From NCBI GenBank assembly GCA_022843805.1, contig JALHMY010000013.1, positions 1-64,000 on the forward strand: a DNA stretch of 64,000 bases. Direction: 5' to 3'. Source of the DNA: Fuerstiella sp. (GTDB taxonomy: Bacteria; Planctomycetota; Planctomycetia; Planctomycetales; Planctomycetaceae). Below are positions 1-64,000 of this stretch, in pieces. A program made the translations under genes and the position numbers. Position 1 is the first letter of the stretch. Each line of letters begins with the position of its first letter. The notes below the pieces were generated by a model that did not search any database, was not told the DNA's origin, and saw only the letters and a list, made by a program, of their open reading frames with translations.

Positions 1-640
1 GGGCTCGCCGGGTGTTGCACTGAACGCCGTCCCAATAACACCTGCGTCCCGTTGTTCACCAGCCCCCTCCCGATCTCGCTGCCGCTCGCTCGACCTCCCC
101 CAGCTTTGCTGGGGGAGGAGGTTGTGTTAACCTCCCCTCCCGCGCAGCGCAGCGGAGTGGGAGGGGTCGGCCGAAGGCCGGGGGAGGGCTCGCCGGGTGT
201 TGCACTGAACGCCGTCCCTATAACACCCTCGCCCTCAGTTCACCAGCCCCCTCCCGATCTTGCTATCGCTCGATCGACCTCCCCCGGCTTCGCCGGGAGA
301 GGGGGGTTCCAATATCCTCCCCTCCCGCGCAGCGGAGTGGGAGGGGTCGGCCGAAGGCCGGGAGAGGGCTCGCCGCGGGTTGCACTGAACGCCGTTCCAA
401 TAACACCCTCGTGCCGCAGTTCACCAGCCCCCTCCCGATCTTGCTTCGCTCGATCGACCTCCCCCGGCTTCGCCGGGAGAGGAGGTTTAGCAAGCACCCC
501 CTCCCGATCTCGCTGCCGCTCGCTCGACCTCCCCCAACTTCGTTGGGAGAGGAGGTTTAGTGAGCACCCCCTCCCGATCTCGCTGCCGCTCGCTCGACCT
601 TCCCAAACTTCGTTGGGAGAGGAGGTTTAGGGCTGACGGT
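1..640. repeat. Type 1 GC-rich hairpin repeat array
   Basis: About 180-bp units occur in direct orientation; the block around GGGCTCGCCGGGTGTTGCAC recurs near 2, 187 and 367. Shorter units of about 71 bp follow at about 493-564 and 565-630. Each full unit can fold into three hairpins: CCCCTCCC with GGGAGGGG, CGGCC-GAA-GGCCG, and CCTCCCCCAGC-TTT-GCTGGGGGAGG (94-118). The third hairpin recurs at 278-302, 458-482 and 528-552 with different apex pairs that still base-pair. The same family recurs at 34775-35093 and 38912-39122. Open frames through the array reflect biased composition and are not genes. The array is cut by the left window edge and ends just after the 3' end of the protease gene on the other strand. 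Confidence 0.9.
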
Positions 641-661
641 GCGTTTGCAAACTCAGCCTGC

Positions 662-2053
662 CTACTTCGGCGGCTCGGGATTTTTCTCTTCCGGAGCAGC
701 TGGAGTACTGGCTGTGGAAACCGCTGCAGAGACCTGCTCATTCAGCCAGGCCACTGCTTTTCCCAGCTGCAAATCGTCAAATTTCTGTTCCGGAGCTGGA
801 GTTCCAGCGGGGCGGATGATTTCCTGCTGCCGACGTTCGCGAAACCACTGATCCATTTGTTCGCTGGTGAAAGACACTTCAAATCCTGTGCTCGGTTTCA
901 CACCCCACTCTTCGTCTTCCCCCGCGCCTGGAAATCGGTGAATGTTGATGCCGCTGGGGCGATGATAACTGGCTGTGGTCAGCTTGAGCGCGCTTTCATC
1001 AGACTCCAGGCGAATCACATTTTGCACGCTGCCCTTGCCCCAGGTGCGTTCACCGACGACGATCGCGCGATTGTTGTCCTGCAGGCAGGCGCTCAGCACT
1101 TCACTTGCTGACGCACTGAATCGATTGACCAGAATTGCCATGGGGAAGGCTGGATATGCAGCGTCGCCTTTCTTTGCCTTCCAGGATCGGAACGGCACAT
1201 TGCGGCCTTTCACACTGACGATTTCCCCGGACTCCAGGAACAGGTCGGCAATTTCGATGGCTGCCTCCAGCAGTCCGCCTGGATTCGACCGCAGGTCGAG
1301 CACAAGGCCTTTCATGCTGTGTTCTGTCAGCCTCGAAAGGGCTTTCTGAATCTCTTCTACAGTGTGCCTGCTGAAATGCGACATGCGGATGTAACCAATC
1401 TTGTGTTGCTCATCCAGCATGAATTCCCATTCACCACTCTCATTAAAATGGTGACCATGGACGGTCGGCACCTGAATGACTTCGCGAGTCATTGCAATCT
1501 GTTCGACGTCTCCTTCACCCCCACGGCGAATTCCCAGTGTCACTGGTCGGCCCGGAGGTCCCTGCAGAACCTTGACGGCATCAGGAACGCGGAATCCCTC
1601 CGTCGACGTTCCGTCGACTTCAACGATGACGTCGCCGGGACGAATTCCGGCTCGAAACGCAGGAGTTCCTGGTAAAGGGCTGATCACCGTCAGCCGATCT
1701 CCTCGAATACTGACGTCAATACCAACCCCACCAAACTCCTGCTCCACAATCTGTTCGAAACGTCGTACATCCTCGCGCGGTATGTAGGTCGAATACTGGT
1801 CCAGATGGTCCAGCATGCCCTGAATCGCAGCCTGCATCAGTTCGCGACGATCCACGTCCCGAACATAATTGGTGTCGATCTGTTCAAACGTTTCCACGAA
1901 CTGTTTCATCAGTTCGAAATCTTCCTGGACACGGTCTTTTTTGGGTTCTTCATCGGCGAATGTCATTGCCGAGCCACTGCCGAGGCCACATGCCAGAAGA
2001 CTTCCCAGTAATGTCTGGAAGAGCTTGCCCCACAGCGAATTCATCCGTGTCAT
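662..2053 (-). CDS. S41-family C-terminal processing protease (Ctp)
   Basis: This is a secreted or periplasmic serine protease of the Prc/CtpA type, which degrades or trims envelope proteins from their C-terminus. From an upstream in-frame ATG at 2137 the frame is 491 codons; the chosen start (2053) is the ATG with a GGAG Shine-Dalgarno 8 bases ahead and a following hydrophobic signal segment. Residues below use the longer frame. An N-terminal Ctp helical region (about 70-120) is followed by a PDZ domain (about 130-205, with the RAGIRPGDVI motif) and the S41 catalytic domain. The catalytic Ser343 lies in SASASE and Lys368 in GERTWGKG. The 25-residue spacing is the same as in E. coli Prc. The C-terminus is a low-complexity Ala/Pro/Glu tail. 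The gene stands alone; a TTGACA hexamer at 2164-2169 (minus strand) could be a -35 box, but I see no good -10. The family call is secure; the substrate is unknown. Confidence 0.93.
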   Translation of the reverse strand: MTRMNSLWGKLFQTLLGSLLACGLGSGSAMTFADEEPKKDRVQEDFELMKQFVETFEQIDTNYVRDVDRRELMQAAIQGMLDHLDQYSTYIPREDVRRFEQIVEQEFGGVGIDVSIRGDRLTVISPLPGTPAFRAGIRPGDVIVEVDGTSTEGFRVPDAVKVLQGPPGRPVTLGIRRGGEGDVEQIAMTREVIQVPTVHGHHFNESGEWEFMLDEQHKIGYIRMSHFSRHTVEEIQKALSRLTEHSMKGLVLDLRSNPGGLLEAAIEIADLFLESGEIVSVKGRNVPFRSWKAKKGDAAYPAFPMAILVNRFSASASEVLSACLQDNNRAIVVGERTWGKGSVQNVIRLESDESALKLTTASYHRPSGINIHRFPGAGEDEEWGVKPSTGFEVSFTSEQMDQWFRERRQQEIIRPAGTPAPEQKFDDLQLGKAVAWLNEQVSAAVSTASTPAAPEEKNPEPPK

Positions 2054-2655
2054 GTCAGATCTCCGGTCTTCAGAGTTTCCCATTTCCAAAGAGTGCGGAC
2101 GACAGGGGTGAGACGGTCGCGGGACCATCGCTTTCATGTGTTTTTCCGAGCGTTCGGATCACATGTCAACTTCTCAGGACCTGATTGCCGCAGATGCCGA
2201 CCGGCAATTTTCCGTTTCGCCGATGCGGTCTCCTGTTAATCTTAGAAGGATAGCGGAGAAAGTGGAACGGGGTCGAGTGACGATTTCGTCGTCATTCGGT
2301 GCGTAGTCCCGGCCTCAGCCGGAAATCAGTCGTCGTTTGGCCCGAAATGCCGTCTTAACGCAGTACTGATCAATTAAAACACGCCTGAACCTCTTCGAGC
2401 TGCTGGCTGGTAAACTCAGTGTTTTATCGAATGTGGTGCTGTTCAGTGATCTGTTCGTCTGTTCTCCAGTGTCGCTCAGAAGGCACGTATGGAGAAACGC
2501 CGGATAGCTCGGGCTGTCCGATGATCAGGTGGAAATCGAAGGACTTGCTTAATATTTGAGGAATCATCGACTTGTCGGCGGTGTCAGAGAATAATTCGCG
2601 AGCGAGCATCCTGACTGGATTGAGGAATAAGATCGAGAGATGAGAGAAGAGATCC
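2054..2655. other. Intergenic region between divergent genes
   Basis: About 600 bases lie between the protease (minus) and the aminotransferase (plus), and should contain both promoters. I see a 7-bp stem, ATTGCCG (2184-2190) with CGGCAAT (2202-2208), followed by TTTT. There is also a TTGACA on the minus strand at 2164-2169. A 61-codon minus-strand frame (2424-2609) has plausible amino-acid composition but no recognisable domain, and I do not call it a gene. Confidence 0.5.
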
Positions 2656-3594
2656 TTGTCACAACAATTCAATGAGCCCATTGCCTGGATCAATGGCGAA
2701 CTGCGTCCCTTTGCTTCGGCAGGGCTGCCTTTGTGGGACCTCGGGCTTGTGGCCGGTGCTTCCGTGACTGAGATGGCCCGTACATTTCGCCATGAGCCTT
2801 TTCGCCTGGCGAAGCATCTTGACCGCCTGCTGGACTCCTGCCGTGTACTTGGTTTTCCTGTTGCTGCGAATTCCGAACAGCTGGACAAAACTGTCCGGGA
2901 AGTTGTGAAACATAATGCTCGTCTGATTGGCCCCGATCACGATCTGGGGATTGTGATTTTTGTGACGGCCGGCGCAAATGCGACGTATCTGGGCAGTCCC
3001 GGTCTGCGAGGTGGCTCAACCGTGATTCATACGTTTCCTCTGCCATTTACAATGTGGAGGGAATCGCTGGTACACGGCGTGCGTCTGCGAGTTCCCCGCA
3101 TTCGTCAGCTTCCTGATGATTGCCTTCCGGTCTCGCATAAGATCAGGAACCGACTGCACTGGTGGCTGGCAGACAATGAAGCAGCGCAGCTGGAGCCGGG
3201 CAGCAAAGCTCTGTTGCTGGACCATCGGGAATGTGTAACGGAAACCAGCACATCCTGTTTTTTTGCTGTGATTGACGGCGAGGTGCTCACTCCTGCACGG
3301 CATGTGCTCAACAGCCTCAGCCGAAATATTGTTGAAGAATTACTTCAGTCGTGTGGGATTCCTTTTCGGCGATCCGACATTCCTGCCGCTGATCTGGTTC
3401 GTGTTGACGAAGCATTTCTGTCATCAACTCCGGTTTGTCTGCTGCCCGTCAGTCATATTGACGGACGTGTTGTGAGTGAATTCGTGCCTGGTCCGGTTTT
3501 TCGAAAACTTCAGGCGGCATGGAGCATACTGGCGGGTGTGGATATTGATGCACAGATCCGCGGAATTTCGGTGAGCAGAGTCGCGACGTTCTGA
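2656..3594 (+). CDS. Class IV (BCAT/D-alanine aminotransferase-fold) PLP aminotransferase
   Basis: This is a 312-residue fold-type IV PLP enzyme. The family includes branched-chain aminotransferase, D-amino-acid aminotransferase and 4-amino-4-deoxychorismate lyase. The start is TTG, preceded by a GAGAAGAG Shine-Dalgarno, and no in-frame ATG lies closer. Landmarks are an N-terminal small domain with the family-like VAGASVTEMARTF segment, the PLP lysine Lys162 in SHKIRNR, Glu196 in VTETSTSCFF (equivalent to the VTEgs.sN motif) and the C-terminal DEAFLSSTP motif. The Asn usual after TETS is replaced by Cys (SCFF). Length is normal for the family. The substrate cannot be assigned. It is convergent with the channel gene, with a hairpin just after the stop codon. 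Confidence 0.88.
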   Translation: MSQQFNEPIAWINGELRPFASAGLPLWDLGLVAGASVTEMARTFRHEPFRLAKHLDRLLDSCRVLGFPVAANSEQLDKTVREVVKHNARLIGPDHDLGIVIFVTAGANATYLGSPGLRGGSTVIHTFPLPFTMWRESLVHGVRLRVPRIRQLPDDCLPVSHKIRNRLHWWLADNEAAQLEPGSKALLLDHRECVTETSTSCFFAVIDGEVLTPARHVLNSLSRNIVEELLQSCGIPFRRSDIPAADLVRVDEAFLSSTPVCLLPVSHIDGRVVSEFVPGPVFRKLQAAWSILAGVDIDAQIRGISVSRVATF

Positions 3595-3616
3595 GCCGGA
3601 CGCTGTGCGTTCCGGC
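3595..3616 (+). terminator. Candidate hairpin after aminotransferase gene
   Basis: GCCGGA-CGC pairs with GCG-T-TCCGGC around a TGT loop (9 bp with one bulged T), directly after the stop codon and between convergent genes. There is no T-tract, so intrinsic termination is uncertain. Confidence 0.4.
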
Positions 3617-3695
3617 GGACAATGCAAACCGTCTGTAAAGCTAATCTCAGGTCCTGACCCTGACCGAACACGAGAGAATCCGACTCTGTCGTCTG

Positions 3696-4289
3696 TCATT
3701 TGTCAACAATCGGTGTTGCTTCCGCAATCCGTTCCGCTGTTGGTGCAGAAGGTCTTACAGCGTCTGAATCCGCTTTCGGAGAGGCAATCGATTCTTTCAG
3801 ACTGATGAAGTCCGACAGCAAAAAGATGACGGTTACAAATGCCAGCAGCACTTCTGTCATGGTGAGCAGCTTGGCAGGAATCGTGTGCGGAGTAACATCT
3901 CCGTAACCGAAGAACGTAAAGTTCAGAACACTGTAGTAGCAGAACTCAAACACCAGTTCCCCGTACTCATACGCGGGATCAATGCTGCTGAAGCTGTCGG
4001 GCCGAAGGACGTGCAGGCAGTGGTAGTCGAGTCCGAAGGACAGGATGATCTGGGACATGTTTACCAGCATCAGCAGCATGAATCGGTGATATGGCATGTT
4101 CTCCCGCGATGCTTTCCAGAGCTGCCTCAGGTTTTCACCACCAAAGAACAGCGATTTGATCCATGCCAGTGAGAGAACAAAAAGCATCATCCACGAGTGG
4201 CTGAGCGATGCTGCTGCGATCATCTTCTGGGTGAGGAACCAGACCACGACAATGACCAGGTACTCTGCGATGTTACGCATAATCAGCAT
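3696..4289 (-). CDS. Ion-channel (Ion_trans_2-like) membrane protein with altered filter
   Basis: This 197-residue integral membrane protein is probably a cation channel subunit. It has about three hydrophobic helices (residues about 8-25, 31-50, 71-95), then a pore loop and a last helix (about 142-160). The pore has NFTFFGYGDVTP, which aligns with the K+-channel signature SFTTVGYGDITP. Where the classical filter has Thr-Val before GYGD, this protein has Phe-Phe. The C-terminal tail is short and polar with no RCK/TrkA domain. The start is the first ATG at 4289; an ATG at 4280 is equally possible, and neither has a strong Shine-Dalgarno. The family is clear from GYGD and topology; K+ selectivity is not. 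Confidence 0.8.
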   Translation of the reverse strand: MLIMRNIAEYLVIVVVWFLTQKMIAAASLSHSWMMLFVLSLAWIKSLFFGGENLRQLWKASRENMPYHRFMLLMLVNMSQIILSFGLDYHCLHVLRPDSFSSIDPAYEYGELVFEFCYYSVLNFTFFGYGDVTPHTIPAKLLTMTEVLLAFVTVIFLLSDFISLKESIASPKADSDAVRPSAPTAERIAEATPIVDK

Positions 4290-4488
4290 TGCGGTCTTTC
4301 GATGGAGACAATTCGGTACCGATTGGATTTGCCGGAAGGCAGTCGATGACAGGAATGCGGTTATATTATCAGGGCTGTCCGCCTTTCCCAGTCATTGACA
4401 GGCCGAATGAATCCCGCCAGACTGACTTCAGTACAGTCATTTGGTACTCGTGGCGAACAGGCAACTTTGGATTCGGGGGCGATTTGCG

Positions 4489-5556
4489 ATGCAGCGGCTG
4501 ATCCTGTTGTTTTCCGTGCTGTTGATGGTCGTCCGAAGCAATCTCGGCCAGCCGTTATTCGCGTCTTCGAAAGACGGTCGACTCGATTTTTATTTCATCG
4601 ACGTCGAAGGAGGAGCTGCAACTCTGATCGTGACGCCCGAAGGAGAATCGTTGCTGATCGATTCGGGCTATCCGGACAATCAGGGTCGCGATCTGCATCG
4701 CATCATTCATGTGGCGAAGGACGTTGCAGGGCTGAGCCGCATCGACCATGCATCCGTTTCGCACTGGCATCTGGATCATTTTGGCAATCATGCCGCGCTG
4801 CAGGCGGAGTTCGGCATTGGAACGTTCTGGGATCGGGGTATTCCTGATTTGCTGGAAGAAGACGCAAAATTTCCTGATCGTATTGTCGCCTATCGGGCAG
4901 CGTCTCAGAATGGCTCAAAGTCGCTCAAAGTGGGAGATCGCATTCCGCTTCGTTCAGGGTCAACTCGGCTTGATGTGGTGGTTCTGACATCGGGTCGTGA
5001 AGTTGCGGAAAACAAAGGTCCGCTGAACCCGTTCAAAGACCGTCATGTTGCCCAGCCTGAGGATCCGTCTGACAACGCGGCCAGCGTGAGTCTGCTGTTC
5101 TCATTCGGAGACTTTCGCTTTCTGACTTGCGGCGACCTGACATGGAATATTGAAGCAAAGCTGGTGTCTCCGCGGAATCCTGTCGGCACCGTTGATCTGT
5201 TTATGGTGACTCACCACGGACTGCCTGTCAGTAATAATCCAGCTCTGGTACTGGCGATTGATCCGACGGTCGCTGTGATGTGTAACGGTCCTTCGAAGGG
5301 TGGTGCAGAATCGACGATGAAAACACTGCGGGAAGTGAATTCGCTCAAAGACTGGTACCAGCTGCACCGGAATCTTTCACTCGATCCATCGCTGCAGGCA
5401 CCTGCGGAATTCATTGCCAATCCGGGAACGACTGAAACCTGCAAAGGTGAATGGGTGCTGGCTTCGGTTGCACCAGACGGGAAGTCATACACGGTGCAAA
5501 TCGGGGCGGCCGGTCCGCGTCGCGAGTACCAGACCAGAACTCACGTCAGGAATTGA
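4489..5556 (+). CDS. Secreted metallo-beta-lactamase-fold hydrolase (ComEC-like MBL)
   Basis: This 355-residue exported protein carries a metallo-beta-lactamase fold of the kind found in the ComEC C-terminal domain. The start is the ATG at 4489, preceded by GGGGG at about 9 bases and followed by a signal peptide (residues 1 to about 20); an upstream in-frame TTG at 4441 would bury the signal. The metal-binding HxHxDH motif is HWHLDH (His92, His94, Asp96, His97). A second metal-site region is seen in LTCGDLTW, and a distal histidine in VTHHGLP. The core resembles YFIDVEGGAATLI...LLIDSG, the usual MBL opening. The substrate is unknown. It lies 61 bases upstream of the CBM9-like gene on the same strand, so the two may be co-transcribed. 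Confidence 0.85.
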   Translation: MQRLILLFSVLLMVVRSNLGQPLFASSKDGRLDFYFIDVEGGAATLIVTPEGESLLIDSGYPDNQGRDLHRIIHVAKDVAGLSRIDHASVSHWHLDHFGNHAALQAEFGIGTFWDRGIPDLLEEDAKFPDRIVAYRAASQNGSKSLKVGDRIPLRSGSTRLDVVVLTSGREVAENKGPLNPFKDRHVAQPEDPSDNAASVSLLFSFGDFRFLTCGDLTWNIEAKLVSPRNPVGTVDLFMVTHHGLPVSNNPALVLAIDPTVAVMCNGPSKGGAESTMKTLREVNSLKDWYQLHRNLSLDPSLQAPAEFIANPGTTETCKGEWVLASVAPDGKSYTVQIGAAGPRREYQTRTHVRN

Positions 5557-5617
5557 GTTGTCAACCGGCAACGTTTCGAAATCAGACGACTGATGGACGA
5601 AATACCAGGGGATTACG

Positions 5618-6736
5618 ATGAAACAGTTTTTTGCAAATACAATACCAATTGGTCTGATGGGTCTGACAAAGCAGTTTGGCAGTCTGCAAGCGGTACTGCT
5701 GCTGCTGGTTCTGCTCGCGTGTCAGCCAGCCTTTGCACAGGAACCCGGGCATCGAGCGGTGGTGCCGATGGCTCGGTCATCCATCACCATCGATGGCAAA
5801 CTGGACGAAACTGACTACGCCACGGCGCTGTGTACTCCCATTGAATACTTTCATCCGGACGCGCTGAACAGAGCGGCCCATTTTTACTACCTCTGGGACG
5901 AAAAGGCCTTTTATGTGGGCCTGAGAACGCTCGATCAGCATCAGTTTTCTCCGGTGAAGCCATTGTGGGAAGGTGATGCCGTCGAATGGTATTTTGATAC
6001 TCGACGAGGCGACCAGTTTCTTGGCCGCAAGTGGAGTCACGGGGCCAGCCATTGTTTTTTTACTCCCATGGAACTGGATGTGCTGAAGCCGCGATTCACG
6101 GTGCGTCCTGGTCAGGAAGGCTGGATCTCAGAAGAGGGTGTTGAAGTTGCCGCCAAAAAGACCGAAACAGGACTTGAGGTGGAATTTAAGCTGCCCTGGG
6201 CCTGCTTCCCTGACTTTGCAGCCAAATCGGGCGAAGTGATCGGCATGGACGCGGAATTGTCATACAGCGACGGCGGACCAAGATCATACCGCTCGTTCGT
6301 ATTTGGAAATCCACTCTCTGTCGCAACTCCCTCCAATCTCTCTCGCGTCAAACTGGTGGACAGCATTCAGCGAGAAGACTGGAAGCGGACGGGGCCGGTT
6401 CTGATGCCCGTTCGAGTTGACGTGCCCTGGCAGCAGCCCGGCGAGCCGCAGGTGATTGCAAAGATTTCCATACCGCCGGTCACGCTGGTGAAGTTTGGTA
6501 AAGTGGAATTCCATGTGAGCGATCTGGAAGGGCATTCTCTCGGTGTCTATACGGCGGGAGATACCGAGACACTGGCAGACTCAAAGTGGTTTCAGTATCG
6601 CACGGCTGCCTGGCCACTGAGCGTCACTCCAGGCGGCGCCTATCATGTCCATGCGGTGGTTTATGATGCGGACGGCAGGGAATTGACACGGGTTGCTCCT
6701 CGAATGATCAGCGTCAACATGCAGCAGGGGTATTAA
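5618..6736 (+). CDS. Secreted protein with CBM9-like carbohydrate-binding domain
   Basis: This is a 372-residue secreted protein. A signal peptide occupies residues 1-40, with a likely cleavage at AFA|QE. Residues about 52-240 resemble the family 9 carbohydrate-binding (DOMON-like) fold common in planctomycete exported proteins: an ITIDGKLDETDY opening, then YYLWDEKAFYVGLR, WEGDAVEWYFD and VEFKLPW. The rest is a beta-rich region with no recognised domain. No catalytic domain is visible, so a sugar-binding or sensing role is more likely than hydrolysis. The N-terminal extension before the hydrophobic core is long (about 22 residues), and a downstream ATG (MGLTKQFG, 14 codons in) is an alternative start. 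Confidence 0.78.
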   Translation: MKQFFANTIPIGLMGLTKQFGSLQAVLLLLVLLACQPAFAQEPGHRAVVPMARSSITIDGKLDETDYATALCTPIEYFHPDALNRAAHFYYLWDEKAFYVGLRTLDQHQFSPVKPLWEGDAVEWYFDTRRGDQFLGRKWSHGASHCFFTPMELDVLKPRFTVRPGQEGWISEEGVEVAAKKTETGLEVEFKLPWACFPDFAAKSGEVIGMDAELSYSDGGPRSYRSFVFGNPLSVATPSNLSRVKLVDSIQREDWKRTGPVLMPVRVDVPWQQPGEPQVIAKISIPPVTLVKFGKVEFHVSDLEGHSLGVYTAGDTETLADSKWFQYRTAAWPLSVTPGGAYHVHAVVYDADGRELTRVAPRMISVNMQQGY

Positions 6737-6780
6737 GACGCGTTAAGAAGACTTCCTGCCGTATCGTTTCGGCTCCGGTC

Positions 6781-6937
6781 AAAGTAGCCATCACTCTCCG
6801 AGTGATGAACTGCGATTCAGGGCGCGGCGACGAATCGTCATCGCCGGTTTAAGAGCGTGCGGCGGGAATCGCAAAGCGTCACTCGGAGAGTGACGACTAC
6901 TTTGGATGAATCGCAAAGCGTCACTCGGAGAGTGACG
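6781..6937. repeat. Three copies of a palindromic GTCACTC-TCC-GAGTGAC element
   Basis: Copies lie at 6781-6818 (forward), 6866-6904 (inverted) and 6908-6937 (inverted, partial). The core stem is ATCACTC-TCC-GAGTGAT in the first copy and GTCACTC-GGA-GAGTGAC in the others, so the outer pair changes from A-T to G-C with pairing kept. Shared flanks are AAAGTAG on one side and TGCGATTC on the other. A fourth copy is at 28399-28438. The first two copies form a long inverted repeat about 50 bases apart, between the 3' ends of two convergent genes. Confidence 0.88.
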
Positions 6938-6957
6938 GAAGCAAAAAACATGGACGC

Positions 6958-9900
6958 TTACGGAAATCTGTTTTCTGTGAACGACTTCAATTCGTCGAGC
7001 CACAGGAGGGCGTCGTCGAATCCATGCTTCTGAAGCTGTGTCAGCGTGAGGGGCCATTCGGGCAGTGATTGCAGCACAACGGGCAGATTGCGAGGATTGC
7101 TGCTGCGCAGAACTTCTCTCGCTCGTTTCAGTATTCGATGTATCAGCTGCCGGATCTCCACGCTGGAGATTGCCGCCGTACATCGTTCAATCTGGCAGCA
7201 GACTGCGTCATAGGATTCCCATGGCAGCTGATCGCCGACAATCACGTGTTCATAAAACAGAAAGTCGTCCTCCATTCGCGTTTCACGCACAAAGCCGCAC
7301 AATGCGGGATGGAGAAAATACCATGCTGACAGCGGCAGATCGGCGCCGGAGTGGCTCACCATATCGTCGGGCTGCCGAAACTTTTGAATCGACAGATCGC
7401 CATCCGACAGTTTCCAGACGACACCCAGCAGTCCTGCGAGATACAAATCCTGAAACGGATGAAAAATTTCGTTTGCCGCATCGCCGAACGAATTGACCGT
7501 TTCTTCACTGATGCCGTTGAACCGTGCACAAACACTGACGGCTTCCTGGCGGCTAAGGATATTCGCGGGCAGGCTGGCCAGAAATCGCGACCGAGTTTCC
7601 CGATTGTCCAGGCAGTCGAGAAACATTCGGTTTTCTTCAAACAGATTCGCTACGAGCCGATTCGCGCTGGCTCGCCGAACGACTTCGCAGAACTTTGTCT
7701 CGGTCAGTGAAGTTCGCTGAGCGGACAGTTCTGCGGCGATGACGACAAGATCGCGAGGGCGGCCGAAGGAGTGGCGTCGGATGAAGCGAAAACTGTCTTC
7801 CGGGACAGGACGACGTTCGTGTTTCAGCACTCGAATGCCGAGAAAGTCCTTGAAGTCACTGGTGGCCTCATAACAGGATGACAGCCGGTCAAGCAGTTCT
7901 TCCAGTTCATCGTCCGAGTACCGCAGAAAGGCGGTGGCTCCCGTCAAATTGGATTTGATATCCGACTGGTAATTCACAAACGCTTCATGGCGGATGGACG
8001 CAAAGATTTTCGCATGGCTGTTGGCACTCATCATATCCCATGCGGCTTCAATCAGTCCGGCCTGGATATTGATCCATGCGTCACGGGAAAGTCGACGAAC
8101 GGCCTGATCGACTTTGTCGATGAAGAAATACGTTGAGCTGTGGATACCTCGAAGTTTCTGGTCGAGAAATGTTTCCGTATCATCCACCAGAGCATTTGCC
8201 TGGCTGATCGAAAGATTCGTCAGTTCACGAAACACGACTGTGGGTTCAATTCGGCTGCCCTTCAGCCATCGACGGAATCGCGGAGGAAATACTGCCAGTT
8301 CATCCTCTTCATCGGCTGCAATGATACCCGGATGATTCGCCAGTGCGGAGACTCGCAGAGCCATCGTCCAGAATCGTTTTGTAGTGGAAAGGTCAGCCAG
8401 CGGTTTTTCGAAACGAGCGGACAGCGATTTCAGCTCGCTCATAAAATCCAGATAAGGACGACCCTGAGGAATAAAGCAGAGTCCCGCGGATGCGTGTTCC
8501 CGTGCGTGCAGCTGACTGAGCAGATGTCGTTTGTAAGTCAGCAACAGAGTTTTTCCCAGACCCTTTGTTGCTGACAAAAAGAATTTGCTCCTTCGATTCA
8601 GAAACTCTTCCACAATCTGATTGCGAAAGACCACCTGCTGCAGATCGTGCACATCAATCTGGCTTGCGTCAGTGGCCCAGATCTGGCCATGCAGGGATCG
8701 GAGAGGCCGATCGGGCGGGCGAACGACGATTTCTCCGGGCTGCAGTCCAACGACCGTCAGCGCCACTGCCACTCGTTCAAAGGTGTGTTCCGGCTGGTTT
8801 CGATCGGGAGCGATGATGGAAGCCGTCCCAAGCAGAGATCTCCAGACAGGATGATGGCTTTCAAATTCTTCCAGTGTCATGCCGATCAGCAGCGGCATCA
8901 TCACGATGCTGCATCGGGCAGCTTCCTGGATTTGGCGACCTGCTTCTTCGGAACGGAGTGTCTGGTGAGAGATTAGAATGATAAAGGCGCCGGATCGACG
9001 AATTGCCTCGGTGGTTTGCGTGAGGAACGAAATTCCAGGCAGTGCATCTCGCTGATAGTACCAAGTGGAAAAGCCCTGTTTTCCAAGATAGGTTGCCAGC
9101 TGGCTGGCCAGAAGCGAATCATCTCCCGAACCGCATACGTAGGCGGCAATCTGTTCCTGCAGGGGAACCGTTGACAATGTTCGCAGAAAGGCGGGTTCTG
9201 CCTGATTGCCCTGCAGCGCCATGGCAAACTCCTGACAGGTGGCGAATCGCTTCGAAGGCACCTTGTGCAGAGCCCGATGGATGGCGGCACCCACTTCTTC
9301 CGGCAGGTCTTCCCGCAGGCTGCACAGGCTGACGGGGTTTGACTCGCAATGCAGCTGAAGCAGTTGCTGCGGATCTTTGCCGTGAAAGACTTTACGCCCT
9401 GCCAGCATTTCGTAGGCCAGCAATGCCAGCGCGTACTGATCGGTTCGGCCATCGACAGCCGAACAGGAGGCCTGTTCGGGGGAGGCATACTGCGCGGTCC
9501 CGCAGAAGCCCTCGATCTTGAATTCTTCACGAAGATCACGGGCGATGCCGAAGTCCAGAATTCGAGGCTGTCCGTTGCGGGCAATGCAGATATTTTCGGG
9601 CTTCAGATCTCTGTGAATCACTCCCTGGCTGTGAGCAAAATCCAGTGAGATCGCAAGAGCTGCGATGATTCGGCGAACATCTGTCAGCGGCAGCTGATGG
9701 CATCTCTGCAGGATCTCACGCAGAGTCTGTCCGTCAACGTATTCAAAGATCGTAAACGACTTGCCCGCGTGAATGCCGAAGTCAAAAACTGTGGCAATCC
9801 CCGGGTCGTTCAGAGAAGCACCAAGGCGAGCTTCTCTGGCGAGAGCTTCCTGCAGGAGTTTTGCACTTCCCTGCCAGCGTACGGCCACAATCTTCATGGC

Positions 9901-10173
9901 GACCTGACGATTCAGCAGCTGATCATGAGCCAGCAGCACGCGGCCCATTCCTCCGCGGCCCAGGTTTGCCGTCAGCAGATAGCGCTCATGGATCGTGGCA
10001 CCAATCTGAAAATCCTGATCGACTTCAGCGTTCAGATCGTCATCGAAAAGTGCCAGCGCCTGACCATCGCTTCCAACAAAACAATAAGACCCCGCTGCCG
10101 TGGCATGTTCAGACAGCCCTGGCACCCATTGCACCAGAGTGGCGTCCGGATCGTCAGCGAAATCAGAAGACAT
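6958..10173 (-). CDS. Ser/Thr kinase - TIR - P-loop NTPase fusion protein
   Basis: This 1071-residue cytoplasmic fusion has no predicted membrane helix. Residues about 64-322 are a Hanks-type protein kinase with intact landmarks: glycine loop LGRGGMG (71-77), Lys94 in VAMK, HRDLKPEN (Asp189), DFG (207-209) and ASPEQ. Residues about 341-475 match a TIR (TIR_2-like) domain: a first strand AAYVCGSGDD, GFSTWYYQRDALPG and IILISHQTLRSEE. The position that normally carries the catalytic Glu of TIR NADases aligns with Gln414 (GRQIQEA). Residues about 505-800 are an NTPase with Walker A ATKGLGKT (535-542), a Walker-B-like TYFFIDKVDQ (681-690) and KIFASIRHEAF, which resembles a sensor segment. The C-terminal 270 residues are helical and unassigned. 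The gene starts 7 bases after the LRR lipoprotein gene. Domain calls are firm for the kinase, good for TIR and moderate for the NTPase family. A role in stress or immune signalling is inference only. Confidence 0.88.
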   Translation of the reverse strand: MSSDFADDPDATLVQWVPGLSEHATAAGSYCFVGSDGQALALFDDDLNAEVDQDFQIGATIHERYLLTANLGRGGMGRVLLAHDQLLNRQVAMKIVAVRWQGSAKLLQEALAREARLGASLNDPGIATVFDFGIHAGKSFTIFEYVDGQTLREILQRCHQLPLTDVRRIIAALAISLDFAHSQGVIHRDLKPENICIARNGQPRILDFGIARDLREEFKIEGFCGTAQYASPEQASCSAVDGRTDQYALALLAYEMLAGRKVFHGKDPQQLLQLHCESNPVSLCSLREDLPEEVGAAIHRALHKVPSKRFATCQEFAMALQGNQAEPAFLRTLSTVPLQEQIAAYVCGSGDDSLLASQLATYLGKQGFSTWYYQRDALPGISFLTQTTEAIRRSGAFIILISHQTLRSEEAGRQIQEAARCSIVMMPLLIGMTLEEFESHHPVWRSLLGTASIIAPDRNQPEHTFERVAVALTVVGLQPGEIVVRPPDRPLRSLHGQIWATDASQIDVHDLQQVVFRNQIVEEFLNRRSKFFLSATKGLGKTLLLTYKRHLLSQLHAREHASAGLCFIPQGRPYLDFMSELKSLSARFEKPLADLSTTKRFWTMALRVSALANHPGIIAADEEDELAVFPPRFRRWLKGSRIEPTVVFRELTNLSISQANALVDDTETFLDQKLRGIHSSTYFFIDKVDQAVRRLSRDAWINIQAGLIEAAWDMMSANSHAKIFASIRHEAFVNYQSDIKSNLTGATAFLRYSDDELEELLDRLSSCYEATSDFKDFLGIRVLKHERRPVPEDSFRFIRRHSFGRPRDLVVIAAELSAQRTSLTETKFCEVVRRASANRLVANLFEENRMFLDCLDNRETRSRFLASLPANILSRQEAVSVCARFNGISEETVNSFGDAANEIFHPFQDLYLAGLLGVVWKLSDGDLSIQKFRQPDDMVSHSGADLPLSAWYFLHPALCGFVRETRMEDDFLFYEHVIVGDQLPWESYDAVCCQIERCTAAISSVEIRQLIHRILKRAREVLRSSNPRNLPVVLQSLPEWPLTLTQLQKHGFDDALLWLDELKSFTENRFP

Positions 10174-10180
10174 TCAGAAA

Positions 10181-11215
10181 TTACTCCGGATTCTTCGGAG
10201 CCGGGTCATTGCCGTTTTCCTGTGCCGGGGGCTGCTCCTTCGAGGCGGCAGCGTCCCAGACACCCAGATCGTAGCGTTTCCAGAAATCGGCCGCATCAAT
10301 CATGGTATCCATGGAGGGCTGGATCTGGGTCAGTGTCTGCATATTACGAATAACGTCGATTCCTTTTTGAATCCTGTCGGGGCTGAGTGTCAGGCGTTCC
10401 AGCTTAAGATCCTTCAGCGGGGTGAGATCTGACACATCGGTTCCGGCAATATTCAGACGTCGAAGAGTTGTCATCGCTGCCAGTGGATCTAGACTGGAGA
10501 CCTTTGTGTCCTGCAGATCAAGGCTCTCCAGTTTCATCTGCGACAGAGGGGTCAGGTCCTGGATTTTCGTTTTGGGAATCCACAGGGTTTTCAAAGGCAT
10601 GCCGACAAACTGCCGAAGATCCTCCACAGGAGTACCCATCAGGTTAAGCTGCTTCAGGGGCATTCCCTGCAGAGGCGACAGATCGGTGACTTTTGTATTC
10701 TGGAGTTTCAGTCCTTCGAGAGCGATTCCTTTCAGCACGCTGATGTCCGAAACCGGAGTATCTTCCAGGATCAGTTCCCTCAGCGGCATGCCCTCCAGCG
10801 GAGACAGGTCAGTGACGGCCGTCATCCCGAGATCAAGATACTGCAGAGGAGTACCTTTCAGAGCTTCGATTGACTTCACGCCTGACTGAAACAGTTCGGC
10901 CCGGACGATGTCGTTTCCGGAATATTCAAACTTCGCCTGTTCGTTGGCTTTCAGTTTCTGACGAAGTTCGCCGGGAGTCTGGCGATAGGTTGTTGACGTA
11001 TCTGCTGCCCGAACGGGAGGTGGCGTTTCAGAGGACATTGAACTGTCAGTGGAGGTTTCGCAGCCGGTGCTGGTCACGACGAGCAGCAACAGGAAGACGA
11101 AGTCCGACAGCCGTTTCTTTTGTGCTGCGGCGGGTCGCAGCAGGGTTGTCTGTTGTGTGATTTGGAATTGTGGTCCGGCGGAAAAATTCATGCAGTCCAT
11201 AGATTTGCGTTTCAT
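10181..11215 (-). CDS. Leucine-rich-repeat lipoprotein
   Basis: This 344-residue protein has an N-terminal hydrophobic segment (residues about 37-50) ending in STGC (Cys52), which fits a lipoprotein signal loosely because the -3 residue is Ser rather than Leu. Residues about 105-300 are eight or nine leucine-rich repeats of about 22 residues, with the pattern LxLxxTxVxDLSPLxGMPL. The C-terminus is a polar tail rich in Pro, Glu and Asn. Such repeats usually bind other proteins. The gene begins 2 bases after the murD stop codon and ends 7 bases before the kinase-TIR gene, so the three are almost certainly one transcript. It may be the envelope-facing partner of the kinase, but nothing in the sequence proves it. 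Confidence 0.82.
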   Translation of the reverse strand: MKRKSMDCMNFSAGPQFQITQQTTLLRPAAAQKKRLSDFVFLLLLVVTSTGCETSTDSSMSSETPPPVRAADTSTTYRQTPGELRQKLKANEQAKFEYSGNDIVRAELFQSGVKSIEALKGTPLQYLDLGMTAVTDLSPLEGMPLRELILEDTPVSDISVLKGIALEGLKLQNTKVTDLSPLQGMPLKQLNLMGTPVEDLRQFVGMPLKTLWIPKTKIQDLTPLSQMKLESLDLQDTKVSSLDPLAAMTTLRRLNIAGTDVSDLTPLKDLKLERLTLSPDRIQKGIDVIRNMQTLTQIQPSMDTMIDAADFWKRYDLGVWDAAASKEQPPAQENGNDPAPKNPE

Positions 11216-11217
11216 GA

Positions 11218-12753
11218 TCAGGCAGGATTCCAGTCCTGAGCCATCTTTAAAAACAGATCACCACGTTCCCGGTAGTCTCGAAACCAGCCATAGCTGGCAC
11301 AGCCCGGCGACAGCAGCACGATATCGCCGGGCTGCGTAAGTGCAACCGCCTGAGAAAACGCATCAGAAAAATCCTGTCCAATTCTGATTGTCGGTCGATA
11401 CTGCTGACCGGGATTCTCCAGCAGTGTACGCAGCTGTTCGGCCGTTTGTCCCATCAGAATAACGGCGGCTGCCCGCTGAGCGATTTCTTCAGCAAAGGCG
11501 GTCAGATCCTGTCCCTTGTCGTAGCCACCAGCAAGTAAAACAATACGGCCCGGAAAGACTCGAAGAGCCTGAATGGCCGATTCCGGTGTTGTCGCGATAG
11601 AATCGTTGTAAAAACGGCGACCAAATCGCTCGGCGACCTGCTGCAACCGGTGGGGCAGGGGAGTGAATGTGCGAATTACGTCAGAGAAGCGGGCCGGATC
11701 AGCACCGGCGAGCCATGCTGCACAGGACGCAGCGGCGATGTTGAGTCGGTTATGGCGGCCGGGAAGCTGAGCTGGCTGATCAAAACGGAGTGCTTCTTCA
11801 AAGCACCCTCCTTCGTCCGTAAACTGTCGACCGGGAAGAGATAATCGGGCTGGCGGATGAATGTTTGGCAGGCCCGGTCCTGCAGGAGTTACCGGCAGCG
11901 ATTTGGATCGCAGAGACAAAATGCCGTCTTCAAGAAAGGCGCCGTCGCTGCCACTGTCGACGACGTCGAAGCGATAAACGCGTCCCCGTGTTTTCCAGTC
12001 GGTACGCATATCCCGGTCATTGTCGTCATCGCCAAATTCCGGGAGTATTGCTGCGTCGGACGGCAGCTGAGCATTCAGAATTCCCTGCTTGGCAAGACGA
12101 TAAGCGTCCAGAGTCTCATGCCAGTCGAGATGATTGGGAGTAAAGTTGGTGATTACAGCAATGTCAGGTCGAAATCGGCGCTGGCGCAGAATTTCCAGCT
12201 GAAAGCTGCTGAGTTCCAGCACAACTCGATCGTCGGCTGAAATATTTGTCAGCTGATCGAGCAGGCTAATGCCAATATTCCCTCCCAGCCATGATCGGCG
12301 AGATTCGTTTTGCCATGCATGAGTCAGCAAATGATGAATGAGTGCCGTGGTTGTCGATTTTCCGTTGCTGCCCGTGACGGCAATCAGTGGAGCCCTGTTG
12401 AAACGGCAAAAGATCTCTATTTCGGTCGTTACTTCGATGCCGCGGGACTTTGCTTCAGTGATTCCGCCTGAGCTGGGTTTGACGGCCGGATTTACAATCA
12501 GAAGATCGCATTCGCTGAACACTTCCGGGGGATGGTGACCGAATACCCAGCGGTCGATATGGACATCGGAAAGCTGTTCCACGGAATCGTGAAGCTCTTC
12601 GGCGGGTTTGGTATCGGTGACTGTTACACGAGCGCCATTCCGGGCAAGAAACCGGGCGGCAGCGACTCCACCGCCGAATTTGCCCAGTCCCATCACAGTG
12701 ACGCGGCGACCTGTGCAATACTCGGCGATGTCTGACAAAAGCTCGTCTGACAT
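11218..12753 (-). CDS. murD: UDP-N-acetylmuramoylalanine--D-glutamate ligase
   Basis: MurD adds D-glutamate to UDP-MurNAc-L-Ala in the cytoplasmic steps of peptidoglycan synthesis. From the chosen ATG at 12753 the protein is 511 residues, somewhat longer than the usual 440-460. An upstream in-frame ATG at 12849 would add 32 residues that do not look like MurD. Domain 1 has the Rossmann-like VTVMGLGKFGGGVAAARFL. The central ATPase domain has the Mur ligase P-loop VTGSNGKSTTTALI and LELSSFQLE. The C-terminal domain has FYNDSIATTPESAIQAL and LLSPGCASYGWFRDYRERG. The extra length lies in an insert with low similarity after about residue 235. It heads an operon with the LRR and kinase-TIR genes; the other mur genes are not in the window. 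Confidence 0.93.
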   Translation of the reverse strand: MSDELLSDIAEYCTGRRVTVMGLGKFGGGVAAARFLARNGARVTVTDTKPAEELHDSVEQLSDVHIDRWVFGHHPPEVFSECDLLIVNPAVKPSSGGITEAKSRGIEVTTEIEIFCRFNRAPLIAVTGSNGKSTTTALIHHLLTHAWQNESRRSWLGGNIGISLLDQLTNISADDRVVLELSSFQLEILRQRRFRPDIAVITNFTPNHLDWHETLDAYRLAKQGILNAQLPSDAAILPEFGDDDNDRDMRTDWKTRGRVYRFDVVDSGSDGAFLEDGILSLRSKSLPVTPAGPGLPNIHPPARLSLPGRQFTDEGGCFEEALRFDQPAQLPGRHNRLNIAAASCAAWLAGADPARFSDVIRTFTPLPHRLQQVAERFGRRFYNDSIATTPESAIQALRVFPGRIVLLAGGYDKGQDLTAFAEEIAQRAAAVILMGQTAEQLRTLLENPGQQYRPTIRIGQDFSDAFSQAVALTQPGDIVLLSPGCASYGWFRDYRERGDLFLKMAQDWNPA

Positions 12754-13134
12754 GAAAGACGGGTCATTCGGTATGAATAGCGATGGATTGAGCTGGACAA
12801 GGGCCAAACGGAGTCTAGCAGAATACTGCTCTGTTTTGAACAGGAGCAAACGGAGGAAACAGAGATGAACACGACCTCAGCGCATTCCCCGTGATTCCTC
12901 CGTTCCCTCTGTGAGCTCCTGTTCAAATCAAACAGAATGATCAACGGTATCAGGCACCGAAGTTCCATATTCGGCGGGTTTTGTTTTGAAGGTGAGTGCG
13001 TCGAAGCCCATTCTTACGAAAACACAGATTAAATCAGATTGTAAACTTCCGGAAAATTCTGTGAAATGGCGGCCGGTTTCTGAGTCTATTGGTGCCCGGA
13101 GAATACATGGGCAATTGCATCGGGGATCTGCAGC
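12754..13134. other. Divergent intergenic region, murD operon / ECF sigma
   Basis: About 380 bases hold the putative promoters of the murD operon (minus) and of the ECF sigma factor (plus). Much of it is the inverted repeat at 12835-12927, listed separately. I found no convincing sigma-70 -35/-10 pair. Confidence 0.5.
12835..12927. repeat. Inverted repeat, 13-bp arms with nested 9-bp arms
   Basis: TTTGAACAGGAGC (12835-12847) is perfectly inverted as GCTCCTGTTCAAA (12915-12927). Inside them ACGGAGGAA (12850-12858) is inverted as TTCCTCCGT (12895-12903). The element lies between murD and the divergent ECF sigma gene. It could be a small non-autonomous element or a regulatory structure. Confidence 0.8.
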
Positions 13135-13758
13135 GTGGCAAACGGCTCTGCGAGTGCTTTTCAGTCGCCCACGCCGGAGGAGCGTTCCTTCAGGGAGCTG
13201 ATCAGTGCTGCGCGGGCTGGAAGTGCGGACGCTGCCAGTGTTCTGATTGAGCAGTGTCGGGACTACCTGCTGCTGATTGCAGGAGAAGATTTGGGGCAGC
13301 ATTTGAATGCCAAGCTTGGCGCTTCAGATGTTGTTCAGCAAACCCTGGTGTCAGCCTGGCAGAACTTTCAGCAGTTTCGAGGTGAGACACAGGAGGAATT
13401 GGCTGGCTGGTTAAGACAGATTCTAAAAAATGATTTGCTGAATGCTCATCGATATTTTCAGACCACACAGCGACGTGATGCTCGCCGCGAACATCGACTC
13501 AACGATTCCCGGCTGATTCAGCCGGATTTGGTGGATCAGGGGCATACGCCAGGGACTGACGCACTGATCCACGAGCAGGAGATGCAGCTGGAGCGAGCGA
13601 TGGCGCAGTTGCCTGAAAACTATCGACAGGTGATTCGGCTGAGAAACTGGCAGGAGATGCCGTTTTCTGATATTGGCAGGCAGCTTGGGATGAGTTCTGA
13701 AGCGGCCAGAAAAATCTGGTCTCGAGCCATTGAGCGTCTGGCAGACTTAATCAGGTAA
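13135..13758 (+). CDS. ECF-type RNA polymerase sigma factor (planctomycete kinase-linked class)
   Basis: This 207-residue sigma-70-family protein has only regions 2 and 4. Region 2 is seen in SDVVQQTLVSAWQNFQQF and WLRQILKNDLLNAHRYF. Region 4 is LPENYRQVIRLRNWQEM followed by the helix-turn-helix FSDIGRQLGMSSEAARKIW. The start is GTG with a GGGGA-containing leader, since no in-frame ATG is nearby. It ends 24 bases before a membrane Ser/Thr kinase gene. In planctomycetes several ECF groups are linked to such kinases instead of a classical anti-sigma factor, and no anti-sigma gene is visible here. The likely role is transcriptional response controlled by the adjacent kinase (inference). Confidence 0.92.
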   Translation: MANGSASAFQSPTPEERSFRELISAARAGSADAASVLIEQCRDYLLLIAGEDLGQHLNAKLGASDVVQQTLVSAWQNFQQFRGETQEELAGWLRQILKNDLLNAHRYFQTTQRRDARREHRLNDSRLIQPDLVDQGHTPGTDALIHEQEMQLERAMAQLPENYRQVIRLRNWQEMPFSDIGRQLGMSSEAARKIWSRAIERLADLIR

Positions 13759-13782
13759 GATGTTTTTTGGGCATGATGACGA

Positions 13783-16700
13783 GTGAGCAGTACGGCGGAA
13801 CGATCGGCCAGTCAGGATGATGAAGGCGGTGCTGAAGATTCCCGAGCGAGAGAGCTTGAGCAGCTGCATGAGCAGATCCTTGCGAAAAGCCGTGACAGCG
13901 CCTCCCTGCCTGGTCTTTCGGCAAATATTGATGAACAGGATTCCGTCGGTCCAGCCCGTCGAGTCCTGGAAATGATGGAGAACGTCCGGCGTCGGAATCG
14001 TCTGCCTCCTCATTCGCTGCGGAGTGGACTGCCGCCGGAAACATTTGCGGGGAGCTCGATTGCTGAGCCGGACCATGCGCCGGACCATGAGCCAGCTAAG
14101 GCGGGCGCTCCGGGTGCTGCCCGCACATCAGATGGCCTGAGCGACATCAGCACATCGGAGCGTATGTTCCACGACTGCATTTCCGCTGATGTAATCTCCG
14201 GACCAATGCCTGTGCGGCTGCCCTCACAGGACAGTGCATCGCATTTTGATGAGGACGAGAATCGGAGGGATAGTCGGCCGATTCCGCGTCGAATCGGCCG
14301 GTTTGAAATTCGTCGCGTGCTGGGTACAGGGGGCTGCGGCATCGTATTTCTGGCCGACGATCCTCAGCTGAATCGTTCAGTCGCGCTTAAGGTGCCGCGT
14401 CCTGATACTCTGGCGACGGCCGATGGGCAGGAACGCTTTCTGCGAGAAGCGAAGGCGGCTGCGATTCTGAGTCATCCGAACATTGTTACTGTGTATGAGG
14501 CGGGTCGTGCCGGGCCCGTGCTGTACATAGCTTCGGAATTTGTGAATGGACCATCTCTTGCACAGTGGCTTCAGCAGCAGACGGTGGGAGTGGACTTTAA
14601 AGGGGCTGCCAGTCTTGTTCGAAATCTGGCGATAGCGGTTGAGCATGCTCACAGTCGCAGTGTGATTCATCGGGATCTTAAGCCGGGAAACGTACTGATC
14701 GATGTTCAGGGGTCTCAGCGAACTGTTGCTGAACTAACCGTTGATGACCTTGCCGGGCATGTCAAAGTCAGTGACTTTGGGATGGCTCGTCTTTTGACGG
14801 AGGATTCCCGGTCGACATCCCCGGGCGTTGTGATTGGCACTCCAAGTTACATGGCACCGGAGCAGGTTGGGACTGGCGTTACGATGGCTGGCCCTGCAGC
14901 CGATGTCTATGGACTGGGAGCTGTACTCTATGAACTGCTCACGGGGTTGCCTCCGTTTCGTGCATCGACGATTGTGGAGACGCTCGATCAGGTGCGACAT
15001 CAGGAGCCCGTTCCGCCTCGAAGAATTCGACCGGCGGTGCCACATGATCTGGAGACAATCTGTCTGAAGTGTCTCTGGAAGGAGCCCTCGCGGCGATATG
15101 TTTCGGCAGGCGCTTTGGCAGACGATCTGGAACGATTCCTCAGTGATCGGCCGATACTGGCACGAACCACCAGTACTCTGGAACGAGTCTGGCGGTGGTG
15201 TCGGCGTCATCCGATGGTTTCTCTGCTGGCAGTGATGTTGCTCATTGTCAGCATTGGAGGCGCAGCCGGGGTCACCTGGAAATGGCGGGAAGCAAGTTTG
15301 CAGCGGGAGCGGGCGGAAAGCAGTGCCCTGCGATTTCGGATGGAACGTGACGTTGCCCGACAGGAGAGGGAACGTGCGGAAGCCGAACGTATCCGGGCAG
15401 AAGACAATAAGCGGCTGGCGCAGGAGAACGAACGACGAAACGAGCGAACTCATTATCTGCATCGCATCGGTTCGGCCATGGGAGAATGGCAGTCGAACCG
15501 GGTCGGCAGAACCAGTCAGCTGCTGGACGAGTGTCCCGAACATCTGAGAGACTGGGAGTGGAGTTATCTGCGATCACTCTGCGACTACGGAATTCAGACC
15601 CTTGAGGGGCACAAGGACTCCATCTGGTGCCTGGCTGTGAGTCCTGATGGAAAAACCATTGCGTCCGGTACAGGAAACTGGGGTCAGGATCAGCCGGGTG
15701 AAGTAATTCTCTGGGACGCACAGACCAATTCCTTAATTGCCAGGATGTTCGGGCATTCATCCGGAATCATGGGTATGGACTTTAGTCCGGATTCACGTTC
15801 ACTGGCGACGGCAGGAGTTCGCTGGGAAAGCCGTGAACCGGGAGGCGTCCGAATCTGCAGTATTCAGGGTGACGATGTTCTGACACTGGCACCTCCCGGA
15901 AACGATGCGGCCGACGTTGAGTACAGCCCCGACGGAACTCAGCTGGTGACCGCCCATATGAACGGTACGCTGCTCTTCAGAGATGCGGCTACCGGCAGGC
16001 TGCTGCACACGGTCGTGGCACACGAGAGTCATGTCTTTAATGTGGAGTTCAGCCCGGATGGCAGATTTCTGGTCACTGTCAGCCGTGATGGAACCGTTCG
16101 TCTGTGGGATGCAGGAACCAGAGAACAGGTGGCTATGTGTGGAAACTATGGAGATGTGCGAGAGGTTGAGTTCAGCCCGGATGGCAACACGATCGCCTTT
16201 TCAATATACGGTTCCGCCATCTGCCTGTGGCATCTGGATGCACTGCATGACAATCCCGTTCCGAACCACTATCCAATCTCCACGATCCGTTCCATTGCCT
16301 ACGGTCCGGATGGGCGACGAATCGCAATTGCCAGTAATGATGGTCTTGTCCTGCTGATTGATGCTCGGACCGGTCGCGAGCTTAAGAGGCTGCGAGTCCA
16401 TGACGGAGTTGTCCGCGCGATCTGTTTTACTCCGGACGGTCGCGAGCTTCTGACAGCCGGGACTGATCGCCTGGTTCGACGTATCCGTGTCAGTACCGAC
16501 TGGGATATCGAAACAATTGCTCCGGGGCCACCAAATTCTTTCGGCTGGATTTACAGATTTGCGTTTACCCCTGACGGCACGCATTTGTTGCTTCCCGGTG
16601 GACTGAATCGCGGATCATACGGAGTCGGCAAAAAGAATCTGTATCTGTGGAATATGGCCCAACAGAAGATCGTTCAGACGTTTGAAGGTCACACTGGCTG

Positions 16701-18240
16701 GCTCAATGACGTGGCGGTCAGCAGGGACGGTAACACGTTTGCCACAGCCAGCGATGACCAGACAATTCGCCTGTGGCGATCCGATGAAAAGGATTCTGTC
16801 CAGGTATTGAAGGGACATAAGGCCAGTGTTTTGAGCGTGGCATTCCATCCGCTTTCCGACTTAATCGTCAGTGGAAGTGCGGATGGCACAGCCCGCGTCC
16901 AGAACTGGAAGAGTGGCCAGCCGCTCGCCGTGTTCAGCAAACATCAGGGCGCAGTTCGGGGAACTGTTTTCCTGCCGCACAGCAGCAGTTGTGTATCCGG
17001 AGGTGATGACGGAAGTCTGAGAATCTGGGATTTCACCACAGGTGAAGAGCTGAAAGTGCTGACAGGCCATACCGGGCCAGTCACTTCCGTTGCGGTCAGC
17101 AGCGATGGACTGTTGCTGGCCAGTTCTTCGCAGGATATGACAATCAGGCTCTGGGAGGTCGGATCAGGCCGTCTTCTGCATACTCTGACGGGACATGGTG
17201 GTATCGTTACGCAGGTTGCCTTCAGTCGAAATGATCGCCGCGTGGTGTCATGCAGTCAGGACTATACCGTTCGAATCTGGGATGTTATTTCGGGTGATCA
17301 GGCACTGACATTGAACCACAGTGGCAGCTTGCTGGCAGTCGGGTTCAATCCATCCGGAACCGATCTTCTGGCATCGTATGGCAGCCGACTGCATCGCTGG
17401 ACCATCCATCCGGATTATGAAACTGAAGAGGCGGAACAGGCATCCCGGACTGCCACGGCCCAGTGGCACGCAACGGAATCTCTGCGCCTGTTCAGCAGGC
17501 AAAGGTTTACTTCCGCTCTCTTCCATTATCACCGCCTGATTGAATTCCAGCCATCGATACCACAGTTCAGAATGGCTCGTGCCAATGCGTATGCCGAGCT
17601 GGGTGAGTATTCGTCTGCGGAAGCCGATTATATTGTTGCCCGGGGACTAAAGTCCGACGAGTTACTTTATGCGCAGAACGCCTGTTATGCGGCTGTTGCT
17701 CAACTGGGCGGAGGTCGGATGAATGAGTATCGTCAGAGTTGTCGACAGCTTCTGACAGAGATGCAGCGTCTGGTTCCTGCAGAGTCGCTTCATAATCTGA
17801 TCCGGGCCTGTATTTTAGTGCCTGATGCTGTAGAAGATTTTCCGGCGATCGTCATCGCCGGACGGAAGATGATGGAATCGACATCTGCAGAGAAACGAGC
17901 CATGCACCTGGGTACGCTGGGTGCCGCTCTTTGTCGAAACAGTGAGCTTTATGAGGCGCGAGCCGTGTTGCTGCAGGCCATTGACCTGAATGGTAAAGGC
18001 GGACCGATTGAAGACCGGCTGTTCCTGGCAATCGTTGAGTTTCGTCTGGGAAACAGGGGTGCGTCTGAGGAATGGTTTAAGCAGGCCTCTCGGGCAATTG
18101 AGGAGTCGCTGAATCCTGACCAGGACACGAACACCCCGCGGCCTCACTGGACCGACCGCTTTATTCGTAACCTTTTGTTATCCGAGGCTGAGTCACTGTT
18201 GCGAAAGCCGGATGCCGTTCCGGCGGCGGAAGTGCGGTGA
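13783..18240 (+). CDS. Membrane Ser/Thr kinase with WD40 propellers and TPR-like tail
   Basis: This is a 1485-residue single-pass membrane kinase. The N-terminal 170 residues are polar and probably disordered. The kinase domain (about 175-450) has LGTGGCGIVFLA, VALKVP, HRDLKPGNVL (about 294), SDFG (about 329) and YMAPEQ. One transmembrane helix (about 479-499) follows, then a charged coiled coil (about 500-555). WD40 repeats fill about 604-1210, with many copies of SPDGxxLxTxxxDxTxRLWD-type motifs, enough for two propellers. The last 250 residues contain TPR-like helices (for example FHYHRLIEFQPS). The start is GTG at 13783; nearby ATGs are out of frame. It is co-directional with and 24 bases from the ECF sigma gene, so the pair probably forms a signal-transduction unit. 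The ligand sensed by the WD40 part is unknown. Confidence 0.94.
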   Translation: MSSTAERSASQDDEGGAEDSRARELEQLHEQILAKSRDSASLPGLSANIDEQDSVGPARRVLEMMENVRRRNRLPPHSLRSGLPPETFAGSSIAEPDHAPDHEPAKAGAPGAARTSDGLSDISTSERMFHDCISADVISGPMPVRLPSQDSASHFDEDENRRDSRPIPRRIGRFEIRRVLGTGGCGIVFLADDPQLNRSVALKVPRPDTLATADGQERFLREAKAAAILSHPNIVTVYEAGRAGPVLYIASEFVNGPSLAQWLQQQTVGVDFKGAASLVRNLAIAVEHAHSRSVIHRDLKPGNVLIDVQGSQRTVAELTVDDLAGHVKVSDFGMARLLTEDSRSTSPGVVIGTPSYMAPEQVGTGVTMAGPAADVYGLGAVLYELLTGLPPFRASTIVETLDQVRHQEPVPPRRIRPAVPHDLETICLKCLWKEPSRRYVSAGALADDLERFLSDRPILARTTSTLERVWRWCRRHPMVSLLAVMLLIVSIGGAAGVTWKWREASLQRERAESSALRFRMERDVARQERERAEAERIRAEDNKRLAQENERRNERTHYLHRIGSAMGEWQSNRVGRTSQLLDECPEHLRDWEWSYLRSLCDYGIQTLEGHKDSIWCLAVSPDGKTIASGTGNWGQDQPGEVILWDAQTNSLIARMFGHSSGIMGMDFSPDSRSLATAGVRWESREPGGVRICSIQGDDVLTLAPPGNDAADVEYSPDGTQLVTAHMNGTLLFRDAATGRLLHTVVAHESHVFNVEFSPDGRFLVTVSRDGTVRLWDAGTREQVAMCGNYGDVREVEFSPDGNTIAFSIYGSAICLWHLDALHDNPVPNHYPISTIRSIAYGPDGRRIAIASNDGLVLLIDARTGRELKRLRVHDGVVRAICFTPDGRELLTAGTDRLVRRIRVSTDWDIETIAPGPPNSFGWIYRFAFTPDGTHLLLPGGLNRGSYGVGKKNLYLWNMAQQKIVQTFEGHTGWLNDVAVSRDGNTFATASDDQTIRLWRSDEKDSVQVLKGHKASVLSVAFHPLSDLIVSGSADGTARVQNWKSGQPLAVFSKHQGAVRGTVFLPHSSSCVSGGDDGSLRIWDFTTGEELKVLTGHTGPVTSVAVSSDGLLLASSSQDMTIRLWEVGSGRLLHTLTGHGGIVTQVAFSRNDRRVVSCSQDYTVRIWDVISGDQALTLNHSGSLLAVGFNPSGTDLLASYGSRLHRWTIHPDYETEEAEQASRTATAQWHATESLRLFSRQRFTSALFHYHRLIEFQPSIPQFRMARANAYAELGEYSSAEADYIVARGLKSDELLYAQNACYAAVAQLGGGRMNEYRQSCRQLLTEMQRLVPAESLHNLIRACILVPDAVEDFPAIVIAGRKMMESTSAEKRAMHLGTLGAALCRNSELYEARAVLLQAIDLNGKGGPIEDRLFLAIVEFRLGNRGASEEWFKQASRAIEESLNPDQDTNTPRPHWTDRFIRNLLLSEAESLLRKPDAVPAAEVR

Positions 18241-18413
18241 ATGACTGCAAATAAATGCGTGTGAGTTTCGAAACGCTGAATAACCGCGTAATATCATCGA
18301 GTTGTCAGGGGCGACCGACTGAGCCTGTGTTTGTGGTGAGGTGAAACAGGCACTGGCCGGAGTCCTGAGAGAAGTATGTTGAATTGACTTCTGTTCATGC
18401 GGAAAGGCGTGTC

Positions 18414-20099
18414 ATGCTGCGTCGAATTGTTCCTGCCTGTGCTGCATCACTGCTGATGCTTGGTGCATTGGCCAGCTCGAATTCCCGGATTGCAGCAGAA
18501 GAGATCTCGTGGCAAGCCGCGGGCCACGGGGGTGCTGTGGCCGCGGGCCAGGCTGGATCAGCTGCGGCTGGGGTGCGAATTCTCAGGGAAGGCGGCAATG
18601 CGGCGGATGCTGCTGCCGCTACCATTCTGGCACTGTCCGTTACTGACTATGGCTCGTTTGCAATGGGGGGCGAAGTTCCCGTTCTGGTTTATGATGTCAA
18701 AACGAAAAGCGTTCGTTCGCTCAGCGGAATTGGCGGGGCGCCGCTTAACCCGGAGGCCATCAGCTGGTTTTACGAGAATGGAATCCCTTCAAAGGGCAGT
18801 ATGAAGGCTGCTCCTGTTCCATCAGCCGTGGATCTTATCGTGACCCTGCTGAAGGAGTATGGCACGATGTCGTTTGAGCAGGCGGTCGCTCCCACTCTGG
18901 AACTGCTTGACAATGGCAAAGAAGCGTGGCATCCAGATCTGGCTGTCACACTTCGTAAACTGGTTCAGGCCGAACAGACTGCACAGGGAGATCGCGCGAA
19001 GAAGCTGACGGCAGTTCGCGATCGATTTTATCTGGGTGATGTGGCTGATGAACTTGAAGCGTGGTACATCGCTACGGGAGCATGGCTGCGAAAATCCGAT
19101 CTGGCTGCTCATAAGACGCTGATCGAGGAACCGGTTTCCGTTACCTATAAAGGTTATACGGTTTACAAATGTGGGCCGTGGACTCAGGGGCCGGTGCTGT
19201 GTCAGAACCTGCGACTGCTGGAAGGATTCTCACTGCGAGACATGCAGCACCTTTCAGCCAGTTACGTCCATGTGGTGACTGAAGCAATGAAACTGGGATA
19301 CGCGGATCGCGACGAATACTATGGAGACCCCCGGTTTTCAAAAATTCCCATGCAGCAGCTATTGTCTGCAGAATACGGGCAGATGCGAAGTCAGCTGATC
19401 GATATGAAGGTGGCATCAATGGAACGGAGGCCCGGCGATCCATGGAAAATGCAGCCGCTGAAAAAGCAGGAGGCTCCTGCCACCGGCGATAAGAATATCC
19501 CTAAACAGGATACAACGACATGTGTTGTGGCCGATCGCTGGGGCAACGTTGTCGCTGCGACGCCCAGCTGCAATTTGCTGACGAATACTCCGGGACCGTC
19601 CGGTGTCAATACCGGAAACCGTGTGCGAAGTCTGAATACCGCAAGCGGACATCCGAATCGAGTTGAACCAGGAAAGCGTCCCCGAATTACTCTGACACCC
19701 ACGCTTGTTACGAAAGACAATAAACCGGTGATCGCCATCAGTGTGGCTGGCGGAGATCTGCAGGATCAGACCACCCTGAATGTGCTTCTGAACCATATTG
19801 AGTTTGGCATGCTGCCCGCGGCTGCCGTCACTGCGCCGCGTTTCAATACCAATCATCATGAAGATTCCTTCAATCCTGATCCCGATCGAAATGCCGCATT
19901 TGTTGGCCGAGGTGAACTGCGGGTTTACGAAGAAACTCCGGCCGAGGTACGGGAAGATCTCGCTCGTCGAGGTCACCTGATCAGCACAACCAAAGGACCA
20001 ATTGGCAATCCTGTGATGATCCATATTGATCCGGTCACGGGCCTGATTTCTGCCGCAGGCGATCCAAAGGCATCTCGCCATGCGGCGGCATTGCCGTAG
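18414..20099 (+). CDS. Gamma-glutamyltransferase-family protein, divergent active site
   Basis: This is a 561-residue exported member of the gamma-glutamyltransferase (Ntn-hydrolase) family, which cleaves gamma-glutamyl bonds such as that of glutathione. The start at 18414 has GGAAAGG 6 bases upstream and a signal peptide (residues 1 to about 28). Family landmarks are GGNAADAAAATILALSV near the N-terminus, the autoprocessing region KQDTTTCVVADRWGNVVA (Thr about 367) and PNRVEPGKRPRITLTPTLV plus SVAGGD near the C-terminus. Differences from classical enzymes are TTT instead of TTH at the cleavage site, MGGEVPVLVYD instead of GGGGFMLVYD, and no LNNxMDDF segment. It is probably processed but may have another substrate. 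Confidence 0.85.
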   Translation: MLRRIVPACAASLLMLGALASSNSRIAAEEISWQAAGHGGAVAAGQAGSAAAGVRILREGGNAADAAAATILALSVTDYGSFAMGGEVPVLVYDVKTKSVRSLSGIGGAPLNPEAISWFYENGIPSKGSMKAAPVPSAVDLIVTLLKEYGTMSFEQAVAPTLELLDNGKEAWHPDLAVTLRKLVQAEQTAQGDRAKKLTAVRDRFYLGDVADELEAWYIATGAWLRKSDLAAHKTLIEEPVSVTYKGYTVYKCGPWTQGPVLCQNLRLLEGFSLRDMQHLSASYVHVVTEAMKLGYADRDEYYGDPRFSKIPMQQLLSAEYGQMRSQLIDMKVASMERRPGDPWKMQPLKKQEAPATGDKNIPKQDTTTCVVADRWGNVVAATPSCNLLTNTPGPSGVNTGNRVRSLNTASGHPNRVEPGKRPRITLTPTLVTKDNKPVIAISVAGGDLQDQTTLNVLLNHIEFGMLPAAAVTAPRFNTNHHEDSFNPDPDRNAAFVGRGELRVYEETPAEVREDLARRGHLISTTKGPIGNPVMIHIDPVTGLISAAGDPKASRHAAALP

Positions 20100-20179
20100 G
20101 TGCAGGAAGGCAATTAGCGGTGTGCGGCATCGGGAGAAGGCGATGCTCGATGAGTGGGCGAAAGCCCTCGCTGCGCGAA

Positions 20180-20207
20180 AGCCCACGCTACAACTTTAGC
20201 GTGGGCT
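20180..20207. terminator. Bidirectional hairpin between convergent genes
   Basis: AGCCCACGCTA (20180-20190) and TAGCGTGGGCT (20197-20207) form a perfect 11-bp stem with a CAACTT loop. It lies between the convergent ggt-like gene and the membrane protein gene. There is no long T-tract. Partial copies of GCCCACG on both sides suggest that it could also be a repeat-derived hairpin. Confidence 0.6.
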
Positions 20208-20224
20208 CCAGCCCACGACTCGCC

Positions 20225-21199
20225 TCACAGAAGTGGTCCCATTCGTTCCTGAAATTCCACGCGGGCGAGCCAGAGAACAATGAACAGCGGAATGCTCACC
20301 AGGATCAGTCGAAGCAACGCAGCCTGAAACGCTGAGACTCTCCTGAACGGCTTTAGTTCCGTGAGCCAGCACAGCATTGGCGAGAAGAAGATAATCACTG
20401 ACTGCGTTGTGCTGATCGCGCCGAAGAATTTTCCGATAAACAGCAGGCTGAAAAGGCACACCACTCCAGTTCCGGTGATGCTCTCAAAAGGAGAACGGGT
20501 TGAGGCCGGGCCATGATCCACTATCTTCCGCAGGCCCATTGTGGTGGTTACCGATAGCAGCGCACTGCCGACCGGAATTGCAGCTGCACCACCTCGAATG
20601 TATCCGGCCAGTGCGACAGCAATTCCGGCAGACAGAATACTCAGCGAAATCGACGCTGGCACCGTCGCGGGGGCTTTGCTGGATAACAGTCGCGTCAGCA
20701 GTATCCACATCAGCGAAAGGCTCAGGCCTGTGATCAGCAGCAATGTCAGAATTCTGAGGAAGCTCCAGCCTTCGGTGTCGCTCGCCAGATAAACGGAACC
20801 ATGCAGCAGAATTCTCCCACATAACATCGCAGCGCAAAGTCGGAGAAACCATAATGTCGCGCGGGGAACTGCTGGTACACAACCAGCCAGTTCGATCAGC
20901 AGGCTGGTGGGCAGAATCAGCCACAGGAAACGATCCAGCGCGCTGGTCAGCGACCATTCCATCTGTGGGAACAGGATCCGGCAGCCCGTCGATATGCCTG
21001 AGGCAAGGGCGATCAGGCTGCCCGGCGAGTCGCTGAGGGATGCGAGGCTCCCGGTCGGGAATCTGACGGTCCGGAATACCCCGAGCCGGAATTTTCCCAT
21101 CAATTTCGTTCGAGCCAGAACGCCGAACGCCAGCGCGATGATCGCGCTGGCGCCGGCGGAACAGATTAATGCTTTGAGATACAGATCAGTATCCGGCAT
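20225..21199 (-). CDS. Multipass membrane protein of unknown function
   Basis: This 324-residue protein has about eight hydrophobic segments spread over its full length (for example ALICSAGASAIIALAFGVL near the N-terminus and LILVSIPLFIVLWLA near the C-terminus) with short polar loops. I recognise no family motif. It sits between the hairpin at 20180-20207 and the YceI-like gene (39 bases upstream on the same strand), with which it may be co-transcribed. Confidence 0.7.
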   Translation of the reverse strand: MPDTDLYLKALICSAGASAIIALAFGVLARTKLMGKFRLGVFRTVRFPTGSLASLSDSPGSLIALASGISTGCRILFPQMEWSLTSALDRFLWLILPTSLLIELAGCVPAVPRATLWFLRLCAAMLCGRILLHGSVYLASDTEGWSFLRILTLLLITGLSLSLMWILLTRLLSSKAPATVPASISLSILSAGIAVALAGYIRGGAAAIPVGSALLSVTTTMGLRKIVDHGPASTRSPFESITGTGVVCLFSLLFIGKFFGAISTTQSVIIFFSPMLCWLTELKPFRRVSAFQAALLRLILVSIPLFIVLWLARVEFQERMGPLL

Positions 21200-21238
21200 C
21201 CTGTTGAACCTGAGTGAGACGTATTCCTGTCAGCGGTT

Positions 21239-21829
21239 TCAGGACGATTTTCGCATGCCTTCGCAGTCGATCAGAATAATGGCTTCATCGCCAATTGGGC
21301 CGATTGCATTTTTATCAAAGCCGTAGTCGCTGCGTTTGAGCTTGAGTTCGGTAGAAAACCCGACCCGCTTCACCCCTTTGACTTCGATTTCTTTTCCGCC
21401 CATCAGCCTGATAGTGATTTCTTTGGTTGTGCCATGCATCGTAAACTTTCCGGTCACCTCATAGCCACCTTCAATCGCTTTGACTCGAGTGCTGCGGAAT
21501 TCGATCGTCGGGAATTGCTTTGTGTCAAAGTAATCCGGCTGACGAAGATGTTCATCTCTGGCTGCATTGGCTGTGTCAACGCTGTCTGCCTTGATCGTCA
21601 GCTCAAAAGTGGACTTTGACGGATCCTGACGATCGAGTGAAAACTTGCCGTCCACCTGATTGAACCGGCCATGAATCCAGCTGATATCCAGGTGTCTGGC
21701 TTTAAAGCTGACCGAAGAATGCACGAGGTCATAGGCGTATTCATCAGCAGCGAAAACTGCTGATGCGAAAAAGTTGCCGCTCAGTGCGATCGTCAGCGAC
21801 GCTGCACACGCAATACACAAACGCTTCAT
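21239..21829 (-). CDS. YceI-family secreted lipid-binding protein
   Basis: This 196-residue exported protein has the YceI (lipocalin-like) fold, which binds isoprenoid or fatty lipids in the periplasm. The start at 21829 has AAGGA 8 bases ahead and a signal peptide (residues 1-27, AVFA|AD); in-frame codons further upstream overlap the 3' end of the DUF1501 gene. Family motifs are the DLVHSSVSFKARHL opening, RDEHLRQPDYFDTKQFPTIEF and TGKFTMHGTTKEI. It lies 49 bases after the DUF1501 gene on the same strand. Length is typical. The ligand is unknown. Confidence 0.9.
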   Translation of the reverse strand: MKRLCIACAASLTIALSGNFFASAVFAADEYAYDLVHSSVSFKARHLDISWIHGRFNQVDGKFSLDRQDPSKSTFELTIKADSVDTANAARDEHLRQPDYFDTKQFPTIEFRSTRVKAIEGGYEVTGKFTMHGTTKEITIRLMGGKEIEVKGVKRVGFSTELKLKRSDYGFDKNAIGPIGDEAIILIDCEGMRKSS

Positions 21830-21878
21830 GACATAAATCCTTATGAAGGAAAAACACAGGCAAATCGCGTCAGAACGC

Positions 21879-23219
21879 TTAAACAAGTTCCGGCATCGGA
21901 ACAGTTTTCTCAAGAAGGTATTGTGGACGGCCGGTCAGATCGTTCAGTTTGGTTGCATCAGGATCAATTCCGAGGTGACGGTAAAGCGATGCGAGCACTT
22001 CGCTGAAATGGACCGGACGTTCGGCAATCTCAGCCCCCAGACGATCGGTCGCACCGATCACCTGACCGGTGCGGAAACCTCCTCCGGCCAGCAGTCCGCC
22101 GCCAACCTGAGGCCAGTGATCTCGGCCAGCGTCCGGATTGATTCGAGGTGTTCGACCAAATTCTCCCCACGCAATGACTGCCACATCGTCCGCCATTCCT
22201 CGCTGATGAAGGTCTTCAATCAGTGCCGACAGGCCCTGATCAAACTGAGGCAAATGAGTGTTCTTCATGCCGTTAAAGTTATCGCTGTGGAAATCCCAGC
22301 GTCCGAAGTTTAACGTAACGATTCGACATCCGGCTTCGACCAGACGTCGAGCCATCAGGAAGTGTTCAAGATTTCGGGGAGCTCCATCGCCGAAGCGGTT
22401 TGAATCACCTTTCCCGTAGCGTTCACGAACCGAAGCTGGTTCTGAGGAAAGATCGAGAGCTTCGACCAGGGCGCTGCTGGTAAGAATGTTAAATGCCTGC
22501 TGAGATAAAGCGTCCATTCCTTCCAGAGTACCGCTGGCATCAATGTCCCGGCGTAAACGATCGACACTGGTCAGCAGAGCCCGACGGTCATTCAGTCGCT
22601 CACTGGTGATGGCCTGAAGTTTCATGTCGGCGCTCGCCGGTCCGGACGGTCGAAATGCGGAATTGGCAATACCGAGAAATCCTGGAAGTCCGGGTGACCC
22701 ATACGGAGGATGGCCGGCATCAGGGCTCAGACCGACAAACGGCGGAACTGCCTGATTGACGGGTCCGAGCAAATGCGATGTCACTGAGCCCATCGATGGC
22801 CAGCCACCAGCCGGCTGATTGCGTTTTGAACGTCCGGTGTAGCAGATGAATGAATCGTGATCACCATCCGGCGATCCGTACACGCTGCGAAGCGGCACAC
22901 ATTTGTCCATGATGGTTGCCAGCCGCGGCATATGCTCACAGATTTCAATTCCATCCACGCTGGTCGCAATCGGGTTAAACTCCCCGCGAATTTCGGCGGG
23001 AGCCCCTGGTTTCAGATCGTACATGTCCTGGTGTCCCGGGGCACCACACATGTAGATCATGATCACAGCTTTATGCGATTTTCTGATTCCCGCCTGCTGC
23101 TCCGCACGCAGCAGTTCGGGAAGTGACAGTCCGCCCACTGTCAGTGTTCCAAGGCGTAACATGTCACGCCGGGTAATCCCGTCACACAAGCGGCTGCCGT
23201 TACCAAAAAATGAGAGCAT
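21879..23219 (-). CDS. DUF1501 secreted protein (Tat-type), unpaired
   Basis: This 446-residue protein is of the DUF1501 family, which has an alkaline-phosphatase/sulfatase-like fold and is expanded in planctomycetes. A Tat-like signal is seen in ITRRDMLRLGTL (residues 15-26). Family motifs are MCGAPGHQDMYDLKP, GDHDSF, FGRWDFHS, AWGEFGRTPRIN, GRDHWP and HFSEVLASLYRHLGID. Unlike the other two DUF1501 genes in this window it has no adjacent PSD1/cytochrome gene. The 297-base spacer upstream (23220-23516) shows nothing I recognise. The biochemical function of the family is not established. Confidence 0.9.
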   Translation of the reverse strand: MLSFFGNGSRLCDGITRRDMLRLGTLTVGGLSLPELLRAEQQAGIRKSHKAVIMIYMCGAPGHQDMYDLKPGAPAEIRGEFNPIATSVDGIEICEHMPRLATIMDKCVPLRSVYGSPDGDHDSFICYTGRSKRNQPAGGWPSMGSVTSHLLGPVNQAVPPFVGLSPDAGHPPYGSPGLPGFLGIANSAFRPSGPASADMKLQAITSERLNDRRALLTSVDRLRRDIDASGTLEGMDALSQQAFNILTSSALVEALDLSSEPASVRERYGKGDSNRFGDGAPRNLEHFLMARRLVEAGCRIVTLNFGRWDFHSDNFNGMKNTHLPQFDQGLSALIEDLHQRGMADDVAVIAWGEFGRTPRINPDAGRDHWPQVGGGLLAGGGFRTGQVIGATDRLGAEIAERPVHFSEVLASLYRHLGIDPDATKLNDLTGRPQYLLEKTVPMPELV

Positions 23220-23516
23220 CCTGGTGGGACTCCAAAAGCAGTTTTACAGACGGTGATTGCCGGAATCGGTTGTCAATGCGTAGCAGGGATAGAATTCGCC
23301 ATCAGGCCCCGTCTTCGACACGGAAAACCGGATCAGTGTCATTGCGACCGATGATCGCACCTCGGCAGGCTCTTTTGATCCAATGACTTTCGTTCAGGAT
23401 CATACTCCGAGCCAGCACTTGCCGCCAGACAATGTCAATGCTGATGTTCTTCCGCCATCTGTACTTCCGCCATCGTTATTGATCGTTAAGTTCTGCTGAC
23501 TCGGGATAGTGCTGAT

Positions 23517-24989
23517 TCAGGATACGATCCCGGCGACTGTCTGGCCATGGACATCTGTCAGCCGATAATGTCGTCCCTGAAACTTGAACGTCAGTTTTGT
23601 GTGATCAATACCCAGCAGATGAAGAATAGTGGCGTTCAGGTCATGAACATGGACCGGATCACGGGTAATGTTGTACGAGAATTCATCGGTTTCTCCGTAA
23701 GTTGTGCCGGCCCGAACGCCCCCGCCGGCCAGCCACATGGTGTAACAGCGAGGATGATGGTCCCGGCCGTAATCCGTCGGAGTCAGTTTGCCCTGACAAT
23801 AGACGGTGCGTCCAAATTCCCCGCCCCAGACCACCAGGGTGTCCTCCAGCAATCCTCGCTGCTGCAGGTCCTGAACGAGCGCCGCTGAGGCCTGATCGGT
23901 GGTTTTGCACTGCAGAGCAATTTGTTTGGGCAGGTCGAGGTGCTGGTCCCAGCCGCGATGAAAAAGCTGCACAAACCGTACGCCTCGTTCACACAGTCGT
24001 CGAGCCAGCAGACAGTTATGTGCAAAGGTGCCAGGCGTCCGGGCATCTTCTCCATACAGATCAAACGTGTGCTGGGATTCAGAGGAGATATCAGTGAGTT
24101 CAGGAACGGATGTCTGCATACGAAATGCCATCTCGTACTGTGCAATACGAGTGGCAATTTCCGGGTCACCCGACTCAGCCAGTTTCAGCTGGTTGAGTTC
24201 GTTCAGATCATTCAGGAATGCTCTTCGCAGCTCAGAATCAACTCCCGGAGGATTGGAAAGAAAGAGAACGGGATCTCCCTGCGAGCGAAATTTGACACCG
24301 GAGTATCGTGTTGGCAAAAAGCCGCTCCCCCACAGTCGATCGTAAAGTGGCTGGTCGCCGCTGCCGGAAACCATTGCCACAAACGCCGGCAGGTTTTCAC
24401 ATTCACTGCCAAGTCCATATGACAGCCATGCGCCCATGGTGGGACGGCCTGCCAGCTGAGCACCGGTCTGAAAGAACGTGATGGCCGGGTCGTGATTGAT
24501 TGCTTCCGTATGCATTGATCGGACAAAACACAGGTGATCGGCCACGCCAGCGGTATGAGGCAGCAGGTCGCTCAGCATTGCCCCGCTTTGTCCCTGAGGC
24601 GCAAATCGGAACTGCGATGGGGCGATGGGAAATCGCGACTGTGAGCTGGTCATGCCGGTCAGCCGCTGACCCTGTCGAATCGAATCGGGCAGGTCAGTAC
24701 CTCGCAGATTTTCAAGATTCGGCTTGGGGTCAAATAAGTCCAGTTGCGAGGGTGCACCGGACTGAAACAGGAAGATAACACGTTTGGCCTTCGGGGAATG
24801 ATGCAGTGAAGGCAGCAGGCCGGCGGTGGCGGAATCCTGTGCCGACAGCGGGCTGATATTGGCAGAATGTCCGAACAGAGCGGCCAGGGCGGCAGCCCCC
24901 ATTCCGCCGACATTCTGATTCAGAAAACTGCGTCGCCGAATTGCAGCCGGTACTGGCAGAATGGAACCATCAGACTGTGTTGTCGCCAT
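23517..24989 (-). CDS. DUF1501 secreted protein, partner of PSD1 gene
   Basis: This 490-residue DUF1501 protein starts at the ATG at 24989, which has GGGGGG 6 bases ahead; an ATG two codons upstream at 24995 is the alternative. A signal-like N-terminus ([23 protein letters not shown]) is of Tat type. Family motifs are [59 protein letters not shown] and YGRDHHP. It lies 102 bases downstream of the large PSCyt-PSD1 gene on the same strand. This order and pairing is the standard planctomycete arrangement and suggests that the two work together outside the cytoplasm. Confidence 0.92.
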
Positions 24990-25091
24990 TATCATCCCCC
25001 CGTTGCGGAGCGCTGTCAGATGCCGAGTTTACCCTAGACGCAGCGACATCGGATGCAATACCGGATTCGCCGCGGATGTGTCGTCAGGTCA

Positions 25092-28000
25092 TTATTCTCT
25101 GTTAATCACTTCATCCAGATTCAGGATCAAACTTGCAGTTGTCGTCAGTGCGGCCAGTTCCACAGCATCGAGCTGACTGTTCGGTACCGACTGACCAATC
25201 CGAATCAGCTGTGCAGCTGCTTCCGGACGAGCTGAGTATGTTTGCCTCGCCCGTTCCAGCTGGCGACCAAGAATGATTCGCTCTTCCTCACGCGGCTGAC
25301 GGGCTGTTGCAAGAAGAAATGCGTGGCCAATTCGTTCCTCCGCACTGAGATTTGGAACTGCCAGCACGCGTTCAGCCAGCACCCGGGCTGCTTCCACAAA
25401 AGCCGTTTCATTCATCAGCGTCAGAGCCTGCAGAGGTGTATTGGTACGGCTCCTTCGGACGATGCATGCTTCGCGGGCTGTGGCATCAAGCGTGACCATT
25501 GTGGGCGGGGCGACGGTGCGTTTCCAGTAGATGTAAAGACTTCGCCGGTAAAGGTCTGAGCCGGTTGACTGCTCATAAGCAGTGTCCGTCGCAATCTCCT
25601 TCCAAAGGCCATCCGGCTGATAAGGTTTGACGGAAGGGCCACCCAGTTGTTCTTTCAGCAGCCCGCTGACATACAGCGCCTGATCACGAATCACTTCAGC
25701 CGGAAGTCGATGTCGAGCGCCTCGAGCCAGCAGGCGATTTTCCGGGTCGGCGCGGAGCAGATCCGGAGTGACGTGTGAGGACTGCCGGTATGTGGCACTG
25801 CTCATAATCATCTTTTGCAGAGCGCGGACATTCCAGCCGCTTCGAACAAACTCAACAGCCAGCCAGTCCAGCAGTTCCGGATGAGTTGGCGGTTCGCCCT
25901 GAACACCAAAGTCCTCCGGAGTTCGAACGAGTCCGGCACCAAACAGCTGCTGCCAGAATCGATTGACGGCCACTCGCGCCGTCAGTGGATGATCGGGGGA
26001 CACCAGCCATTTCGCAAAACTCAGCCGATTCTGTTTTGCATCGGCAGGCAGTGGCGGAAACACAGCGGGAATTCCCGGTGTAACCGGATCACGCGGCTGA
26101 TCGTACTGACCGCGATGCAGGACAAATGTCGGCCGCGGTGTTGGCATATCCTGCATGACCATTACTGTGGAAATGCTCTCTTCGAACGCGACTCGCTGAC
26201 GGCGGAGCCTGACCAGCTGCTGTATCACGTCCCGAGTTTCCTGGGGAGCCTGCTGATCAATATAAAATGCGGTCAGTTTGTGAGCCTGTTCTGCGGTGCG
26301 GCTGGCCTCCGGGATTATCACAATTTCAGTAATAGTTTCTGCAGGAGCGATGGAACTGACTTCGTCGGCAGTGAGTGCACGTCCATAAACCTGCACTTCA
26401 TCAATCGTTCCATGAAAATCACTGTGCCCTCGTCCAACCCGGAAGGGCTCCTTCAGTTCGGCAAACGTTTGATTCAGTCGATCAAGCCGGACCTCCATTG
26501 GTACGGGCCGACCGTTAAGGTACACGCGAATTCCTTCGGCAAGACGTGAACCATCGTAGGTCACCGTGACATGCTGCCATTCGGACATCGGCAGAGGATC
26601 ACGACTTTCGACGCGGATCGAATCGTCCAGCCAGCGTTTGACCAAATTTACCTGCAGATGGCCATTATGCAGATGCACATAATAGCCCGCACCTTCTTCG
26701 ACGGGTGTCATCCGCGAAACAATCGTTCCGCTGGGATTATCGGGCCGGATCCATGCCGCGATGGAGAATTTGTCGAAGTAACCAAAGTTGCCTGCTTCCG
26801 CTGCAGCTACCGCGCTGTTGCCCTGAAATTGCACTGCACGCCCCGGTTTGCCTTCAACAAATGGCAGGTCGGCCGCCTCGGCAGTAGCTGCAATACCGGT
26901 GACCGAGTCCTGCAGTGAGTCTTCAAAACGAAATCGATGAAGCAGGCCGTCGGTGCTCGTCCAGTCCGCGCCAGTAATGTTTAAGCCGTCCTTGTTGATG
27001 CCGATCGAACCTGATGCCTGTACATTCGCCGACAAGGTCGCGGCCTGCGACGTTTCCCATTCACGCTGCAGTTTTTTCAGAGTATCCTCAAGGGCGGTGA
27101 CCTGCTGTGTGAGTGATTGAATCTGCCGATCAAGGAGTTCCAGCTGCTGCTGTTCCGCGGCCGTTGGAGCTTTGACCCAGGGCGGAGAGTTGCCTTCCTT
27201 AATTGCCCGTCCGCTCTCAGGAAGATTGTTGAAGAACGCAAAGACCTGATAATACTCCCGCTGAGTCAGTGGATCGTATTTATGGTCATGACAGCGAGCG
27301 CAGCCCATTGTCAGTCCCAGCCAGACAGCAAACGTGGTATCGACGCGGTCCACAACATATTCGACCTGATACTCTTCAGGAATGATGCCGCCTTCCGCGT
27401 TACCTCGATGGTTTCGATTGAAGCCCGTGGCGATGCGCTGCTGCAGTGTTGGATTCTCCAGCAGGTCTCCTGCAATCTGTTCGATCGTAAACTGGTCGAA
27501 AGGCATATTGGCGTTGAACGCATCAATGACCCAGTCTCGCCATCGCCACATTTGCCTCGGACCATCGTTCTGGTATCCGCTGGTATCGGCATACCGTGCA
27601 GCGTCCAGCCAGTCCATGGCCATGCGTTCCCCGCATCGTGGAGAACGCAGCAGATGGTCCAGAGCATTTTCCCACGCATTGGGAGAAGTGTCCTCGACAA
27701 AGGCCTTGACCTCTTCCGGAGATGGCGGCAGGCCGGTCAGGTCCAGAGATGCCCGGCGAATAAGGGTCGCCCGGCTGGCTTCGGGTGATGGCTGTAGTCC
27801 GGCCTTCTCAAGGCCAGCCAGTACAAACGCATCAATCGGATTTCGAATCCAGTCCACGCGGCTGGTTTTTGGTACCGGAGCCTCCTGAGGCGGAACAAAC
27901 GCCCAGTGTTCGTTCCATCGCGCACCCTGCGCGATCCATCTGGTCAGCAGTTCGATCTGATCTTTTGAAAGTGGACGACCGCTGTCCGGAGGCGGCATAA

Positions 28001-28295
28001 CAACGTCCGCGTCGCCGGACGTGATTCGTTTTACCAGGTTGCTGGCCTGCGGATCGCCCGGGACGATCGCGTGATGACCATCTTGTTCAGCAAAAGCCGA
28101 CTCGCGAATATCCAGCCGATATTCGGTTTGGCTCTGACTGCGATCAGGTCCGTGACACACAAAGCAGTGGTCTGAAAGAATTGGTCGAATTTGCCGATTG
28201 AAATCCACCAGATTATCAGCGGCCACAGACGAGACGCACACCAGACACAATGAGGCTGCAATGGCAGCATGACGGAGTAGACAGCCTGAGACCAT
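25092..28295 (-). CDS. PSCyt1-PSCyt2-LamG-PSD1 (DUF1549/DUF1553) secreted protein
   Basis: This is a large exported protein of 1067 residues from the ATG at 28295 (GGAG 6 bases ahead), with a signal peptide to about residue 26. Domain order: PSCyt1 with heme-type CFVCHGPD, MPPPDSGRPLS; PSCyt2/DUF1549 with LIRRASLDLTGLPPSPEEV and MAMDWLDAARYADTSGYQ and a second CARCHDHKYDP; a coiled coil; a LamG/concanavalin-like domain (encoded about 26360-26960, with FSIAAWIRPDN and HVTVTYDG); then PSD1/DUF1553 with LTARVAVNRFWQQLFG. The LamG domain may bind carbohydrate. The paralogue at 30822-33209 lacks it. The gene is followed by its DUF1501 partner. The cytochrome label rests on CxxCH motifs. Confidence 0.92.
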   Translation of the reverse strand: MVSGCLLRHAAIAASLCLVCVSSVAADNLVDFNRQIRPILSDHCFVCHGPDRSQSQTEYRLDIRESAFAEQDGHHAIVPGDPQASNLVKRITSGDADVVMPPPDSGRPLSKDQIELLTRWIAQGARWNEHWAFVPPQEAPVPKTSRVDWIRNPIDAFVLAGLEKAGLQPSPEASRATLIRRASLDLTGLPPSPEEVKAFVEDTSPNAWENALDHLLRSPRCGERMAMDWLDAARYADTSGYQNDGPRQMWRWRDWVIDAFNANMPFDQFTIEQIAGDLLENPTLQQRIATGFNRNHRGNAEGGIIPEEYQVEYVVDRVDTTFAVWLGLTMGCARCHDHKYDPLTQREYYQVFAFFNNLPESGRAIKEGNSPPWVKAPTAAEQQQLELLDRQIQSLTQQVTALEDTLKKLQREWETSQAATLSANVQASGSIGINKDGLNITGADWTSTDGLLHRFRFEDSLQDSVTGIAATAEAADLPFVEGKPGRAVQFQGNSAVAAAEAGNFGYFDKFSIAAWIRPDNPSGTIVSRMTPVEEGAGYYVHLHNGHLQVNLVKRWLDDSIRVESRDPLPMSEWQHVTVTYDGSRLAEGIRVYLNGRPVPMEVRLDRLNQTFAELKEPFRVGRGHSDFHGTIDEVQVYGRALTADEVSSIAPAETITEIVIIPEASRTAEQAHKLTAFYIDQQAPQETRDVIQQLVRLRRQRVAFEESISTVMVMQDMPTPRPTFVLHRGQYDQPRDPVTPGIPAVFPPLPADAKQNRLSFAKWLVSPDHPLTARVAVNRFWQQLFGAGLVRTPEDFGVQGEPPTHPELLDWLAVEFVRSGWNVRALQKMIMSSATYRQSSHVTPDLLRADPENRLLARGARHRLPAEVIRDQALYVSGLLKEQLGGPSVKPYQPDGLWKEIATDTAYEQSTGSDLYRRSLYIYWKRTVAPPTMVTLDATAREACIVRRSRTNTPLQALTLMNETAFVEAARVLAERVLAVPNLSAEERIGHAFLLATARQPREEERIILGRQLERARQTYSARPEAAAQLIRIGQSVPNSQLDAVELAALTTTASLILNLDEVINRE

Positions 28296-28398
28296 TTGCG
28301 GCTCCGAACAGTTCGGCCAGAAAACATTCGACAATGGCAGCCACACATTCTCGCCGTCTGCATTCCAACATGCAACGAACTTCTGTATCTCCCGCCGA

Positions 28399-28438
28399 CA
28401 AAGTAGCCGTCACTCTCCGAGTGACGAACTGCGATTCG
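28399..28438. repeat. Fourth copy of the GTCACTC-TCC-GAGTGAC palindrome
   Basis: AAAGTAGCCGTCACTCTCCG and the following GAGTGAC...TGCGATTC match the copy at 6781-6818, with G-C instead of A-T as the outer stem pair. It lies between the PSD1 gene start and the 3' end of the small protein gene. Confidence 0.88.
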
Positions 28439-28457
28439 TACCGAGCCCTGAACAACT

Positions 28458-28865
28458 TCATAGCAATTTTCGGACGGAATTTTCCAGATCGTTAATCGCT
28501 TTTCGAGCCTGTTCGAAGCCGCCCATGGCTTGTACAAATTTTAATGTCTCTCGTTCGGCGCCGGATGCGTCTGCGGGAAGGCGGTCCGGAGTGGCCCCAC
28601 GAGCTGCAGAGGATTCGGGTGAATGTGATCCGCCAGCATGCAAACCTCCGGTCAGCGAAATATCGGCATGCTTCAGTTTCAGAATCGGTTTTTCATGCTC
28701 CGTCGGCGCCTGAAGCATTTCGTGATAAACCTTTTCCACCATTGAGGAACCAACCAGCAGACCGAATCGCTTCTTCACGAGTTCAGCAACGTCGACGAAG
28801 TCACCACCAGTCCCTTCGCTCAGAATCAGTCGAATGGCCTGTTCTTCTGTGAGTTCGCGGTTCAT
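28458..28865 (-). CDS. Small protein of unknown function
   Basis: This 135-residue soluble protein has a good AGGAG Shine-Dalgarno in front of its ATG. The first 50 residues (EEQAIRLILSEGTGG...DVAELVKKRFGLLVGSSMVEKVYHEML) look like a compact helical, winged-helix-like domain. The middle is a Pro/Ser/Gly-rich linker, and the last 35 residues form a helix (FVQAMGGFEQARKAINDLENSVRKLL). I do not recognise a named family. It is transcribed toward the PSD1 gene with the palindromic repeat between them. Confidence 0.72.
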   Translation of the reverse strand: MNRELTEEQAIRLILSEGTGGDFVDVAELVKKRFGLLVGSSMVEKVYHEMLQAPTEHEKPILKLKHADISLTGGLHAGGSHSPESSAARGATPDRLPADASGAERETLKFVQAMGGFEQARKAINDLENSVRKLL

Positions 28866-29272
28866 CGCAGTCTCCTGATCGAAGTGTGAATGATTTTAAT
28901 CTGACACCATAAGCTCGAAATAAGCCCAAGCATAACGAAGTGTGGCATAATCCGTGCCAAAAGTGAAAATTGGCCGATGGTTTTTCGCAGGTGATTTGTA
29001 CGCCCGACGGGAGCGCTGAACTGTGCGGTCAGGCACGGAAACTGTGCGGACTGGATTTCCGTTGCCCCGTTATTGTCAGCGCCATGGTCAGCGTCTATGT
29101 CGGCGATTCGACAGCCGGGACACTTGTCGTACCGCCTGCTAAAATCGCCTGCTGCCGCTGGCTTGCCTATAATTCCCGATGTGCGACCGGGTATTTGATC
29201 CGGTATTCGACCCTGTTCCCACAATTCCTGTTCTTAACGAATCTCTTTCAAACGGAAGATCTCCAGTCACTG
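28866..29272. other. Divergent intergenic region, 5' of decarboxylase gene
   Basis: About 400 bases lie between the small-protein gene (minus) and the decarboxylase (plus). The plus frame is open back to 28970, but the 100 extra codons are Cys-rich, show no decarboxylase similarity and contain the promoter-like site at 29168, so I treat them as non-coding. Confidence 0.55.
29168..29173 (+). promoter_or_regulatory. Candidate -10 box (TATAAT)
   Basis: A perfect TATAAT lies 100 bases before the decarboxylase start, but no good -35 hexamer is found at the expected spacing. This is a weak prediction. Confidence 0.3.
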
Positions 29273-30793
29273 ATGTCACTGCCTGCCTCGTCATCTTCTG
29301 CGTCGTTACCGTCGGCGTCCTCTCTGATCAGGGCGGTCTATTCCCCGGAGACTTTTCGAGCTGCTTCAGCAATCTGGCAGAAAAAACTGTCCGATCATTT
29401 GCAGCAGGTGGTTTCGGGTGAGGGAGTGGTGCTGAACTGGACAGAGCCAGAGCAGGCGATCTCTGCAGCCAGACGTTTTATGGATCAGGGCATCAGCACT
29501 GATGGCCTGGATGGGATACTGAAGCGATTCTCGGCTCTGCTTGATCAGACACTGCGATCCGGGCAGAACCTGCATCATCCGCACTATATTGGTCATCAGG
29601 TGCCCGCGTCTGTTCCTCTGGCTGGCCTGTTTGATGCGATTGGGGCGATTACCAATCAGGTGATGGCCATCTATGAAATGGGTCCATGGTCAACGGCCGT
29701 GGAGTATGCGCTGATTGACAGATTGTCACAGAAGATTGGATGGGATCCGCGGGACAGCACGGGCCTGCTGACTCACGGCGGATCACTGGCCAATCTGACG
29801 GCGCTGCTGACGGCTCGCAATGTCTCGCTGCCGGGCAGCTGGGAAAATGGACTGCCTGACAACGCTGTGCTGATCGCTCACACAGATGCTCATTATTGTG
29901 TGACTCGGTCGGCCGGAATTCTGGGGCTTGGTAGTCGGCAGGTGCTGAAAGTTCCGCTGGACGATCAGCGGCGGATGAACGCTGATACGCTTCGGCAGAT
30001 TCTGAAAACGGCGATTGCGGACGGACGAAAGCCCATTGCTGTTTCATGTTGTGCATGTGCCACTCCAACGGGCGCGTTTGATCGGCTGAATGAGATTGCC
30101 GATCTATGTGAACACTTCGATGTCTGGATGCATGTGGATGCTGCTCATGGCGGAGCTGCTTTAATGAGCCGAAAGCATCGCCATCTGCTGGATGGTATTC
30201 ATCGGGCAGACAGTGTCGTCTGGGATGCTCACAAAATGCTGTTCGTTCCGGCACTTTGTGCAGCAGTGCTCTATAAGAAACGAGATGTCCGTTTCGAGAC
30301 CTTTCGTCAGAGCGCGCCCTATTTATTCGATCCATCCGCGCCCGGGATGGCCGACTATGACAGTGGTATGCGGACGATCGAATGTACCAAACGTGCCACA
30401 GGATTTGCCTTGTGGGGCCTGTGGTCTGTTGTGGGGGAAGAGATTTTTGAACAGCTGGTTGATCATGTTTTTAACATGGCCCACTATTTCTGGCAGCAGC
30501 TGAACGACGCGCCCGACTTTGAAGCACTGCATCAGCCCGAATGTAATATTGTCGCATTTCGGCATTTGCCAAAATCTGTTGCAGACAGTGATGTGGAAGT
30601 GCAGAATCGTTTTCAGAGAGAACTGCGGACTCGCCTGATTCGCTCCGGAAGCTTCTATATCGTACAAACTCAGCTGAATCACCTTGCTGCTTTGCGCGTT
30701 GTGCTGATGAATCCTCTGACGACAACAACCGATATGGCGGAGCTGCTGGATGAAATTCGGAGAATCGGAATCGAGGTCGCCTCGACGCTTTAA
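29273..30793 (+). CDS. Group II PLP-dependent decarboxylase
   Basis: This 506-residue fold-type I PLP enzyme belongs to the family of aromatic L-amino-acid, glutamate and L-2,4-diaminobutyrate decarboxylases. The ATG at 29273 is the first in-frame start with a normal N-terminus for the family; a GGAAG lies somewhat far upstream. Motifs are HPHYIGHQVP, GLLTHGGSLANLTALLTAR (cofactor phosphate region), SDAHY-like HTDAHYCV, CACATPTGAFD, WMHVDAAHGGAALMS and the PLP lysine Lys321 in VWDAHKML. The HPHY motif and overall length favour an aromatic-amino-acid or diaminobutyrate decarboxylase; substrate is not decidable. It ends 28 bases before a PSD1 gene. Confidence 0.88.
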   Translation: MSLPASSSSASLPSASSLIRAVYSPETFRAASAIWQKKLSDHLQQVVSGEGVVLNWTEPEQAISAARRFMDQGISTDGLDGILKRFSALLDQTLRSGQNLHHPHYIGHQVPASVPLAGLFDAIGAITNQVMAIYEMGPWSTAVEYALIDRLSQKIGWDPRDSTGLLTHGGSLANLTALLTARNVSLPGSWENGLPDNAVLIAHTDAHYCVTRSAGILGLGSRQVLKVPLDDQRRMNADTLRQILKTAIADGRKPIAVSCCACATPTGAFDRLNEIADLCEHFDVWMHVDAAHGGAALMSRKHRHLLDGIHRADSVVWDAHKMLFVPALCAAVLYKKRDVRFETFRQSAPYLFDPSAPGMADYDSGMRTIECTKRATGFALWGLWSVVGEEIFEQLVDHVFNMAHYFWQQLNDAPDFEALHQPECNIVAFRHLPKSVADSDVEVQNRFQRELRTRLIRSGSFYIVQTQLNHLAALRVVLMNPLTTTTDMAELLDEIRRIGIEVASTL

Positions 30794-30821
30794 GACCTTT
30801 TACCTGCCAAAGTATGATGCC

Positions 30822-33209
30822 ATGCGGAATACCACGAGCGAATTGCTCATCAGTGTTCGAAACCGTCGGCTTCCGTTCTGTATGGTCGGGGTCTGTACGG
30901 CCAGGATTTGCAACGTCGCGTTAAGTCTCCGAAGCAGTGCACTGTTCCTGTACGTCGGTGTTCTTCTGGCCTGCCAGACGTTTGCCGATGAGCGGATTCA
31001 GTTCAATCGGGATATCCGACCAATCCTTGCAGAGAACTGTTTCCTGTGTCATGGGCCGGACGCGAGCCATCGCAAGGCCGACCTGAGGCTGGATCTGCGC
31101 GACGCGGCGATCACCCGTCAGGCGATTGTGGTCGGCGACGCCGCGGAGAGTGAACTGATGCGGCGTATTCTTTCCGACGATCCGGAATTGCTTATGCCGC
31201 CAGCCGATTCTCATAAAGCACTTTCGTCAGAACAAAAAGCCCTGCTGGCTCGATGGATCACAGAAGGTGCCGAATATCAGCAGCACTGGTCTTATGAAAA
31301 GCCGGTACGTCCAATGGTACCGGCAACTGAAAATGGAGTGGACTATCTGGTTCAGTCCCGACTGGCATCGATCGGACTGAAACCGTCTCCTCAGGCGGAC
31401 CGGCGAATTCTCATTCGACGTCTGTACTTTGATCTGCTGGGATTGCCGCCGACTCCGGAAGATGTGCTGGCATTCGAACAGGATTCGGCTCCCGATGCGT
31501 GGGAACAGCTGGTGGATCGCGTTCTGCAGAACCCGCATTACGGCGAACGGATGGCAATTGGCTGGCTGGATGTGGTGCGATATGCCGACACGATTGGTTA
31601 TCACAGTGACACACCTCGCAACGTCTGGCCATGGCGTGACTGGGTCATCCGGTCGTTCAACGAAAACAAGCCGTTTGATCGATTTACTGTGGAACAGGTG
31701 GCTGGCGATCTGCTCCCGGATGCCAGTCAGGAGACTCGCGTTGGTTCAGGCTTTAATCGACTGTTGTTGTCAACGGAGGAGGGCGGGGCACAGCCGAAAG
31801 ACTATGAATCGCGAATGCTGACCGATCGTGTTCGAGCGATTGGCACCGCATGGCTGGGACAGACCACTGGATGTGCGCAATGCCATGATCATAAGTTTGA
31901 TCCGTTTACCACACGCGATTTTTATTCAATGGGTGCTTTCTTTGCCGACATTCAGGAAGCTGCAGTCGGCCCGCGTGAAGAAGGCATGCCAGTGCCGACG
32001 TCTGAGCAGCAGCGACAGCTGACAGAACTTGACGCTGCCGTCATGGCCGCCAAAGAACTCGGACAGAAGGACGGAATTGCAGCCGCGGAAAAGGCTCGCC
32101 AGGAATTTCTGAAAACCGTTCCGAAGTGTCTGGTGAGTGTGAGCAGCGATTCCCGGCGAGTTGTACGAATCCTGCCGCGAGGCAACTGGATGGATGAAAG
32201 CGGAGAGGTCGTGAGACCCGCTCTGCCCCATTATTTGCCTCAGCCTGAAATTCAGGGACGAGACCTAACACGGCTGGATCTCGCCGAATGGCTTGTTTCC
32301 CGTGAGAACCCTCTGACTGCTCGAACTGTGATGAATCGATTGTGGAAGCAGTTTTTTGGCAACGGACTCAGTCGGGTTCCTGAGGACCTGGGTACTCAGG
32401 GCGAACTCCCATTGAATCCGGCACTTCTCGACTGGCTCGCCTGCGAGTTTATGGACAGCGGCTGGGACGTAAAGCACATGATTCGAACGATTGTGAACAG
32501 TCAAACTTACCGGCAGGTTTCAACTTGTTCTGCAGATCTTGCAGCCGCTGATCCGCAGAATCGTGAGTATGCTCGCCAAAGCCGATTTCGTCTTGAGGCC
32601 GAACTGATCCGGGATAATGCTCTGGCGGTCTCCGGACTGCTTTCGCAGCGTATCGGTGGCCCCAGTGTGAAGCCTTATCAGCCCGCCGGATATTGGGAGA
32701 ATCTGAATTTCCCCACTCGCGATTATGTGCCTGACACCGGAGAGAGTCAGTATCGCCGGGGGCTCTACACCTGGTGGCAGCGAAGCTTTCTGCATCCTTC
32801 ACTGCTGGCATTTGATGCCCCAGGCCGGGAAGAATGCACGGCTGATCGGCCCCGATCCAATATTCCACAGCAGGCTTTGGTATTGCTGAATGATCCGAGT
32901 TATGTGGAAGCCTATCGTGTGCTTGCCGCCCGAGTGCTCACTGAGCCGCATGGCAGTGAGCAGCAGCGAATAGAAAGGATGTTTCAGCTGGTCCTGCAGA
33001 GAACTCCGGATGCGAGAGAATCAAACGCGCTGAGCTCGCTGCTGAATCGGCAGCGACAGGAATATCGGAACGATCCGCAGGCAGCCGAACGACTGTTAAA
33101 GACAGGGCAGTCACCAGTCGCTGAGGGCATCGATCGGTCTGAACTGGCCGCATGGACGCATGTCGCGCGAGTGCTGCTGAATTTGCATGAAACGATTACA
33201 CGCAGTTAA
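30822..33209 (+). CDS. PSCyt1-PSCyt2-PSD1 (DUF1549/DUF1553) secreted protein
   Basis: This 795-residue exported protein starts at the ATG at 30822; an in-frame ATG at 30882 directly before the hydrophobic core is an alternative. The signal segment ends near ACQTFADE. PSCyt1 has the heme motif CFLCHGPD and LMPPADSHKALS. PSCyt2/DUF1549 has LIRRLYFDLLGLPPTPEDV, MAIGWLDVVRYADTIGYH and CAQCHDHKFDP. PSD1/DUF1553 has LTARTVMNRLWKQFFGNG and RPRSNIPQQALVLLNDP. Compared with the paralogue at 25092 the LamG domain is absent and the linker is short. It is followed after 75 bases by its DUF1501 partner. Function beyond a presumed extracytoplasmic redox or degradative role is unknown. Confidence 0.92.
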   Translation: MRNTTSELLISVRNRRLPFCMVGVCTARICNVALSLRSSALFLYVGVLLACQTFADERIQFNRDIRPILAENCFLCHGPDASHRKADLRLDLRDAAITRQAIVVGDAAESELMRRILSDDPELLMPPADSHKALSSEQKALLARWITEGAEYQQHWSYEKPVRPMVPATENGVDYLVQSRLASIGLKPSPQADRRILIRRLYFDLLGLPPTPEDVLAFEQDSAPDAWEQLVDRVLQNPHYGERMAIGWLDVVRYADTIGYHSDTPRNVWPWRDWVIRSFNENKPFDRFTVEQVAGDLLPDASQETRVGSGFNRLLLSTEEGGAQPKDYESRMLTDRVRAIGTAWLGQTTGCAQCHDHKFDPFTTRDFYSMGAFFADIQEAAVGPREEGMPVPTSEQQRQLTELDAAVMAAKELGQKDGIAAAEKARQEFLKTVPKCLVSVSSDSRRVVRILPRGNWMDESGEVVRPALPHYLPQPEIQGRDLTRLDLAEWLVSRENPLTARTVMNRLWKQFFGNGLSRVPEDLGTQGELPLNPALLDWLACEFMDSGWDVKHMIRTIVNSQTYRQVSTCSADLAAADPQNREYARQSRFRLEAELIRDNALAVSGLLSQRIGGPSVKPYQPAGYWENLNFPTRDYVPDTGESQYRRGLYTWWQRSFLHPSLLAFDAPGREECTADRPRSNIPQQALVLLNDPSYVEAYRVLAARVLTEPHGSEQQRIERMFQLVLQRTPDARESNALSSLLNRQRQEYRNDPQAAERLLKTGQSPVAEGIDRSELAAWTHVARVLLNLHETITRS

Positions 33210-33284
33210 CGCCTGCGTCTGTTGAAATATTCCGTTGAAGTGCCCCGGTTTGGTGCATCGGCTAAAGCGAATCAGGAGTCAGTC

Positions 33285-34733
33285 ATGAGTTTCAGAATGA
33301 AAGAAGTTCGCGATGTGACACGGCGAACGCTGTTGCGTCGCGGTGCTCAGGGACCTGCCATGCTGGCTCTGGCGTCACTGTTGAATCCTCTGTTGCTCCA
33401 GCGGCAGGGTTCAGCGGCGGAAAGTACGCGAGGTGTGATTGAACCTCCAGTGTTTCCTCAGAAGGCGAAACGCGTGATCTGGCTGACGATGGCTGGCGGA
33501 CCATCACAGTTTGAGACGTTTGACCCCAAGCCAAAGCTGGCGGAAATGGATGGGCAGCCAATGCCTGAGAGTTTTACCCGCGGACAGCAGCTGGCGCAGC
33601 TGCAGGGACAGGCACTTTTTTGTCAGGCACCTCAGTTTAAGTTTCAGAAGCATGGACAGAACCAGACCGAGATTTCAGAGCTGTTTCCGCATCTGGGCGG
33701 CGTCATTGACGATATCTGTCTTGTAAGGTCGATGACCACTGAGGCGATCAATCACGATCCCGCTCATATGTTTATGAACACCGGATCTCAGATTGCGGGG
33801 CGACCCAGCATGGGGGCATGGGTGACATATGGGCTTGGCAGCGAAGCTGAAAATCTGCCTGGGTTTGTGGTGCTCGTCTCGACCGGAAAGGGCCGTTCCC
33901 CGCAGCCCATCTCCGCCCGGCAGTGGGGCAGCGGATTTCTTCCCGGTCGTTATCAGGGAGTGCAGCTGAGAGGGACAGGGGACCCGGTTCTGTATCTTCG
34001 CAGCCCTGAGGGAGTGACTCAGGAACGGCAGAATGCGGACGTTGCCGTCATTAACGAATTGAACCGCGGTTATCTTGAACTTGTCGACGACCCTGAAATT
34101 GCCACCCGAATTGCTCAGTACGAGCTGGCCTGTCAGATGCAGGTGAGTGTGCCGGGGCTGATGGATATTGCTTCGGAGACGAAAGAAACGCTCGACCTTT
34201 ATGGATGCCAGCCGGGAGATGGTTCTTTTGCCAGCAACTGTCTGCTTGCACGCCGACTGGCTGAAAGGGGAACTCGGTTTATTCAGCTATATCATCGGGA
34301 CTGGGACCATCACAGTCAGCTGAAGGAAGAGCTGCCGCTGCGGGCAAGGGAAGTGGACCAGGCTTGCGCGGCACTGATACGCGATCTGAAACAGCGAGGT
34401 CTCTTTGAGGAGACGCTGATTGTTTGGTCCGGTGAGTTTGGAAGAACGCCGATGGCTCAGAAAAATAAGGGCACCGTGGGCCGCGATCATCACAACAAAT
34501 CCATGTCCATGTGGCTGGCCGGTGCCGGTATTCGCGGCGGACTGGTTTACGGTGCCACCGATGATCTGGGTTACGCGGCCGCCGAGAATATTGCGACGGT
34601 CCATGATCTGCATGCAACCATGCTGCACCTGCAGGGAATACGGCACGATGAATTCCACTTCCGGTTTCAGGGCCTTGACGCAAAACTGACAGGTGTGGAA
34701 GGTGCAAAGGTTATGGAGGGAATTTTGAGCTGA
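33285..34733 (+). CDS. DUF1501 secreted protein, partner of PSD1 gene
   Basis: This 482-residue DUF1501 protein starts at the ATG at 33285, which has AGGAG 6 bases ahead; an upstream TTG (33222) gives only a non-conserved extension. The N-terminus has a Tat-like TRRTLLRRGAQGPAMLALASLL. Family motifs are [65 protein letters not shown] and VGRDHHNKSMSMWLAG. It resembles the DUF1501 at 23517 closely, so the two PSD1-DUF1501 pairs probably arose by duplication and now point away from each other. Confidence 0.92.
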   Translation: MSFRMKEVRDVTRRTLLRRGAQGPAMLALASLLNPLLLQRQGSAAESTRGVIEPPVFPQKAKRVIWLTMAGGPSQFETFDPKPKLAEMDGQPMPESFTRGQQLAQLQGQALFCQAPQFKFQKHGQNQTEISELFPHLGGVIDDICLVRSMTTEAINHDPAHMFMNTGSQIAGRPSMGAWVTYGLGSEAENLPGFVVLVSTGKGRSPQPISARQWGSGFLPGRYQGVQLRGTGDPVLYLRSPEGVTQERQNADVAVINELNRGYLELVDDPEIATRIAQYELACQMQVSVPGLMDIASETKETLDLYGCQPGDGSFASNCLLARRLAERGTRFIQLYHRDWDHHSQLKEELPLRAREVDQACAALIRDLKQRGLFEETLIVWSGEFGRTPMAQKNKGTVGRDHHNKSMSMWLAGAGIRGGLVYGATDDLGYAAAENIATVHDLHATMLHLQGIRHDEFHFRFQGLDAKLTGVEGAKVMEGILS

Positions 34734-34774
34734 GTTCTTTACTCTGGCATTGAGCAATTTTTGCTATGTGCGGA

Positions 34775-35093
34775 TTCCTCCCCCTCCCGCGCAAATAACC
34801 TCCCCTCCCGCGCAGCGAAGCGAAGTGGGAGGGGTCGCCCGGCCGGCGGGGGGCGGGCCCGCCGCGTGTTGCACTCAACGCCGTCCCAATAACACCCGCG
34901 TCCGTCAGTTCACCAGCCCCCTCCCGATCTTGCTATCGCTCGATCGACCTCCCCCAGCTTCGCTGGGAGAGGAGGTATTAAAACCTCCCCTCCCGCGCAG
35001 CGAAGCGAAGTGGGAGGGGTCGGCCGTCAGGCCGGGGGAGGGCTCGCCGCGGATTGCACTCAACGCCGTCCCAAAAACACCCGCGTCCGTCAG
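34775..35093. repeat. Type 1 GC-rich hairpin repeat, second locus
   Basis: About one and a half units have the same order as in 1-640: CCCCTCCC/GGGAGGGG, a CGGCC/GGCCG stem (here CGGCC-GTCA-GGCCG), a TTGCACTCAACGCCGTCCCA block and the hairpin CCTCCCCCAGC-TTC-GCTGGGAGAGG (34948-34972). It runs directly into type 2 repeat sequence at 35097. The first part (34775-34800) looks rearranged. Confidence 0.88.
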
Positions 35094-35096
35094 TAC

Positions 35097-35375
35097 AACC
35101 ACGTGGGAACACTACGTCGGCCTGATTAGCCGATTGTTTGGTTCGACCACCGAAACCCGTCAATCGCGTACCGGGAAGCTGACGCATCCCGCTCTCCAAA
35201 ATCCTTTGCGATTTGGCGTTACCCTTTGCGATTTAGCGAGCGGCCGGTGTCAGCCGGCCGGTACAATCTCGGTTGGGAACACCACGTCGGCCTCATCCAC
35301 TGATTGTTGTGTTCGAACACCCGAACACCCGGAATCGCGTACCGGGAAGCTGACGCATCCCGCTCGCCGGGTTTC
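35097..35375. repeat. Degenerate type 2 (REP-like) repeats upstream of transposase
   Basis: Two diverged copies of the 149-bp unit found downstream of the transposase. The core ACCGGGAAGCTGACGCATCC occurs at 35170 and 35341, and a third, more decayed core (ACCGGAAAGTCGACGCATCC) at 35463. The copies also keep GTCGGCCTGATT-, GATTGT-GTTCGA- and CCGGCCGGTAC-like blocks. Confidence 0.85.
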
Positions 35376-35509
35376 CATTTTCATGTGTCGAATTCGCGTG
35401 CGTCGAAGGGTGATTTGCCAACTTGCGATACGTCGTGTCAAATTTGCCCCAAAGACCAATGAACCGGAAAGTCGACGCATCCCGTTCACCGCGCAGATGG
35501 AAACCAACA

Positions 35510-36100
35510 ATGACTCAACAGGACAACGATCTCAACTATGACTGGTTCTGGTTCCTGACATGGACAACCTACGGAACGTTCCTTCCGGGAGACATACGCG
35601 GAGCCACGGGCTTACTTCATGATGAATCGGGAACTGTCATCGAACACAACCAGCCTGGCCAGGATCACATTCCACACTCGGTTGCGTTGGCCAAATGGTC
35701 CAAACTGCAAATGAAGGGTGATGCCATTCGATTAAATTTGGAACAAGCCCGAGTTCTGCTGACTCAATTCCACTGCACCGCCTCATTTCGACGCTGGCGA
35801 CTGCTCGGCGTTGCCATCATGGATAACCATATTCACGTCGGCGTGAACGTTCACAGTGATCCGGATCCCGAGACTATCCTTCGCGACTTCAAGAGCTATG
35901 GAAGCCGAGCCCTGAATCTTCAGTGGGGCAAACCTGAGTCGGACTCACGATGGACCGAATCCGGATCGAAACGCAAACTGGATTCCGACAATTCCGTAAT
36001 CGCATCCATCCGCTACATCATCAATCAGCAATCACCATTGCTCGTATGGACGCTCGAAGATGGAATGATCATTCCCGTTAATCGCCTACCGGGAAGCTGA
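35510..36100 (+). CDS. REP-associated tyrosine transposase (RAYT, Y1_Tnp/TnpA family)
   Basis: This 196-residue HUH-type single-strand transposase is related to the IS200/IS605 TnpA nucleases. The start is the ATG at 35510; the frame is open further upstream, but that part is repeat sequence. Motifs are FLTWTTYGTFLPGD near the N-terminus, the metal-binding HUH pair in MDNHIHVGV (His107, His109) and the nucleophile Tyr130 in FKSYGSRALN. A C-terminal segment continues to NRLPGS. All catalytic residues are present, so the enzyme may be active. The last eight codons and the stop lie inside the first downstream repeat copy (from 36076), meaning that repeat and gene end overlap. There is no tnpB. 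Confidence 0.9.
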   Translation: MTQQDNDLNYDWFWFLTWTTYGTFLPGDIRGATGLLHDESGTVIEHNQPGQDHIPHSVALAKWSKLQMKGDAIRLNLEQARVLLTQFHCTASFRRWRLLGVAIMDNHIHVGVNVHSDPDPETILRDFKSYGSRALNLQWGKPESDSRWTESGSKRKLDSDNSVIASIRYIINQQSPLLVWTLEDGMIIPVNRLPGS

Positions 36101-36620
36101 CGCATCCCGCTCGCCAAAACACATTGCGATTTGGCGAGCGGCCCGGTGTCAACCGGCCGGTACAAACACGCGGGAACATCACGTCGGCCTGATTTGCCGA
36201 TTGTTTGGTTCGACCAGCGAAACCCGTTAATCGCCTACCGGGAAGCTGACGCATCCCGCTCGCCAAAACACATTGCGATTTGGCGAGCGGCCCGGTGTCA
36301 ACCGGCCGGTACAAACACGCGGGAACATCACGCCAGCCTGATTTGCCGATTGTTTGGTTCGACCACCGAAACCCGTTAATCACATACCGGGAAGCTGACG
36401 CATCCCGCTCGCCAAAACACATTGCGATTTGGCGAGCGGCCCGGTGTCAACCGGCCGGTACAAACACGCGGGAACATCACGTCGGCCGGATTTGCCGATT
36501 GTTTGGTTCGACCACCGAAACCCGTTAATCACATACCGGGAAGCTGACGCATCCCGCTCGCCAAGACCCTTTGCGATTCGGTGGGCGGCCCGGTGTCAAC
36601 CGGCCGGTAGTTCCCTCGGC
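36076..36620. repeat. Type 2 tandem array, 149-bp REP-like unit, about 3.6 copies
   Basis: Units start at 36076, 36225, 36374 and 36523 (period 149 in each case) and differ by only a few bases; the last one is diverged and truncated. Each has the core ACCGGGAAGCTGACGCATCC, a perfect 12-bp hairpin CCGCTCGCCAAA/TTTGGCGAGCGG with an 11-base loop (36107-36141 in the first unit) and the palindrome ACCGGCCGGT. In the fourth unit the hairpin is degraded. Open frames through the array are a by-product of the period, which leaves no stops. Confidence 0.95.
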
Positions 36621-36626
36621 AACAAC

Positions 36627-36767
36627 TTACCCCTCGCCCCGTACTCTGCGAATTGTCTCCAGCAGCAACTGCCTGCCGAAGCCTTTTCCCTGATAGCTAA
36701 TATCCACGGCCAGTCGAACCAGACGCAAATCCATCCAATAATTCAAATTGTCACTAAACCCGCACTT
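36627..36767 (-). pseudogene. Remnant of a GNAT acetyltransferase
   Basis: The minus strand encodes RLAVDISYQGKGFGRQLLLE followed by TIRRVRGEG and a stop at 36627-36629. RLAVDxxYQGKGxGxxLL is motif A, the acetyl-CoA pyrophosphate loop, of GNAT acetyltransferases. Upstream only about 20 further codons remain before an in-frame stop at 36768-36770, so the N-terminal part is missing. The remnant ends only seven bases from the repeat array, so the array or its insertion probably destroyed the gene. It may belong to the same event as the type 2 repeats. Confidence 0.72.
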
Positions 36768-36822
36768 CTAATTATCGTCGAACGGTCTGTCATCGATATT
36801 GAGAAGCTCAGATGCATCAACT

Positions 36823-37962
36823 TCACTTTCTCGCTGGGCGTCGGAGGAAACGCGGCAGCAGGAAAACGAGCAACAAAAACAAAATTCCGTTTGTAATCCA
36901 AAAGACAGGGCGAAACGACGTGGTCGTTGGTGCGGATGGCGCTTGTTTTAATGCATTCTCGACGAGTGCAACCGTTTCATCCGGAACGCCCGGAAGCTGC
37001 ACAACGACATCCTGCTGACCACGGGAATCCAGGATTGCGTGGGACCCTTTTGGCACATCCAATGCCGCCAGGGTAAACTTCTCTGGCGGGATTTCCTCGT
37101 TCAGCGAATACCAGGTGAGAATAAACGAATACGACGCATCGGCATCCAATTCCGGCGCCTTTTGCCCCTCTGGAAAAGACTCTATGTGAATCGCCTTAGG
37201 GATCCTCACATTTGCCACTTCATTCCATTCGATGACAGTGCGAGCATGAGGTGATGCCCATTCGATCATACTGGGATTCGATGGATCCCTGCGCCCCAGC
37301 CTGTCTTCACTCATGACTAAGTCGCCATGCTCGCGATGAATATGATAGGCCCTTTCAGCGACCTCGTTCGACCCGACAACATCCGTCCTCCATCGCAGGA
37401 ACGTGAAGTCCGCGTTCCGCTCCAGGGTTACTCGATTCTCCGAATCAGCCTTACGCAAGCCATTCAATATAGTCTCGAAATCTCGGAAAATACTAATGTC
37501 GTGAATTCCCGAGAAAACACTGGCTCGAGGGTCAAACAACATTCGAGAATCCGTTGGTCCCCTGACGTTAATCTGCGGGCCGTTCTGTTGTTGCAGGAGA
37601 GTGGTGTCTCGGGTATACACAGAAGTGCCCTTCAGCCAGAAGGGCAGCAAATGCTTTCTGTGACGCGTTTTCTGGTCCTCCCGCAAAATCGTATTGCCAA
37701 AATCTACCCGATCCACGTTGATGTAGTAGCAGCCGCGATCAAAGTCGCATGTAACCTGCATGGAACTGTCAGCGTGGTATTTCTGATCTTCAATAAGCCG
37801 CCATGCTGCACAATCGACTCGGCAATCAAACGTCCGGATAGCTCCCATTGAGGACTCAATTGCGTTCAGCTCACGAGCAACCGAGTCATCGGCCACCAAG
37901 GCAGATGGCGGTCCCATGAGGCAACACAGAACTCCAGCATACAGAAATGAATCAAATTTCAT
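36823..37962 (-). CDS. Secreted protein with C-terminal membrane anchor, unknown function
   Basis: This 379-residue protein has an N-terminal signal peptide (residues 1-24, ALVA|DD), a long extracytoplasmic region with five or more cysteines near the N-terminus, and a C-terminal helix (FWITNGILFLLLVFLLP) followed by basic residues (RFLRRPARK), which fits a sorting or stop-transfer anchor. I do not recognise a domain. The overall pattern (outer-membrane lipoprotein carrier-like beta segments such as FTFLRWRTDVV and YSFILTWYSLNEEIPPEKF) is common in planctomycete secreted proteins. It lies in a repeat-rich island without operon partners. Confidence 0.7.
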   Translation of the reverse strand: MKFDSFLYAGVLCCLMGPPSALVADDSVARELNAIESSMGAIRTFDCRVDCAAWRLIEDQKYHADSSMQVTCDFDRGCYYINVDRVDFGNTILREDQKTRHRKHLLPFWLKGTSVYTRDTTLLQQQNGPQINVRGPTDSRMLFDPRASVFSGIHDISIFRDFETILNGLRKADSENRVTLERNADFTFLRWRTDVVGSNEVAERAYHIHREHGDLVMSEDRLGRRDPSNPSMIEWASPHARTVIEWNEVANVRIPKAIHIESFPEGQKAPELDADASYSFILTWYSLNEEIPPEKFTLAALDVPKGSHAILDSRGQQDVVVQLPGVPDETVALVENALKQAPSAPTTTSFRPVFWITNGILFLLLVFLLPRFLRRPARK

Positions 37963-38911
37963 GTTGTCTCCGGAAAGACCTTATCGTCTGCGGCAGAGAA
38001 AATAATACATGCCCGCAACCCAGATATCGGATGGGGAAATCCGCATCTGCTGCATGTCGGTTTCAGGCCGCGAACGATCCAGGGCTCAGTAAAAAAAGTT
38101 GTCTGCTTCCCGCGTCTGCTTCTTGCGGTGTTTCCTTAGAGAAGGTCAACTCTCCTGAATGTACTTCTGCGTTTCCTTCCTTGCAGTTTCTGTTCGCGAA
38201 GCAAATTGGTAAGTAACGGCACGAGTCTTTCGCGAACGGGTTGCAGATATCGCGTCAGGGTGTTAGGGTGTAATGGCGTCAGGGCGTCAGGGCGTCAGGG
38301 CGTCAGGGCGTCAGGGCGTCAGGGCGTCAGGGCGTCAGGGCTATTCTGATTGCCTCGAAGAGAATGTCAATTGGATTTTCAGATATTCATGCGGTTTCTG
38401 TTCTGATTTTCTTGCACGGGCAAAGTGCCTGTGGCAATTCAGGATAGGTACAGCATATGTGTTTTCTGCCGCAATGGCCGGAGCGGGTGTATTCGTATTT
38501 TGTTGCGGGCGCGGCTCGTCGAATTCCCGGCAACCTCAGAATCCGGCCGCTCCGCCCGCCCGCTCAAACGGAAGTACAACGCTCGCCATCTCGCCATTCC
38601 TGCGAAACTCGCTGTGACAGTTCAAGAGCGATGGATGTGGTTGCAGGCAAACCGACAGAGCAGTCTTGTGCTTCATCCGCGATATCCGCGTAATCCGCGG
38701 TTCATTTTTCACCACAGATAACACAGATGAAACGATAACACAGATGTAACGCAGGGATTTCTCATGTGGGACGCGGGCGCACTTCCATTGGCCCTGAGTC
38801 GTGGTTAACCACTTCCGGAAGAAGGATTGGAAGCAGTCGTTGATGGCGGAATGACTGCGATTTGTCCCCTCCCGGCGCTGTGTCGGAAGAACCAGAGATT
38901 GAAAACTACAG
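37963..38911. other. Intergenic region with minisatellite and decayed sequence
   Basis: About 950 bases without a supported gene. They include the 9-bp minisatellite at 38275-38341 and a stretch at 38675-38755 of simple direct repeats (ATCCGCG-type and AACACAGATG twice, at about 38719 and 38738). Several short open frames here have no Shine-Dalgarno or domain and run through the repeats. Confidence 0.6.
38275..38341. repeat. 9-bp minisatellite (GGCGTCAGG)
   Basis: About 7.4 perfect head-to-tail copies of GGCGTCAGG, preceded by two degenerate copies (GCGTCAGGGTGTTAGGGTG). As an exact short tandem repeat it is probably variable in copy number. Confidence 0.95.
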
Positions 38912-39122
38912 GCGTATTAAAACCTCCCCTCCCGCGCAGCGAAGCGAAGTGGGAGGGGTCGGCCGAAGGCCGGGGGAGGGCCCGCCGCGGATTGCACTCA
39001 GCGCCGTCCCAATAACACCTGGGTCCCGCCGTTCCCCAGCCCCCTCCCGATCTTGCTGACGCTCGATCGACCTCCTCCAGCTTTGCTGGGAGAGGAGAAT
39101 TTCCCCATCCCCCTCCCGATGT
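38912..39122. repeat. Type 1 GC-rich hairpin repeat, third locus
   Basis: One unit with the same start (ATTAAAACCTCCCCTCCC) as the copy near 34977, CGGCC-GAA-GGCCG, the TTGCACTCAGCGCCGTCCCA block and the hairpin CCTCCTCCAGC-TTT-GCTGGGAGAGG (39071-39095). It is followed by 100 bases of unassigned sequence up to the SDR stop codon. Confidence 0.88.
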
Positions 39123-39223
39123 TGCTGTCGCTCGCGGTGATGGTGTGCATCGGGGTTCCCAGTGCCCCTGGAATTTGCAGCGCTGATTCAGAACCCCGGA
39201 AGGACAAACGGCCCTTTTTTTAT

Positions 39224-40030
39224 TCAGTCGTAAGCCGTCCATGGATCTGCTCGGACTCGTTCGTCCACAGCCTCCGCGTCCTGCCCGATGACAACTCGCC
39301 ATTCGCCATTGCTGACAGCGTTCAGGATCGCTTCCGCTGCCTGGATAGCGGACACTGGCTGATAGTCAGCGAACAGTGAGTTGAGTGCACGGCGCCATGA
39401 CCGGGGTGGAGCCGGCATGCCGGTGCGAACGTGCCCAGGCATGACCAGGACAGCAGAGACATGGGGAGCATGCTTGCGGAGATCGATAAGAAGGGATTCC
39501 GTAAAACCACGGACCGCGAACTTTGCCGATGAATAGGCGGTATGCGGCGACCCTGCTCCAAGGCTGGCCCATAGTCCGCTTACCGAGGACGTGTTGACAA
39601 TGACTGCCTGATCAGCAGCAATGAGCATTGGCAGAAATGCTCGAGTGCAGTTGTACGTGCCGAACCACGAGACAGCGAACGTCCGCTCCCATTCGTCGCG
39701 CTGCCCGGTAACGAACGAACCACCACCCACCACGCCAGCGTTGTTGAACAGCAGATGAACGGCATCGCTCTCGTGGTCTCTGGCGACCTCCCTGGCGAGT
39801 TGCTCCACAGCTTTCTCGTCGGACACATCATGCAAATGCGTGGTCACCCGGACGGCAGGATTACTGGATCGCGCACGCCGGGCTGCCGCCTGCAGACCTT
39901 TGTCATCAATGTCGCAGACTGCCACATGCGTGCCTCGTCGCACGAGCTGCAGCAGGATCTCCCGGCCGATACCCGACGCGCCGCCAGTCAACACTGCGAT
40001 ACGGTTACTGAACGTTGCGAACGCAGTCAT
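39224..40030 (-). CDS. Short-chain dehydrogenase/reductase
   Basis: This 268-residue NAD(P)-dependent SDR oxidoreductase has a Rossmann nucleotide site TGGASGIG (residues 15-22), NNAG (96-99), a catalytic Ser in VNTSSVSG and YSSAK with Tyr166 and Lys170. Asp at the end of the second strand (AVCDIDDKG) favours NAD over NADP. The C-terminal part after PGHVRTGM is a variable substrate region. It stands alone, reading toward the repeat island. The substrate cannot be predicted. Confidence 0.9.
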   Translation of the reverse strand: MTAFATFSNRIAVLTGGASGIGREILLQLVRRGTHVAVCDIDDKGLQAAARRARSSNPAVRVTTHLHDVSDEKAVEQLAREVARDHESDAVHLLFNNAGVVGGGSFVTGQRDEWERTFAVSWFGTYNCTRAFLPMLIAADQAVIVNTSSVSGLWASLGAGSPHTAYSSAKFAVRGFTESLLIDLRKHAPHVSAVLVMPGHVRTGMPAPPRSWRRALNSLFADYQPVSAIQAAEAILNAVSNGEWRVVIGQDAEAVDERVRADPWTAYD

Positions 40031-40248
40031 TTCAGCGGTGTTCCCTCTTCCGGAAAGATAAAACCGTTTTCACTGAATTAGTGGTCAACTCCACATGAAT
40101 TTTTTCCGCGGACAAATTATTGTAGATCGATTGTTCACCGCTGCGGTACTGAGAAATTGATGACAATGGTTTGGCCTGAGACGAGTGGCGGTGGCACACC
40201 TGGCGGAGCCGTTCACGTTCTGTTCAAAATTTGGGGTGGCTGACTGAT

Positions 40249-41658
40249 ATGACTGACTCGGCATTATCGCATTTGAATCGTCGTCACTGGCTTGCACAAA
40301 CCTCGGCCGCGGGCCTTGCACTGATGGCACAGGGCAGAGTTGCTTCGGCGAGCTTCACGACGCCCGAACCGGCGGTCGGAGTCATCGATCTGGAATCCCG
40401 GAGAGAACTCTTTGTTGATCGATTCCTGATTGATCAGCTGCAGAATGTCGGGCTGAAGCTGCATGAACCGCGTCTGGCTCCTGCGATGACTGAGCCCGCG
40501 AACAATATGGAATACGGGACGATCATTAAAGACGGCGATTTGTTCCGGTTGTACACACGAGACGGCCGGGGTGCGAAGTTCGATGGTGACAAGCCGGAAG
40601 TGACTCGCTATTGCGAAAGTCGGGATGGAATTCACTGGACAAAGCCAAATCTTGGTTTAATCGAAATCGACGGAAGTCGGGATAACAATGTCATCCTGCA
40701 TGAGTCGCCGTTTTGCCACAATTTCTGTCCGATGCTGGATCTTCGGCCGGATGTTCCTGCTGATCAGCGGTTCAAAGCACTGGCAGGGACCGTCAAGTCC
40801 ATGCTGTATGCTTTCGTTTCACCGGATGGGATTCACTGGACGAAACTGAGCAATGAGCCAGTCATTCGCTACACGAAGGAATACGCATTCGATTCGCAGA
40901 ATGTGTCGTTCTGGTCGACCAGCGAAAACTGCTACGTCTGTTACTTCCGCCATTTTCTGGAAGGGAAGCTCCGCTCTGTCTGTCGCACAACGTCGTCTGA
41001 CTTTCTGACGTGGACAGAACCAGTGCCACTGAAACCGAATTTTCCGGGCGAGCATATTTATACGACGCTGACACACCCGTACTTTCGAGCACCTCATATT
41101 TATGTTGCGACTCCCACTCGTTTTCATCCTGAACGCGGCGAGAGTACCGACATCCTGTTTATGACAGCGAGGGGTGACGGGCCTTATGATCGAACATTTC
41201 GGGAAGCGTTTATTCGTCCGGGGCTTGATCCTGACCGATGGGGTAATCGATCGAACTATGCGGCACTGAATATTGTGCCGACCAGTGTGGAGGAAATGTC
41301 GATCTATCTGACCCCTTTCCGACGATTTGTTATGCGAACCGATGGGTTTGCTTCACTGCATGCGGGGGCGGATGCCGGTGAAATGATTTCTCATCCGCTG
41401 AGATTTTCCGGTCATCGCCTTGTGGTCAATTATTCCACAAGTGCCGGAGGAGTCCTGCGAGTGGAACTGCAGGACAGCAACGGGCAGTCGCTTCCAGGAT
41501 TCTCGCTGACTGACTGCATGCCATTAACGGGTGATAAAATCGAACAGACCGTTCGCTGGAAAAGCGGTGAGGATTTGTCGACTGTAACGGGGAAGACGGT
41601 TCGAATGCGAATCGCAATGCAGGAAGCAGATCTCTTCGCATTTCAGTTTCCTGCCTGA
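40249..41658 (+). CDS. Secreted beta-propeller glycoside-hydrolase-like protein
   Basis: This 469-residue protein starts at the ATG at 40249 with a Tat-like signal (NRRHWLAQTSAAGLALMAQG). It has repeated short motifs of five-bladed propeller enzymes: SRDGIHWTKPNLGL, SPDGIHWTKLSNEPV and TSSDFLTWTEPVPL. These occur in GH32/GH43/sialidase-like proteins. The C-terminus is a beta-sandwich-like segment (GGVLRVELQD...LPGFSLTDCMPL). Catalytic acids cannot be assigned without alignment. It is 23 bases upstream of the Gfo/Idh/MocA gene and points to a carbohydrate target. Confidence 0.72.
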   Translation: MTDSALSHLNRRHWLAQTSAAGLALMAQGRVASASFTTPEPAVGVIDLESRRELFVDRFLIDQLQNVGLKLHEPRLAPAMTEPANNMEYGTIIKDGDLFRLYTRDGRGAKFDGDKPEVTRYCESRDGIHWTKPNLGLIEIDGSRDNNVILHESPFCHNFCPMLDLRPDVPADQRFKALAGTVKSMLYAFVSPDGIHWTKLSNEPVIRYTKEYAFDSQNVSFWSTSENCYVCYFRHFLEGKLRSVCRTTSSDFLTWTEPVPLKPNFPGEHIYTTLTHPYFRAPHIYVATPTRFHPERGESTDILFMTARGDGPYDRTFREAFIRPGLDPDRWGNRSNYAALNIVPTSVEEMSIYLTPFRRFVMRTDGFASLHAGADAGEMISHPLRFSGHRLVVNYSTSAGGVLRVELQDSNGQSLPGFSLTDCMPLTGDKIEQTVRWKSGEDLSTVTGKTVRMRIAMQEADLFAFQFPA

Positions 41659-41681
41659 CTCGATGAGGAAAGAGGTGACCT

Positions 41682-43055
41682 GTGAATACCGAATCGAACA
41701 CGGCTGTATCGAAGACCATCGAATCGAAGAAAGCCGAAACCGGACGACGCGAATTTCTAATCAGGTCGGCCCATTCGGCCACCGTGCTGGCTGCTGCATC
41801 TCTGGGCTCGGTGCATGTGTCCGGCGCAGAACAGCCGTCGACTTTGCGGCTGGGGATCATTGGCTGTGGCAGCATCATGACGCATCATGTCCGGGGTCTG
41901 GTGAGCCGCGGAGAGAATGTACAGTTCAGCTGGCTGTGTGATGTGGATCCCGCACAAATGGAGCGGATGTCAGCGCTGATTACATCGGGATTTCAGACTC
42001 AGGCACCTCGTCGCACATCACGTTATGAAGATGTACTGGAAGACGACGGTGTTCATGCCTGCATCATTGCAACTCCTCACCACTGGCATGCTCCCATGGC
42101 TCTGGCCGCGATGCATGCTGGAAAGGACATCTATCTTGAGAAGCCCATTTCGCATGTTTATGCAGAAGGTCCGCTGATCATCGCGGCGGCAAAGAAGTAC
42201 GGGCGAGTTGTTCAGCAGGGCAGTCAGATGCGAAGCAGTCCGGTCACTGCCAAAGCACGCAAACTGCTTGATGATGGAATTATTGGCGAAGTGAAGATCG
42301 CCCGCGCCTGGACAGCGGAGACTCGCACGGTTGAAAAGCCGTTGCCGGACAGCGAGCCGCCTGCCGGGGTCGACTATGATCGCTGGCTGGGTCCCGCTCC
42401 CAAACGTCCGTTCAATCCCCATCGATTTCATCAGACGTGGCGAATGTTCCGCGATTATGGAAATGGCGAAATTGGTGATGACGGAATTCATGATCTGGAT
42501 ATGGCTGCGTGGGGTCTGGGAGTCGACGCACTGCCAAAACAGATCACGGCCCGAGGCGGACGGATGATGCTGGATGGTCATGCAAGTGATTATCCGGACA
42601 ACATGAATGTCACATGGGAATATGGTGATGGGCGTCTGCTGATCTACGAAAATTATCCGTTCACGGCTTACGGACTGCATGGTTTCGACAATGGAAACGT
42701 GTTCTACGGGACAAAGGGATATATGATCTTCAGCCGACGAGGAGCCTTCAGTGTCTTCACCGGCCCAAAGAATACTCCAGGGCCGACGGAGGGGAAGGAA
42801 CTGCGGGGGCAGACCGGATATCCCGAGCATATGACCAATTTTCTGCAGGCCATCCGCACCCGATCAGAGACTCGTGCGTCGCCCGAAGTTGCACATCGCA
42901 GCTGTGCTCTCGTGCATCTCGGTGAAATCGCCATGCTGACTCGCGGACGTCTGGATTTTGATCCGCAGGCCGAGCTGTTCAGAGACTGCAAAGAGGCCAA
43001 TGACCTGCTGACGAAAGCCTATCGCGAGCCCTATGGTCTGCCGAAGGACGTCTGA
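41682..43055 (+). CDS. Gfo/Idh/MocA-family secreted oxidoreductase
   Basis: This 457-residue NAD(P)-dependent sugar oxidoreductase family protein starts at a GTG preceded by AGAGGTG. It carries a Tat signal (TGRREFLIRSAHSATVLAAASLG), so it probably acts outside the cytoplasm with a tightly bound cofactor, as is frequent in planctomycetes. The Rossmann fold begins LRLGIIGCGSIMTHHV (about residue 55), with the conserved EKPISHV loop (about 155) and the C-terminal domain GNGEIGDDGIHDLDMAAWGLG (partial motif). It lies between the propeller protein and the TIM-barrel gene, and the three form a likely operon. Confidence 0.9.
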   Translation: MNTESNTAVSKTIESKKAETGRREFLIRSAHSATVLAAASLGSVHVSGAEQPSTLRLGIIGCGSIMTHHVRGLVSRGENVQFSWLCDVDPAQMERMSALITSGFQTQAPRRTSRYEDVLEDDGVHACIIATPHHWHAPMALAAMHAGKDIYLEKPISHVYAEGPLIIAAAKKYGRVVQQGSQMRSSPVTAKARKLLDDGIIGEVKIARAWTAETRTVEKPLPDSEPPAGVDYDRWLGPAPKRPFNPHRFHQTWRMFRDYGNGEIGDDGIHDLDMAAWGLGVDALPKQITARGGRMMLDGHASDYPDNMNVTWEYGDGRLLIYENYPFTAYGLHGFDNGNVFYGTKGYMIFSRRGAFSVFTGPKNTPGPTEGKELRGQTGYPEHMTNFLQAIRTRSETRASPEVAHRSCALVHLGEIAMLTRGRLDFDPQAELFRDCKEANDLLTKAYREPYGLPKDV

Positions 43056-43100
43056 TCCGATGCGATGCTTAACCAACATCACTAACATCAGGGAGTTCGT

Positions 43101-43931
43101 GTGAAACTGTCTTTGTCTGTTCGAATTGTGGAAGCTCCGTGCAAAACGCGGCTGCAGGTACCTTTTGAAGACGTGGTTCGAATCGCTCATGAAACGGGCT
43201 ATTCGGCGATTTGTATGCGAGCCAGTGCCGGGGGTGTGGGAACTCCGCTGAGTCGGCTGCGGGAGATGCGGCAGTGTGTTCAGAATTACGGACTGACGGT
43301 CTCCATGGTGACAGCCGACTTTCATGTGCCGCTGAATGACGAAGACGGTCCGGGCAGTCTGCGAAACATTGAACCCAGTCTGGACGTTGCAGAGGCGCTC
43401 GGATGCGACCTGATTCGTATTTGCATGAAGAAGCCGGCCGATATTGCCTGGGCGAAGACGGCGGCAGCCAAAGCCGCAGAACGTGGCATACGGCTGGCTC
43501 ACCAGTGCCACACGTCATCATTGTTTGAAGAGGTGGATGGCATTCTGGAAGTGCTGAAAGCGATTGGCAGTGCAAACTTTGGCATTATCTGTGAACCTGC
43601 AAATCTCCTTTTATGCGGACAGACGTCTGGTCTGGAAACTGTGAGGAAGCTGCAGCCGTATCTGATGAATGTTTATGTGCAGAATCACCGTTTGAATCCA
43701 AATGGTACCGATGAACTGCCCACGTTTTGTCGGGGAATGGTGAGATTTGACCATCTGGATCCGTGGACTCCGGGTGGCGTGAACTTCGATCAGTTCTGTT
43801 CGGCTTTGCAGGCGATCGACTACACAGGAACTCTGACGATCCATCAGGCGCAGGGGATCACAACGTCCGAGGCTGCTCGGGCTTTTGCAGATCAGTGTTC
43901 GCGATATTTTCGCCGCTGGTGTCTGGCATAA
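43101..43931 (+). CDS. Sugar phosphate isomerase/epimerase (xylose-isomerase-like TIM barrel)
   Basis: This 276-residue protein of the AP-endonuclease-2/xylose-isomerase TIM-barrel superfamily starts at a GTG preceded by AGGGAG. It has the typical motif set: VRIAHETGYSAICMRAS, DLIRICMKKPADIAW, LAHQCHTSSLFEEVDGI, FGIICEPANLLLCG and YVQNHRLNPNG. It has no signal peptide. It follows the Gfo/Idh/MocA gene by 45 bases. Its 3' end overlaps the 3' end of the convergent MFS gene by 74 bases. A role in sugar catabolism with the neighbours is likely, but the substrate is unknown. Confidence 0.87.
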   Translation: MKLSLSVRIVEAPCKTRLQVPFEDVVRIAHETGYSAICMRASAGGVGTPLSRLREMRQCVQNYGLTVSMVTADFHVPLNDEDGPGSLRNIEPSLDVAEALGCDLIRICMKKPADIAWAKTAAAKAAERGIRLAHQCHTSSLFEEVDGILEVLKAIGSANFGIICEPANLLLCGQTSGLETVRKLQPYLMNVYVQNHRLNPNGTDELPTFCRGMVRFDHLDPWTPGGVNFDQFCSALQAIDYTGTLTIHQAQGITTSEAARAFADQCSRYFRRWCLA

Positions 43932-45195
43932 AAAAGATGACGATCATACCGGCCACGTAGATCAGGCTCGTCAGCCTTCCGATCATTGCATAGTTGCCTT
44001 CAAACAGACTGTGCATTTCGCTGGCGAAGATTACTCCAGCGGCCGTAACAATGCGTCCCCAGTTGAAGCTGATTCCGGCACCAGTCGAGCGGACTCGGGT
44101 TGGAAACAGTTCCGGCAGGCAGAGCGGCAGCCATCCAAAAAAGAATCCGCTGCACAGTCCCAGTACAGCAAACCAGAAAACGAACCACCATCTCTGGCCA
44201 TCCGGTGTCAGAAAACAGAAGAGAATTTCGGCACTGATCAGGGATCCCAGGCTAAGTAAAAAATACGAGCGGCGGCGTCCCAGAAGTACGGCCAGGCCTC
44301 CTCCCAGCAGACTGCTGATTGTGCCGGGCAGTGATCGAGCCAGCGACAAATCCGCCTTCAGGCGTGGATCCCCAATCTGCTCACCGACCTGCGATGCCCA
44401 GGGCATCACCCAGTTTGAGTTACCCCAGCCTCCGAACAGCGGAATGGTTCCCAGAGCGATACCGAGCAGAGTGATTTGAAGAATGGGAGGTTTGAAGACG
44501 TCCCCAAGGCCAACAGGTTCTGCAGTGCTCTGTTTCGGACCGGAGGAATTCAGGGCCTTCCATTGAGGAGATTCGGGGACCAGCAGCCAGACAAGAGCTC
44601 CAAGTATGGCAGGGCTGGCTCCGAGCCACATCACCCAGTGCCAGTCCTGCACTGTGATCGCGCGTTCGCGGGCGATCGCTGAAAGTATCATAATACCCAG
44701 GTTGGCCGATGTTCCAATGGCACCTGCAAGAATCGGCCTGGACATGCCGGGCCAGACTTCCGAGACCAGAGCGATTCCGTTAGGCCACATTCCGCCAACG
44801 CCCATACAGCACACGAATCGTACAATCCACAGCTGCCATGGCTGCTCAACATACACAGCTGCAGCGGAGAAGACGGAATAGAACAGAATGCTGCACGCCA
44901 TTGCTCTTGCGCGGCCGTAGCGGTCTCCCACCCAGCCGAGCACATAGCCACCGAATGCCGCTCCCAGCAAAAAAGCAACTGTCAGTCGGCCATACCATGC
45001 TGCGATTGTTTGTTCACTGGCGCTGACCAGCAGGCTGCTTGCGGCTTCACGCATCGCAAGCTGAGTGATCGCCAGCTGCCAGCCGGCAAACATCCATCCC
45101 AGAAAAGCGGCCGTCAGAACCAGCCAGCTGGCGGTACGATTCAGCGCGGGAACCGGTTGATCGGGCTGATTAAGAAGGTCATTGTGTGCAGTCAC
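43858..45195 (-). CDS. MFS transporter
   Basis: This is a Major Facilitator Superfamily permease of 445 residues from a GTG start at 45195, whose GTGA overlaps the stop codon of the DJ-1/PfpI gene by 4 bases (translational coupling). An ATG at 45252 is the other in-frame choice. About 12 helices are visible, with the MFS motif GGYVLGWVGDRYGRARAMA between helices 2 and 3 and the symmetrical LGRRRSYFLL in the second half. The sugar-phosphate and general-sugar MFS classes are the closest visual match. The 3' end overlaps the TIM-barrel gene by 74 bases, an antiparallel overlap. Confidence 0.9.
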   Translation of the reverse strand: MTAHNDLLNQPDQPVPALNRTASWLVLTAAFLGWMFAGWQLAITQLAMREAASSLLVSASEQTIAAWYGRLTVAFLLGAAFGGYVLGWVGDRYGRARAMACSILFYSVFSAAAVYVEQPWQLWIVRFVCCMGVGGMWPNGIALVSEVWPGMSRPILAGAIGTSANLGIMILSAIARERAITVQDWHWVMWLGASPAILGALVWLLVPESPQWKALNSSGPKQSTAEPVGLGDVFKPPILQITLLGIALGTIPLFGGWGNSNWVMPWASQVGEQIGDPRLKADLSLARSLPGTISSLLGGGLAVLLGRRRSYFLLSLGSLISAEILFCFLTPDGQRWWFVFWFAVLGLCSGFFFGWLPLCLPELFPTRVRSTGAGISFNWGRIVTAAGVIFASEMHSLFEGNYAMIGRLTSLIYVAGMIVIFFMPDTSGENIANTDLQKPEQPRTL

Positions 45196-45761
45196 AATCG
45201 GCTCCGAAGCAGGCGGCAGAATTCCCGCATCAGAAGTCCGTTTTGCTGCCATCCTTTGGCACTGATCAGATTGTCATCCACGACGACATCTTCATTAATG
45301 TACATTCCACCAAACTGTGTAATGTCGAGCGCACATTTGGGGACGGTCGTCCCTTTTCGACCGACCAGACAGCCAGCGGCCGCGGGAATTTCGACTCCAT
45401 GGCAAAGCATGCCCACAGGTTTACCGGAGTCGAAGAAATGGCGTGTCAGATCCAGCAAATGCGGGTCGTACCGCAGATATTCAGGTGCCCGTCCACCGGA
45501 AAAGAATGCGGCGAAATAGTCGTCCGGGCGGACATCCCGAAAGGCGACCGTTGCCTGAATATGATAGGCAGGCTGTTCCCGGGTGATATCCCACGGGATG
45601 ACGCTGTCCGGGGGAACTTCATGCATCACGCCGTGATAAAGTCGAGCTTCCGGGCCGGAGACAACGACCTCAAATCCTTCTTCCTGAAGCCGAAGGATCG
45701 GATACAGAGTATCCATAACCTCGGTGCCGTCCCCGATCGGGAAAAAGATCCTGTGCATCAA
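45192..45761 (-). CDS. DJ-1/PfpI-family protein
   Basis: This 189-residue protein of the DJ-1/PfpI (class I glutamine-amidotransferase-like) family includes proteases, glyoxalases and chaperones. The nucleophile elbow is GMLCHGVEIPAAAG with Cys120; the acidic partner is in LRLQEEGFEV. The substrate-site histidine follows the Cys directly, as in the PfpI type. It has a pair of Met codons at the start and it overlaps the MFS gene by 4 bases, so the two are one unit. Confidence 0.87.
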   Translation of the reverse strand: MMHRIFFPIGDGTEVMDTLYPILRLQEEGFEVVVSGPEARLYHGVMHEVPPDSVIPWDITREQPAYHIQATVAFRDVRPDDYFAAFFSGGRAPEYLRYDPHLLDLTRHFFDSGKPVGMLCHGVEIPAAAGCLVGRKGTTVPKCALDITQFGGMYINEDVVVDDNLISAKGWQQNGLLMREFCRLLRSRL

Positions 45762-45999
45762 TGGCCTTCCTCAGACGCTGCTTGAGTGAAATGGTGCCGC
45801 ACTTGTGACTTGCCGAGAAACAGTCAGTGTCCTCATTTCCTGCGGATTTGAACAGTGAAGGGCAGTTGAATCTGAGAACGGTGCGATCAGATCGCCGTCG
45901 AATGCTCGACGAGCCGCAGCAACTGATGGATACTACTGGTTCGCCAGATTCCTGGCAGATCCTTTTTCGGTCCCGGCCCCGTTTTTATTGTGTACAGGC

Positions 46000-47505
46000 A
46001 TGTCATCACTTTCTTACACCGTCATCATCGGTCTCGAAGTTCATACACAGCTCAGAACTCGCAGCAAACTCTTCTGCGGGTGCTCGACGGATTTCCGACC
46101 GGATGCTCCAAATTCACAGACATGTCCCGTTTGTCTGGGGTTGCCGGGTGCGCTGCCCGTAATGAACCGGAAGGCGTTTGAGCTGTCGGTTCGCACGGCC
46201 CTGGCTCTCAACTGCCGAATCGCCGAGTTTACCAAATGGGATCGAAAGCAGTATTACTATCCCGATTTGCCGAAAGCCTATCAGATCAGTCAGTACGATT
46301 TGCCCTTCAGCTCAGGCGGCTGGCTGGAGATCGCGGCTGATGATCCCGGTGAGCCGGTACGAAGAATTCGCATCACCCGCGCACATCTTGAGGAGGATGC
46401 CGGAAAGAACATTCACGACGAAACGGGACGCGGCGGTGACAGTATGGTGGATCTGAACCGTACGGGCACGCCATTGCTGGAGATTGTCAGCGAGCCGGAT
46501 CTGCGTTCGGCCGCAGAAGCCCGACGTTATCTTGAAGAGATGCGAACCCTGCTGCTGTTCATTGGTGTGTCCGACTGCAATATGCAGGAAGGAAGTCTGC
46601 GCTGCGACGCCAACGTCAATCTGCATATTCATCACGCTGATGGATCCAAAACGGCAACTCCCATCGTGGAACTGAAGAATATGAACAGCTTTCGCAATGT
46701 GGAGCTGGCGATCGAGTACGAAGTGAAGCGACAGGCCTCTCAGTGGCAGAAGACCGGACAGAAAATCGGTGATGTGCCGAAGCAGACACGAGGATGGGAC
46801 GCGGAACGCGGCGTGACGTTTGCGCAGCGTGAGAAGGAAGAGTCTTCGGACTATCGATACTTTCCGGACCCGGATCTCGTTCCGGTAGTTCTCACAGTGC
46901 AGCAGATCGAAGACGCTCGAAAGCAGCTGCCCGAGACGCCTGCCGTGCGACGAGACAGGTTTCAGAATCAGCTGGGTCTGACCGCTTATGATGCCGCCGT
47001 GATTATTGATCAGGGGCCTGAGATGACTCAGTACTTTGAACACACGGCTCAGCTGTGTGGCGATGGCAAGACAGCTGCCAACTGGGTGACTCAGGATATA
47101 CTGCGCGATCTGAATGCGGCCGGGACACCGGTCTCCGAATTTCCCGTAACTGCTGAGATCCTGGGAACGCTGCTGAACTGGATCAGGGAGGGTCGACTGA
47201 CCACAAAGAGCGCGAGAGATGTGTATTCAGTGCTGAAGGAGCAGGCAGCTTCCGGGCAATCGATTGCAGTTGGCGATATTGAAGTCATTGTGCGGGAACG
47301 AAAGCTGGAAACTGTTCGCGATACGGGGGCTCTGCAGGCGGCCATCGCCGCTGCAATTGCGGCTAAGCCTGAAGCCGCCGCCGACGTAAAGTCCGGAAAG
47401 CATGCGGCTGCCGGACCACTGATTGGCATGATTATGAAGCAGGTTGCCGGAGCAGATCCGAAAGCCGTCAGAGAACTGCTGCTAAAGACACTTGCAGACT
47501 CCTGA
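46000..47505 (+). CDS. gatB: Asp-tRNA(Asn)/Glu-tRNA(Gln) amidotransferase subunit B
   Basis: GatB is the glutamyl/aspartyl-tRNA kinase subunit of GatCAB, which converts misacylated Glu-tRNA(Gln) and Asp-tRNA(Asn). The protein is 501 residues from the ATG at 46000; an ATG four codons earlier (45988) is also in frame. It opens with [20 protein letters not shown], has the zinc-type cysteines in CGCSTDF and [15 protein letters not shown], the [19 protein letters not shown] [18 protein letters not shown], and ends with the YqeY/tail domain [18 protein letters not shown]. gatA and gatC are not next to it. Length is normal. Confidence 0.96.
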
Positions 47506-47707
47506 GGGAAAGCGGCCGCCGAACTCATACCTGGGGAAAGTCCCTGCCATGGATAAGGGAAGTGCAGCGACCATTCTGTTTGCAGGCGACGAAATCCCTA
47601 CGACCGACACGCTGATTGATCCGCGATCATGCTCCTTTTCAGAAATTCCCGACTGAATGGAATGCTGACATAAATAGGAGTAATGAGAGTTCTCTGTTGC
47701 GCAGGGA

Positions 47708-48184
47708 ATGAATTCTGTTTCAGCAGTGAGGAAGTCAGCAGTGATTAACCACGTTCCAAAAGTGATTTTTGCACTCGTCATGGGAATTGCGGTGTATGTA
47801 TCGGCGGAAACCGGACCCCGGTTTGTGAAGAACGATACCGTGACAGTGTGGTATGAAGGAGTATCGGAGACGGATGCCAGGAAATGCCTGAACAAGGCCA
47901 GTGAGATTTGTACTGCCTCGGAAGAGAAGTTAAATGTGCAGCTTCGCCTGACACGTCGGCCAAACGGGCTGCGGCTTTCCTTTGAGAAGCTGAATACTGC
48001 AAATATCCGCGACGCTCACATCGAGTGGTTTCGGGAATTTGCGACAGTTCTGGCAGAGGCTATGCAGGTCCGCGAAAACGTTGAGATCGAACTGTCGGGA
48101 AATGGCAGTTCCCGGATTATTGGAACAGTTCCGGATGCAGGTACACCGGCAGAAGTTTCATCCGAATCCGTCAGTTCACTGTAG
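47708..48184 (+). CDS. Small secreted protein of unknown function
   Basis: This 158-residue protein has an N-terminal signal segment (PKVIFALVMGIAVYVSAET). The mature part is rich in charged residues and could form an alpha/beta fold; I recognise no family. It lies about 200 bases after gatB and 81 bases before the small membrane protein, all on the same strand. Confidence 0.65.
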   Translation: MNSVSAVRKSAVINHVPKVIFALVMGIAVYVSAETGPRFVKNDTVTVWYEGVSETDARKCLNKASEICTASEEKLNVQLRLTRRPNGLRLSFEKLNTANIRDAHIEWFREFATVLAEAMQVRENVEIELSGNGSSRIIGTVPDAGTPAEVSSESVSSL

Positions 48185-48265
48185 ACCGCCTGTAATCGCC
48201 TGCCGCTTGTCGTGTTGCCTGTTGCCTGTTGCATTCCGTTAGTCCAGCAATCAGAAAGTTTTCCT

Positions 48266-48508
48266 ATGACCGATTTTGCGAGACAGTGTCGAATGTTTTC
48301 CCAGATTTCTCTTGGAATGCTGGCTGTCGGCATGTTGTTGCCTTTGGCGCTTGCTCTGGCCGCACCAGGTATCATTGTGTCCCCGTTCGTCTGGAATGTC
48401 CTGCAGATCGGTGGACTATTTGGGTTTATCGTATTCTGGGTAATCACCCGATTCACCAGAAATTCAGCAGACTCCGGACCAGCACCGACTCTCGCAAAAA
48501 ACACCTGA
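48266..48508 (+). CDS. Small two-helix membrane protein
   Basis: This 80-residue protein starts at the ATG at 48266. Two hydrophobic helices, ISLGMLAVGMLLPLALALAAPG and FVWNVLQIGGLFGFIVFWVI, are joined by a short loop. It has no recognised family. A strong terminator hairpin lies 26 bases after its stop, which supports it as the end of a transcript. Confidence 0.65.
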   Translation: MTDFARQCRMFSQISLGMLAVGMLLPLALALAAPGIIVSPFVWNVLQIGGLFGFIVFWVITRFTRNSADSGPAPTLAKNT

Positions 48509-48534
48509 CGATTCCGCCGCCTGCATCTGTTGCA

Positions 48535-48578
48535 AAAAGCCATCTGCGTGACCATGGGAAGTCTCGCAGATGGCTTTT
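48535..48578 (+). terminator. Rho-independent terminator
   Basis: AAAAGCCATCTGCG (48535-48548) pairs perfectly with CGCAGATGGCTTTT (48565-48578) around a 16-base loop and runs into GATTTT. It follows the small membrane protein gene. Confidence 0.85.
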
Positions 48579-48702
48579 GATTTTGATGGAACGGGCAAAG
48601 TCTCTTTCGTGTATCGTTTCTTACCCGACATTAAACTGTAAAGTTGGCGCCGCTGAAAAGTTCAGGATAACTGAAGCATTAAGGAAGTGGGAGTTGTCAA
48701 CA

Positions 48703-48984
48703 ATGGCGGGACAGGTGACGGAACAGATTTTCTTTTCGGGTATCGTTCAGGGCGTGGGGTTTCGCCAGTCGACTCAGCGACTGGCAAAGGATTCCCTGGT
48801 AACCGGATATGTGCTGAATCTGGCTGACGGTCGAGTTGAGATGGTGGCTACGGCAGAACCTGCGGCGATCAAACGGCTGATTGACCGCCTGCGAGGCCTG
48901 TATGGAGATGCGATCACCGATATCGAAAGAATACCGCACGCCGAACCGGAAAAGTTCAGTGACTTCACGATTCGGCGGACTTAG
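48703..48984 (+). CDS. acyP: Acylphosphatase
   Basis: This 93-residue acylphosphatase hydrolyses carboxyl-phosphate bonds. The family signature GIVQGVGFRQSTQRLA contains the phosphate-binding loop and the catalytic Arg; GYVLNLADGRVEMVA contains the catalytic Asn. The start is the ATG at 48703 with GGGAG 9 bases ahead; the open frame extends farther upstream through the terminator, which is not part of the gene. Length is typical. Confidence 0.93.
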   Translation: MAGQVTEQIFFSGIVQGVGFRQSTQRLAKDSLVTGYVLNLADGRVEMVATAEPAAIKRLIDRLRGLYGDAITDIERIPHAEPEKFSDFTIRRT

Positions 48985-49067
48985 ATGATCACGTAGTCGT
49001 CGCCACAAAAACTCGCGGGGATTCGTGTTTTGTTTTTCGGTGCGATTCCAGGAAACAGATTGCGAGC

Positions 49068-50579
49068 TTATTCGTGGTCACTCGTATCGACGGTTCCTGG
49101 TTCAGGAAGCATGCTGGTCAGGACGGCACCAATGACAGCGTAGACGCCTGCGACGCATGCACCGACCATGGCAATGCGAGCAGGGTCGGGTTTGTCAGAC
49201 GCTGAGAGCGTGATTGTGATAAAGGCGGCTGCGGTTCCGATGATTCGACCGCCGATATTCGCAGCAAAGCTCTCTCCGGTTCCACGCAGGTGCACCGGAA
49301 ATACCAGCGGAATATAATTACCCCAAAAGCTGAATTGCCCCACCACCAGGATGCCTGCGACAAAAATACCGACTTTGATAGCCAAAAGTGAATCAGACTG
49401 CAGTGCGCCGGCAATCCAGTAGAACAGAGCTGGCACGATAAACAGCGCTGGGATCTGAAACACTCGCAAAAGGCTGCGGCGGCTTACAATTTTAATCGCC
49501 AGAATCGCCAGTAATGCTCGTCCAACGAGTCCGCCCAGTTCCTGCCACAGTGTAACTCCGGCGACAACCGCGTCACTTTCGTTTCCAGCAGTCTTACGCT
49601 GTTCAGGTGTGTATTCCGGCTTACCAGTATCCTTGTTTTTGCCGGCTGGTTCTCCAGCTTTTGACTTCGCAGCAGCGATCACCTCTGAATGGCCCGCTTC
49701 TCGCGGAGTGCCCAGGGCCTGAGCGCCCAGAATCTGTGGCAACTGCTGGATTGCTCCAAAAGCCAGGCCATAGCTGGCAGCAAACACCAGTGTTGTCACA
49801 ATGGTCGTTTTTCGCAGAGCAGGGCTGAACAGTTCGGCAATCGACGGTCGCTTCAGAGTGCCCGCTTCCTTCTTCTTTTGCCATTCCGGAGATTCAGGCA
49901 GGAACGGGCGGATCAGCAGGAGCGGCAATGCGGGGATGACGCCTGAAATCAGAGTATACCGCCATGCTTCGTGGCCCCCGGCGATTTCCGGAAGGCTGGC
50001 GGCCACGCGGCCCGCCAGAATATTCATGCCGGCCACCATCAGTCCTCCGAGCGAGGAGAAGGCCTGAGTCCAGCCCAGAACTTTTTCGCGCTGCTCGTGA
50101 TTGGGGAACAGTTCAGCCAGCCATGCAACGGCAGCGACGAATTCCACACAAACACCGACAAACACAAAACAACGGCATATCAGCAGGGCCGGCAGAGATG
50201 TGACAAAGCCCGCTGCGAATGCTCCGAAGGCGTACAACAGGATACTGAATGTCAGCACACGACGGCGTCCCAGCCGGTCAGTCAGCCAGCCTCCCCACAG
50301 CCCAAACACACCGCCAACAATCGCGGGGACAAAAAACAGAACGCGAGCCCATTTCACATATTCCAGTCCACCCGGTACCCAAAGGGCCATGGCCTGCGGA
50401 CGAGCCATTCCTCCGCTGACCAGCTCATCAATAATTGGTGCGCTGAGAGCAGCAATCGCTGGTTTAATAATCAGTGGCAGCATCAGCAATTCATAAATGT
50501 CGAATGCGAAGCCAATTGCCGCAATCACACAAACCAGCCACTGAACGCCTGTCAGGCGTGTCGCAGAAGTGGAACTCAT
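49068..50579 (-). CDS. MFS transporter
   Basis: This is a 503-residue major facilitator with about 12 helices. MFS motif GGWLTDRLGRRRVLTFSI lies after helix 2, and the second-half repeat IKIVSRRSLLRVF is weaker. The central loop (about residues 295-345) is long and rich in Ala, Glu and Lys (EVIAAAKSKAGEPAGKNKDTG), which is unusual. The family is clear; the substrate is unknown. It is on the same strand as the ABC operon but 166 bases downstream of it. Confidence 0.88.
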   Translation of the reverse strand: MSSTSATRLTGVQWLVCVIAAIGFAFDIYELLMLPLIIKPAIAALSAPIIDELVSGGMARPQAMALWVPGGLEYVKWARVLFFVPAIVGGVFGLWGGWLTDRLGRRRVLTFSILLYAFGAFAAGFVTSLPALLICRCFVFVGVCVEFVAAVAWLAELFPNHEQREKVLGWTQAFSSLGGLMVAGMNILAGRVAASLPEIAGGHEAWRYTLISGVIPALPLLLIRPFLPESPEWQKKKEAGTLKRPSIAELFSPALRKTTIVTTLVFAASYGLAFGAIQQLPQILGAQALGTPREAGHSEVIAAAKSKAGEPAGKNKDTGKPEYTPEQRKTAGNESDAVVAGVTLWQELGGLVGRALLAILAIKIVSRRSLLRVFQIPALFIVPALFYWIAGALQSDSLLAIKVGIFVAGILVVGQFSFWGNYIPLVFPVHLRGTGESFAANIGGRIIGTAAAFITITLSASDKPDPARIAMVGACVAGVYAVIGAVLTSMLPEPGTVDTSDHE

Positions 50580-50745
50580 CAGGTCATAACCTCAATGCAC
50601 GATAAAAGATTTGAGAAGGCATGGGCATGCAGGATCAACGGCCAGCAACCATTCAGCCCGAACTGCCTCCTGCGAGGAAGCTCAAATCGTATCGGGATGC
50701 CACATCGAGTTCAATCGACGCACTCAGCACTCTGCGTACGGCGAT

Positions 50746-52305
50746 TCACTGCTGACCCAAAGTCTTCCAGCGTTTGACAATTTCAAGCTCGATCGGCAGA
50801 AGAACAAATAGCCAGAGCCATGTCAGATTGACGAGGCAGCCAAGCAGCAGTGTTCCGCGGAAATTGTGGCTGCGCGCAACAATATCGGTCAGCAGGAATG
50901 TCGTCATTGTGAGCATGGGGCAGCACAGAAAACTGCCAGCGGTCAGAAGGATAGCAAGGGGCAGGGCGGCCCAGCGAGTGTATAGCGATAACAGTATCGT
51001 CAAATGACTGCTCAGCAGGACCACGGTCAGCCATGACATAATCATTGTCGCGGACAGCTGTCCGGAGATTCCTGACGGATCCATCAGGAAAACGATCAGC
51101 AGGCAAAAGATTGCAGGCAGAACGGCAATCACACAGGCTGCAGCTTTTTCCAGCAGGATCCGAACGGGACTCACGGGGAGCATCGCAAGCGATGACAGAG
51201 TGGACTGTCGAACCTCCGCGAACAGTATGCCAGAGGAGTACAGCAGAATTTCTACCTGAAGCAGGATCGACAGGGTTACAAATGCGGTCCATGCCATGTC
51301 TCCGTTCAGCCGAATCCCCAGCCACGGAGTTGTGAGATACTGATACCATGCGAATCCGGCGATCAGCAGAAAGCAGATCAGAGCGTTTGATGCGAGAAAA
51401 AGTCGTCCGCCGGTGAAGAACACGAAATCCTTCCACGTGAGCGACAGCGACCAGCAGCGGCCCACTGTCAGTCGTCGAGTTGTCGGCGATTCTCCGTGCA
51501 TGGCGGTTTCTGTTTGTGGCGACCAGCGATCAAACATCACGGTACTGATCAGAAACAGAACGATCGCGGTACCCAGATTCCACCAAAGTTGCGGGCTGGT
51601 GAGATCCGGTGTCGCACTTTGGACTTCAAGGATTTCTGTCAGCCTTCGGAAGACAGAAGCCTCGAATTGCCAGACGGCAATTTTTTCAAGGCCCGCCACA
51701 ATGACCGGAGGCATCCATCCAGGGGGCAGCAGCGGCACGCCCATCGTCACTGCCGGACCGACAATGAAGAAGAGCAGCAGCATCGCTCCCGCGAGTCCTG
51801 CTGCTCTTCCCGGTGTCTGGCATCGGACGCTGCTGAACAGTGCGATTGTGGAAACAAATGCCATCCATGCTGCCAGTGCCACATAGGCTGCTGCAATCTG
51901 CTGCCACAGGACACCCCCCAGAGTGATGGCCAGAATCGTAAATGGAATCTGTACCATCAGCAGCATCAGGGAGCTGATCAGCCGGGATGTGGATTTACCA
52001 AGAATAATGGCGAGAGGGGTTACGCCCGCCAGCCGCAGCAGGGCCAGTGTTCCGGCTTCCTTCTCCTCAGTGACAGCCGAAACAAAGTAACTGATTCCGG
52101 AAGCGGAAATCAGCAGAACGTTCAGTATGCAGATATTGTGGAAGAATCTCAGACCGGCGCCAGATGCGCCGAAAACGTCGACATAAGCCGCTGCGATCGC
52201 CAGCAGCATAAACAGGGCGAAACACGCGCGAATTACGTGAGGCCAGGGCGAACGTGAGTCTGCTCTCAGTGACCAGTTAAAAAGTGTCAGAGAACCGGAG
52301 ATCAC
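50746..52305 (-). CDS. ABC-2-type permease, doubled
   Basis: This is a 519-residue membrane protein with about 12 helices. Two halves each start a helix pair with a family-like amphipathic segment: VTEEKEAGTLALLRLAGVTP in the first half and FAEVRQSTLSSLAMLPVSP in the second. This suggests an internal duplication of an ABC-2 permease, so a single gene may supply a full transmembrane dimer. It overlaps the ATPase gene upstream by 4 bases (ATGA). It is the last gene of the large operon. Confidence 0.85.
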   Translation of the reverse strand: MISGSLTLFNWSLRADSRSPWPHVIRACFALFMLLAIAAAYVDVFGASGAGLRFFHNICILNVLLISASGISYFVSAVTEEKEAGTLALLRLAGVTPLAIILGKSTSRLISSLMLLMVQIPFTILAITLGGVLWQQIAAAYVALAAWMAFVSTIALFSSVRCQTPGRAAGLAGAMLLLFFIVGPAVTMGVPLLPPGWMPPVIVAGLEKIAVWQFEASVFRRLTEILEVQSATPDLTSPQLWWNLGTAIVLFLISTVMFDRWSPQTETAMHGESPTTRRLTVGRCWSLSLTWKDFVFFTGGRLFLASNALICFLLIAGFAWYQYLTTPWLGIRLNGDMAWTAFVTLSILLQVEILLYSSGILFAEVRQSTLSSLAMLPVSPVRILLEKAAACVIAVLPAIFCLLIVFLMDPSGISGQLSATMIMSWLTVVLLSSHLTILLSLYTRWAALPLAILLTAGSFLCCPMLTMTTFLLTDIVARSHNFRGTLLLGCLVNLTWLWLFVLLPIELEIVKRWKTLGQQ

Positions 52306-53285
52306 GTGCGAACTCCGCGACTCGTCAGATCCATGAACGCCTGATTGAGATGACGGCGCTGCTGGCTGAAAGCCACGATTGGCACTTCCAGTGTCAGAAC
52401 CGAAGCCAAAAAGGAATTGGCACTGGTTTCGGCAGAGAGCTGGATAACAAAGTCGCGTCCCGTCGCCACTTCCGGTTCCGAGACCTCCTCGACACCGGCC
52501 AGGCTTCTAAGCCGTTCGATGACATGTGCTTCAACGCTGGCCAGTTTGAGGTTATACGTTGGATGGTCCTGCGAATTGTCAAGAAGCGCATCCATGGGAC
52601 CACTGAATCGAACCTGTCCGCGGTCGATGATGGTGACACTGTCACACAGTTCCGCAAGTTCGCTCAGAATGTGTGAACTGATGAAAATGGTTTTTCCCAT
52701 TCGTCGAAGTTCACGCAGGATTTCCATCAGTTCAATTCGGGCTCGCGGGTCGAGTCCGCTGGCGGGTTCGTCAAGCAGCAGCAGATCGGGATCGTGAACC
52801 AGAACACGGGCCAGACTGACACGCTGCTGCATGCCCCGTGAGAGTCCGCTGATCAGATCGTTTCTGCGTCCATCCATATCTGTCAGGGTGAGCACATCAT
52901 GAATCACCTGATCCCGCTGCCCCATTGAAAGTCCATACGCTGCGGCGAAGAAATCCAGATACTCAAAGACTGTCATTTGCCGATACATACTGAAATGATC
53001 CGGCATAAAGCCGATACGTTTTCGGACGCTGACGGATTCTCTTCCAACATCATGTCCAAAGACCTGAACCTTCCCCCAGTTCGGTTTCAAAAGTGTGCAG
53101 ATCACCTTCAGTGTGGTTGTTTTCCCAGCGCCGTTGGGGCCTACGAAGCCGTGCAGCGTCTGCGGCATGACGCTGAATGCGACCTGATTCAGAGCCTGAT
53201 GACCCTTGAATGAATGAGAGAGGTCCATGACCGAGATTGCGGGGACGATTTCTGTGGCTGTTCGGCCAGGGCTGAGATCAGACAT
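52302..53285 (-). CDS. ABC transporter ATP-binding protein
   Basis: This 327-residue ATPase has a Walker A GPNGAGKTT, a Q-loop region, a signature LSRGMQQRVSLARVL (Arg in place of the second Gly of LSGG) and a Walker B LLLLDEPASGLDP. The C-terminal part after about residue 235 is a regulatory domain of the drug/NatA type. It couples to the permease directly downstream (overlap of 4 bases) and follows the secreted/membrane protein by 27 bases. Confidence 0.93.
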   Translation of the reverse strand: MSDLSPGRTATEIVPAISVMDLSHSFKGHQALNQVAFSVMPQTLHGFVGPNGAGKTTTLKVICTLLKPNWGKVQVFGHDVGRESVSVRKRIGFMPDHFSMYRQMTVFEYLDFFAAAYGLSMGQRDQVIHDVLTLTDMDGRRNDLISGLSRGMQQRVSLARVLVHDPDLLLLDEPASGLDPRARIELMEILRELRRMGKTIFISSHILSELAELCDSVTIIDRGQVRFSGPMDALLDNSQDHPTYNLKLASVEAHVIERLRSLAGVEEVSEPEVATGRDFVIQLSAETSANSFLASVLTLEVPIVAFSQQRRHLNQAFMDLTSRGVRT

Positions 53286-53312
53286 TGTGAGAAAACCTGT
53301 CGTGCTGTTTAG

Positions 53313-55217
53313 TTACTGAACCGTGGCAGTGCCGGCAGAATCCGGATCGAGCAGAATGTCGCGAATAAACAGGGTCCGACCCTGTTTAAGCGAATCAACG
53401 TTCAGAGAGGGAAGAATTTCTTCCGTGGCAGGCGTGTAGACGAAAAGACGAATTCGATCGGCTGGCAAAACAAACTGGCTGGGCTGAACGATTCCATCGT
53501 CCAGCAGACTTCTGTGGATGAGCGGGTGAATTGAGTACCTGTAAAAACGATCGATCTGCGAATCGCTGTCACTGGAATATTGCTGCTGCTGCCCAAAGAA
53601 TCCAAAACTGTACTCGGGTTCCGCACGAATACTGCAGTAATCTGCCAGTGTCTGGAGTGCGGAACCCAGCCTCAGCTTCAGATCTTCTTTTCGAAATACG
53701 GCCGTAGACAGCCTCTGACCATGCAGGATCAGATACTGACAGTCCGGATGATCCGGAAAAGTCGATCCAGTGGTTAACTCCAGTTTCGTCAGCACGCCTG
53801 AAGTGATCTCGATGTCTTCCAGAACCAGTGCCCAGTCCGGCTGCGTGAGGCGTCGGGCTGAAACGACGGATTGTGAGCTAAAAGGCGGGATGCGAGTTTC
53901 AAACATCGCGTGATTGCCACTTTTGACTGCAGCGACGCCACGGTCATCCGCATCACCGGACGCCATGAGTGCCTGCTGATTTTCGCTGGTGACCTGGTAA
54001 TTGTCGCCCGATACCACAAATAAATTCAGCCACTGCATTGCATTCCAGTGAGTGGAATCTTCAGACCGGGCGATTGTCAGTGAATTCATCACGGTTGATT
54101 CACCGTAACCTCGTCTTCCAATCATTAAAAAGATCAGGCTGAATAAAACGGATACTCCTGCGATGGCACCATAAGTGACCATGAAATGGAGCGTTTTTTT
54201 CCGGGACAGAATCCAGCAACCCGGAAAGATCAGTCCGACGTATACAAGAGACAACAGGAAGATGGCCCACCACGCATGTTCGGGCTGAGTCAGCTTGCGC
54301 ATGGAAGCAAAAGTTTCATCGTCGTTCGCAGATGGATTGAAGACCATCAGATTTTGCTGCGCGATGGAGTTTCCGAACTCGGCGGCCGGATTATCCTCAT
54401 CCTGTCCGCCCGGAAGCTGTACGAATGGCCGGACGATTTCATCGGACAGCTGACCCCGCTGCATGTCCAGACGATTGACGGTTCCAAAGCCGGTCCGGAA
54501 GACTGTAAACGGTTCGTTAAGCGGTGAAAGGACTCCGGAAAAACTGAGTGTCTGACCATTGGAATCCAGCAGCAGACAAAGCCTGCCTCCTCGTTTCAGC
54601 CATGCCAGCAATGCCTGCTGCCGCGGTGTTTCCCAGTCAGGAACATGATCGAGGAACAGCACGCTCAGCCCTGATGTGGCTGTGGAAAAGGGCGGAAATA
54701 TCTCCGCCGGCATATGTTTGACTGAGATTGGCTGCTGAGTCGCCATTCCGGTTCGGTCCAGAATGACGGCAGAAACCCTCCTGCTGTCGGCATCGTCCAG
54801 TTGCAGGCCAAATACGCCGCGCGGCGGATCGAAGCTGGCGGTGAGAATGTTCGATCCTCCGGCCCGGACGCTCAGCCGCCAGTCTGCTGATATCTGTGAC
54901 ACGTAAGGATAGAACTGAACCCAGCGGCGAGAGTTGGGAGCAAGATACAGGGGTTCCGAAAGAGTGCCGCCGGACTCCCGAACCATGCCCTGAATCGATC
55001 TCAATGTGACCTGACCTTCAATCGTTTCGTCGCTGAGATTATCAATGAGGACTGAAAACGGGTTGAACTGACCGACAACAACGCGACCGTCAAACCCCCA
55101 GATTGTCTCGGCGATCTTGAGTTTCGGCGGCTGTGCAGAACAGTCGTCTGATGTTGTCAGACAGCTGAGCACCAGAAGACATCCACATATCGGAAACCGC
55201 ATCATAAACTTGAACAC
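53313..55217 (-). CDS. Large secreted/membrane protein, second module copy
   Basis: This 634-residue protein has a signal peptide (residues about 1-28), a beta-rich region, a Rossmann-like segment LLAWLKRGGRLCLLLDSNG that resembles class I glutamine-amidotransferase-like domains, and two adjacent helices near the middle (AIFLLSLVYVGLIFPGCWIL and a following one to FLMIGRRGYGES). The C-terminal half is soluble. It matches the 799-residue protein encoded at 58231 in order of parts, so the two are paralogues. In the operon it precedes the ABC ATPase by 27 bases. Function is unknown; the arrangement resembles GldG-like auxiliary proteins of ABC exporters. Confidence 0.75.
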   Translation of the reverse strand: MFKFMMRFPICGCLLVLSCLTTSDDCSAQPPKLKIAETIWGFDGRVVVGQFNPFSVLIDNLSDETIEGQVTLRSIQGMVRESGGTLSEPLYLAPNSRRWVQFYPYVSQISADWRLSVRAGGSNILTASFDPPRGVFGLQLDDADSRRVSAVILDRTGMATQQPISVKHMPAEIFPPFSTATSGLSVLFLDHVPDWETPRQQALLAWLKRGGRLCLLLDSNGQTLSFSGVLSPLNEPFTVFRTGFGTVNRLDMQRGQLSDEIVRPFVQLPGGQDEDNPAAEFGNSIAQQNLMVFNPSANDDETFASMRKLTQPEHAWWAIFLLSLVYVGLIFPGCWILSRKKTLHFMVTYGAIAGVSVLFSLIFLMIGRRGYGESTVMNSLTIARSEDSTHWNAMQWLNLFVVSGDNYQVTSENQQALMASGDADDRGVAAVKSGNHAMFETRIPPFSSQSVVSARRLTQPDWALVLEDIEITSGVLTKLELTTGSTFPDHPDCQYLILHGQRLSTAVFRKEDLKLRLGSALQTLADYCSIRAEPEYSFGFFGQQQQYSSDSDSQIDRFYRYSIHPLIHRSLLDDGIVQPSQFVLPADRIRLFVYTPATEEILPSLNVDSLKQGRTLFIRDILLDPDSAGTATVQ

Positions 55218-55228
55218 GTATCGAATCC

Positions 55229-57181
55229 TCAGTACACAGGCTGTGATGACAGAGCAACCTGCGATAGTTCGGAATGATCAGGATGACTCTCAAGGCGATT
55301 CAGCAGCCGAGGTGCAAGACGGAGTACGATTATCCGAATCAGGTACAACAGGAAAATCTGAAACGCAAGCACAACAATGGTCAGTCCGAAGAGCGTTGCC
55401 GGGGAGTCAGTGAGCCGGGAGAAAACATTCCATCGCTCGAAGGTACCTGCTGCGGAATTGAGTGCCATTTCATTGAACAGAACGGGGCCTGCCGGACAGC
55501 ACCACAGCGGAATTGACACCATCACCAGACCTGCGGTTCTGAATGTTGATTGATCGTAGGGCGACCAGGAAGACTGTGAGGGGCCTGACACCGACAACAG
55601 AAACAGCGATACAAGCATTGGAATAATTATCCATGCAACAATGATTGTAATGCCTGCCATCAGCGACTTTGTCTGAGAAAGAAACCGCATGCCAAATCCT
55701 GCAGAGACCCATGTGATCATCAGCATGGAATTGAACGTGGCGACGACGGCCGTGATTGCGTAGAGAATACTGAGCCTGGAATTCATCAGCTGCATCAGCG
55801 TAAAGTGAATTGTTAACAGCGGGACAGACAACACGATCATTAGTCGTCTCATGCCGACGATCTTTTCGGAAATGATCTGAGCTGCGGTCATTGGAGTGGA
55901 CAGCAGCGGCTCAATGGTTTCTCTGGCCCGTTCGCCGGAAATCGCGGTCGACGCCTTGACAGTCAGTACCAGCACGGTCAGAACCCACATCATTGCAAGC
56001 AGAGCACGCAGTCCGGAGAATCCGGTTGCTGCGGAAGAGATCGCCGTCAGTGCACAGATAAAGATTGTGGGTACTTCCAGCACTGTTAGTATCCGAAACA
56101 GGTATCTGGCCTTTCCCAGTGATTTTCGAGTGCGTTCGCGCCAGGCGATCGGATCGAACTCCGGCATGGCGTTCGAATCCTTCACTATTTCGATTCCTCT
56201 GGTGGTGCCCTCATTCAGTTTCACAAAGAAACGGTCAAGTACCCTGAAGAGTTTCAGCAGCGGTGATGACGATGTCACAAAGGCCCGTCGAAACAGAAAG
56301 AATCGTGCGAGTGCCACAAAGGTGACGGTTACAAAAAGGGAGGGCAGCGTACTGACTGCCAGTTGCAACAGCAGCGAGAAGTCGATTCCCAGCCAGGTCA
56401 GCCGACTTTCCATGACAGTGGACACCCTGCTTGCCGCCCCTGTCACCATATTGAGCAAAAACTGAGGATTGGAAAAATCCAACCCCTGGTATTCGGCCCG
56501 CCAGATGTCATATGGCGTGGGTGTCAGTCGTCGAAGCACAACGGACGATAACTGCAGAATCAGCACGATCACATAAGAGGCAATAAAAGCACTCACCGTC
56601 GTGCGGAACCACGAACTGCACAGCATGCCGATCGATGCATACAGCAGGCATTCACAAAGCAGCAGCCACAAAGTGCTGGTGAGGATATTGGTATCCACGC
56701 CGCCCAGTGAATACACATAAGCCAGTACCGGAAATGTCAGAAGCAGAAACGTGAGCATCGGAATGAGCCGACTGCCCAGTTTTTCAAGAATGATGGCCAT
56801 TGGCGAAAGACGTGTCAGCAGCAGGGTGCCGAGCGTGTTTCGTTCCTTCTCCATGGTGATCGTGCCACAGCAGAGTGCCGGCATCAGCAGCTGAATCGCA
56901 TGAAACAGCCATGGAACAATGGACGGAAAGATCTGTCCGCCAATTCCAAGCAAACGAATGCGGGCGACAGCTGGCGGCATGCCGGGTATCGCCGGCATCG
57001 CAAATCCTCCGGGTCCACCCATACTTGTCGCCCGGGCTATGGATGTTCGCAATACTACAAACACGATTGACAGCAATATGACAGCGCCGATGATTCGAAC
57101 AATATAGGTACGCCGACGATTGGCCAGTTCTGTCAGTTCTCGACGCAGCAGCGGCAGCTGGGGAATCAGATTGAATCGCAT
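55229..57181 (-). CDS. ABC-2-type permease, doubled (first module)
   Basis: This is a 650-residue protein with about 12 helices. It has two ABC-2-like halves, each preceded by a cytosolic amphipathic segment: ITMEKERNTLGTLLLTRLSP and ISGERARETIEPLLSTPMT. The internal duplication mirrors the 519-residue permease. A cytoplasmic loop of about 70 residues joins the halves. Start and the stop of the upstream ATPase gene share one base (TGATG), which indicates translational coupling. Confidence 0.87.
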   Translation of the reverse strand: MRFNLIPQLPLLRRELTELANRRRTYIVRIIGAVILLSIVFVVLRTSIARATSMGGPGGFAMPAIPGMPPAVARIRLLGIGGQIFPSIVPWLFHAIQLLMPALCCGTITMEKERNTLGTLLLTRLSPMAIILEKLGSRLIPMLTFLLLTFPVLAYVYSLGGVDTNILTSTLWLLLCECLLYASIGMLCSSWFRTTVSAFIASYVIVLILQLSSVVLRRLTPTPYDIWRAEYQGLDFSNPQFLLNMVTGAASRVSTVMESRLTWLGIDFSLLLQLAVSTLPSLFVTVTFVALARFFLFRRAFVTSSSPLLKLFRVLDRFFVKLNEGTTRGIEIVKDSNAMPEFDPIAWRERTRKSLGKARYLFRILTVLEVPTIFICALTAISSAATGFSGLRALLAMMWVLTVLVLTVKASTAISGERARETIEPLLSTPMTAAQIISEKIVGMRRLMIVLSVPLLTIHFTLMQLMNSRLSILYAITAVVATFNSMLMITWVSAGFGMRFLSQTKSLMAGITIIVAWIIIPMLVSLFLLSVSGPSQSSWSPYDQSTFRTAGLVMVSIPLWCCPAGPVLFNEMALNSAAGTFERWNVFSRLTDSPATLFGLTIVVLAFQIFLLYLIRIIVLRLAPRLLNRLESHPDHSELSQVALSSQPVY

Positions 57182-58227
57182 CAGGCTGTTTTTCCTTCCG
57201 TCAGCTTCATGAAGGCGGTCTCCATATCCATCGCTTCCGGCTGGAACATGACGATTCGTGCCTGCTCCTGAACCAGAGCCTCATGCAGTTCGGCGATGGA
57301 AGTCTGGTCTTCATGCAGCCGAATGGCCCAGCGGTCCACCTGCTGTTCCACAGAATCCACGCCCCGGATCTTCCGTACCCGATCGAGAAGATCGGCCGGC
57401 GGGTCCTGACAGCGAATGTGTACCACTCGCTTCAGCTGCAGCTGGCGATAAATGTCCTTCAGGGAACCTTCCGCAACCAGATGGCCCGTTTCAATAATTC
57501 CAATCCGGGTACACAGCTGACTCAGTTCTTCCAGAATATGACTGCTGATCAGAATCGTCTTCCCCATGGCGCGCAATGCTTTCAGCAGTTCACGCACTTC
57601 AATTCTCGCGCGGGGGTCCAGTCCGCTGGTCGGCTCATCCAGCAGAAGCACCTGAGGATCATGCAGCAGCACGCGTGCCAGAGCCAGCCTCTGCTTCATG
57701 CCGCGGGACAGTCCTTCAACTGGTGAATCGGCTTTGTGGGAAAGGTCGGTCAGTGCCAGAACATCGTCGATCACTCCCCGTCGCTTTGAAAGGGGCAGCT
57801 TGTACGCGGCAGCAAAGAAATGCAGATATTCCAGTGCCGACAGATCCTCATAAACCCCGAAAAAGTCGGGCATATACCCCATGACTTCCCGCACCTTCTG
57901 CGGACGGCTCAGCACATCATGTCCGCAGACCATCGCGAGTCCGCGAAACTTCGGCTGCAGTGTTGCCAGCACACGAATGGTGGAGGATTTTCCTGCTCCA
58001 TTGGGGCCGATGAATCCAAACACTTCTCCCTGAGGAATATCGAGCGAAATTCCCTTGACTGCTTCAAATTTTCCATATGTCACCCGCAGGTCACGAATGC
58101 AAACTGCCAGAGGTCGGGCAACGGGAGATGGCACGGCTGGTGCAGAATCAGCAGCATTCACCGGATGCGCGAGCTGAGGTTCGGTTGCAGGCAGACTGAG
58201 CTGATGTGAACCGGAAACTTCCGACAT
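57181..58227 (-). CDS. ABC transporter ATP-binding protein (first module)
   Basis: This 348-residue ATPase has Walker A GPNGAGKSS, signature LSRGMKQRLALARVL, Walker B LLLDEPTSGLDP and a His-switch region in TILISSHILEEL. The first 40 residues are an extra low-complexity N-terminus (Ala/Pro-rich). Its neighbours are the permease, sharing one base, and the 799-residue protein, 3 bases upstream. It is a close paralogue of the ATPase at 52302. Confidence 0.93.
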   Translation of the reverse strand: MSEVSGSHQLSLPATEPQLAHPVNAADSAPAVPSPVARPLAVCIRDLRVTYGKFEAVKGISLDIPQGEVFGFIGPNGAGKSSTIRVLATLQPKFRGLAMVCGHDVLSRPQKVREVMGYMPDFFGVYEDLSALEYLHFFAAAYKLPLSKRRGVIDDVLALTDLSHKADSPVEGLSRGMKQRLALARVLLHDPQVLLLDEPTSGLDPRARIEVRELLKALRAMGKTILISSHILEELSQLCTRIGIIETGHLVAEGSLKDIYRQLQLKRVVHIRCQDPPADLLDRVRKIRGVDSVEQQVDRWAIRLHEDQTSIAELHEALVQEQARIVMFQPEAMDMETAFMKLTEGKTA

Positions 58228-58230
58228 AAC

Positions 58231-60630
58231 TTAAACCTGTTCTTTCTCTGCAACCGGGACAGCATTTGGCCTGACAGCATTAGGCCTGATATGGTAGAGC
58301 TTTCGCCACACCCTGTAATCAGCAGCCTTAGACTGAATAATCACCAGCACCCACTGAGTTTCGTCCGTAGGGTCGAGTATTGAAAGATCTTCCAGAAGTC
58401 CTGATCCTTCGGGAGAAACCTGTGCCACCAGTCGAAAAAAATCGACCCGTTCCCTGCTGGACGTGGAATTGATTACTGTCGCCGGAATCGACGCATTATT
58501 CTGACCGTATTGCTGCGGCCAGAACCCGGGAACACCCTGATTCATTCCATTTGCACTCCAGTTGGAAAGTTCACCGGTCCTTAGTATCGAAATGCTCTGA
58601 TCCTGATGCAGAATGGCCGCATGGAATCTTCCACCCAGCTGAACTTCGACCTGTTCCAGCGCTGTGGTCAATCGTCTCTGACCTTCAGGTGTTGTCAGAA
58701 GGGAGGTATCAGACCAGTCCAGCCCAAACGGAACATCTGCGTCCTTCGGCTGCAGTTCAAACGTTCGCATCAAAGTGGGTGACCATTGCTGAACGACCTG
58801 TGATACTGAGTAACTGCCGGGAAAATGGCCCGAATAATGCAGTATCGGTGCGCTGCCTGCGGCGGATTCATCGGCACCAAACATTCCCGACATACTGGCA
58901 CCGGCCAGCATTGGATCAGTGACCGGAACAAGCAGTTGTTGTTTGTGCTCACTGCTGTGAGTGGCACGGGACCCGTAAAACAGCATCTGAATGCGGCTGC
59001 GTCGAGCGGGCATGCCATCATCCACGATGTCCGTGATTTCGATTGAGCCTCCCGTCTCTTTGCTGCCCATATACCAGTGAGCGATCCAGATGGTGAGGAT
59101 CGTAAAGCCGGCAGTTACGAGCGGAAACAGGATCCATGTGGCCTTTCGCAGCCGAAATAGTCCCAGAACAACGTAGTCAATCGGCCCAATTGTCAGTACA
59201 TAGGCAGCCAGAATCAGACCGATCATCCATGTCGGCACCATCTCCACATCGGATGGTACCAGCTGTGTGCCGGCAACTGTGACCAAAGGATCCCGGTTTG
59301 GAGCGAGATCTTCATCTGACAGTCCGTACATATTTATTACCTGTTCCGGTCTGACGATTCCTCGCTGGCCCGGCGAAAACTCAATGGAGATATTTCCATC
59401 CGCTTCGCGTCCTGCGTTCAGCCCGCGACGACGCAGTTGTTCCACCAGGTCCTGTTCGCCCCATTGTTTTCCCTGCCAGACTGGTATGTTCTTTTTTACC
59501 TTCCAGAGATGAGCGACCAGCCGGCCGAGCTGTTCGGGACTGAGCTCAGTCTTCAGACTGTCTGTTGCCGGAAGAAGTGCGGCGCGTCCAAGTCCGGGCC
59601 GCCCAAGAATAACTTCTGACGGATTGTCAGTTACTGTAAGAAGCTGTCCATCGTCATCAAGCGTGAATGGTGTTTCTGTGCCGTCCGGATCCGGCTGACT
59701 GCCGCTCTGTTCAAAAAGACTTCGAACAAAATCCAGATGCTGTGGCTTCAGAGAGGAGTCGGGCACGATGCAAACACTGCCGCCAGCCTTCACCCAGGAC
59801 AGCAGAGATGACATTTGAATGGTACTGAGTTTTGCAAACGCTCCATCCACAAGCAGTACAATGTCGAAACTGCAGTAGCTTAAGGGGTCTTCCGGCAGAT
59901 CACGGCTGCTCCACGTGGACGAATAGAACTGAATGTTCTTCCCAAAGCTTCTTGAATTCCTTGGTCGCGTTTCCGCGTCCGGCTCGTCTTTCTCCTTCAG
60001 AGGATTGTAGTTTTCAAGAGAAAGCGCCGTGTCCAGAAATATCTTGTTGGCGGATGGTGACTGAAAAGTGGTGGCGCCTGTGCACGAGCACAACAGCGAG
60101 GCACGTTCAGACGGGCTGATCATCAGCAGGTCATGCGGCCTTGGGGGATTCGTTTCCTTTGGCGACGAACTCAGCGGAATGAGTTCCTTTTCAGTGCGAA
60201 AGTATCCCATAATCGCCAGGTTCTGAAGCCCGGATGTCTGCATGGGAGGAAGAATCGTATTGAAGATCAGGTCACCTCCGGAGAGCACCAGGTCCTCAAT
60301 TTTCAGCGTTGCCATCAGGCCTTCCTGATTGACAACGTCCAGAGCGTCGTGGAACGACAATTCCAGATCGCCTTCCAGAATCTGCGTCTGGTTGTATTCC
60401 ATCTTGATCTGTACAGGAATTGGTGCTCCGGAACGGTTTCGAATCGACAATAGCTCGACGCGCATGCGAACCGGATACTCTGTCTGCGCCACTGCACTGT
60501 CCGTCAGCCACAACACTGCCGCCAGTGTCAGCGTCAGCAGCCGGAGAATTCGGTTGTGGCGAAGACCGGCATTACTTTTCAATAAGCATGCCTCAGGTGG
60601 CCAGTTGGATGTTCGGCGGACCTCCATCAT
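58231..60630 (-). CDS. Large secreted/membrane protein, first module copy
   Basis: This 799-residue protein starts at the ATG at 60630, whose ATGA overlaps the vWA gene's stop codon. It has a signal segment (ILRLLTLTLAAVLWLTDSAVAQ), a beta-rich N-terminal part, a Rossmann-like LLSWVKAGGSVCIVPDSS, and two helices in LAAYVLTIGPIDYVVLGLF and LFPLVTAGFTILTIWIAHW. The GPIDY motif is typical of a family of planctomycete and Bacteroidetes membrane proteins linked to MoxR operons. The C-terminal half is extracytoplasmic. It is the paralogue of the 634-residue protein at 53313. Confidence 0.78.
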   Translation of the reverse strand: MMEVRRTSNWPPEACLLKSNAGLRHNRILRLLTLTLAAVLWLTDSAVAQTEYPVRMRVELLSIRNRSGAPIPVQIKMEYNQTQILEGDLELSFHDALDVVNQEGLMATLKIEDLVLSGGDLIFNTILPPMQTSGLQNLAIMGYFRTEKELIPLSSSPKETNPPRPHDLLMISPSERASLLCSCTGATTFQSPSANKIFLDTALSLENYNPLKEKDEPDAETRPRNSRSFGKNIQFYSSTWSSRDLPEDPLSYCSFDIVLLVDGAFAKLSTIQMSSLLSWVKAGGSVCIVPDSSLKPQHLDFVRSLFEQSGSQPDPDGTETPFTLDDDGQLLTVTDNPSEVILGRPGLGRAALLPATDSLKTELSPEQLGRLVAHLWKVKKNIPVWQGKQWGEQDLVEQLRRRGLNAGREADGNISIEFSPGQRGIVRPEQVINMYGLSDEDLAPNRDPLVTVAGTQLVPSDVEMVPTWMIGLILAAYVLTIGPIDYVVLGLFRLRKATWILFPLVTAGFTILTIWIAHWYMGSKETGGSIEITDIVDDGMPARRSRIQMLFYGSRATHSSEHKQQLLVPVTDPMLAGASMSGMFGADESAAGSAPILHYSGHFPGSYSVSQVVQQWSPTLMRTFELQPKDADVPFGLDWSDTSLLTTPEGQRRLTTALEQVEVQLGGRFHAAILHQDQSISILRTGELSNWSANGMNQGVPGFWPQQYGQNNASIPATVINSTSSRERVDFFRLVAQVSPEGSGLLEDLSILDPTDETQWVLVIIQSKAADYRVWRKLYHIRPNAVRPNAVPVAEKEQV

Positions 60631-62501
60631 GTCATTGCTCCCCTTCCTCGCTGGAAGTACCACCATTCTGCCAGCATCAGCACGAATGCCAGCATGGCCA
60701 GCAGCCACCAGAGCGGCTGATCGCTTTCCAGTCGACTGGTATCCGTTGACGACACACTCAGTTCCGTAAATCGCACTTCATCTGCGACCTGAAGTGAACT
60801 TTCCAGAGGGTTCAGAAGTCCGGTACCAATTGATGTGGTCAGGTCCGAACCGTCGAACACGTCGTACCGGCCTGCATGGGCTGCGGGCACTCCGGTGAGC
60901 ACACCGGTTGTTGACGATCGGAACGTGACTTCTTCGCCAGCGGGATTTTTGACCCGATACTCCCGATCCGGCTGCAGGCTGATCGGTGGCAGTACTCCGG
61001 TGGGTGCCGCCGCAACTTCCGACAGAGATGCCTGCTTCAGAGCGGCTTCGACGGCGTTTGCCGCTATGATCGGAAATCCCAGGCGATAAGGCAACGTTGA
61101 CCGGTCTGTATGAAACAGGAACCAGTAGGAAATCTTCAGCCCTTCACGGCGCTGAAGAAGTAACGGACCCGTATTGCCATCAACCAGGATTTCGTATCCC
61201 CGCTCTTCAAGATCTTTAGCGCCGATGCCCGGAGCAAACGTTGGCTTTTCGCCGATTTGAACATCGGTCATCTGCACATGTCGCAACAGTGGGGCTGTAC
61301 GGTTCCAGTCCACGACGCTGGCAACGTCCTCAGCGGGTTCAATCAGCGGCTGCAGATCAGAAGGAATCACACCGACAAAGATCTGTATGGGGGCTTCCAC
61401 ATTTGTCAGCTTGTCGTCGTCAGAGATCAGCAGATCATACTCTGGTGCCGGAGGGGGAGTGACCGTGTTAAGGTCAATTCTCGGCAATACGCGGACTGCA
61501 TGCTGCCAGGAAAATAATTCAGTGGAAATCCAGATCTTCAGAGGTCTCGCGGCGGGCAGTGTCAGCCAGACAGAATTATCAATATCCAGTGCATCAAAAC
61601 CGGCGGGAACGACTCGAGCTTCCAGAAGGACTGCATCCGTTGAACTGACAGGGAATACCAGCCTCTGTGATTCATCCGCTGCCACTTCAATCGTTTCAGT
61701 GGCCGTTCGAATTCCATTCTCAAACAGTTGCAGCTCGCCACTTCTGATATCCGCGGACGAACCTGCCACGCGCACAAAAACTTCCCATTCCTCAGCACTG
61801 CTTCTTCTCGCACTCATTTCTGTAATGCCAATGTTGGGTCCGCCAGGCGCGATGCGTTTGATATCCAGTCCGAAGGGCAGTTCAAAGTCAACCTGATCGG
61901 GCAGGTTGCCATCGGTCAGAATCATCACCTTTTCGATTGTGAAGGTTCTGGTGTACGCGGCCGCCATTCTCAGCACGTCATCCAGCTGACCGGGAAGATG
62001 AGATGGTTCCAGTGAAGCCAGAGCACGGGTGAGCACTCGCCGATCATTGGTGAATTCCGTCAGTCGGCGGCCCGTGGCGGAAAACGAAAACAGGGCCAGC
62101 TGCTGATCGCCGTGCAGCCCGTCGATCATTTCCCGAACCTGCTCGCGAACCAGATCCAGACGGGATTTCCCCGTCGATTCATCAACCGCCGACATACTCG
62201 CGGAACAATCAATCAGGACCGGCAAGTACTCGGCCCTCGCTGCATCGGCTCGCAGAAATGGCTGCATCAGCGCGGCGACGAGCAGAGCCAGCAGCAGGAG
62301 CTGCAACAAGAGCAACAGGTTGCGTCGAAATTTCTGAAATGGTGAATTGACTCGCTGGTCATTCACCACTGACTGCCACAATGCCAGCGAAGACACTTCC
62401 AGCCGCGGTCGCTTGAGCTTCAGAAAGTACAGAATGATGAGCGGCACCATCGCGAGAAAGAACCAGGCGCCAAACAGATTGGAAAACCCCGGCCAGTTCA
62501 T
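60627..62501 (-). CDS. vWA-domain membrane protein (BatA-like)
   Basis: This 624-residue protein starts at the ATG at 62501, overlapping the DUF58 stop codon by 4 bases (ATGA). The N-terminal BatA region (PLIILYFLKLKRPRLEVSS) is followed by a helix and a von Willebrand A domain with the MIDAS sequence DCSASMSAVDES. After that are beta-rich, probably Ig-like extracytoplasmic segments and a C-terminal helix (LWWLLAMLAFVLMLAEWW). In MoxR systems such proteins bind metal and partner proteins at the membrane. Confidence 0.88.
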   Translation of the reverse strand: MNWPGFSNLFGAWFFLAMVPLIILYFLKLKRPRLEVSSLALWQSVVNDQRVNSPFQKFRRNLLLLLQLLLLALLVAALMQPFLRADAARAEYLPVLIDCSASMSAVDESTGKSRLDLVREQVREMIDGLHGDQQLALFSFSATGRRLTEFTNDRRVLTRALASLEPSHLPGQLDDVLRMAAAYTRTFTIEKVMILTDGNLPDQVDFELPFGLDIKRIAPGGPNIGITEMSARRSSAEEWEVFVRVAGSSADIRSGELQLFENGIRTATETIEVAADESQRLVFPVSSTDAVLLEARVVPAGFDALDIDNSVWLTLPAARPLKIWISTELFSWQHAVRVLPRIDLNTVTPPPAPEYDLLISDDDKLTNVEAPIQIFVGVIPSDLQPLIEPAEDVASVVDWNRTAPLLRHVQMTDVQIGEKPTFAPGIGAKDLEERGYEILVDGNTGPLLLQRREGLKISYWFLFHTDRSTLPYRLGFPIIAANAVEAALKQASLSEVAAAPTGVLPPISLQPDREYRVKNPAGEEVTFRSSTTGVLTGVPAAHAGRYDVFDGSDLTTSIGTGLLNPLESSLQVADEVRFTELSVSSTDTSRLESDQPLWWLLAMLAFVLMLAEWWYFQRGRGAMT

Positions 62502-63421
62502 CGCAGCACCCAGCCCAGTCGACACAACTGATCAAAAAGGATAGTACTGAGCGAAGATGCGGAGCTCAGTGAAAGGAACCGCCCATTCCGCCGCCGACAC
62601 ATCGTGTCGAGCGATTCCTGAAGCCAGAGTCTCTGATCCTGATAAATATTAAGCAGTTCGGCAGCATTGGTAATGTCCAGAGTTTCCCCTGTTTCACTGT
62701 CCACAAATCTCAGATCCCCCTGAACATTCGGATTGATTTCGGAATCGCTGAGCACCTGGACTCCCCAGACTTCAAGTCCGCTGCTGTAGAGCAGATTGAG
62801 AGGACGGGTCAGATCGCCGAGCGTCAGGAAATCACTCAGCAAAACAGCGATGCCGCGGCCCCGGTGAAACTTCAGCATTGTCTCGATGGCACGCTCAACA
62901 GGAATATCTCCACCGCCTTCAACTTTCTCCAGAAACGTAAGCAGCGATCGAATACGAGCTCTCCCGGATCCGGGTGGCAGCATCCAGGGCTGGTCCGCCT
63001 TCTGATGAATCGCATAGGCACTGACTTTCTCAACACTCAGCAGCCCCATAATGCCAAATGCAGCAGCCAGTTGTCGTGCCCGCAGCAGTTTATCATCAAA
63101 CAACATGGAAGTTGAAGCGTCGACAAGCAGAACAACATGCAGTTCCTCTTCATGCTGAAACTGTTTGATATACGGGCGATGCAGTCGGGCAAAAATGTTC
63201 CAGTCGACATAGCGCAGATCGTCGCCTGAAGCGTAGTCGCGGTAGTCTGCAAAGTCCGTGCTGCTGCCACCTTTGCCCGACAGATGCTCACCTCGACTGC
63301 GGTTCGTCAGACGCCGCCGGGGCTTCAGCCGCATGCGTTCGATCTGGTTGAGTATCGCGTTGTCAAACAGCGATGTCAGTTGTGTTGAACCGCCGGTGCT
63401 CACTTCGCCTGCTGCCTTCAC
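62498..63421 (-). CDS. DUF58 protein (MoxR-associated)
   Basis: This 307-residue cytoplasmic protein of the DUF58 family has the signature SGKGGSSTDFADYRDYASGDDLRYVDW (shown only in part: DYRDYASGDDLRYVDWN) and the following vWA-like HVVLLVDASTSM. DUF58 proteins are regularly encoded next to moxR ATPase and vWA membrane genes, as here. It lies 112 bases after the moxR gene and overlaps the vWA gene by 4 bases. Confidence 0.9.
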   Translation of the reverse strand: MKAAGEVSTGGSTQLTSLFDNAILNQIERMRLKPRRRLTNRSRGEHLSGKGGSSTDFADYRDYASGDDLRYVDWNIFARLHRPYIKQFQHEEELHVVLLVDASTSMLFDDKLLRARQLAAAFGIMGLLSVEKVSAYAIHQKADQPWMLPPGSGRARIRSLLTFLEKVEGGGDIPVERAIETMLKFHRGRGIAVLLSDFLTLGDLTRPLNLLYSSGLEVWGVQVLSDSEINPNVQGDLRFVDSETGETLDITNAAELLNIYQDQRLWLQESLDTMCRRRNGRFLSLSSASSLSTILFDQLCRLGWVLR

Positions 63422-63533
63422 TGAAAAAATGGACTATCGTTACACAGCCGTGTCCCGTTTCTTCCTGCTGATCTGCCTCCGATCTGATGCCGAAAACTAT
63501 GGGACAGCAGAAGATCCAGGGCAGCGGAAATGA

Positions 63534-64000
63534 TCATCCTCCGGTTGGGAGTCCGGTGATACACTCCTCAATAACCTCCTGAACGGAAATATTTTCGGCC
63601 TGCCCATCATAGTTCAGCAGTACGCGATGCTGAAGAACTTCTCCGGCAAAGTAACGGATATCCTCGAATGCCACATGAGCCCGTCCCTGACTGAGCGCGT
63701 GAACCCGGGCACCCCGGATCAGGGCCTGTGCGGCACGCGGACTTGCACCCCACCGCAGAAATTTCTTAACCCGGTCGGTGGCGTACGAACTATCCGGATG
63801 AGTTGCAAGAACCATGCGACAGGCATAGTCTCGCATCGGATCACTGACGACAACCCGATCCAGTACTCCCCGCAGGTGCAGAATTCGGGGTCCGTCCAAA
63901 ATGGATTCTGCTTCGTACTTCTTCTTCAGAATGGTGCGGCTGACCACTTCGTTCAGCTCTTCCCGATTCAGAAATGGAACCACCACCTTGAACATGAAGC
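63534..64000 (-). CDS. MoxR-type AAA+ ATPase, partial (C-terminal part)
   Basis: This is the C-terminal 155 codons of a MoxR-family AAA+ ATPase; the gene continues beyond the right edge, so the Walker motifs are outside the window. The fragment opens in FMFKVVVPFLNREE, the conserved LDRF.fkv.v.yP-type region after the sensor-1 site, and has the sensor-2/lid region FLRWGASPRAAQALIRGARVHAL. It is the first visible gene of the operon with DUF58 and vWA. Confidence 0.88.
   Translation of the reverse strand, partial: FMFKVVVPFLNREELNEVVSRTILKKKYEAESILDGPRILHLRGVLDRVVVSDPMRDYACRMVLATHPDSSYATDRVKKFLRWGASPRAAQALIRGARVHALSQGRAHVAFEDIRYFAGEVLQHRVLLNYDGQAENISVQEVIEECITGLPTGG

Follow-up and report, generated by a model that had tools for sequence, protein, structure and literature searches.

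Multicellular bacteria have predicted NTPase conflict systems in which TIR domains, kinases and STAND NTPases can replace one another as modules and which, in the parts of the two sources available to us, are mostly multi-gene, ternary systems (Kaur 2020, PMC7159879; PMC8195603). The protein described here, encoded in a 64,000-nucleotide stretch of Fuerstiella sp. DNA (the window), draws on the same modules but, unlike most of these systems, carries them on a single chain. Those parts of the two sources make no mention of its ATPase family or its three-domain order, and a literature search for kinase-TIR names returned nothing relevant. For the TIR NADase SARM1, the accessible part of one report gives E642A as the mutant with the largest activity loss among those tested (PMC8266388); E642Q has served in structure work as a mutant of the catalytic site, and no activity value was found in the accessible part of that paper (PMC7688312).

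Domain organisation of the fusion protein

The gene (6958..10173, minus strand, ATG start) encodes a protein of 1071 residues in which a Hanks-type Ser/Thr kinase, a TIR domain and an AAA+/STAND-like ATPase follow one another. TIR domains serve immune proteins either for assembly or for the breakdown of NAD, and the ATPase resembles the ATP-driven switches of cell-death proteins in animals and plants. A first-pass annotation had proposed a kinase, a TIR domain and a P-loop NTPase in one polypeptide, and this is borne out by Pfam, by AlphaFold models and by homologues. The three-domain fusion is real and unusual; because at least 18 homologues have the same domain order, with up to 68% identity, it is not a chance joining. 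These homologues are scattered and nearly all belong to Planctomycetota.

An N-terminal extension (residues 1-57; 10003..10173, minus strand like all features of the gene given below) contains the motif YC/F-x-x-DG, which the alignment shows to be shared by the family. The kinase domain occupies residues 58-322 (9208..10002), with a Pfam Pkinase match at residues 68-314 (E 3.4e-43). Lys94, Asp189 and Asp207, the residues that define a Hanks-type kinase, are all present and nearly invariant in the family. The ATP-binding Lys94 within VAMK (9892..9894) is found in every kinase-bearing row, and the family alignment places the catalytic-loop HRD at residues 187-189 (9607..9615) and DFG at residues 207-209 (9547..9555). 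The motifs of both the kinase and the ATPase are kept in nearly all aligned rows.

The ATPase was modelled from a 23-row alignment (pLDDT 87.8, pTM 0.86) and spans residues 495-970 (7264..8691), including a winged-helix-like part. It has a nearly invariant Walker A motif, KGLGKT (residues 537-542; 8548..8565), and the family alignment also places Walker B, FFIDKVDQ (683-690; 8104..8127), sensor 1, IFASIRHE, with its conserved Arg (723-730; 7984..8007), and a GxP-type motif, FGRPRD (803-808; 7750..7767). The nearest solved fold is Cdc6 (Z 11.5, 241 residues, rmsd 5.0), with Cdc6/Orc1 proteins at Z 11.5 and 10.5, followed by plant RPP1 (Z 9.8), Dark (9.4) and CED-4 (9.2). Searched against PDB sequences, the ATPase profile had no match. 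The model places the NTPase among AAA+ proteins of the ORC/Cdc6-STAND type, a moderate fold match that does not separate ORC/Cdc6 from STAND. Cdc6, RPP1, Dark and CED-4 all use nucleotide to switch or to assemble. An AAA+ core is also held in common with the Sll1717 P-loop ATPase family (NCBIfam NF047389), which matches residues 509-958 with E 1.8e-17. Since the score (about 63.6-65.8 bits) lies below the cut-off of 75, the window ATPase is a relative outside the curated Sll1717 subfamily; all 23 of the 23 aligned family ATPases match NF047389 at E 0.01 or better.

No LRR, WD40 or TPR sensor repeats were found by Pfam after residue 480, so that the protein lacks this mark of an NLR receptor. 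Its last part, residues 971-1071 (6961..7263), is helical in the secondary structure of the model, and these roughly 100 residues have no Pfam match and no recognisable repeats.

The TIR domain and Gln414

The TIR domain covers residues 340-478 (8740..9156), and Pfam TIR_2 matches residues 346-432 (E 1.2e-10, 42.4 bits against a cut-off of 28). A model built from a 19-row alignment (pLDDT 90.0, pTM 0.85) confirmed the TIR fold assigned at first pass. In a PDB fold search the nearest solved structure was human SARM1 (Z 18.0, rmsd 1.9 Å, 128 residues aligned), with SPARTA TIRs and AbTir also near. The window domain therefore has its fold in common with SARM1 and other TIR NADases. It differs from them in having Gln at the position of the catalytic Glu and an RD-x-x-PG BB loop (RDALPG, residues 375-380), a form known from TLR adaptors and present in nearly all TIR rows of the family. 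Among profile matches in the PDB, TIR-STING came first, and the adaptor MAL/TIRAP was near the top. The Trp found in many NADase TIRs four residues before the catalytic Glu is absent family-wide.

Gln414 (codon CAA, 8932..8934) falls in the Glu column when the domain is aligned with the other TIRs of its own genome, most of which have Glu there. Its distance from Ser402, 12 residues, is the usual one, and the next conserved Pro follows after 13 residues, as in SARM1. The HMM alignment to 7uxr has a four-residue gap, which had cast doubt on the placement of Gln414; the own-genome TIRs and the Ser402 spacing settled the matter. Gln414 thus aligns with the catalytic Glu, as the first-pass annotation had it, and, judged by sequence alignment and overall fold, corresponds to SARM1 E642.

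That annotation had also spoken of an altered catalytic site, which holds for the window copy and one clade and fails as a family trait. The helix after strand D, in which TIR NADases carry their catalytic Glu, lacks it in the window protein and contains it in 12 of the 19 aligned family TIRs (12 of the 18 other than the window's own); of the remainder, six have Gln and one Asp. Two further members (G119 and G334), read apart from the 19-row alignment, likewise carry Glu. Every Gln codon is either CAA or CAG and differs by a single base from GAA or GAG. In the ATPase tree all Gln members fall within a single clade of eight (support 100/99), which includes two Glu members, among them the window's sister, and the starred branches require the Gln label to have changed at least twice. 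Glu may have been lost repeatedly, or lost once and then regained by reversal. This sister, L060, has an ATPase that is 82% identical and carries Glu. Three species of one genus, which have the gene at a common locus, all retain Gln. The altered residue is real, yet it is a trait of one clade and not of the whole family. Four proteins of the Gln-containing clade (L059, L063, L065 and L073) have HQD or HHD in place of the kinase HRD and are non-RD kinases.

Between two Gln species the TIR domain is 94% identical, more than the kinase or the ATPase, with dN 0.03, dS 0.57 and dN/dS of about 0.05. The mean ratio of TIR to ATPase distance was 1.72 for Gln pairs, 1.66 for mixed pairs and 1.55 for Glu pairs, a small difference between non-independent pairs that stands without a statistical test. 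Since 1.72 is close to 1.55, there is no clear relaxation of the Gln-bearing TIR, which is under strong purifying selection and has no sign of decay. This selection, the RD-x-x-PG BB loop and the place of MAL/TIRAP among the profile matches favour a scaffold role. The earlier suggestion of a scaffold rather than an enzyme gains from the first two of these, short of proof, and a scaffold TIR in Gln members may be compatible with an enzymatic one in Glu members.

Alternatively, TIR domains across the whole family could be NADase effectors for which the kinase acts as sensor or regulator, and Gln414 would have weakened or abolished the activity of the window copy, leaving it dormant or regulatory. 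The predominance of Glu in the family, its presence in both members that have TIR and ATPase without a kinase, and the NADase nearest folds speak for this. We nevertheless regard it as doubtful, given that Gln occurs in six members, is retained across three species under purifying selection, and that the Trp is missing even where Glu is present.

Distribution, variants and gene neighbourhood

Among 170 genomes from the window's bacterial family, a TIR-ATPase query found relatives in 13, with a long match in eleven, and the ATPase profile found them in 3 of 392 genomes sampled from the phylum. A scan of one genome per species yielded 22 loci, 21 planctomycete and one from Sorangium; it used two peptide patterns, so that distant members were missed. 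The family kinases form one clade (SH-aLRT 99) that also holds two kinases with other C-termini. Two members, L076 and L129 (G334), are TIR-ATPase proteins without a kinase, and both have Glu. The Sorangium cellulosum protein (L079) is a kinase-ATPase without TIR, whose kinase lies outside the family clade, albeit on a long branch; a class III nucleotidyl cyclase at its C-terminus was considered from a likeness seen by eye and dropped, as Pfam gave nothing. On the Butyrivibrio plasmid pCY186 (L160:2977-5193), a family ATPase carries a C-terminal SEFIR domain. The ATPase is therefore the part retained when the partner domains (TIR alone, SEFIR or another kinase) change.

A 192-aa stretch (L052, G000:C97:12230-12808), of which the last ~154 residues are 68% identical to the C-terminus of the G145 member (L058), is an apparent remnant of a second copy and lies near three separate kinase genes. 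In the same genome, seven TIR_2 domains occur within 30 kb (G000:C14, about 80-110 kb), and at least two of the proteins in this cluster also have, by eye, an NTPase-like region.

Apart from the common locus in three species of one genus, neighbouring genes change from locus to locus, and the window does not share them even with its closest relative. An M1 peptidase, an amine oxidase, LexA, a sulfatase and a hybrid histidine kinase are among these neighbours, which form neither one operon nor a defence island, and no partner gene was conserved across the loci compared. In the window, the fusion gene is directly preceded on its strand by MurD and a gene for an LRR lipoprotein-like product (10181-12849), with only 2 and 7 bases between the genes, and the three are possibly co-transcribed. 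The LRR protein (10181-11215) was considered as a sensor partner and rejected, being lipoprotein-like (LVVTSTGC near its N-terminus), secreted-looking and not found at the other loci tested. MurD was rejected as well: two relatives also have it in the vicinity, but at a distance of about 10 kb, without tight linkage. Positions 13135-18240 of the window encode an ECF sigma factor, followed by a kinase of 1485 aa that carries a long array of WD40 repeats.

Among the PADLOC matches listed for 70 neighbours there were only generic kinases and RtcR-like regulators, and the 25 of 36 matches listed for the window protein itself all fall within residues 53-341, its kinase part. The lack of defence genes among the matches listed for the neighbours would suit an ordinary planctomycete signalling kinase that gained a TIR-ATPase module by domain shuffling and serves growth or stress regulation and not defence. 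So would the genome's roughly 90 kinase matches and the 307 different architectures reported for planctomycete and outgroup kinases (PMC11032199). The patchy presence of the family and the turnover of its neighbours argue against such a role, which we consider unlikely.

An anti-phage or abortive-infection system like TIR-STAND proteins, with the ATPase sensing a phage product, is very unlikely on the same neighbourhood evidence, and no relatives were found in viral contigs or phages. Its domain kinds do match those of predicted conflict systems in the parts of the sources available (PMC7159879, PMC8195603), its distribution is scattered, and the SEFIR-bearing ATPase relative is plasmid-borne; the two relatives found on plasmids are relatives of the ATPase only. 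For the anti-phage context that the first-pass annotation brought up, the evidence tips neither way: no defence neighbours among the matches listed and no viral carriers were found, but no conserved housekeeping operon either. An immune role of the fusion protein would be plausible.

A tentative switch model and its known counterparts

We tentatively read the window protein as a single-protein switch in which ATPase-driven assembly clusters TIR domains and kinases, with the kinase as the output, the likeliest of the readings considered, though held with some reserve. The C-terminal AAA+ ATPase would bind ATP and oligomerise on a trigger, and its assembly would gather the TIR domains through TIR-TIR contacts, as their fold and BB loop suggest. 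In members with Glu the assembled TIR domains may cleave NAD, whereas with Gln414 the TIR domain of the window protein most likely does not. Here assembly would bring the kinases together for mutual phosphorylation and then phosphorylation of targets, as in animal MyD88-IRAK or RIP complexes. The switch model draws on what was observed: the domain content, the folds, the conserved motifs of kinase and ATPase, Gln in place of the catalytic Glu, purifying selection on the Gln-bearing TIR and the retention of the ATPase. It is weakened by the retention of Glu in the majority of members, a sign that enzymatic activity is what usually matters, and by the possibility that Gln arose recently in the window's lineage. 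The lack of recognisable sensor repeats and of a conserved partner gene also weighs against it.

A more specific form of the switch model, which we find rather doubtful, would make the protein a bacterial equivalent, in one molecule, of the Toll receptor-adaptor-kinase cascade: the ATPase switch would assemble a non-enzymatic TIR scaffold that activates the kinase of the same chain, and TIR activity would have been lost repeatedly by Glu-to-Gln change after the kinase became the output. If the TIR domain is a kinase scaffold, TIR-driven kinase activation would occur in one bacterial polypeptide, a principle familiar until now from the innate immunity of animals. Within one clade, the natural series of Glu and Gln makes scaffold and enzyme testable between sister proteins that are about 68% identical.

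The same order of kinase, TIR and NTPase is found in a kinase-TIR-nSTAND1-FGE-sulfatase protein from another member of the window's bacterial family (L127:3381-7823, G035), which keeps Glu in its TIR domain and of which L126 holds a partial second copy. It differs from the window protein in belonging to another kinase clade and another NTPase family and is an independent assembly; since its kinase and NTPase are unrelated to those of the window protein, the combination arose at least twice. In plant TIR-NLRs such as RPP1, a TIR domain is likewise joined to a STAND-type ATPase, and the ATPase folds of RPP1, CED-4 and Apaf-1/Dark are similar to that of the window protein. Unlike these proteins, it has no C-terminal LRR or WD40 part, adds an N-terminal kinase and has Gln where the catalytic Glu would be. 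Its architecture represents a new form of a known scheme, that of effector domains on STAND-like ATPases.
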